A stretch of DNA of 25,978 bases, from positions 1 through 25,978 of the IMG/VR virus record IMGVR_UViG_3300046516_000848; one strand, 5' to 3'. This stretch comes from a virus. The notes under the pieces were generated by a model. The model ran no database searches. It had not been told where the DNA came from and saw nothing but the letters and a program-made list of their open reading frames with translations. Below, in pieces: positions 1-25,978 of this stretch. A program made the translations under genes and the position numbers. Position 1 is the stretch's first letter. The number at the start of each line of letters is the position of its first letter.

Positions 1-116
1 TCGGTGACGCTGCCGGACGGGAGGCGGCGTACCGGCTGCACACCGCGGTCGAGCAACTGCGCAGCGAACTGCACTTGATGGTCGCCAACGGCAAGGCCGC
101 CGAGCGCCAGGAATAA
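1..116 (+). CDS. 3' end of an unidentified phage gene (partial)
   Basis: An open frame enters from the left edge and ends at a TAA at 114-116, giving about 37 C-terminal residues. The readable tail is helical and charged, with AYRLHTAVEQLRSELH and an ending in AAERQE. Its place just before the scaffold gene fits the end of a portal protein or a small gene between portal and scaffold. The fragment is too short to tell which. The downstream gap to the scaffold start is 221 bp. Confidence 0.55.
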   Translation, partial: GDAAGREAAYRLHTAVEQLRSELHLMVANGKAAERQE

Positions 117-337
117 CCCGCCCGCAGTTGCCTGCGGCGTTGGTATAAAGAGCGGCTGCGGCGGCGTGGAAAGCAGACACGCTTCGATAAGATCAGCTGG
201 CAGAGACGTTCGACGACTGACCTTGGGTATCGGACCCGGCCCGGGATCAAAGCCGGAGTAGCGCCCGGCCCGCAGCATCAAATCTAACCCGCCAGCGTCG
301 TGAGACGCCGGCAATCCCACGAGATGGACGATAACGC
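117..337. other. Intergenic stretch before the scaffold gene
   Basis: This 221-bp gap separates the partial upstream gene from the scaffold start at 338. I see no convincing sigma70 promoter, terminator or small gene with a good ribosome binding site. A GAGATGGA stretch just before the scaffold ATG may act as a weak ribosome binding site. It may hold a late promoter of unknown consensus. Confidence 0.4.
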
Positions 338-1405
338 ATGAGCGACGTACCCGGCGCGGCCGGCGGCGATACCGTTGGCTTGCCCACCAATATCGCGCCG
401 AGCGATGCCGATATCGCCAAAGGTATCGAAGGACTGCTCGACGCCGAAGCGCCGCGCCGCCGTAGGGCGCAGCCCGCCGCCGAGCCTGCGCCAGCAGACA
501 CCCCATCCGACGCCGAAGAGGCGTCAGATCCCGGGCCGGACCCGCTTCCCACAGAGGAGGAGGACCCGTCACCCGGCGACGAAGACGACGAGGGAATTGA
601 CCCGGACGAGCCCGAGGAGGAGCCCGCTCCGGCAATCGATCCACCCGCGAGTTGGAAGGCGGACGAGAGGGCGCTGTGGGCCAAGGTTCCCCCAGACGTG
701 CAAGCAATCATTGCGCGACGGGATCGCGACGCCAGCAGCTACGTCTTAACCCGCACACAGGAAATGGCCGAAGAGCGGCGAGCGAGCGCCGAGGCACGGC
801 TGAGTGAGCGAGGCGAGTACAAAACGAACCTTGAGAAATTGCTGTTTGTTGCTGCACCCGAGGCGGAGAAATTCACCCAAATCGACTGGCAGCGCTTAGC
901 GGCCGAGAACCCGGCGGATTACGTCCGGCTCACCGCGGAACGCGACGCGCTGCGTGGTCGGATCGGCGCTATCCAAGGGGAAATCCAGCGGATCGACTAC
1001 CAGTCGAACGCTGAACGCGAGCAGCAATTCGGGCAATTCCGTGAGCAGCAGGCACAACTTCTGGCGCAGAAGCTCCCGGTTTACGCCGACGCCGAGCGCG
1101 GGCCTAAGTTCGTCCGCGAGCTGACGGACTACCTCCAAACGCAGGGCTTTACCCCCCAGGAATTGGCCGCGGTCGTCGACCACCGGGCAATCCTCCTGGC
1201 GGAAAAAGCGATGCGCGCGGATCGGGCGGCGGCGGCGCGCAACGGCGCCAATACGCAAAAGGCGCCGCCTCCCCGGGTGCAGCAGCCCGGCACCAAACAA
1301 CGCTCGGACACCTCAGCCAGCCAACGCCGCAACAATAAACTCGCAGCTCTGGAACGCAGCGGTTCCGAGCGGGACGCGGTCGCGTACCTGCTCGAGATCC
1401 TCTAA
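338..1405 (+). CDS. Probable capsid scaffolding protein
   Basis: A 355-aa protein directly upstream of the major capsid gene, the usual place for a scaffold. Residues 1-100 are low-complexity, with an Ala/Pro/Arg stretch near 35-55 and a very acidic Glu/Asp/Pro stretch at about 58-98. A short conserved-looking segment, PPASWKADERALWAKVP, follows at about 102-118; this pattern recurs in phage scaffold-like proteins upstream of SU10-type capsids. Residues 140-265 are mostly charged helix with coiled-coil character (Arg/Glu/Gln-rich), and the C-terminus is basic. Scaffolds guide procapsid assembly and are then lost. The role is inferred from position and composition, not from a recognised catalytic motif. 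ATG at 338 is the first good start; upstream ATGs are out of frame. Confidence 0.7.
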   Translation: MSDVPGAAGGDTVGLPTNIAPSDADIAKGIEGLLDAEAPRRRRAQPAAEPAPADTPSDAEEASDPGPDPLPTEEEDPSPGDEDDEGIDPDEPEEEPAPAIDPPASWKADERALWAKVPPDVQAIIARRDRDASSYVLTRTQEMAEERRASAEARLSERGEYKTNLEKLLFVAAPEAEKFTQIDWQRLAAENPADYVRLTAERDALRGRIGAIQGEIQRIDYQSNAEREQQFGQFREQQAQLLAQKLPVYADAERGPKFVRELTDYLQTQGFTPQELAAVVDHRAILLAEKAMRADRAAAARNGANTQKAPPPRVQQPGTKQRSDTSASQRRNNKLAALERSGSERDAVAYLLEIL

Positions 1406-1495
1406 AGCGAAGCTTACCGCCCTAAACGCCGCCTGGGCAGCGGCGCCCGCTAGCGCTGGGAAGCGCCGGCATCCCTCTGATGGAGCCTATTTATC

Positions 1496-2455
1496 ATGGC
1501 CATAGTACCAGGAACCGCCCTGACCTACACCGGACAGCCGGGACTCCAAGGTTTGCGCGAAGATTTGTCGAACATGATCTACATGATATCGCCGGAAACT
1601 ACACCTTTTCTCAGTAATATCGGCCGCGAGACGTGCGACGCGGTGTTGACCGAATGGCAGACCGACGCGCTCGCCGCCGCCGATGTCGGCAACGCCCAGT
1701 TCCAGGGCGATGATATCGCCACGTTTTCGGCAGCGTCAGTCACGGCGAGGCTCGGCAACCGCACCCAGATCATGCGCAAAACGGTGATCATCTCGGGTAC
1801 GGTCGACCGGGTTAATAAGGCCGGCCGCAACACCGAGCTGGCGATGCAGCTCACCAAACGCGGCAAGGAACTGAAGATCGACACCGAGTCGATCCTCCTC
1901 AATAACCAGGCGAAGGTCACCGGCGCCGTGACCACCGCACCGACCATGGCCGGCGTGCCCGCCTGGATCAAAACCAACACCAATCACGTTGGTACTAATC
2001 CGGTTGGCGATGGCAGCAATATCAGAGTGGATGGCGGCGCCCCCCGCGCCTTCACCGAGGTGATGTTGAAGGACGTTTTGAAACAAATATGGACGAACTC
2101 CAGCGAAGAACCGGATGTACTAATGTGCGGCGGTAGCAACAAATCTGTTGCTTCGTCGTTCACCGGCGGCGCGCAGAAGACGGTGGATGTCGCTACCAAG
2201 AAACTGACGGCAACCGTCGACATCTATGTCGGCGACTTCCACACGATCAACATCATCTCCAATCGCTGGCAGCGCCCGCGCGACGCTTTTATCTTGAACT
2301 GGAACTACTGGGCGGTCGCTTGGCTGCGGCCCACCAGCCAGGTGCCGCTCGCCAAAACCGGCGACGCCGAGAAGCGGATGCTGATCCAAGAATGCACGTT
2401 GATCAGCAAGAATGAGGCCGCATCGGGTGGCATCTACGACCTCACAACACCATGA
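1496..2455 (+). CDS. Major capsid protein, SU10-like (DUF5309 type)
   Basis: A 319-aa protein with the N-terminal signature of SU10-type major capsid proteins: an N-arm, then DLSNMIYMISPETTPFLSNI at about residues 23-42. This resembles the DLSDVIYNISPxxTPF pattern of that family. The middle contains the family's typical helix (about 100-140, basic and charged) and a later beta-rich section with an IYVGDFHTINI segment near 242-252. Length fits the family (roughly 310-350 aa). It forms the HK97-fold capsid shell. The start at 1496 has a GATGGAG ribosome binding site about 8-14 nt upstream. Position after the scaffold supports the call. The gene is followed after 79 bp by an HNH endonuclease, which separates it from the terminator at 3288. 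Confidence 0.9.
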   Translation: MAIVPGTALTYTGQPGLQGLREDLSNMIYMISPETTPFLSNIGRETCDAVLTEWQTDALAAADVGNAQFQGDDIATFSAASVTARLGNRTQIMRKTVIISGTVDRVNKAGRNTELAMQLTKRGKELKIDTESILLNNQAKVTGAVTTAPTMAGVPAWIKTNTNHVGTNPVGDGSNIRVDGGAPRAFTEVMLKDVLKQIWTNSSEEPDVLMCGGSNKSVASSFTGGAQKTVDVATKKLTATVDIYVGDFHTINIISNRWQRPRDAFILNWNYWAVAWLRPTSQVPLAKTGDAEKRMLIQECTLISKNEAASGGIYDLTTP

Positions 2456-2487
2456 CCTCTTGGTATTAACTATCGTCAGCCTGTATA

Positions 2488-2526
2488 CTCCCGTTATGGC
2501 GTCATTGCAAGACGCCATAACGGGAG
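2488..2526 (+). promoter_or_regulatory. Perfect 16-bp hairpin masking the HNH ribosome binding site
   Basis: CTCCCGTTATGGCGTC at 2488-2503 is exactly complementary to GACGCCATAACGGGAG at 2511-2526, with a 7-nt loop (ATTGCAA). The 3' arm ends in GGGAG, which is part of the only Shine-Dalgarno sequence (GGGAGGG, 2522-2528) in front of the HNH ATG at 2535. In an mRNA reading through from the capsid gene the site should therefore be paired and closed. There is no long T tract after it, so it is a poor intrinsic terminator. Confidence 0.8.
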
Positions 2527-2534
2527 GGTTTCTA

Positions 2535-3203
2535 ATGGCGGGTAAGCCGGTACGGCAACTGGTTGGAGAGCGGTTTGGGCTGTTGCTAGTCGTGGAGGCG
2601 GCGGGGTTCGCCAAGGGCCGCGCGCTGTGGCGATGCGCCTGCGATTGCGGGGCGATTGTCGTCAAGGTCGGCAATCTGCTGCAGCAGGGCAAAACGAAAA
2701 GCTGTGGATGCGCCAAGGCCGCTCTAGTGAGTGCGGGCAAGCGAACGCACGGCCAGGCTGGCGGCGAACGAACCGGGGCTTACCAGCGCTGGCTGGGCAT
2801 TAAGGCGCGGTGCGGCAATCCCAATAGTCCTGCATGGCATAACTACGGCGGGCGCGGGATCACGGTCTGCGATCGGTGGCGCGACAGCTTTGAGGCGTTT
2901 TACGCCGACGTGGGCGATCCGCCGGGGTCTGACCTGTCGCTTGATCGCATCGATAACGACGGCAACTACGAACCCGGCAATGTGCGTTGGGCAACCAAGT
3001 CGCAGCAGATCAAGAACAGCCGGTTTGATAAGGTGCAGGGCGTGCGTAACGGTCGGGCCAAGCTAACCGAGGACGATGTGAGATTTATCCGCGCTAGCAC
3101 GGCCAGCCGCACCATGCTCGCTGAGATGTTCGGGCTGGCCCCGACATACATCTCCACGCTTCGCGGGAGCAAGTACTACAAGCACTGGCGTTCTGTGAGC
3201 TGA
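2535..3203 (+). CDS. HNH homing-type endonuclease
   Basis: A 222-aa protein with the layout of free-standing phage HNH endonucleases. N-terminal Cys pattern C34, C36, C38 and then SCGC (56-59) suggests a small zinc-binding module. Next comes the HNH core: YGGRGITVCDRW at 104-115, then SLDRIDNDGNYEPGNVRWAT at 135-154, in which His is replaced by Asp as in many of this family. A C-terminal HTH-like DNA-binding segment follows (about 172-217, NGRAKLTEDDVRFIR...MLAEMFGLAPTYISTLRG). Such enzymes nick or cut DNA and spread by homing. It sits alone between the capsid gene and that operon's terminator, so it looks like an insertion. An in-frame ATG at 2496 lies inside the hairpin; I prefer 2535, which has the GGGAGGG site 6 nt upstream. 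Confidence 0.9.
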   Translation: MAGKPVRQLVGERFGLLLVVEAAGFAKGRALWRCACDCGAIVVKVGNLLQQGKTKSCGCAKAALVSAGKRTHGQAGGERTGAYQRWLGIKARCGNPNSPAWHNYGGRGITVCDRWRDSFEAFYADVGDPPGSDLSLDRIDNDGNYEPGNVRWATKSQQIKNSRFDKVQGVRNGRAKLTEDDVRFIRASTASRTMLAEMFGLAPTYISTLRGSKYYKHWRSVS

Positions 3204-3227
3204 CAACGCCTTGATCGTACAGGATAA

Positions 3228-3266
3228 ATAATTCGCGGATAATTCGCGGATAATTCGCCGCGAATT
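3228..3266 (+). repeat. Three tandem 11-bp repeats ending in a palindrome
   Basis: ATAATTCGCGG occurs at 3228-3238 and 3239-3249, and a third copy with one change (ATAATTCGCCG) lies at 3250-3260. The third copy runs into GCGAATT, so AATTCGC-C-GCGAATT (3252-3266) is a 7-bp inverted repeat. The unit is one helical turn long and is AT-richer than the surroundings. It lies between the HNH stop and the terminator. Function is unknown. Confidence 0.75.
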
Positions 3267-3287
3267 TCTAATCGTCGGAGTTCTTCG

Positions 3288-3319
3288 GGGCGGTCCATCG
3301 CGGGCCGCCCTTTTCTTTT
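3288..3319 (+). terminator. Intrinsic terminator after the capsid/HNH genes
   Basis: GGGCGGTCC (3288-3296) pairs with GGGCCGCCC (3302-3310), with one G-U pair and a 5-nt loop. TTTTCTTTT (3311-3319) follows at once. This is a typical Rho-independent terminator. A terminator right after the capsid gene is common, but here the HNH gene lies between them. Confidence 0.85.
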
Positions 3320-3329
3320 GGGACAAGCC

Positions 3330-3653
3330 ATGCCGATCCTGTTCGACACCGACCCCGAATACGGGGCCTACGAGACGTTCGACTACGATAACGATAATGG
3401 CCGCGTCACCATCCGCCGGATCTGCGACGTGCAGCCGATCATCGACCGCAACAAGGAACTGCAGAACCACACCGACTGCTGGAACGAGGCGAAAGACATG
3501 CGCCTGGCGGCCAGCATCCCCAACGAGGTGGCGCTGATGTGGCTCAACGATTACGGCGTTAACTGCTGGCGCAAGGAACACTGGCCGGCGGTGAAAAAAT
3601 TGCTCAACTCGAACGAGTGGAAATACCTTCGGACGAATACCTTTTACCTATGA
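3330..3653 (+). CDS. Small phage structural-region protein, unknown function
   Basis: A 107-aa protein just after the terminator. I do not recognise a catalytic motif. The N-terminal part is acidic and aromatic (FDTDPEYGAYETFDYDNDN, about residues 5-23), and the rest is mixed alpha/beta with several Trp and Asn residues. The stretch NEVALMWLNDYGVNCW lies near 66-81. Small conserved proteins of this kind sit between capsid and adaptor in SU10-like and related podoviruses and are often minor head components. ATG at 3330 is chosen over an in-frame TTG at 3318 inside the terminator T tract. Its stop overlaps the next gene as ATGA. Confidence 0.65.
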   Translation: MPILFDTDPEYGAYETFDYDNDNGRVTIRRICDVQPIIDRNKELQNHTDCWNEAKDMRLAASIPNEVALMWLNDYGVNCWRKEHWPAVKKLLNSNEWKYLRTNTFYL

Positions 3654-3865
3654 AGCCCAACACCAACAAACACCGCCTCTACAACGCGCTGAAGCGGCTG
3701 GTGACCGAGGCCCATGTCTTAGCCGGAATAGAGCAGGACGTGCTGCCCGAGTCGCACGTCCCAGACGACGCCGTCCTCTGCGTGATCCCGCTATCGGCGC
3801 TGGAGCAGGCCCGCGAGGCGCTCGGCGCCGCTCGCCTCAACCGACGAGATCCCGATGCCGCTTGA
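3650..3865 (+). CDS. 71-aa hypothetical phage protein
   Basis: The start ATG overlaps the stop of the preceding gene (ATGA at 3650-3653), so translation is probably coupled. The protein is mainly helical, with a basic N-terminus (MKPNTNKHRLYNALKRL) and a central beta-like segment (DDAVLCVIPLSAL). No family is recognised. An in-frame ATG at 3617 lies inside the preceding gene and has no ribosome binding site. The C-terminus overlaps the adaptor start by 11 bp. A small head-completion or chaperone-like protein is possible, but that is only inference from position. Confidence 0.6.
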   Translation: MKPNTNKHRLYNALKRLVTEAHVLAGIEQDVLPESHVPDDAVLCVIPLSALEQAREALGAARLNRRDPDAA

Positions 3866-4538
3866 CACATATGCCAATTTGCAGACCGCGGTGCTGGAGT
3901 GGCTGGGCCGCCCGGCCGACCGGCTCTTGGTCGATCACGTCCCGGACATGGTGACGCTGTTCGAGGCCGAAGCCCGCCCGCGGCTGCGCACGATCGGCGG
4001 CGAGGGGATGGAGATCCTCTACACCTCGCCCGGCTACCCGGACCTCGCGATGCCGGCGGACTTCGCCGAATTGCGCCACGCGATGCTGGTGGATCTCGCG
4101 GTGCCGCTCGATTTCATGGCCCCCGCGGAGGCGGCGCGCTACGTTTGCGTCGCCGGCATCCCGCAGTTTTACACGATCTACGGCAGCACCGACGATGCGG
4201 TGCCCTGCTCGCCAGGCGGCGGCAACATCCAGATGCGCCTCACCCCACCACCCGACAGCAGCTACACCGTCAGCGTCACTTACCTGCGTGGCTTGCCGGC
4301 GCTCTCGGCGGACAACCCGACCAACTGGCTGCTGAAGGCCTCGCCCACGGCGTATCTGTTCGGGACCTTGCTGGAGGCGGCAGCCTTTATCGGCCACGAC
4401 GAGCGCGTGCCGCTGTGGGCGCAGCGCCGCGAAGCTGCATTCGCCGCCCTGGAGCGCGCCGACATCAAAGCGCGCTGGGGCGGGCCATTGCAGGTGCGGC
4501 CGGACATGGGGATGCGCGTGCGCGGCGGGACGCTGTAG
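3855..4538 (+). CDS. Head-tail adaptor protein, SU10 adaptor-like
   Basis: A 227-aa protein resembling the helical adaptor family of short-tailed phages. It opens with TYANLQTAVLEWLGRPADRLLVDHVPDMVTLFEAEARPRL in segments (about residues 5-44), the usual first helices with an acidic 'FEAEA-R-L' turn. A beta section of the type 'LPADFAELRHAML' lies near 70-82. A central extension contains a YLRGLPALS turn, and the C-terminal helix (about 180-210) has AQRREAAFAALERADIKAR. Adaptors form the ring joining portal to nozzle. Position between head genes and the nozzle-like gene agrees. It overlaps the previous gene by 11 bp and is followed immediately by a GTG start at 4539. Confidence 0.75.
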   Translation: MPLDTYANLQTAVLEWLGRPADRLLVDHVPDMVTLFEAEARPRLRTIGGEGMEILYTSPGYPDLAMPADFAELRHAMLVDLAVPLDFMAPAEAARYVCVAGIPQFYTIYGSTDDAVPCSPGGGNIQMRLTPPPDSSYTVSVTYLRGLPALSADNPTNWLLKASPTAYLFGTLLEAAAFIGHDERVPLWAQRREAAFAALERADIKARWGGPLQVRPDMGMRVRGGTL

Positions 4539-5573
4539 GTGGCGAGTCCGCTCGATTGGCTGCAGTCGCTGCTGGGCGGCGGCGACCCGGAAGCGACGGG
4601 TCAGGCGGCCGCGAGCACGGCGATGGCGCCGAATGTCCTGCAATACGCGCAGGACGTGCTGTCGGGAAAGATCGCAGCGGGCGGCGCGCTGGCGCAGAAC
4701 AATTACGACCCGTCGCAATCGCCCGCGCAGAACGCGCTGAACCCGGCCGGGATTGCGCAGGCGACCGACGTGGCAATGGGGGTTGGCCCCGGCGCCATCC
4801 GCGCCTTCCACGGCAGCCCGCACAGTTTCGACAGGTTCGACATCAGCAAGATCGGCACCGGCGAGGGGGCGCAGGCTTACGGGCACGGGCTGTATTTTGC
4901 CGAGAACGAAGGCGTGGCGCGGGGGTATCGGGATGCGGTGACGCAAAAGCTCGGGGTCGGCATGGGGCCGGCTAATGAGTGGCTGGCAAGGTCAGGCGGT
5001 GACCCTCACAAAGCGTTGGCCATGTTTGAGGAGTTTGCTTCCGGTTTGCCGCCGACACGGGCGCAAGCTGAAATTCGCGCAGCCCTGGAGACCGCGACCA
5101 AGCCTGGTCACATGTACGAAGTCGACATCAACGCCGACCCGAAGGCGTTTCTCGATTGGGACAAGCCGCTGAGCGCGCAGGGGGAACCTGTTAAATCGAA
5201 GCTGAGAGATCTTGGCGTTGGAGCTGGAAAGTTAAGCGATCTCGGAACCCCGCAGGAAATATCCGCAACCTTGGATAAGGTGGGTGTCCCCGGCATCCGC
5301 TACCTAGACCAAGGCTCGCGCGTTGATCCCGCTGCCATACAGCGGCAGATAGATTTGCATCGGGGAAATTTGGCGGCGGGCAGCGCAATGGATGCGGCCG
5401 AGCGGCAGCGGTGGGAAACCAGAATAGCGGAATTGCAGACTGAATTAACAAAACCGCAGACCAGCAACTACGCCGTGTTCAACGACAGCCTGATCCAGAT
5501 CCTGCGCAAATACGGGCTCCTGCCGCCGGTGGCCGGCGCCGGACTCATGGGCATGGGCGGTGACAACCAATGA
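4539..5573 (+). CDS. ADP-ribosyltransferase-like protein in the virion operon
   Basis: A 344-aa protein starting with GTG right after the adaptor stop. Residues 1-85 look like a virion-associated leader (Ala/Gln-rich). From 88 on there is a clear ART-type signature: AFHGSPHSFDRFD at 89-101 and KIGTGEGAQAYGHGLYFAE at 104-122. These supply the expected His (H91) and Tyr (Y119) of the H-Y-E class. Later segments fit the same family: MYEVDINADP (192-201), GVPGIRYLDQGSR (249-261) and YAVFNDSLIQILRKYGL (311-327). An about 45-residue charged helical insertion (262-307) splits the last two. This resembles the ART domain of phage polyvalent proteins. It may be injected with DNA to modify a host protein, but I see no direct proof. 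The last catalytic residue is uncertain. It overlaps the next gene by ATGA. Confidence 0.75.
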   Translation: MASPLDWLQSLLGGGDPEATGQAAASTAMAPNVLQYAQDVLSGKIAAGGALAQNNYDPSQSPAQNALNPAGIAQATDVAMGVGPGAIRAFHGSPHSFDRFDISKIGTGEGAQAYGHGLYFAENEGVARGYRDAVTQKLGVGMGPANEWLARSGGDPHKALAMFEEFASGLPPTRAQAEIRAALETATKPGHMYEVDINADPKAFLDWDKPLSAQGEPVKSKLRDLGVGAGKLSDLGTPQEISATLDKVGVPGIRYLDQGSRVDPAAIQRQIDLHRGNLAAGSAMDAAERQRWETRIAELQTELTKPQTSNYAVFNDSLIQILRKYGLLPPVAGAGLMGMGGDNQ

Positions 5574-7153
5574 CCATCGTGCCATTTCCGGAGTGGCTGC
5601 CCGACCAGCCGGATTTCGCATCAGCGGGCGCGCCGGTCATCCGTAACTGCGTGCCGGCGACCAAGGCCAGCTACGGCCCGATGCCGACGCCGCAGCCCTA
5701 CAGTTTCAACACCCTCGATGCCCGCTGCCAGGGTGCCTATGTCATCCGCGACGCCACCGGCGCGCCCTACATCTACGCCGGCGACGCCACCAAGCTGTAC
5801 CGGATGCCGCCCGCCTTCGACTCGTTCTTCGACGTGTCGCGGGTCACCGGCGTCTATACGACGCCGTCGCCTTCGGCGGGCGGGTTCTGGTCGATGACCG
5901 CCTTCGGCAACCGCATCATCGCCAGCAATTACACCGACGCGATCCAGTCGATGCTGCTCTCGGGCACCAATTTCGACGTGCTGTCGCCGGATGCGCCAAG
6001 GGCCAAGTTCGTGACGGTGGTAAAGGATTTCGTCTTCGCGGCGAACACCATGGACCCGGTCGATGGCGCGGTGCCGTACCGTGTGTGGTGGTCCGGGCTC
6101 GGACAGCCGGATCAGTGGCCGACCCCAGGAAGTGTAACGGCGCTGGAGCTTCAGTCCGACTACCAGGACCTCCAGCAACAAGACCTGGGCGCCATCACCG
6201 GCATGGTCGCCGGGTTTATCGGTGCCAGCGACGTCGCGATTTTCTGTGAAAACGGGCTCTGGGGCGGCAACTACGTTGGCCCGCCGGTGCTGTTCAATTT
6301 CCGTGTTATCGCGGGCGCGCCGGGGACGATGTCGCCCTTGTCGATCGTGCCGGGCCGGATGCGGACAGCGGCGGGCAGCGCGGCGCAAGTGGCGATGTAT
6401 TTGAGCGAAAGCGGTTTCCAGGCGTTCGACGGCGCCGCGGCAATACCGTTTGGCGCAGGCAAGTTCGACCGCGAGTTCTTCCGAGAGTTGAACGGTAAGT
6501 GGATCGGCTACGTCCAGGGCGTCTCCGACCCTACGAGCAATCTCATCTACTGGGGCTTTGCCTCCGAGACCTCGAGCGACGGCTTGTTCGACAGATTGCT
6601 GGTTTACAACTGGGACCTGGCGCGCGCCGTCATCTGCGAGCTTGAACTCGAAGCCAACCACAGCGAGTGGCTGGCCCGCGGCCTCTTCGGCCAAGGCTAC
6701 ACGCTCGACACGATCGACAGCTTCGGCGACCTCGACACCATCGCGCCGCCGTTCGACGACCCGTTCTGGGCCGGCACCACAGCCGGCCGACTCACGACGT
6801 TCGCGCCCGACCACCGCCTCCACACCTGGGTTGGTCCGGCGATGGCGCCGACCCTGGACCTGCCGGAGACGCAGCCGTTCCCCGGGCGCCGCGCCTGGGT
6901 GACAAACGCCCGGCCGCTGATCGACGCCCCCGAGCCCGGCGACGATACTGTCACCGTCCAGGTGGGCGCGCGGGAGCGGCTGTCGGAAAGTGTCGTGTGG
7001 TCGGCCCAGATCCCGGTCAACATCCTGGGCGACTGCCCGCAGCGCACCACCGGCCGCTATGTTCGGATGCGGTTTGCCATGACGCGGGGCGTCAATTTCC
7101 AGGCGTTGCAGGGGCTCGACGTGGACATGGTTCCGGAGGGCAAACTGCGATGA
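5570..7153 (+). CDS. Tail nozzle / stabilization-like beta-propeller protein
   Basis: A 527-aa, beta-rich protein with repeated blade-like strands and many Trp/Tyr/Gly turns. It opens with EWLPDQPDFASAGAPVIRNC (about 8-27), the typical start of phage proteins that list 'tail nozzle' or P22 gp10-like functions. Later segments such as VWWSGLGQPDQWP (about 172-184), DVAIFCENGLW and AMYLSESGFQAFDG fit the repeating blades of these proteins. The C-terminus (about 440-527) is a separate beta domain. Such proteins form the hexameric tube below the adaptor and hold DNA in the head. ATG overlaps the ART stop (ATGA at 5570-5573), and the 3' end overlaps the next start in the same way. Confidence 0.75.
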   Translation: MTIVPFPEWLPDQPDFASAGAPVIRNCVPATKASYGPMPTPQPYSFNTLDARCQGAYVIRDATGAPYIYAGDATKLYRMPPAFDSFFDVSRVTGVYTTPSPSAGGFWSMTAFGNRIIASNYTDAIQSMLLSGTNFDVLSPDAPRAKFVTVVKDFVFAANTMDPVDGAVPYRVWWSGLGQPDQWPTPGSVTALELQSDYQDLQQQDLGAITGMVAGFIGASDVAIFCENGLWGGNYVGPPVLFNFRVIAGAPGTMSPLSIVPGRMRTAAGSAAQVAMYLSESGFQAFDGAAAIPFGAGKFDREFFRELNGKWIGYVQGVSDPTSNLIYWGFASETSSDGLFDRLLVYNWDLARAVICELELEANHSEWLARGLFGQGYTLDTIDSFGDLDTIAPPFDDPFWAGTTAGRLTTFAPDHRLHTWVGPAMAPTLDLPETQPFPGRRAWVTNARPLIDAPEPGDDTVTVQVGARERLSESVVWSAQIPVNILGDCPQRTTGRYVRMRFAMTRGVNFQALQGLDVDMVPEGKLR

Positions 7154-7446
7154 GCGCCAATTCGCCGCCCGCCGCCGTCACCGTATCGGTGGCGCCGTCC
7201 GACGTGCAGAGCAACTGGTGGTCCTGGCTGCAGTCGATGGCGGCGGCGATCAATCAGCTCGCTGCCTGGGCCAACCGGCCGCAACTGGCGCCCCTCACCG
7301 TAGATACGCTGCCGGCGGGTGTGCTCCCCGGCACGCTGGCGTTCGTGACCGACAGCACCACGTCGACCGGGGTGGTCGGGTCGGGCGGCGGCACGACCCC
7401 GGTACTGTGTTGGTTCAACGGCACGGACTGGATCGTTTTCTCGTGA
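7150..7446 (+). CDS. 98-aa phage structural-region protein
   Basis: Start ATG overlaps the nozzle stop (ATGA at 7150-7153). Residues 1-15 are low complexity. A Trp-rich helix, NWWSWLQSMAAAINQLAAWA, follows at about 22-41. A Gly/Thr-rich C-terminus ends in LCWFNGTDWIVFS, a pattern seen at the ends of small fibre-linked phage proteins. No enzyme motif is visible. It may be a tail needle, fibre-attachment or assembly protein; this is inference only. Confidence 0.6.
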   Translation: MSANSPPAAVTVSVAPSDVQSNWWSWLQSMAAAINQLAAWANRPQLAPLTVDTLPAGVLPGTLAFVTDSTTSTGVVGSGGGTTPVLCWFNGTDWIVFS

Positions 7447-7913
7447 GCCTGACGACCTGGGAAACCGGGCCGGCGCCAACAGCGCTCCCCGGCGAAGCGG
7501 TGGTGCGCCTGCCGCCGATCGAGGAGATCGCCCTGCGCTGGCGCGAGGCCGAGCCACTCATTGCCAAGGCTACCCGCCGTACCGGCTGTTATGAGCCGAT
7601 CGACCTCCTCGCCCTGGCGATCGCCGGCAAGTTCGGGATCTGGTTTTGCGAAGCCGAGCCCGGCCGCCTCGATGCGGTGATCGTCACCGAGGTGGCGACC
7701 TATCCCCGCCGTCGGGTGCTTGAGGTGCTGTTCGCCGGCGGCGGCAACATGCGGGCCTGGATCGGCCCAGCGGTGGCGGCGATCGACCGGCACGCGCGGG
7801 AATTGGGCTGCAGTCACGTCGCCGGCATGGGCCGAGCGGGCTGGGTGCGCGCCTGGGGCGCGCGAAGCACGGGGGACGTAATCATGGTCCGGGAGCTGCA
7901 GCAAAATGTCTAA
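7443..7913 (+). CDS. GNAT-like protein in the virion operon
   Basis: A 156-aa protein starting with GTG that overlaps the previous stop (GTGA). It follows the plan of small phage proteins with a GNAT-like fold: an N-terminal helix EEIALRWREAEPLI (about 26-39), strands GIWFCEAEPG and AVIVTEVATYPRRRVLEVLF (about 80-99), a Gly-rich turn FAGGGNM, then a helix AAIDRHARELGCS and a final strand set GRAGWVRAWGARSTGDVIM. The 'E-x-x-x-YPRRRV' strand followed by a Gly turn resembles the cofactor-binding region of these proteins. Such genes are common beside tail genes, but their substrate is unknown. Enzyme activity is not proved. Start chosen by overlap coupling. Confidence 0.65.
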   Translation: MSLTTWETGPAPTALPGEAVVRLPPIEEIALRWREAEPLIAKATRRTGCYEPIDLLALAIAGKFGIWFCEAEPGRLDAVIVTEVATYPRRRVLEVLFAGGGNMRAWIGPAVAAIDRHARELGCSHVAGMGRAGWVRAWGARSTGDVIMVRELQQNV

Positions 7914-9279
7914 AGGCTCTAAAGGCTCGAAGCCGGCCGGTACGACCACCCAAACCACTATCAACCCGACGCAGCAGGCGCAGCTCCCGTACCTGCAGCA
8001 GGGCTGGAACGCGGCGGGCAACCTGTTCAACACTACGCCGGTCATGCCGTACTACCCCGGCACCACGATGGCGCCCTTTAACCCGGCGGTGCAGACGGGC
8101 TACGAAGGCATCTACAATACCGGCGCCGGGACCGTAGCGCAGGGCCTCCAGCCCAACGCTACCGGGGCGTTCAACACGGCGGTCACCGGCGGCTACGGGG
8201 TCAACAACTCGCCAGCCTATAGCGCCTACCAGCAATTCGCCCAAGGCACCAATCCCAATCAGGCGAGCCTCAACAACCTGTCGCAGCTCGCGCTCGGCGG
8301 CAATCTCGGCCTCAGCGCGCTGGGCGGCGTCGCGCAGGGGCAGGGACCCGGCATGCAGCAATTGGCGCAAACGGCGAGCGGCGCCTACCTCAACAGCAAC
8401 CCCTATCTCGCCGCCATGGTGCAGGCGGCGCAGGACCCGGTGACCCGCAACTACCAGACCGCGACCGCGCCGCAGGCCGATTATAATTTTGCCAATGCCG
8501 GCCGCTACGGCTCCGGCGCGATGCTCGGCGCCCGCAGCACCAACGAGCAGAACCTAGGCAAGGTGCTCGCCGATCAGTCGAGCAACCTCTATGGGCAGAA
8601 TTACATGAACGAGCGGGCCCGGCAGGATGCTGCCGCGGCGCAATACGCCGGTTTACAGAACCAGGCCGGGCAGGGTTACAGCAGCGCCTACAACCAGGGA
8701 CTGGGACTCTCCGGGCAGGCGCTCAATAACCTGATAGCGAGCCAGCAATACGGCGCGACCGGGCTACAGAGCGGTTACCAGGCGGGCAACACCGCCGCCA
8801 TGCAGGCGCTCTCGCAATACCCGCAATTTGCTAGCGCGATGTTCACCCCGGCGCGGGCGCAGCTTGAGGCCGGGCAGGGCCTGACGGCGATGACGCAGGC
8901 CCAGATCGCCGACCAGATGAAGCGGTACTACGGCGAGCAGAACGCGCCCTGGGACACGCTGGCCAAGTATCTCAGCTCGATCGGGCAGCCGACGACCGGG
9001 TCGAATACCCAGACGTCGCCGTATTTCCAGAACCAGACCGCCAATGCGCTGGCCGGCCTTGGCGGCACGTTGGGGATTGGTCAGCAACTGTTCGGCGGCG
9101 GCAGCAGCGGCGGGTTGCTGGGCAGCTTGGGCCTGTCTGGCGGAGGTGCGGCGAGTGGGTTTGGCGACATTTCAGCCGGAGGGCTCTCGGCGCTGCTCGG
9201 CGATAGCACCGCCGCCGAAGGGCTCGCCGCGTCTACCGGGCTTGATTTTGGCTCGCTGTTGATGATGGGGCTGATCTGA
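7906..9279 (+). CDS. Probable internal virion / ejection protein, Gly-Asn-Gln-rich
   Basis: A 457-aa protein, strongly enriched in Ala, Gly, Gln, Asn and Tyr, with no cysteine visible. Repeating short helical segments such as AAQYAGLQNQAGQGY and SAYNQGLGLSGQALNN suggest an elongated helical rod. A basic start (SKGSKGSKP) is followed by a QTTINPTQQAQLPYLQQGW motif near 17-35, which is common in phage proteins of this place. The last 80 residues are Gly/Leu-rich and hydrophobic, with LAGLGGTLGIGQQLFGGG and LLGSLGLSGGG. This could help membrane insertion during ejection. I infer an internal virion or pilot protein; no enzyme motif is present. Its start lies inside the preceding gene (8-bp overlap) and its stop overlaps the fibre start (TGATG). 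Confidence 0.6.
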   Translation: MSKGSKGSKPAGTTTQTTINPTQQAQLPYLQQGWNAAGNLFNTTPVMPYYPGTTMAPFNPAVQTGYEGIYNTGAGTVAQGLQPNATGAFNTAVTGGYGVNNSPAYSAYQQFAQGTNPNQASLNNLSQLALGGNLGLSALGGVAQGQGPGMQQLAQTASGAYLNSNPYLAAMVQAAQDPVTRNYQTATAPQADYNFANAGRYGSGAMLGARSTNEQNLGKVLADQSSNLYGQNYMNERARQDAAAAQYAGLQNQAGQGYSSAYNQGLGLSGQALNNLIASQQYGATGLQSGYQAGNTAAMQALSQYPQFASAMFTPARAQLEAGQGLTAMTQAQIADQMKRYYGEQNAPWDTLAKYLSSIGQPTTGSNTQTSPYFQNQTANALAGLGGTLGIGQQLFGGGSSGGLLGSLGLSGGGAASGFGDISAGGLSALLGDSTAAEGLAASTGLDFGSLLMMGLI

Positions 9280-10346
9280 TGGCTGACATCTCGGCGTGGT
9301 CACCGATCGACGAAAGCAATACATCGGCGCCGCCTGCTGGATGGCCGGAGTTCATGCCACCCAGCATGGTGAATAACGGGGCCCGCGCAATCCAGGGCGC
9401 GGTGCGGCGCTGGTACGACCAGGTGCTCGACGGCTCGCTCGTCCTGCCCTACGTGTCCGCGACCGGCGGCGGGATGACCGGCGGGCTCACCGTCAATTCG
9501 ACGTCCGGCATCAGCACCACCGGCGGCATCACCGCGTCGGGCAACATCCAAGGCGCCAACATCTCAACGCTTGGCACGGTCACGGGGGGCACCGTGACCG
9601 CTGGCATTGGTGGGTTGGGCACCACCGGCAGTCTCAACGTCCAGGGCGGCGCCACTATCACCGGCAGCGTCACGACCGGCGCGCTGCAGGCCAACTCCCT
9701 CTATGTGCCCAACGTCGCCACGGTCGGCGCGCTGCAAAGCAACAACGACATCAGCGCCAACGGCACGGTAACCGGCTCCATCGTGGCCTCGACCGGCGCC
9801 ATCAACGCAGCGGGCGCCGTCAACGCCGCACAATACAATATCGCCGGGCTCACCCTGATGACCTCGGTCGGCTCCGCGACCTCCATTTTTGACGGCAGCG
9901 GTTCGCCCAACATCGTGCTCGACAGCGGCGGCAACAATTTCTACCGCGCCGTCAGCCACAGCGTGATGAACCGGCCCGCCACGGTCTCCTACGCCATCTT
10001 CAACGCGGTCGGCACCTACAACGCCAGCGGTTCCTGGCTGGTCATCTCGGACGAAGCGGCAAAGACCGACGTCGTCGCGCCCTATAGCCGCGGACTCTCG
10101 GCGATCCAGGCATTGCGTCCGGTGAGCTTCAAATATGCCGCCGGGCCCTTTGCCGGTGACGAGACCCGCTATGGCCTGATCGCACAGGACATGCAGACGG
10201 TAGTGCCGGAGATGGTCGCCGAGGTTGATTTCGATGGCGAGCGGTTCCTCGGCCTGCAGCCGGGGATGTTGATTTGGGTCTTGGTGAACAGTTGCCAGGA
10301 GCTGGCCGCTCGGGTCGAAGCCCTGGAAGGAACCGCCGCCGCCTGA
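9279..10346 (+). CDS. Tail fibre with S74-type C-terminal chaperone domain
   Basis: A 355-aa protein. Residues 1-60 look like the virion-attachment part (WSPIDESNTSAPPAGWPEFM; 'MVNNGARAIQGAVRRW'). Residues 65-215 are Gly/Thr/Ser-rich with short repeats of the type GG(I/L)T(V/A)...G, as in trimeric beta-helix stems. From about 268 comes the intramolecular chaperone of endosialidase-type fibres: ISDEAAKTDV, then GLSAIQALRPVSFKY and YGLIAQDMQTVVPEMV, and a C-terminal coiled coil. The Ser-Asp of the usual autocleavage site is present. The usual following Arg of the S-D-x-R-x-K pattern is replaced by Ala. The fibre probably binds the host surface and folds as a trimer. Coupled to the previous gene by TGATG at 9277-9281. 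Confidence 0.85.
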   Translation: MADISAWSPIDESNTSAPPAGWPEFMPPSMVNNGARAIQGAVRRWYDQVLDGSLVLPYVSATGGGMTGGLTVNSTSGISTTGGITASGNIQGANISTLGTVTGGTVTAGIGGLGTTGSLNVQGGATITGSVTTGALQANSLYVPNVATVGALQSNNDISANGTVTGSIVASTGAINAAGAVNAAQYNIAGLTLMTSVGSATSIFDGSGSPNIVLDSGGNNFYRAVSHSVMNRPATVSYAIFNAVGTYNASGSWLVISDEAAKTDVVAPYSRGLSAIQALRPVSFKYAAGPFAGDETRYGLIAQDMQTVVPEMVAEVDFDGERFLGLQPGMLIWVLVNSCQELAARVEALEGTAAA

Positions 10347-10354
10347 ACCTGACC

Positions 10355-10579
10355 ATGCCGCTGGTCCTGGCGCTGATGGTGCTGCTGCACCGGGCCGATG
10401 GCGGCGAGGTGCTTGTCGCTGGTCCCCAGATCACCAGCATGCACGCGGCGGCCTCGCCCGGAAGAAACATAGTGGCAAGCCCGACAGCGCGCTGCGTCGT
10501 CTGGCTGACCGATGGGCGGGTGCTGTCCGTTATAGAGACATGCGAGGTCGTTCGCAGGCTGTTGGAGGGAGCCCCCTGA
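10355..10579 (+). CDS. 74-aa small protein with FlbD/YlzI-like layout
   Basis: Short protein, 9 nt downstream of the fibre stop. After a hydrophobic start, the pattern VLLHRADGGEVLVAGPQITS (about residues 9-28), a variable loop and then VVWLTDGRVLSVIETCEVV resembles the small beta-rich FlbD/YlzI family (L-x-R-x-x-G-x-x-x-x-V...L-x-x-G...V-x-E). That likeness may be only structural. ATG at 10355 is used; an internal ATG at 10376 (start of MVLLHR) is a fair alternative, and neither has a strong ribosome binding site. The stop overlaps the next start as TGATG. Function unknown. Confidence 0.5.
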   Translation: MPLVLALMVLLHRADGGEVLVAGPQITSMHAAASPGRNIVASPTARCVVWLTDGRVLSVIETCEVVRRLLEGAP

Positions 10580-10653
10580 TGCACGGATTGCCATACAAGC
10601 CGCCGAAAAAGCCGACGACCAGAAAGCCTAAACCCACACGCAAGGCCAAGTAG
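10579..10653 (+). CDS. 24-aa very basic Lys/Pro-rich peptide
   Basis: ATG overlaps the previous stop (TGATG at 10577-10581), and GGAGGG lies about 9 nt upstream, inside the preceding gene. The peptide is mostly Lys, Pro, Arg and Thr (PPKKPTTRKPKPTRKAK is its C-terminal part). Such a peptide could bind nucleic acid or be a packed virion minor part, but nothing in the sequence shows which. The good ribosome binding site and coupling are the main reasons to list it. Confidence 0.5.
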   Translation: MHGLPYKPPKKPTTRKPKPTRKAK

Positions 10654-10675
10654 CCTTAACCCAGAGGAGAAGACC

Positions 10676-11011
10676 ATGTCTGATTTTGGTGCCGTATTGG
10701 ACTACGCGATGGAACTGGAAGCCGCCATGCCGGAAGCCGAGATAGCAAAATTTGAAGCTATCAGGCCGGCCGCTATGGGGATGACGGCGCGCCAGCAGGA
10801 AGAGGCGACCAAGCTCGCGGCCATGTCGCCGGAAGACCGCGCCAAGGCCGAGGCCGAGATAGCGCGTAAAAAGGAAGCGGACCGCGCCAAGTACGAAGAA
10901 GAGGCGGCAAAGCGGCGGCAGCAGGCTGCTACCCGAGCGGCGGCGCATCCGCCGGCCCCCACCCCCGCTCCCGCTCATGCCACCGCAGCAGCGGACGACA
11001 AGCGTAAGTAG
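10676..11011 (+). CDS. 111-aa Ala/Glu-rich coiled-coil protein
   Basis: Preceded by CAGAGGAGAAGACC, a strong ribosome binding site. Residues 10-85 are almost wholly helical and charged (for example SPEDRAKAEAEIARKKEADR at about 51-70), giving a coiled-coil look. The tail is Ala/Pro-rich and ends DDKRK. It lies between the fibre block and the first large internal virion protein, so a minor virion or assembly-chaperone role is plausible. No family is recognised. Confidence 0.6.
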   Translation: MSDFGAVLDYAMELEAAMPEAEIAKFEAIRPAAMGMTARQQEEATKLAAMSPEDRAKAEAEIARKKEADRAKYEEEAAKRRQQAATRAAAHPPAPTPAPAHATAAADDKRK

Positions 11012-11026
11012 TAAGGGAAACTACCT

Positions 11027-13159
11027 ATGGCGGACTTCAACCTCGGCGGCCTGCTCGGCGGCGGCGGCGGGCTCTACGACGACCTGCTGACGCCGCAGCA
11101 GCAGAGCCAGTTGTCGAGCCGGGGTCTGCTTGCCATGGCCGGCGCCTTTGCCGACGCCGGGATGCCGAGCCGCCTCCCGATACCGCTCGGCGCGGCGATC
11201 GGCAAGGCCGCGGCGGCGATGGGCACGGGCCGCGACCAGGCGGCGCTGCAGGTATTGTCGGCGCAGAAGCTCGCGCAGGAAGTGCAGACCCAGAAGATCA
11301 CGGCGGCCCTGCAGCAGAAGATGATGGACGAAGTAAGCAAGATGTCGCTGCCGGAGTTGATGCGCCTACACGGCGGCGCGGCGGGGACCGGGGCGGCTGC
11401 CCCAGGGGGCGCACCGGCTGCTGCTCCTGCGGCACCCGCCGTGCCGCCAGCCGCGGCGGCTCCCGGCGCGGGGCGCAATGCGCCGCTTGGCGCTGTCTCG
11501 GATTTAGCCGATGCCGGCGCGGCGGCGGACTCGGCGGTAAACGCAATGCCGCCCCCAAATCCCAGTATCTTTGGGGCGCCTGGCGCGGAAGCGTTGCCTG
11601 ATCTCCCGATCAAAACCGGTGGCCTGCTCGGTCCACCGGATCAGATGGTCGGGCAACCGCCGCCGGGGCAGGGTCTCTTGCCGCGGATTGCCGCCATGCA
11701 GCAGGGAGGCGGTGCAAACGGCTGGCCCCCTTTTGGTGGCAGCGGCGAACTCCCGGTGCGTTTGGCTAGTGGCGGCTGGCCGTTCCCGGCGATCAAGGAT
11801 GCGCCGGCTTCCATAGGGCCTCCGACAGGGTATAAGCCGGATAGCGGACCGGGGTTTCCGACCAATCCAACCGATCGCGATACCAGCGCGATCCCGCCGC
11901 CAAACGCACCTAATGCGTTCGCGGCGATCCTTAGCGGCGGCCCCGATACAGCTTCGACAAATGCCGACGTTGTCCTACCACCGGCCTCGGGGCCGCGTGG
12001 GGTGTCGGCCAGCATGTTGCAACGGGTCGCCGACAAAGGCGGAGCGGCCGGCGCACCCACGCCGCCGGTGCCGCCCGGGGTCGACCCGCAGGCGATGAAC
12101 ACGCTGCTGCTCGAGCTGGCCAAGCGCAACGCCATGGCCGAGATCCTGAAGCTCGGCAACCCGTACGGCAGCATGCTGAGCGTGTTGCAGGGGAGCCCGG
12201 CCTACCAGGGCCAGATTGAGACGGCGAAGCGCGGTGCCGGGTTGCCCTTTGTCGGGCCAGAAGAGGCGGCGAAACGTGGCGCCGGATACCCGTTCGACGT
12301 AGCCATGGAGGCGTTCAAGACCCAGAACGCGGAATATCTCAAGGACAAGGAACAGCTTGGTGCGGCCGGCCTGGAGCCGGCACCTAACGGCATCTTGATC
12401 CGCGACCCCTCGACGGGCGCTCCTATCCGAGTGCCGGGGACGAAGCTGGAATTTGCAGCCATCTCTCGCGGCTTGGGCCTCCCTCGCCTCGGTATTGCGC
12501 CGCTGCTCAAGGCGCCGGACGGCACGATCATCCCGCCTGCCGTTTTCCCCGTTGGGGAGCCGGTCTTTACTCCTCAGCAAACGAAGCTGGGCGAAGTCGA
12601 TGCGGCAGACGTGATAGCTAGCCGGACAATGGCCAAGGATGCCGCGCAATCTATTGAAACCAATAAAGAAGCGCGGGCGCTACTCGATGCTGGTCTGTTT
12701 GCCGGGGCCGGGTCCGACAGAGTGACGGCGATTGCAAAGATTGGTAATGCGCTAAACCTTACCGGGCGTAACACACAAGAAACCGTGGCCAACACTGAAG
12801 CGTACCTGACGACGGTCGCACAGAACGTCGGTCGACTTATCAAGCAATTTGGCTCCGGCACAGGTCTTTCGGATAATGACCGTAATTATGCTGCAGAGAT
12901 GGCGGCTGGACGACAAACGCTCGATGAGACGTCAATCCGCAAGATCCTCGACATCAATGATCGCGCGGGCATGAACGTCATCAAGACGCACAATCGCAAC
13001 GTTGCCGATGTGCCGCGAGGAGCGACGCTGACGCCGTTAACTGTACCGCCGCCGACGCCATACCAACGCGTCTATCCCGAAGGGACGGTCCTCGAAAACC
13101 CGACAACGGGCGAGCAGCAGATCAAGCGCGGCGGTAAATGGGAGCCAGTACCCAAATGA
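11027..13159 (+). CDS. Large probable internal virion protein (710 aa)
   Basis: The N-terminus has the motif LGGLLGGGGGLYDDLLTPQQ (about residues 5-24), followed by RGLLAMAGAFADAGMPSRLP. This is a pattern I know from large proteins downstream of fibre genes in alphaproteobacterial podo-like phages. Residues 60-115 are helical. A long low-complexity Ala/Pro/Gly section covers about 120-345. The C-terminal third is more ordered and helical, with ETNKEARALLDAGLFAGAGS at about 543-562 and LSDNDRNYAAEMAAG near 622-636. No lysozyme or protease motif is seen. It may be an ejected internal protein; that is inference from position and composition. The end overlaps the next ATG (ATGA at 13156-13159). 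Confidence 0.6.
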   Translation: MADFNLGGLLGGGGGLYDDLLTPQQQSQLSSRGLLAMAGAFADAGMPSRLPIPLGAAIGKAAAAMGTGRDQAALQVLSAQKLAQEVQTQKITAALQQKMMDEVSKMSLPELMRLHGGAAGTGAAAPGGAPAAAPAAPAVPPAAAAPGAGRNAPLGAVSDLADAGAAADSAVNAMPPPNPSIFGAPGAEALPDLPIKTGGLLGPPDQMVGQPPPGQGLLPRIAAMQQGGGANGWPPFGGSGELPVRLASGGWPFPAIKDAPASIGPPTGYKPDSGPGFPTNPTDRDTSAIPPPNAPNAFAAILSGGPDTASTNADVVLPPASGPRGVSASMLQRVADKGGAAGAPTPPVPPGVDPQAMNTLLLELAKRNAMAEILKLGNPYGSMLSVLQGSPAYQGQIETAKRGAGLPFVGPEEAAKRGAGYPFDVAMEAFKTQNAEYLKDKEQLGAAGLEPAPNGILIRDPSTGAPIRVPGTKLEFAAISRGLGLPRLGIAPLLKAPDGTIIPPAVFPVGEPVFTPQQTKLGEVDAADVIASRTMAKDAAQSIETNKEARALLDAGLFAGAGSDRVTAIAKIGNALNLTGRNTQETVANTEAYLTTVAQNVGRLIKQFGSGTGLSDNDRNYAAEMAAGRQTLDETSIRKILDINDRAGMNVIKTHNRNVADVPRGATLTPLTVPPPTPYQRVYPEGTVLENPTTGEQQIKRGGKWEPVPK

Positions 13160-14691
13160 GCGACCTGCCGGAGGGTTTTGTTGTTAAAACATTGCCTCCG
13201 TCATCTCAGGCGGCTGCGCCCCCATCCGACGGGCCAGCGGGATGGACCGTTGTGTCGCCGGCACAAACGTCCTTCTGGAACCGCCTGCAGGGAACGGAAC
13301 CGGGGCCGCTGATCCCATCTCGGGTCCCAGGTCAGTATAATGTTCTGCCGATGCGGCAAACCGGGCCCAACCCAGGGCAATGGGAGTTCGACTATTCGGC
13401 CGGCTCGTTGGGTTCGCTATTGCGTGCCTTGACCAGCACGGGAGATGTTTCGCGCGGCGCGGTGCCGACGCCTTATGCCGGTACTAGCATCGGGGATTTT
13501 TTGCACGGTGCCCCGCCGGCGCCCGGGACCAACGCAACAGCCCCCGATGCGCAGAGCCGGGCCGCCGAGACGGCCAGCGTCATAAGCCCGATGAGCCCCT
13601 CATATCGGGCCGGTGCGCGGTTCGGGACCGTGACGCCGCTGGGCGATAATGCGTGGCTTCCCGGCTGGCGCGGCAACCTGACAACACCGCCCGTGACGGT
13701 GCCGCCGACCAAGGAAATCGCCGACGCCGCTGATACCGGGTTCACCGCTGTCCGGCGTTCGGGATGGGAGGTGCCGTCAACCGCCACGGAGAACGTGGCG
13801 CGCGATACTTCCCGTCAGCTCGCGCCTGACTTTACCATCGCCGACGCGCCAAAGACCTATGCCCGCCTCGATCAGATGACCAACCAGCCGTACAGCTCGA
13901 CATCAGTCGCCGAGCTGATGTCGCACTATGACGGCTTAACCAAGGTCATTAGCGAGGGGGGCAGCGACGCTAAGGCGGCCTATGCCGCGCGGGAGCGGGT
14001 GGCTGGGATGATCAACGACCTTCAGGCGCATGGCGCGCGGCCGGCCCCGGGCGGGACCCCGAGCATGCCGCTGGACGAGGTCGCTTCGACCTTACAGACC
14101 GCTAGGGATAACAGTCGCTCTGCAATGAGTGCCAATCGGATATCCGGCGATCTGAACGACGCAGTTAAAGGCATTCTGGCCGAGGTCGAGGCAAATCAGA
14201 ATGTAAAAGGCGCTAACTACAACGTCGATTTCCAACTCCGCAACCGGGCGTTGGCTATATTAAAGGACAACGCCAACGTTGCCGCATTGCTGCCCGACGA
14301 GAAGGCGGCCCTGGAGGCTGTCGCGAACGGCACAGTTCCTCGCAACGCTCTGCGGTCTTTCGGCGGCGCCTTTGGCGGAACCGACCCTCTCCACCTCATG
14401 GCTTCCGGCGGCGCGGGGTACGGTGCTGGGGGTATTTGGGGAATGGCCGGCTTGCCGGTCGCGGGCATGGTGGCTAAGAGGCTGGGGGGCGCCATGACCA
14501 ACCGCGCCCTGCAAGCCGTCGAGGAACAAACCCGGGGCAACTCGCCGTTGGCGCAAAGTGCTTATGACGGGTTGCTGGCAAGCTACAGCCCTGGCATTGG
14601 CCGCGACGCAGCCATCACGCGGGCCTTAATGCCAGGCCTTCTGTCGGTCCCGCCGGCGCCCGCAAGAAAGCTACCGCCGGGGTTTATTTGA
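13156..14691 (+). CDS. Probable internal virion / DNA-ejection protein (511 aa)
   Basis: Start ATG at 13156 overlaps the preceding stop; an in-frame ATG six codons earlier (13138) is possible but has no advantage. The N-terminal 170 residues are Pro/Gly-rich. The middle (about 190-390) is helical and resembles pilot-type virion proteins, with YDGLTKVISEGGSDAKAAYA and NVDFQLRNRALAILKDN segments. A Gly-rich hydrophobic stretch near 415-435 (GAGYGAGGIWGMAGLPVAGM) could cross a membrane, as expected for an ejected protein. No catalytic motif is visible. It ends the left rightward block and runs into the convergent 49-aa membrane-peptide gene. Confidence 0.6.
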   Translation: MSDLPEGFVVKTLPPSSQAAAPPSDGPAGWTVVSPAQTSFWNRLQGTEPGPLIPSRVPGQYNVLPMRQTGPNPGQWEFDYSAGSLGSLLRALTSTGDVSRGAVPTPYAGTSIGDFLHGAPPAPGTNATAPDAQSRAAETASVISPMSPSYRAGARFGTVTPLGDNAWLPGWRGNLTTPPVTVPPTKEIADAADTGFTAVRRSGWEVPSTATENVARDTSRQLAPDFTIADAPKTYARLDQMTNQPYSSTSVAELMSHYDGLTKVISEGGSDAKAAYAARERVAGMINDLQAHGARPAPGGTPSMPLDEVASTLQTARDNSRSAMSANRISGDLNDAVKGILAEVEANQNVKGANYNVDFQLRNRALAILKDNANVAALLPDEKAALEAVANGTVPRNALRSFGGAFGGTDPLHLMASGGAGYGAGGIWGMAGLPVAGMVAKRLGGAMTNRALQAVEEQTRGNSPLAQSAYDGLLASYSPGIGRDAAITRALMPGLLSVPPAPARKLPPGFI

Positions 14692-14820
14692 GAAGGTAGC
14701 ATTACCAATCGCGGCGGCCAGCAGAAGGATCGTTATACCAGTCCAAAAGCTACTACCAAATACCGCCATAAACAGCAGCCCGCCCAGCATAATGCACAGC
14801 ACTATGGTTTCCTGTCGCAT
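14671..14820 (-). CDS. 49-aa single-span membrane peptide
   Basis: Leftward ORF beginning at the ATG at 14820, 12 bp after the BRO stop, with AGGGA about 9 nt before the start. After MRQETIVLC it has two close hydrophobic runs (IMLGGLLFMAVFG at about 10-22 and TGITILLLAAAIG at 27-39), so it is membrane-bound. It ends in basic residues (NKPRR). Its 3' end overlaps the end of the 511-aa rightward gene by 21 bp. Function is unknown; a small lysis or antiholin-type peptide is one option. Confidence 0.55.
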   Translation of the reverse strand: MRQETIVLCIMLGGLLFMAVFGSSFWTGITILLLAAAIGNATFSNKPRR

Positions 14821-14832
14821 GGTGAAGGTTCC

Positions 14833-15420
14833 CTAGTGCATGCTGCCGTTGTTGTCGTCGTCGAGCGGCAATGTGCCCTGCGGCGGTTCGACGGCGTCGA
14901 GGTTGATGCCGAATGGCGCATACAACCCAGGTGCGGCTGCCGCCGCCGCCCGCACACCCTGGGTCAGACGAATTTCCTGCAATGTCCGTGTCGCGGCCTG
15001 CATTTCGTTAACGCGCGCCTGCCGCGCGGCAAGAGCTGCCCGCGCCGTCCGTTCCTCCGCTGATAATGCCTGTCGCCGCTGCGGCCGATATGAGCCGGTC
15101 TTGCGGAGCGTCGGCAGCACTTCAGACGTGACCCATTTGCGGAATTTAATTGCGGTCGGCTTTCGCGAGCAAAAGATCAGCGCATAAAGGCCGCTTTCGG
15201 AGATGACCAAACGGCCCTGATCGCCCCCTTCGCTACTCGTTTCTGAGTAGGCTTTCTCATCGTCCTGAAGCCTGCGGACCGCATTTGGTGCGTCCCGATA
15301 TCCCAAAACACGCGCCACATCACTCGCGACGAACCAGGGATCGCCACCCCGCACGACAACGCGCGTCAGAGTGTCCCCCTCGAACAAGAACGGGACGATG
15401 CTATTAGATTGCTTAGCCAT
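14833..15420 (-). CDS. BRO N-terminal domain protein (antirepressor-like)
   Basis: A 195-aa protein. Residues 8-110 match the Bro-N fold: VPFLFEGDTLTRVVV, then DPWFVASDVARVLGYRDAPNAVR in parts at about 27-49, LVISESGLYALIFCSRKPTA near 70-89, and KFRKWVTSEVLPTLRKTGSY at about 92-111. This is the domain found in phage antirepressors and baculovirus BRO proteins; it binds DNA. The C-terminal part is a helical Ala/Arg/Gln-rich region instead of a KilA-C or Ant domain. GAGGTG lies about 9 nt before the ATG. It is far from the repressor region and has its own downstream partner (a 49-aa membrane peptide). An antirepressor role is plausible but not shown. Confidence 0.85.
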   Translation of the reverse strand: MAKQSNSIVPFLFEGDTLTRVVVRGGDPWFVASDVARVLGYRDAPNAVRRLQDDEKAYSETSSEGGDQGRLVISESGLYALIFCSRKPTAIKFRKWVTSEVLPTLRKTGSYRPQRRQALSAEERTARAALAARQARVNEMQAATRTLQEIRLTQGVRAAAAAAPGLYAPFGINLDAVEPPQGTLPLDDDNNGSMH

Positions 15421-15456
15421 GATCTGAACACCTCAGACTGTTCGGTTTATGGTTAG

Positions 15457-15487
15457 GCCGGCGGGGCGTTTGCGCGCCCCGCCCGGC
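15457..15487. promoter_or_regulatory. GC-rich hairpin between BRO and membrane-protein genes
   Basis: GGCGGGGCG (15460-15468) pairs with CGCCCCGCC (15475-15483) around a 6-nt loop, and three more pairs follow after a one-base bulge. It has no T tract on either side. It lies between divergent genes, so it would fall in the 5' leader of one or both. It could also be a simple barrier to transcription. Confidence 0.55.
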
Positions 15488-15522
15488 TGCCACAGTCTAC
15501 CTTAGAAAGAGCGCGGTGAGCG

Positions 15523-15753
15523 ATGGGCAATCTGATCGTCGGCTTATTATGGATACTGCTGGCGATCGTGCTGATCGCCGGGGTGTTCCTCGCGGTGCTG
15601 TGGGTGCTGCGCTATATCGGTTTGCCGATCCCGCCGCAGGTCGACAAATTCGGGCTGCTGATCGTCGCGCTCTTGGCGTTGATCTGGCTGGTGACGCTGG
15701 CAATCGGCGGCGGCGGCGGGTTCCCGGCGCTGGGGTTTCACGCGCCACGCTGA
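15523..15753 (+). CDS. Two-span membrane protein, holin candidate
   Basis: A 76-aa protein with two clear hydrophobic segments: residues 4-30 (IVGLLWILLAIVLIAGVFLA and onward) and 45-63 (LLIVALLALIWLVTLAIGG). A short polar link with PPQVDKFG separates them. The C-terminus is short and polar. Size and topology fit a class II holin, but no endolysin gene lies beside it in this window, so the role is open. Only a weak GAAAGAG ribosome binding site is seen. A GGCCAG...CTGGCC hairpin lies downstream. Confidence 0.6.
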   Translation: MGNLIVGLLWILLAIVLIAGVFLAVLWVLRYIGLPIPPQVDKFGLLIVALLALIWLVTLAIGGGGGFPALGFHAPR

Positions 15754-15788
15754 GTGCCAAACCGTGCGCCCTTGACGAAAGGAGAAGG

Positions 15789-15811
15789 CCAGCCCTTGCG
15801 GACTGGCCCCC
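15789..15811 (-). terminator. Hairpin after the leftward 25-aa peptide gene
   Basis: GGCCAG and CTGGCC (around 15787-15808) form a 6-bp stem around a 10-nt loop. Read leftward it is followed by TTCTCCTTT. It is a modest intrinsic terminator for the leftward early operon, just after the stop of the 25-aa peptide gene. Confidence 0.5.
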
Positions 15812-15818
15812 TCCCGGT

Positions 15819-15896
15819 TTACCGATAGATCGTCAGCTTGACGCGCACGCCCAGCAGACCCACTATCAGGACCAGGAGTTTCCGATGTCTCAGCAT
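15819..15896 (-). CDS. 25-aa basic hydrophobic peptide, related to the peptide at 25013
   Basis: Leftward ORF from ATG at 15896 to TAA at 15819. An AAAGGAGA ribosome binding site lies about 6 nt upstream, which is among the best in the window. The peptide has HRKL at residues 4-7, a Leu/Val/Ile-rich middle (8-16), then VRVK at 17-20 and an ending in YR. Placed without gaps over the 23-aa peptide at 25013 it is identical at 11 of 23 places (M1, H4, R5, K6, L7, I11, L15, V17, R18, V19, K20). It is the last gene of the recombination operon and is followed by a hairpin. Function unknown; a short cationic membrane-active peptide is possible. Confidence 0.6.
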   Translation of the reverse strand: MLRHRKLLVLIVGLLGVRVKLTIYR

Positions 15897-15916
15897 CGGA
15901 CTCTCCTTTCGCAGAG

Positions 15917-15957
15917 TGCCGGCTTGGGGCCAATCCCGCAGCCGGCATTTTGCTTTT
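15917..15957 (+). terminator. Possible rightward terminator before the recT-like gene end
   Basis: TGCCGGC (15917-15923) and GCCGGCA (15941-15947) form a 7-bp stem with a 17-nt loop, followed by TTTTGCTTTT. On the plus strand this could end transcripts from the holin-like gene. On the minus strand the same hairpin lies between the RecT-like stop and the 25-aa peptide gene. Confidence 0.5.
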
Positions 15958-15960
15958 AGG

Positions 15961-17016
15961 CTATGTCGGCACCTTCTGCCACTGCTCAGCGATGATGCGC
16001 TCCATCTCGTCGAGGTCGGCCGGCGACAGCACGGCGCGCGCTTCTTCTAGATTGCGCTCGTTGGCGCCGAGCAGGTCGGCGAGTTCGTTCGAGCTGGTGC
16101 AGCGCTTCACCTTCGTCCCTAACAGCGCGATTGCCCAGGTGCGCCAATCCCGCTTGCCGCCCTTCATCGGCGGCGCGATCTCAAGTCCTGCGCGTGGTGT
16201 ATCAACCGGCGGCGGCGGCTCGGCCGGGGCGAGGTGCTCCGGTGGCGCGCCCTCCTCCTCCATTGCCGGCAACCCGAACGGGTCGTCTGCTGCGCGGGCG
16301 GCGGCCTGGAACTCAGCCATGTGCTGCCGGATGCCGTCGCGCTCGGGCGCCGACAGGCCAGCCCAGAACTCGCGGAACAACGTCGTGCCGCCGGCCGCTA
16401 CCTCGCGCGCCTCGGCGAGTATGTCGCGCTGCTGAGGCGGCTCGGCGTCGGCCGCGAATTGGTCGAGGTCAGCAGCAGCGTCAGAAGCGCTGGCGGCCTG
16501 CGATATGGCGGGCATGTCGCGCACTTCCTCGGGCACGTAAAAGCCGCTCGTCGCACTCGGGCAGACGGTGCGGACACCCTCGCTGACACAGCGGCTCCGC
16601 AGCATCTGCCGCGGGTATTTCTTCCACATATCCTTGCCGGCGAGTCCGGCCTTATTGGCGCGGCCGATATCCCACAGGATGCGGATGGTGCCTCCTTGCG
16701 GGTGCGAAAAGGTGGCGTCTGCCACATCGTCCGAGAGTGTGTGCCATTCGACTTTGCCGCCGGCATGCAGAAAGTCTCGCATCATCGCTTCAGCGGTTTT
16801 GGCGGGCTTGCCCTGGATGATGGAATAGTCCCGCGCCGCTTCGGCCGGATGGCGGCCCTCGGCCTGCGCGATTGCCATCAGCACAAGGGCTTGCTCGCGC
16901 GTCTGGATGCCGAACATGCGGCTGCGGGCAACCGCATCGGCGAGCTTTTCGATGTCGCCGAGAGAGTGAGCGGCACCCGGCCGCGCTGGCAGGGTCACAA
17001 CTTCATTCTGCGGCAT
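15961..17016 (-). CDS. recT-like: RecT-like single-strand annealing protein
   Basis: A 351-aa protein. Residues 20-165 follow the RecT plan: EKLADAVARSRMFGIQTREQ near 23-42, ALVLMAIAQAEGRHPAEAA, SIIQGKPAKTAEAMM (65-79), then GGKVEWH, WDIGRANKAGLAGKDMWKKY (115-134), and PRQMLRSRCVSEGVRTVCP with SGFYVPEEV at 157-165. The AGL...MWKKYPRQML...R block is typical of this family. The C-terminal half is acidic and low complexity, with a last helical segment that is probably a tail for partner binding. It pairs with the exonuclease just upstream to form a Red-like recombination system. ATG at 17016 is chosen because GAGGA lies 8 nt upstream; the MMM start at 17037 has none. Confidence 0.75.
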   Translation of the reverse strand: MPQNEVVTLPARPGAAHSLGDIEKLADAVARSRMFGIQTREQALVLMAIAQAEGRHPAEAARDYSIIQGKPAKTAEAMMRDFLHAGGKVEWHTLSDDVADATFSHPQGGTIRILWDIGRANKAGLAGKDMWKKYPRQMLRSRCVSEGVRTVCPSATSGFYVPEEVRDMPAISQAASASDAAADLDQFAADAEPPQQRDILAEAREVAAGGTTLFREFWAGLSAPERDGIRQHMAEFQAAARAADDPFGLPAMEEEGAPPEHLAPAEPPPPVDTPRAGLEIAPPMKGGKRDWRTWAIALLGTKVKRCTSSNELADLLGANERNLEEARAVLSPADLDEMERIIAEQWQKVPT

Positions 17017-17176
17017 CGGGGGATTCCTCATCATCAAAGTCGGCGAGTTCGCGCAGCGTCGTCATGTCTTCGTCGCTGATCGGCAGGACGTGAAAGAACA
17101 GCTCGGGGCAGCGCTCGGCGAGCAGGATCAGATCGCGGGCGGCATCGCGCAGTCTGGCTCGCTCAGTGGGTGGCAT
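17003..17176 (-). CDS. 57-aa acidic protein between exonuclease and RecT-like genes
   Basis: A short ORF overlapping both neighbours: its start lies inside the exonuclease end and its stop inside the RecT-like start region. Residues 5-35 are helical (RARLRDAARDLILLAERCPE), and the last 20 are very acidic (ELADFDDEESPDAAE). ATG at 17176 is preferred; 17188 is a second option, four codons upstream. The overlapping arrangement implies coupled translation. An accessory or inhibitor role for the recombinase pair is possible, but nothing direct supports it. Confidence 0.5.
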   Translation of the reverse strand: MPPTERARLRDAARDLILLAERCPELFFHVLPISDEDMTTLRELADFDDEESPDAAE

Positions 17177-18101
17177 TGGGCGTCTCATCGTTCGCGGCGC
17201 GCACTCGGAGCACGCGGATATCGCGGGCCGGGATGATGGTTTCGCGGCGGTGTTGCGTCGCGAACGAGATGTCCCAGCCGGGTAGCCACGCTCGCGAGGC
17301 GCGGCCAATCCGGTTCTTGATTTCGTAGTCGATCTCTTTCAGCCGTCGCTCGGCATCGCTCGTTGTGGCCTTCAAGGCGGCGCGCTCGTCGAGCAGGCCG
17401 GGGAGGGCGTTGTCGGCGGAAAGGTCTACCCAACTTCCGTCGTCGAAGTCGGCGGCAAGCTCGGAGGCGCCGGCTGCGGTGCCGGGGAGTTCGCCCGCAT
17501 CGAACTCCTGCCACCACTTGGTGGCGGCGACGAGAATGCGCGTCTCGGCCTCGGGGTGGCGCGGGACGGCGAAGTAATGCACCGGGTAGCTGTCGCTCAT
17601 CACCATGATGACGAGCCACGCCCAGGCGCATTCGCAGACGACTGCTTCGGTGAGGGTCTGGATGATGTAGGGCAGCGGCGCCCTGCCCTGCCAGCGCTCC
17701 CAAACGCGCGGCGCGGCGGTCTTTATCTGGATGATGCCGCGACCCGGCTCCTTCGGCAGCGTGCTCGTCGCAAAGTAGTCTGGCGTGCAGCCGATGCGCA
17801 GCGCCGGGATGCGGTGGTAGGTCGTCGCCTTGCTGAGCGTCCACTCGGGCCGTTCCTCCGCGACGGCGGCGGCGACGGCGGCCTCGAAGATGCGGCCCCG
17901 GCGCATTGCGCCGTTATCCGGTGGCGTGCCGCTGCCGGCTGACGTCGTGGCCCGCATGATGTCGGCGAGCTGCTCGCGCGTCAGATACGGGTGCAGGTTC
18001 CAGAGCGCCGGGATGCGCGATGCGGTCAGGTCTTCGCGGCGCCAGTCGAGCCATGCTCCGGTCGACTCGATCTCGCGCACCTCGCGGGCTGGCTCGCTCA
18101 T
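17163..18101 (-). CDS. YqaJ/lambda-exonuclease-like recombination nuclease
   Basis: A 312-aa protein. The PD-(D/E)xK core runs from about residue 28: ASRIPALWNLHPYLTREQLA, then MRRGRIFEAAVAAAVAEE (66-83, with E73), CTPDYF (D108) and GIIQIKTA (122-129). In the last motif Q125 stands in the place of the usual Glu and K127 is the catalytic Lys. YIIQTLTEAVVCECAWAW (145-162) supplies the usual Gln helix. The rest (about 195-312) is a C-terminal extension with a coiled coil. The enzyme would degrade 5' ends to give 3' tails for the RecT-like protein. GAGGG lies about 10 nt before ATG 18101, and the upstream gene overlaps as ATGA. The long upstream open frame to 18353 belongs to overlapped genes. 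Confidence 0.8.
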   Translation of the reverse strand: MSEPAREVREIESTGAWLDWRREDLTASRIPALWNLHPYLTREQLADIMRATTSAGSGTPPDNGAMRRGRIFEAAVAAAVAEERPEWTLSKATTYHRIPALRIGCTPDYFATSTLPKEPGRGIIQIKTAAPRVWERWQGRAPLPYIIQTLTEAVVCECAWAWLVIMVMSDSYPVHYFAVPRHPEAETRILVAATKWWQEFDAGELPGTAAGASELAADFDDGSWVDLSADNALPGLLDERAALKATTSDAERRLKEIDYEIKNRIGRASRAWLPGWDISFATQHRRETIIPARDIRVLRVRAANDETPNATH

Positions 18102-18268
18102 GGCAAGTTGCCCTCGATCGCGTCGGCCTCGCGCTCCAGCCGCCGCGCCATCTCGATCAACAGCGCATCGGTGCCGTGCCCGCCGTTGGTCGGGATCGTG
18201 GCGGCAGCGCGGCACACCGCCGCCCGCGCTCGCAATGCTTGCACCATGCGCTCGGCGTCGGGCGTCAT
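18098..18268 (-). CDS. 56-aa helical protein upstream of the exonuclease
   Basis: Leftward ORF with ATGA overlap to the previous gene at 18265-18268 and to the exonuclease start at 18098-18101. The sequence is Ala/Arg-rich and mainly helical: AERMVQALRARAAVCRAAAT at about 5-24, then IEMARRLEREADAIEGNLP near the end. It is well embedded in the coupled operon, which is the main support. Function is not known. Small proteins of this kind in recombination modules may be adaptors, but this is only a guess. Confidence 0.5.
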   Translation of the reverse strand: MTPDAERMVQALRARAAVCRAAATIPTNGGHGTDALLIEMARRLEREADAIEGNLP

Positions 18269-18507
18269 CGCGCCGTGCCGGGCATGCGGACCATATTGCG
18301 CATGTCGTATCCCAGCTTTTCCAGCTGGCCCAAAAACAGCATACAGGCGCCATGTTCGGCGGCGCGCACGTCGCAGAGGCCGCCGGTCGGGTGCTGCACC
18401 GTCATTTTGTAATGGTGCGCCGGCTCTTTAGCGGGGGTTTCAACCACCGACACGACCCCACCTTGCATGCGAGCCACCTGCCCGGTCGTCAAGCGCACTT
18501 CGTCCAT
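18265..18507 (-). CDS. 80-aa hypothetical early protein
   Basis: ATG at 18507 sits 5 nt after the stop of the upstream gene's last codons (stop at 18512-18514). A G-rich site (GGGGGGAA) lies about 8 nt before it. An in-frame ATG at 18549 inside the upstream gene is less likely. The protein has a beta-like N-terminus (MDEVRLTTGQVARMQGGVVS), a HHYKMTVQHP segment and then CDVRAAEHGACMLFLGQLEKL in parts, with two Cys residues. I do not recognise the family. It overlaps the 56-aa gene by ATGA. Confidence 0.5.
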   Translation of the reverse strand: MDEVRLTTGQVARMQGGVVSVVETPAKEPAHHYKMTVQHPTGGLCDVRAAEHGACMLFLGQLEKLGYDMRNMVRMPGTAR

Positions 18508-18511
18508 CACG

Positions 18512-18751
18512 TCATTCCCCCCAATATTTGCTGCCGTCTCGGCCGACATCGACTGAACCGCAGCGCTTCAGTCGTAGAGCCCTGATCGCCGCGGGGTCCG
18601 TCAGCCCGTCGTCGTACCAGATGGAAAAACAAGCCAGGCAAATCCGTGCCTGCCCGTGCCACATCGAGCCCCGCAGGTAGGACGACGGCACGCCGCAGCA
18701 ATCGCACGCCTCCAGCGGCATCAGCTCGGGCGGAGCGTCGAGATGATCCAT
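18512..18751 (-). CDS. 79-aa small zinc-ribbon-like protein
   Basis: Starts with ATG at 18751, overlapping the previous stop (ATGA). It has CDCC at about 17-20 and CLAC near 41-44, so two C-x-x-C-like pairs about 20 residues apart that could bind zinc. The text around them is GVPSSYLRGSMWHGQARI. The C-terminus (DDGLTDPAAIRALRLKRCGS) is helical. Such proteins often contact DNA or RNA or another protein. No family name is claimed. The next gene starts 5 nt after its stop. Confidence 0.55.
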   Translation of the reverse strand: MDHLDAPPELMPLEACDCCGVPSSYLRGSMWHGQARICLACFSIWYDDGLTDPAAIRALRLKRCGSVDVGRDGSKYWGE

Positions 18752-19194
18752 CACGACTCCCCCTCTTTGGTGAGCAGCACCAATCCACTTTTTGAAAGCC
18801 CGGCTTTCCGCCAACCAGCGCGCTGGAAGCAGTACCCCGGATTGGTTGACCTGATTTTTTTAGGATGGACGTAAGTATATAAACGGTTCGGACCCCATTG
18901 CGTAAAAGCAGCGGCTTCGGCTTCAAGGATGATCTCACTTGAACGCCGCCGGCTTTCATTACGGAAGATCGCGCAGTTGTAGCCGGTCTGATTGTCCATC
19001 CGCATTTCGTCGAGAGGCCACATCCAAACAAACAGGACATCCCCAGCAGTATCGCGAAGGACCAGCTTGCGGCCGGCGTAGCAGAATTGCCGGGCGCCGA
19101 CCGTGCGCCGGCTGTAATGACGGTCCGCGAGCGCCGCCATTTCGGGGTCAAAATGAGTGGTTTTGACCAATCCGTCCCACAGCGGAAGCATCAT
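18751..19194 (-). CDS. GNAT/Mom-like protein of the early operon
   Basis: A 147-aa protein. Conserved-looking blocks are DRHYSRRTVGARQFCYAGR (about 24-42), KLVLRDTAGDVLFVWMWP (43-60), GYNCAIFRNES (71-81), SSEIILEAEAAAFTQWG (85-101), and YTYVHPKKIRSTNPGYCF (106-123), followed by AGWRKAGLSKSGL. The final F-x-x-x-G-W-x-x-x-G pattern and the alternating strands fit a GNAT fold. I recall related phage proteins, and phage Mu's DNA-modifying protein Mom is also a GNAT-like protein; a link to base modification is possible but unproved. The start at 19194 (MMLP) overlaps the 24-aa peptide stop as ATGA; the long upstream reading frame is not used. Confidence 0.6.
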   Translation of the reverse strand: MMLPLWDGLVKTTHFDPEMAALADRHYSRRTVGARQFCYAGRKLVLRDTAGDVLFVWMWPLDEMRMDNQTGYNCAIFRNESRRRSSEIILEAEAAAFTQWGPNRLYTYVHPKKIRSTNPGYCFQRAGWRKAGLSKSGLVLLTKEGES

Positions 19195-19265
19195 ATCGCC
19201 AGCGCCCACGCGAGGCCGACCAGCAGCACGCCGAGCAGGAACGCCTCGATGCGCGACCCGGTCAT
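19191..19265 (-). CDS. 24-aa single-span membrane peptide
   Basis: Leftward ATG at 19265 overlaps the upstream stop (ATGA at 19262-19265), and its TGA overlaps the next ATG (19191-19194). The peptide is short and hydrophobic: after MTGSRIEA come FLLGVLLVGLAWALAI. It is at the lower limit of what can be called a gene. The double ATGA linkage in a chain of coupled genes and the uninterrupted membrane-like sequence are the reasons to accept it. Function unknown. Confidence 0.5.
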   Translation of the reverse strand: MTGSRIEAFLLGVLLVGLAWALAI

Positions 19266-19633
19266 CGCCGCGTTCCGCAATTAAAGCCCTCGATGCAGTC
19301 CCAGCCGGGCGCGAACGCATTGCCGCGCTCGCAGCGCATGCCGGCCGGCGGGTCGTCGGCCAGCCAGCGGCCGGCGGCGATGGCATCGACCGCGGCGCGG
19401 CAGGTTTCGGCAGAGGTGGCGGGGATGCGCTCCTGGCGCTCGGCACCCCACGACAGCAGCAGGATGTGCGCGTCGAAGGCGAGGGCGGCGAGCAGGAATA
19501 GGGTGGGACAGTGCCCCGAAAAGACCCGCAGTTTCCCTAGAGGCGCATTAGCTGGGTGGGACTGCGCAGGGCGCTGATTTGCCTTGAAAATTGCAGTTCT
19601 GCCGGGGTCGCCACCCTCTTGCCGGTCTACCAT
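19262..19633 (-). CDS. Small secreted/membrane-like protein with an atypical N-terminus
   Basis: A 123-aa reading starting at ATG 19633, four nt after the GIY-YIG stop. Residues 1-45 look unlike the rest (GGDPGRTAIFKANQRPAQSH and so on), whereas residues 46-123 begin with a signal-like hydrophobic segment (LFLLAALAFDAHILLLSW), then a soluble part with RIPATSAETCRAAVDAIAAG and a Cys-containing end (RCERGNAF, WDCIEGFNCGTRR). I suspect that the native start once lay near residue 45, and that the upstream DNA is unrelated. Two GGGTGGGAC repeats lie inside this unusual part. No alternative ATG/GTG/TTG start was found in frame between. Confidence 0.45.
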   Translation of the reverse strand: MVDRQEGGDPGRTAIFKANQRPAQSHPANAPLGKLRVFSGHCPTLFLLAALAFDAHILLLSWGAERQERIPATSAETCRAAVDAIAAGRWLADDPPAGMRCERGNAFAPGWDCIEGFNCGTRR

Positions 19634-19686
19634 GATTTCAATGCTTTAACGTAGGGTGGGACTCGGTTTCGACGATGGGTGGGACT
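19501..19686. repeat. Four copies of GGGTGGGAC(T/A), possible attP arm sites
   Basis: GGGTGGGACA lies at 19501-19510 and GGGTGGGACT at 19554-19563, 19654-19663 and 19677-19686. All are in the same orientation, with start-to-start steps of 53, 100 and 23 bp. They lie just downstream of the integrase-GIY-YIG pair, where arm-type integrase sites would be expected. The two right copies code for the GIY-YIG C-terminus, so they are not non-coding. No host tRNA-like core site is visible nearby. Confidence 0.6.
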
Positions 19687-20129
19687 CTGAATGTTCCAAG
19701 AGTGTTCTGATCCGGCCTGATTGCCGCGATCAGGGTACGCTCTAAAACGAACCGATCCCTCCCTGGCGCATGGATGTAATAGGCCCGATCGAACTGTCGT
19801 CCGTTGGTTCGATGCGCCGTGACGCGAGTGGCCATGTCTTCGCTTGTCCCGATGTAGACCACGCGGTTGCCGAGGAGCAGCAGATAGACGCCGGCCGCTG
19901 ATTTGCGCGCCCGGCGTCTCTCAATCGCAATCTTGGTTTTCTCCTTGGCGCCGAATGGCGGCAAGGCTACGGGGCTGTCCGAGGCGTCGCCCAACCGCGC
20001 AAACGCGGCAAGATAAGCGCGCTGGAAATCCGCCGTTCCCGGCGCCGGCAGGCGAATGCGTGTTCCGCGTCGCCGGAAATAATGCACAACCTTGCCGTGC
20101 CGGGTTTTGATGCTTTGAACGTACTTCAC
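19638..20129 (-). CDS. GIY-YIG endonuclease-like protein with an integrase N-terminal module
   Basis: A 163-aa protein beginning at GTG 20129, which overlaps the integrase stop (GTGA). Residues 3-42 closely follow the N-terminus of the adjacent integrase: RHGKV at 10-14, HYFRRRG at 16-22, RIRLP at 24-28, and F35...AY38-39...AA41-42. Residues 79-142 are a complete GIY-YIG core: GVY at 80-82, YIG at 92-94, R102, E130 in LERTLIAAIRP and N142. All usual catalytic positions are present. The natural reading is a nuclease aimed at integrase arm-type DNA sites. It could also be a homing-like gene that borrowed a targeting module. The last 20 residues include two copies of the 10-bp repeat at the DNA level. 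Confidence 0.85.
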   Translation of the reverse strand: MKYVQSIKTRHGKVVHYFRRRGTRIRLPAPGTADFQRAYLAAFARLGDASDSPVALPPFGAKEKTKIAIERRRARKSAAGVYLLLLGNRVVYIGTSEDMATRVTAHRTNGRQFDRAYYIHAPGRDRFVLERTLIAAIRPDQNTLGTFRVPPIVETESHPTLKH

Positions 20130-21202
20130 GCCTCGTCCTTCCCGACCACCCGCAACGGCGTTTTTACCGGCAGGTCGATCTGCGCATAGGCCGCCGCGGC
20201 GAGTTGCTCCTGCGCCACGGCGCGGGTGTAGACGCGGATCAGAGCGAGGCTGTCGTGCCCGGTGATGGCGGCGATCTGGTGCTCCGAGCAGCCCGCTTCG
20301 GCGAGGCGGCGGCACTGCGCCTTGCGCAAGCCGTGCGCGCTGCAATGCGGTAGCCCCGCCTCGTTGCAGCACTCGCGGAACCAGTTGCCGAAACCGGCCG
20401 GGCTGAACGGCGCCCCGGCTCCCGTGACCAGATAGCTCAGATGCCCGGTCTGGGTCGCCGCCAGGACCGCCGCCAGTTCCGAGTGCAATGGGATCAGCAG
20501 CGTCTTGGCGGTGGTGCGCTCGGTCTTCTGCGGCCGCAGCGTGATGGTGCGCCCGGTGACGTGCTGCGGGCCGAGGCGCACGATGTCGCTGCGACGCTGC
20601 GCGGTATAGAGCAAGAGCGCCAGCGCCAAGCGCGCCTTCGAGCCGACCGGATGGTGCGCCTCGTATTGCGCGATCTCGCCCTCGGTCCAGCTATGAAACC
20701 CGGTCGAGGTCTTCGCCTTGGCGCGCTTGATACTGTCGGTCGGGTCTTCCGCCAGGAGCTCGACCTCGACGGCGAACGCCATCAGACCGCGCAGGGTCTT
20801 CAGCCAGTTATGCGCGGCATAAGGCTTCATCTTGCCGAGCATTACCGCGATATGCTTGCGCTCGAGGCCGGCCAGGGGCTTGTCGCCGTGCTCGCTGCGC
20901 AACCGCTCGAGGATCGCCCGGCGCATCGCCTGGGTCGACGGCGCCAGCCCGTGCACAAAGCTGTTGTGCTGGTAATAGGCGGCGATGGCGCCCGCCACGG
21001 TGCCGTCGGGCGAGCGTTTCCGGCCGAGTTTCGGCGGCGCAATCACATGCGCCGCCTTGGCCGCGTGATAGGCTTCGAGGAAGGCCGGAGAACCGGGGTC
21101 ATCGGGGAGTCGGATCTTCGCCCGGCCGGGCCGGCGGTAATAGTAGCGCACCCGGCCGTGCCGGCTCTTGTCGGCAACGACGTGCGGGAATTTAAGGTTC
21201 AT
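20126..21202 (-). CDS. int: Tyrosine integrase
   Basis: A 358-aa tyrosine recombinase with all active-site residues: R203 (AQRRSD), K226 (LRPQKTER), H290 and R293 (SAHGLRK), H316 (ITGHDSL) and Y325 (RVYTRA). Residues 1-50 form an N-terminal arm-type module (RHGRV, YYYRR, IRLP), and 65-165 are the core-binding helices. Length is typical. It catalyses site-specific integration and excision. ATG at 21202 overlaps the stop of the small upstream gene (ATGA), and its own stop overlaps the GIY-YIG start. It is driven by the promoter at 21397-21426. No separate excisionase is recognised, though the 63-aa upstream protein is a candidate. Confidence 0.95.
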   Translation of the reverse strand: MNLKFPHVVADKSRHGRVRYYYRRPGRAKIRLPDDPGSPAFLEAYHAAKAAHVIAPPKLGRKRSPDGTVAGAIAAYYQHNSFVHGLAPSTQAMRRAILERLRSEHGDKPLAGLERKHIAVMLGKMKPYAAHNWLKTLRGLMAFAVEVELLAEDPTDSIKRAKAKTSTGFHSWTEGEIAQYEAHHPVGSKARLALALLLYTAQRRSDIVRLGPQHVTGRTITLRPQKTERTTAKTLLIPLHSELAAVLAATQTGHLSYLVTGAGAPFSPAGFGNWFRECCNEAGLPHCSAHGLRKAQCRRLAEAGCSEHQIAAITGHDSLALIRVYTRAVAQEQLAAAAYAQIDLPVKTPLRVVGKDEA

Positions 21203-21390
21203 CGGGTCAGGACTTCATCCCAAGGGTTGGCAGGCGTGGCCGGCGGCGGGTCGGCTGGTGCGCCGATCTCGACTTCGATGTCGCCGTCGTGCGAAATTTT
21301 GACCCGCCGCACCGGATGCCCGGCGGCCTCGACCGCCTTGACCGCGGCGGTGACATCGCGTTGGCGGAATTTTGAGGGGGCGCGCGACAT
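21199..21390 (-). CDS. 63-aa pre-integrase protein, possible recombination-direction factor
   Basis: First gene of the leftward operon. ATG at 21390 lies only 6 nt after the -10 hexamer, and there is no ribosome binding site, so its mRNA is probably leaderless. Residues 8-25 (FRQRDVTAAVKAVEAAGH) form a helix, followed by a strand pair with VRRVKISHDGDIEVEIG (27-43), then a Pro-rich tail. Small proteins of this shape commonly precede integrases in rhizobial prophages. Its role is not certain; it might be an excisionase-like factor, but it has no clear winged helix. Stop overlaps the integrase start. Confidence 0.65.
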   Translation of the reverse strand: MSRAPSKFRQRDVTAAVKAVEAAGHPVRRVKISHDGDIEVEIGAPADPPPATPANPWDEVLTR

Positions 21391-21396
21391 GGCCGT

Positions 21397-21426
21397 ACAA
21401 TAGCGGGTAATTTTTCACGGTTGCAA
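21397..21426 (-). promoter_or_regulatory. Promoter of the integration/recombination operon
   Basis: On the minus strand there is TTGCAA (21421-21426), an 18-bp spacer and TATTGT (21397-21402). The start codon of the 63-aa gene begins 6 nt downstream of the -10, so transcription probably starts at or beside the ATG (leaderless). The spacer contains the operator at 21405-21420, so a bound repressor would block the promoter. Confidence 0.75.
21405..21420 (+). promoter_or_regulatory. Operator copy 1 (GGGTAATTTTTCACGG)
   Basis: This 16-bp copy shares the GGGnAnTTTTTCmCGG pattern with copies at 21462, 22189 and 22243. It fills almost the whole spacer between -35 and -10 of the leftward promoter. 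Repression by the nearby XRE-like protein is inferred. Confidence 0.7.
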
Positions 21427-21458
21427 GCCTGCCTTGCGTTTTTTTTCATGCGGCGCGG

Positions 21459-21488
21459 TTGCGGAAGTTTTTCCCGAGCCGTTAGAGT
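21459..21488 (+). promoter_or_regulatory. Rightward promoter for the 76-aa gene
   Basis: TTGCGG (21459-21464), an 18-bp spacer and TAGAGT (21483-21488) are spaced as in the two other promoters of this region. Transcription would leave a leader of about 55-60 nt with a strong AGGAGG ribosome binding site before 21552. The -10 is weaker than that of the leftward promoter. Confidence 0.55.
21462..21477 (+). promoter_or_regulatory. Operator copy 2 (CGGAAGTTTTTCCCGA)
   Basis: Second copy of the T-tract motif, 57 bp from copy 1 and in the same orientation. It covers the end of the -35 and most of the spacer of the 21459-21488 promoter. It agrees with copy 3 (22189) at most places. Confidence 0.6.
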
Positions 21489-21551
21489 GCCAAAGGGAAT
21501 CAATTAGCCGACCGTGAGTCGGGCAAACCAGCCGAGCAGGAGGCAAGACGC

Positions 21552-21782
21552 ATGTCTGGCATCCCGCGCGAGCCAACCCTCGCGTTGTCATTGGTATCGA
21601 TCGAACAGGTCAACGTGGCGACCGTACACCGCGGCAGACCCTATCTCGCCGTGGTGGCAGGACGCCGCGAATTAACGCTGATCCGGTGGGATAGCAGCAG
21701 TTGGCACGACGGCGAGCTGATCGTTACACCGCTGGCTTTGTTTTTCGAGGCGCTGCCGCCTTCGTCCGACGTTTTGCCGTAG
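21552..21782 (+). CDS. 76-aa hypothetical protein beside the repressor
   Basis: Has one of the best ribosome binding sites in the window (AGCAGGAGG, about 9 nt before ATG). It is mostly beta-rich, with ALSLVSIEQVNVATV near 11-25 and RRELTLIRWDSSSWHDGELI at 38-57. No family is recognised. It runs convergently into the XRE-like gene, with a 59-bp tail overlap on the opposite strand. Its promoter seems under the same operator family, so it could be a lysogeny-related modulator. This is inference. Confidence 0.65.
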   Translation: MSGIPREPTLALSLVSIEQVNVATVHRGRPYLAVVAGRRELTLIRWDSSSWHDGELIVTPLALFFEALPPSSDVLP

Positions 21783-22146
21783 CCGGGGGTGCCTCGTATT
21801 GCTTCAGCGCTTCCATCACCGCAACCACGATCTGCTCGATGTCAGGCCCCGCGCCGTTGCCGTTGCCGTTCGCGCGCATGACGGTCAAATGCACATGCGC
21901 CATGACATGGGCGATCATCGTCATCGAGCGGCGCTCGTCGCTCGGGATATCGAGCGCCATCAGCTCGGCCGGGTTGACCTGCAGCACGTCGGCAATCTTG
22001 AAGATGCCGCCGATGTTGCGGCCCATCTCGGGCGGGTGGCGGAAATAATCTTCCGTCAGATTGGCGCGTTGCAATACCGCCGTGATGGTCAGGCCCTGCC
22101 GCTGGCGTGCGCCTTGACGCGCGCCCGAAAATCCTTTTCCGACCAC
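21724..22146 (-). CDS. XRE-like repressor candidate, N-terminus possibly frameshifted
   Basis: A 140-aa reading with GTG at 22146. Residues 17-65 resemble an HTH of the XRE type: GLTITAVLQRANLTEDYFRH at 18-37, then RNIGGIFKIADVLQVNPAELM at about 43-63. The C-terminus is a helical region with MIAHVMAHVHLTVM, a Gly/Asn linker, and then a basic Lys/Arg/Pro tail. Its place between two groups of operators makes it the obvious repressor. The first 17 residues are odd: in the next frame an ATG at 22151 reads MKWSEKDFRARVKAHA with high-GC third positions and would flow into RQGLT if one base were inserted near 22095-22105. So a broken or mis-sequenced start is possible. Confidence 0.7.
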   Translation of the reverse strand: MVGKGFSGARQGARQRQGLTITAVLQRANLTEDYFRHPPEMGRNIGGIFKIADVLQVNPAELMALDIPSDERRSMTMIAHVMAHVHLTVMRANGNGNGAGPDIEQIVVAVMEALKQYEAPPATAKRRTKAAAPRKTKPAV

Positions 22147-22188
22147 TTCATAGCGAGATTTTCTAATAACCCGGAGTCTAAAAAGCTA

Positions 22189-22204
22189 GGGAATTTTTTC
22201 CCGG
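22189..22204 (+). promoter_or_regulatory. Operator copy 3 (GGGAATTTTTTCCCGG)
   Basis: The most symmetric copy: GGGAA and TTCCC form a 5-bp inverted repeat around a TTTT centre. It lies about 40 bp upstream of the repressor start and 54 bp from copy 4. No good -35 is seen here on either strand, so it may be a control site for the weaker repressor promoter. Confidence 0.7.
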
Positions 22205-22234
22205 CGCCCGATCAGGCGCCGCCAATCTTTACCC

Positions 22235-22264
22235 TTGCGACCGGGGATTTTTTCACGGTAGCGT
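22235..22264 (+). promoter_or_regulatory. Promoter of the Cro-like/replication operon
   Basis: TTGCGA (22235-22240), an 18-bp spacer and TAGCGT (22259-22264) lie just upstream of the ATG at 22272, with a 7-nt gap. The likely transcript is leaderless. The operator copy at 22243-22258 occupies the spacer, exactly as in the leftward promoter. The -10 is GC-richer than consensus. Confidence 0.65.
22243..22258 (+). promoter_or_regulatory. Operator copy 4 (GGGGATTTTTTCACGG)
   Basis: Copy of the T-tract motif inside the spacer of the Cro-like gene promoter. It matches copy 1 at 14 of 16 positions. Its placement implies repression by steric block. Confidence 0.7.
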
Positions 22265-22271
22265 AGCGGCC

Positions 22272-22544
22272 ATGTTCACCGCCGCCCAAACCCTGACCCT
22301 GGCGCACGCCTATAGCGCCGCCACCGGCGACAGCCTCTACCTCGTCGGCATTGCGGCCTGCAACAATAACAAGATTTTCCACCGCATGGCCCGGGGCCTC
22401 GGCTGCAACACCCGCTCGCTTGAGCGCGCCGGCGCGTTCTTCCTCGCCAACTGGCCCGAAGACGCGCCGTGGCCGGTCGGCATCCCGGGCGGCCCGGCGC
22501 AGACCGGCCGCTCGCGCAAGAGGACTGCCGCCACCGCAGCCTAA
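22272..22544 (+). CDS. Cro-like small DNA-binding protein
   Basis: A 90-aa protein, first gene of the rightward early operon. Residues 4-55 look like an HTH: AQTLTLAHAYSAATGDSLYL, then KIFHRMARGLGCNTRSLERA and GAFFLANWPEDAPWPVGIP at about 54-72. The phrase 'F(F)...NWP' after a helix is typical of small alphaproteobacterial phage regulators. The basic C-terminus (GRSRKRTAATAA) could add DNA contact. I see no ribosome binding site, in agreement with leaderless translation. It is the counterpart of the XRE-like repressor across the shared operators. Its exact specificity is unknown. Confidence 0.7.
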   Translation: MFTAAQTLTLAHAYSAATGDSLYLVGIAACNNNKIFHRMARGLGCNTRSLERAGAFFLANWPEDAPWPVGIPGGPAQTGRSRKRTAATAA

Positions 22545-22569
22545 TTTCTCAAACCGGAGGAGGCCAACC

Positions 22570-23151
22570 GTGGCCCAATCGCTGTCATCCGCCGCCGAGC
22601 ATTCCTCCCTCTCCAACAGCGCCCACCGCGCCGGCCTCATCCGCGACGCGGTGCGGTGGATCGCCGAGCACCGGGCCGAGGTGAAGGCGCTCAACGCCGA
22701 AATCAACGACTTCATGGTGAAGACGGTCAAAGGCGATCTCGGTTTCAAGATCGCGGATTTCAACGCGATTTACCGGGTCAGCCAGCTCGAGATCGAAGAC
22801 CGCGACACGCTGCTCGAAACGCTGCGCGAGGGCTTCGCCGCGCTGAATATCGGCGGCGTCATGGATTGGGTGGCGGCGGCGGAAACCGCGCAGCGGCGGC
22901 GCGGCAACGGTTACGCCGCGCCCAACGCCGAGGCCCGCGCGGCCGGCCGCCTGGACGGGCTCGGCGGCGGCTACGACCATGCGCAAGAGTATCCGCAGGG
23001 CGAGCCCGGCCACGCCGACTACATGCTGGGTCTGGCTGACGGGCACGACGAGCGCGACCGCATCAACGGCGCGGGGGAAGCGTCGCCCAAGCGTGGCCGC
23101 GGCCGCCCGCGCAAGCAGCCGCAGGAAGCCGAGGTCGGCGCGGAGTTTTAA
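22570..23151 (+). CDS. 193-aa AT-hook protein with a helical N-terminal domain
   Basis: Starts with GTG at 22570, with GGAGGAGG about 7 nt before. Residues 20-105 are helical, with LIRDAVRWIAEHRAEVKALN at 23-42 and FKIADFNAIYRVSQLEIEDR near 60-79; they resemble small GapR/DUF2312-like phage proteins by the 'K...F...R...DRD..LE.LREGF.ALNIGG' layout. Residues 120-160 (ARAAGRLDGLGGGYDHAQEY and ADYMLGLADGHDERD) have the short Ala/Gly/His pattern found in phage proteins related to ribosome-modulation-factor-like modules. An AT-hook, KRGRGRPRKQP, lies at about 174-184. It probably binds AT-rich DNA. No exact family is claimed. Confidence 0.6.
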   Translation: MAQSLSSAAEHSSLSNSAHRAGLIRDAVRWIAEHRAEVKALNAEINDFMVKTVKGDLGFKIADFNAIYRVSQLEIEDRDTLLETLREGFAALNIGGVMDWVAAAETAQRRRGNGYAAPNAEARAAGRLDGLGGGYDHAQEYPQGEPGHADYMLGLADGHDERDRINGAGEASPKRGRGRPRKQPQEAEVGAEF

Positions 23152-23154
23152 GCA

Positions 23155-23931
23155 ATGCCCAGCGACGCAGAAGTCATCGACTTCTCATCCGCCGGACGGA
23201 TGTCGGAGGCGGAGTACGAGCGCGAACGGCAACGCCTGCGCGAACTCTACGGTGACAGTTCGGTCGAGGCGGCGGCCAAGCGCGATCAGGCGATGGCGTT
23301 GCTGTTCATCCGGTCCGGATGGACGCAGGAGAAACTTGCCGCGAAGGAACACATTGCCCCCCAGACGATCGCCCAGCGTCTACGCTTTGGGCGTTTCCTT
23401 AACTTCTCTGCCACGGCAGAAAACCTCGGAAACCCACCAAACAACCTAACTGAGCGCCGTTTTCGGGATTATTGGTCGAGGACCGACAAAACCGAGTCCA
23501 ATGAGCGCATCCGCTTCCGTGCGGTACATGCGTTGATTGCCGAGGACTTGGCGGTCGTAAAACAGCGCCGGCCAAAGATCGGCAAGGACTTGGTCGCCGC
23601 GTTTGGCGACGGCAAGTGGCACAGCCCCGAGAAAATGGCGGCCAAGCTCGGCGTCGATGTCGATCTGGTTGAGACGACGCTCGTTACCATGCGCGCGCTG
23701 CGTGGCACCTACGGCGCGCGATCCGAGCGCAAGCAGTACGGCAAAGGCTTCCACTACCGAATTTTCAAAGCAGACAAAACGGTGAGCTCATCCGAGCTCA
23801 TCGAGAAACTCTCGCCCATCATCGAGGGGCTATTGGTTGAAGGCAAAAAGAACGCCGCCACGGCAGCGCCGCGGGCGGTCTTCATCCTTGCCGCAAACCT
23901 GCAACGCCTCCTCGACGAATGGACGGAGTGA
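23155..23931 (+). CDS. 258-aa HTH protein, possible replication or partition accessory
   Basis: Residues 46-80 form an HTH-like region: AMALLFIRSGWTQEKLAAKE and HIAPQTIAQRLRFGRFL. The rest has a mixed fold with a second winged-helix-like part near 140-190 (GKWHSPEKMAAKLGVDVDLV, then TLVTMRALRG). The C-terminus is helical. It starts 3 nt after the previous stop. No nuclease, helicase or primase motif is present. Since it precedes a ParB-like protein, it may help replication or partition; this is inferred. I do not recognise a named family. Confidence 0.6.
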   Translation: MPSDAEVIDFSSAGRMSEAEYERERQRLRELYGDSSVEAAAKRDQAMALLFIRSGWTQEKLAAKEHIAPQTIAQRLRFGRFLNFSATAENLGNPPNNLTERRFRDYWSRTDKTESNERIRFRAVHALIAEDLAVVKQRRPKIGKDLVAAFGDGKWHSPEKMAAKLGVDVDLVETTLVTMRALRGTYGARSERKQYGKGFHYRIFKADKTVSSSELIEKLSPIIEGLLVEGKKNAATAAPRAVFILAANLQRLLDEWTE

Positions 23932-23994
23932 GCGCCGTCGGGTGTGGGAATGAACCGGCGTCCGCTGTCTTTATTCAATTCCCGAGGACTGGCT

Positions 23995-24864
23995 ATGTTC
24001 CGCTTAACCAACGCAGAGGTAAAGCCGCTGACACCGCAGCTCGCTGCGGATTTTCTTGTGCTCGAAGCGTCCCCGACCGAGCGCGAAATCGACCCGACCC
24101 GCATTAAGCACCTCAAGGAGAAAGCCGAGGCGGGTCACTTGGTGACCTTCCACTGGTCGGTCGCACAGCTCGGCAATCGCAAGCTGCGGATGAACGGGCA
24201 GCACAGTAGCACCATGCTTTGCGGCCTCAATGGGGCCTTCCCGCAAGGCTTGATGGTTCACCTCGATGAATATCAGGTGGACACCCCGGACGGCCTTGCT
24301 CTGCTGTTCCGGCAATTCGACGACCGCAAGAGCAGCCGGTCCTCGCTTGACGTCTCGGGCGCCTACCAAGGGCTCTGCGAAACCCTCCGGGAAACGCCAC
24401 GCAAGACCGCAAAACGCGCCGTCGAGGGGTATTGCTGGTATCAGCGCCAAGTCGAAGGCGTCGCAGTCCCGTCCGGAGACAACCAGTACGAGCTGTTCTC
24501 AACGCCGGCCTTGCACGGGTTTATCGTCTGGCTTGGCGGGATCTTGGATAGCAAGACGCCGGAGTTGCAGCGGGACACAGTCGTCGCGGCGATGTACGCC
24601 ACATTCGCCAAGAACGAAATGGAGGCGAAAGCCTTTTGGGCGGCTGTCGCCCGGGGTGGTCCCGAGTTCGACGACAGCGCCCCGGCCACGGTTCTCGACG
24701 TTTGGTTGAAGACGATCAACGAGAACAAGAAACAGAAGACGGAACTCAAGCCGGCCCAGTTCTACCAGGGGTGCATCTACGCCTGGAACGCCTTTCGCGA
24801 AGAGCGTCAGCTTCAGCGGATCAATGCCGATACGCGGAAGGGGCTCTGGCAGCCTCATGAATAA
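23995..24864 (+). CDS. ParB/sulfiredoxin-fold protein
   Basis: A 289-aa protein. ATG at 23995 has GAGGA about 7 nt upstream; an in-frame ATG at 23944 is less likely. Residues 29-80 look like a ParB-type N-terminal domain: EREIDPTRIKHLKEKAEAGH, then RKLRMNGQHSSTML at 62-75. The N-G-Q-H element stands where ParB-like proteins have N-G-x-H-R. The rest is helical and includes LFRQFDDRKSSRSSLDVSGA near 100-119. Such proteins act in partition, as nucleases or as regulators. It is followed at once by a strong terminator, so it ends this transcription unit. Confidence 0.75.
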   Translation: MFRLTNAEVKPLTPQLAADFLVLEASPTEREIDPTRIKHLKEKAEAGHLVTFHWSVAQLGNRKLRMNGQHSSTMLCGLNGAFPQGLMVHLDEYQVDTPDGLALLFRQFDDRKSSRSSLDVSGAYQGLCETLRETPRKTAKRAVEGYCWYQRQVEGVAVPSGDNQYELFSTPALHGFIVWLGGILDSKTPELQRDTVVAAMYATFAKNEMEAKAFWAAVARGGPEFDDSAPATVLDVWLKTINENKKQKTELKPAQFYQGCIYAWNAFREERQLQRINADTRKGLWQPHE

Positions 24865-24872
24865 TCGCCAGC

Positions 24873-24900
24873 GGGCGGCCTTCGGGCCGCCCTCCTTTCC
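24873..24900 (+). terminator. Strong terminator after the ParB-like gene
   Basis: GGGCGGCC (24873-24880), a TTCG tetraloop (24881-24884) and GGCCGCCC (24885-24892) make an 8-bp perfect stem. TCCTTTCC follows; the T tract is short and mixed, but the hairpin is very stable. Confidence 0.8.
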
Positions 24901-24972
24901 ATGAAAGCCCCCGCCCTTGATCCCGGCGGGCTGCTCGGCGTGGCTTGGCTCGCGCGCCCTGCTAAAATGAAA

Positions 24973-24995
24973 CGCCGGGCGTTGTGGGCCCGGCG
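24973..24995 (+). promoter_or_regulatory. Hairpin in the leader of the 23-aa peptide gene
   Basis: CGCCGGGC (24973-24980) pairs perfectly with GCCCGGCG (24988-24995) around a 7-nt loop. The GGAGGAGG ribosome binding site follows it and is left free. It may be a stabilising 5' structure or part of a small regulated transcript. Confidence 0.55.
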
Positions 24996-25012
24996 CTTCG
25001 GAGGAGGATGCG

Positions 25013-25084
25013 ATGCATCACCATCGCAAACTCTCGCCGAGGATTATCGTGATCCTAATCGTCAGGGTCAAGATCGTCCGCTAA
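25013..25084 (+). CDS. 23-aa basic hydrophobic peptide, related to the peptide at 15819
   Basis: ATG at 25013 follows GGAGGAGG by about 5 nt, an excellent ribosome binding site. The peptide has a His-rich start, HRKL at 4-7, an Ile/Val-rich middle (11-16), VRVK at 17-20 and an Arg end. It aligns without gaps with the 25-aa peptide of the leftward operon, with 11 of 23 identical places and three further similar ones. A hairpin follows 11 nt after its stop. It stands as its own small unit between a terminator and the resolvase gene. Function unknown; no toxin or antitoxin RNA pattern can be confirmed from the sequence alone. Confidence 0.6.
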   Translation: MHHHRKLSPRIIVILIVRVKIVR

Positions 25085-25095
25085 TCGGCGAGGAT

Positions 25096-25128
25096 GGTCA
25101 ACCCGGCTTGCGTCGGGTTGGCCTCCCC
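25096..25128 (+). terminator. Hairpin between the 23-aa peptide and the resolvase gene
   Basis: GGTCAACCCG (25096-25105) pairs with CGGGTTGGCC (25114-25123) with one G-U pair and an 8-nt loop. TCCCCC follows, so it has no T tract and is a weak terminator or an mRNA processing structure. Confidence 0.5.
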
Positions 25129-25142
25129 CGGAGCCGGCCGCC

Positions 25143-25820
25143 ATGACCCGCGTGCTGGCGATCGACGGTGCTGCGACAGCGGGGTTCGCCTTCGGCGCCA
25201 CCGGGCAGGAACCGCGCTTCGGCAGCCGGTGCTTCACCGGCAGCGGTGCCAGCGGCGAAGTCGTGGCGCGGTTCTCGCGGTTCCTGCGCGCTACCATCGA
25301 GCGCGAGCAGCCCGACGTCATCGCCTACGAGGCGCCGTATTTCCCGATGGGGTTTCGGAAGGGGCCGCCTGCCAACGCGAAGACGTTGCGGCGCCTGCTC
25401 GGCCTCGCCGAGATCATCGACGCTGTCGCCTGGGACTGCAATCTGCGTTGCTACCAGGCAACCGCCGGCGAGGTTACTTCGTACCTGACCGGCAAATCGA
25501 ATTGGGGCGGCCGGGCGCCGAAGAAGGCCGCCACGATCGCCGCGGCCAGGGCCTGGGGCTGGGCCGTCAACGACGACAACGCCGCCGACGCCTGCGCGGT
25601 TTGGGCGTACGCCGAAAGCATCCTCGATCCCGTCGCTGCTGCGCAGCGGCGCGCCCGCCTCGGGCTCGAACTGGCGCTGCACCCACCAGACGAGGACACC
25701 CCGCAGCGACGAACTGCGGGGCGCCGGGGGTCGTCAACCACAAGACCAAGGGGGACAAGGTCTCATGCTCGAAAAGCAAATACGACAACCCCCGGCGAAT
25801 TTCAATTCACCGCCGGATGA
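25143..25820 (+). CDS. ruvC-like: RuvC-like Holliday-junction resolvase
   Basis: A 225-aa protein with the RNase H-like fold of RuvC: RVLAIDGAATAGFA (D8) at 3-16, DVIAYEAPYFPMG (E63) at 58-70, RLLGLAEIIDAVAWDC near 84-99, and NDDNAADACAVWAYAES with D145 and D149 at 143-159. The Asp-Glu-Asp-Asp set and the Lys-rich segment (PKKAA at 126-130) agree with active phage resolvases. It would cut branched DNA before packaging or during recombination. The last 45 residues are basic and low complexity (HPPDEDTPQRRTAGRRGSST), unlike usual RuvC ends, and overlap the next gene by 56 bp. Confidence 0.85.
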   Translation: MTRVLAIDGAATAGFAFGATGQEPRFGSRCFTGSGASGEVVARFSRFLRATIEREQPDVIAYEAPYFPMGFRKGPPANAKTLRRLLGLAEIIDAVAWDCNLRCYQATAGEVTSYLTGKSNWGGRAPKKAATIAAARAWGWAVNDDNAADACAVWAYAESILDPVAAAQRRARLGLELALHPPDEDTPQRRTAGRRGSSTTRPRGTRSHARKANTTTPGEFQFTAG

Positions 25821-25956
25821 TTTTTCCCTCGTCGAAATAGAGGCAGCGCGCGGGCCGCAGACCTCGGCGCTGCAGCACGTCAGCGTGCCGCTGCGCCGGG
25901 TGCTGGCGCGGGCGCTGTCGCGCTACCGGGACCGAATCGGGAACCGCGAGCCATGA
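25765..25956 (+). CDS. 63-aa protein after the resolvase
   Basis: An ORF overlapping the resolvase end in another frame. AAGG-type sequence precedes ATG 25765, though it is not strong. Residues 18-62 are mainly helical with ALQHVSVPLRRVLARALSRY and a basic end. Its stop overlaps the next ATG (ATGA at 25953-25956), which supports it. Function unknown. Confidence 0.5.
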   Translation: MLEKQIRQPPANFNSPPDDFSLVEIEAARGPQTSALQHVSVPLRRVLARALSRYRDRIGNREP

Positions 25957-25978
25957 TGATCGACCTCGGGGCCGAATA
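25953..25978 (+). CDS. Start of a further gene (cut by window end)
   Basis: ATG at 25953 overlaps the previous stop and begins MMIDLGAE before the window ends. Only eight residues are visible, so no product can be named. The position is suited to a replication or packaging gene. Confidence 0.4.

Follow-up and report, generated by a model that had tools for sequence, protein, structure and literature searches.

Nucleases of the GIY-YIG, HNH and T5orf172 types are classic homing nucleases of phages. Phage homing endonucleases such as I-TevI are small and modular, with a separate DNA-binding part, a flexible linker and a gene located beside the presumed target. In lambda, the arm-binding domain (PF09003) belongs to the recombinase. 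The origin-directed nuclease Odn (Gp88) of ICP1 consists of RepA_N and T5orf172 and acts on the origin of a satellite (PMC8263062), and related coliphage nucleases mirror the RepA_N variants of their satellites (PMC10448857). In the open-licence literature, no description was found of a version of such nucleases with an integrase module. Here, a nuclease gene of this kind and its relatives are described and discussed.

The window, the whole stretch of DNA that was analysed, is an IMG/VR virus record of 25,978 bases that includes no host genome, and in it a small GIY-YIG protein with an integrase-type N-terminus is encoded next to a tyrosine integrase. By analogy, Odn appears to be the nearest precedent, and the present proteins look to be built on the same principle: a nuclease of the GIY-YIG superfamily with an N-terminal DNA-binding domain that is shared with a DNA-binding protein of the element it is aimed at and has variants mirroring those of that protein. 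However, the RepA_N domain of Odn is aimed at the origin of a rival satellite, whereas the module in the window is that of an integrase, the matching integrase is its own neighbour and the system is known from sequence. With an integrase-type module and a GIY-YIG core instead of RepA_N and T5orf172, the window protein is not a member of the Odn type. It resembles the phage homing endonucleases in its small size, modular build, linker and gene position, but differs from them in the integrase-type module, and no homing event, intron or empty allele (a near-identical locus without the nuclease gene) was found among the fetched loci. The arm-binding domain of lambda Int is present on the nucleases of three related loci (L017, L025 and L106) and the model of the window integrase matches lambda Int, whereas for the RHGK-type module of the window no Pfam family was matched at the thresholds applied.

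By its longest open frames, the window consists of a plus-strand block followed by a minus-strand block that contains the integrase and nuclease genes. The integrase gene (20126..21202, minus strand) encodes 358 amino acids and the nuclease gene (19638..20129, minus strand) encodes 163 amino acids from a GTG start. The integrase stop and this GTG overlap in the sequence GTGA (20126-20129), and GGAAGGACGAGG is found directly upstream of the GTG. No tRNA genes were found in the window. A small protein is encoded directly upstream of the RHGK-type integrase in the window (21199-21390, minus strand), in locus L001 (2812-2994, plus strand) and in locus L009, where the copy forms the C-terminal part of frame 2337-2888 (plus strand). 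The three share FRQRDVT, FRQRDID or FKEADVT, then DG, then NPWD or NEWD. The window copy has no Pfam or PHROG match, and this protein is possibly an integrase partner.

The integrase matches Pfam Phage_integrase (E 1e-14), has the conserved residues R203, K226, H290, R293 and H316, and its model has full-length lambda Int as its best solved match (1z1b, E 5e-13). Its RHGK-type N-terminal module (residues 8-51) is predicted to form strands at 8-12, 18-22 and 30-32 and a helix at 39-51. The corresponding module of the nuclease (19989..20129, minus strand; residues 1-47) is modelled by AlphaFold with strands at 4-8, 14-20 and 23-27 and a helix at 33-47, with pLDDT mostly 93-97, so that the order of three strands and a helix, by which the models were compared, is common to both. 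When the record was searched with the nuclease, its residues 4-44 were found to be 54% identical to the N-terminus of the integrase over 41 amino acids (E 4.1e-6), with shuffled-sequence z values of 10 for its own integrase and 18.7 for that of L001. By sequence likeness and predicted element order, the module is therefore probably of the integrase arm-binding type. A recent duplication from the neighbouring integrase is unsupported, as identity at the DNA level is patchy and short; in the window, the longest exact match is 10 nt.

The linker (19893..19988, minus strand; residues 48-79) is mostly of low confidence in the AlphaFold model, with a helix at 66-74, and joins the module to the GIY-YIG catalytic core (19701..19892, minus strand; residues 80-143). 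In this two-domain model, a catalytic domain is combined with a separate DNA-binding domain, a trait that the protein would share with homing endonucleases. The residues G80, Y82, Y92, G94, R102, H106, E130 and N142 are present in the core and conserved across the family. The Pfam GIY-YIG match is below threshold (E 0.13), and sequence searches of solved structures gave nothing significant; the best solved matches of the model are UvrC GIY-YIG domains (1yd6, E 1.2e-4). The motif with the catalytic R, E and N and the predicted fold point to membership of the GIY-YIG superfamily, with putative cleavage activity. In addition, none of the module-fused GIY-YIG members examined has lost a catalytic residue, which speaks for a working nuclease and against a binding-only regulator. 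The original prediction had named the GTGA overlap, the integrase-like N-terminus and all of these core residues except H106, and each of them was borne out. It had also held that unrelated N-terminal folds would speak against it; such folds did not occur.

The arrangement is not a one-off fusion. In locus L001, an integrase and a nuclease gene overlap as in the window, and the nuclease is 58% identical. More cases were found in scans with the GIY-YIG family, which gave 249 sequence sets (248 loci and the window) with 128 distinct members. Loci were selected without regard to whether nuclease and neighbouring integrase agreed. In thirteen of the 27 members with a flanking integrase and a usable N-terminus (window included), the N-terminus of the nuclease matches that of its own integrase with a z of at least 8.6. 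Overall, the nuclease agrees with its neighbour in 13 of 14 integrase-module cases. Among the 82 members without an integrase in the flank, a single integrase-like N-terminus was observed, and it is cut by the contig end. Integrase-type modules are thus concentrated beside integrases (Fisher p 1e-8), although these fractions are no estimate for nature since the scans favour relatives of the query. Many other N-termini are carried by the GIY-YIG family. Compared with all flanking ORFs, the N-termini gave 14 matches above z 6, of which 11 were integrases; the other three were one in L158 and two weaker ones in L051, where the N-terminus of the GIY-YIG protein (3737-4264) is weakly like two small ORFs (2756-3115 and 3243-3524; z 8.4 and 7.2).

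The 13 matched members form six mutually unlike module classes: the RHGK class (window, L001, L018, L007 and L020), the lambda-type class (L017 and L025, with PF09003 on both nuclease and integrase), the MASI class (L024, L027 and L049, with a divergent integrase) and three single-locus classes (L028, L021 and L015). The order of the genes varies, with the nuclease downstream, upstream or divergent, while the linkage to the integrase is constant, and translational overlap occurs in several pairs. Two further RHGK pairs, L009 and L010, came from a scan that also used the module pattern, and were added together with L106 to a score matrix of 16 pairs. The scores form a block-diagonal pattern, and the true total was not attained in any of 200,000 random re-pairings, which, together with the E value and shuffle scores of the window pair, rejects a chance likeness of the N-termini. 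Computationally, fusion, module match, intact active-site residues and adjacency are therefore observed as a pairing repeated across classes. The occurrence of six unlike classes, each beside an integrase of the same class, strongly supports that the module is of the integrase arm-binding type.

The agreement also seems to go further than common descent. Within the RHGK class, after removal of row and column effects, the true pairing was the best of 5040 (p 2e-4), and a Mantel test gave a weaker result (r 0.56, p 0.05). Joint descent from a single ancestral duplication would not alone put each nuclease nearest its own integrase, so this result speaks for a shared target beyond shared ancestry. 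The same is suggested by L021, of which the GIY-YIG domain groups with that of L020 inside the RHGK set (SH-aLRT 82; the tree has few columns and leaves many forks unresolved), while its N-terminus belongs to a non-RHGK class and matches its own integrase. By eye, the L021 protein (3575-4294) has a second integrase-N-terminal-like segment at about residues 68-125, between the module and the GIY-YIG core.

Similar modules have also been observed on other nuclease types. In L010, a single locus, the nuclease domain that carries an RHGK module is a relative of phage HNH and endonuclease VII proteins, and its gene overlaps the integrase gene. In L009, also a single locus, the module is found on a MUG113/T5orf172 domain beside the integrase, and the nuclease gene ends 64 bases before a tRNA-Arg. 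The clearest Pfam case of a lambda Int arm domain with GIY-YIG is L106 (2386-4498), where PF09003 (E 1.4e-9) is fused to GIY-YIG (E 8e-7). The integrase next to it, which is divergent, has an arm domain of a different family, PF13356, so that the modules do not match; this nuclease may have a rival as its target, or the original integrase may have been exchanged for another. In L158, the GIY-YIG nuclease beside the integrase carries an excisionase-type HTH (HTH_17, E 6.1e-7). This HTH matches an excisionase-like ORF just upstream, which overlaps the listed start of the integrase (z 11.5; ORFs 2580-2915, 2774-3763 and 3782-4228), indicating that the borrowed module may also be that of an excisionase.

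The original prediction had called for a search for this N-terminal segment with GIY-YIG beside integrases, which gave further examples and no homologue pattern pointing to a chance likeness. Its proposal of an arm-type module that targets the nuclease to where the integrase binds is strongly favoured, by comparison, by the six classes, the PF09003 cases and the folds, while the mismatch in L106 stands against it. Two named phages have related arrangements. In the isolated Sinorhizobium phage NV1.1.1 (L004, 2523-4408), integrase and GIY-YIG genes overlap and the N-terminus of the nuclease is weakly HTH_17-like and unmatched to its integrase. In Pseudanabaena phage Pam5 (L005, 2163-4047), a module-less gene annotated as a GIY-YIG nuclease is located one gene upstream of an RHGK-type integrase. 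Borrowing of a neighbour's module was rejected for phages BL4 and Clover, where the N-terminus is unrelated to the adjacent gene. No fusions of module and GIY-YIG were found in 385 genomes from the class of the Roseomonas record, and no full-length HNH or T5orf172 versions were found in 372 genomes, in a search without a positive control.

Candidate arm-type sites are present at the end of the nuclease gene. Exact GGGTGGGAC occurs in four plus-strand copies within 19500-19690 (19501..19509, 19554..19562, 19654..19662 and 19677..19685, the last two within the nuclease gene at its 3' end), in the int-distal region of the window and with no further copy in the 26 kb, and such a four-copy repeat was reached by 0 of 60 shuffles of the region. 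Among the other loci, clear exact repeats of this kind were found only in L020, with four TGTCTAAA copies around the end of the integrase gene. As the remaining loci have no clear repeat, it is mainly the window that supports the arm-site assignment. No attB was found through a guessed tRNA-like core, TTCTGCCGGGGTCGCCACC, which gave hits in 0 of 372 genomes, and the region matches neither tRNAs nor Rfam families.

We put the chances at about even that the nuclease is an att-directed, homing-type GIY-YIG enzyme that reads the arm-type sites of its own integrase. Its module would guide the enzyme to the arm-type sites that surround the attP core, for which the four GGGTGGGAC copies are candidates, and the GIY-YIG domain would nick or cut there on its flexible linker. 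The likeliest pay-off would be homing-style competition, in which the int-attP region of co-infecting relatives with the same arm sites is cut and repair from the genome of the cutter would spread the nuclease together with its integrase and att site. Binding at arm sites, cleavage, escape of the own site and a homing or competition outcome are what we infer here. The int linkage and the shared module would also be explained if the nuclease protected a lysogen against superinfecting phages that share its arm sites, by cutting their attP, while the attP of the resident is spared because integration has split it into attL and attR. A weak likeness to GIY-YIG proteins of the defence library, mostly in the catalytic core, fits this reading. 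However, the gene overlap in the window suggests expression together with the integrase and not from a lysogen-only promoter, and the arm sites are still present on attL and attR after integration, so that sparing needs an extra rule; we consider such a defensive role rather unlikely. Membership of a known defence system was rejected, as similarity is limited to the catalytic core.

The translational overlap in several pairs, and the excisionase-type HTH that replaces the module in L158, would also be expected of an accessory factor that competes with the integrase for arm sites and sets the direction or timing of recombination, with the nuclease domain being secondary. This is distinctly unlikely in our judgement: the conserved catalytic residues of the module-fused members, the presence of the RHGK module on three different nuclease types and the lack of such a partner for most related integrases here all weigh against it. 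Domains such as AP2 serve homing endonucleases as modular DNA-binding parts (PMC10448857), and given the variety of N-termini in the GIY-YIG family, the module could also be a general, interchangeable reader without att targeting, with the likeness to the neighbour resulting from local gene shuffling. But in six classes the module is of the type found on the neighbouring integrase, and as the DNA shows no sign of a recent copy, the match appears to have been maintained. In addition, searches of 385 and 76 genomes, two sets that partly overlap, placed the RHGK-module matches in integrase-length frames, except for one 53-aa fragment, and a general reader is regarded as very unlikely.

If the preferred reading of an att-directed nuclease is extended to the relatives, temperate phages would have repeatedly built nucleases that read the sites of their own integrase, drawing on three types of nuclease and no fewer than six classes of integrase module, and forming an undescribed layer of competition or control; we hold this tentatively, at a little below even chances. 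Should the arm sites of the integrase also be the destination of the nuclease, attachment sites would be a target in phage conflict, as origins are for Odn, and this would provide one explanation for the genetic exchange around int-att. With the pairing rule, by which a nuclease has a module like that of the integrase beside it, the DNA target of an uncharacterised nuclease could also be predicted from its neighbour.
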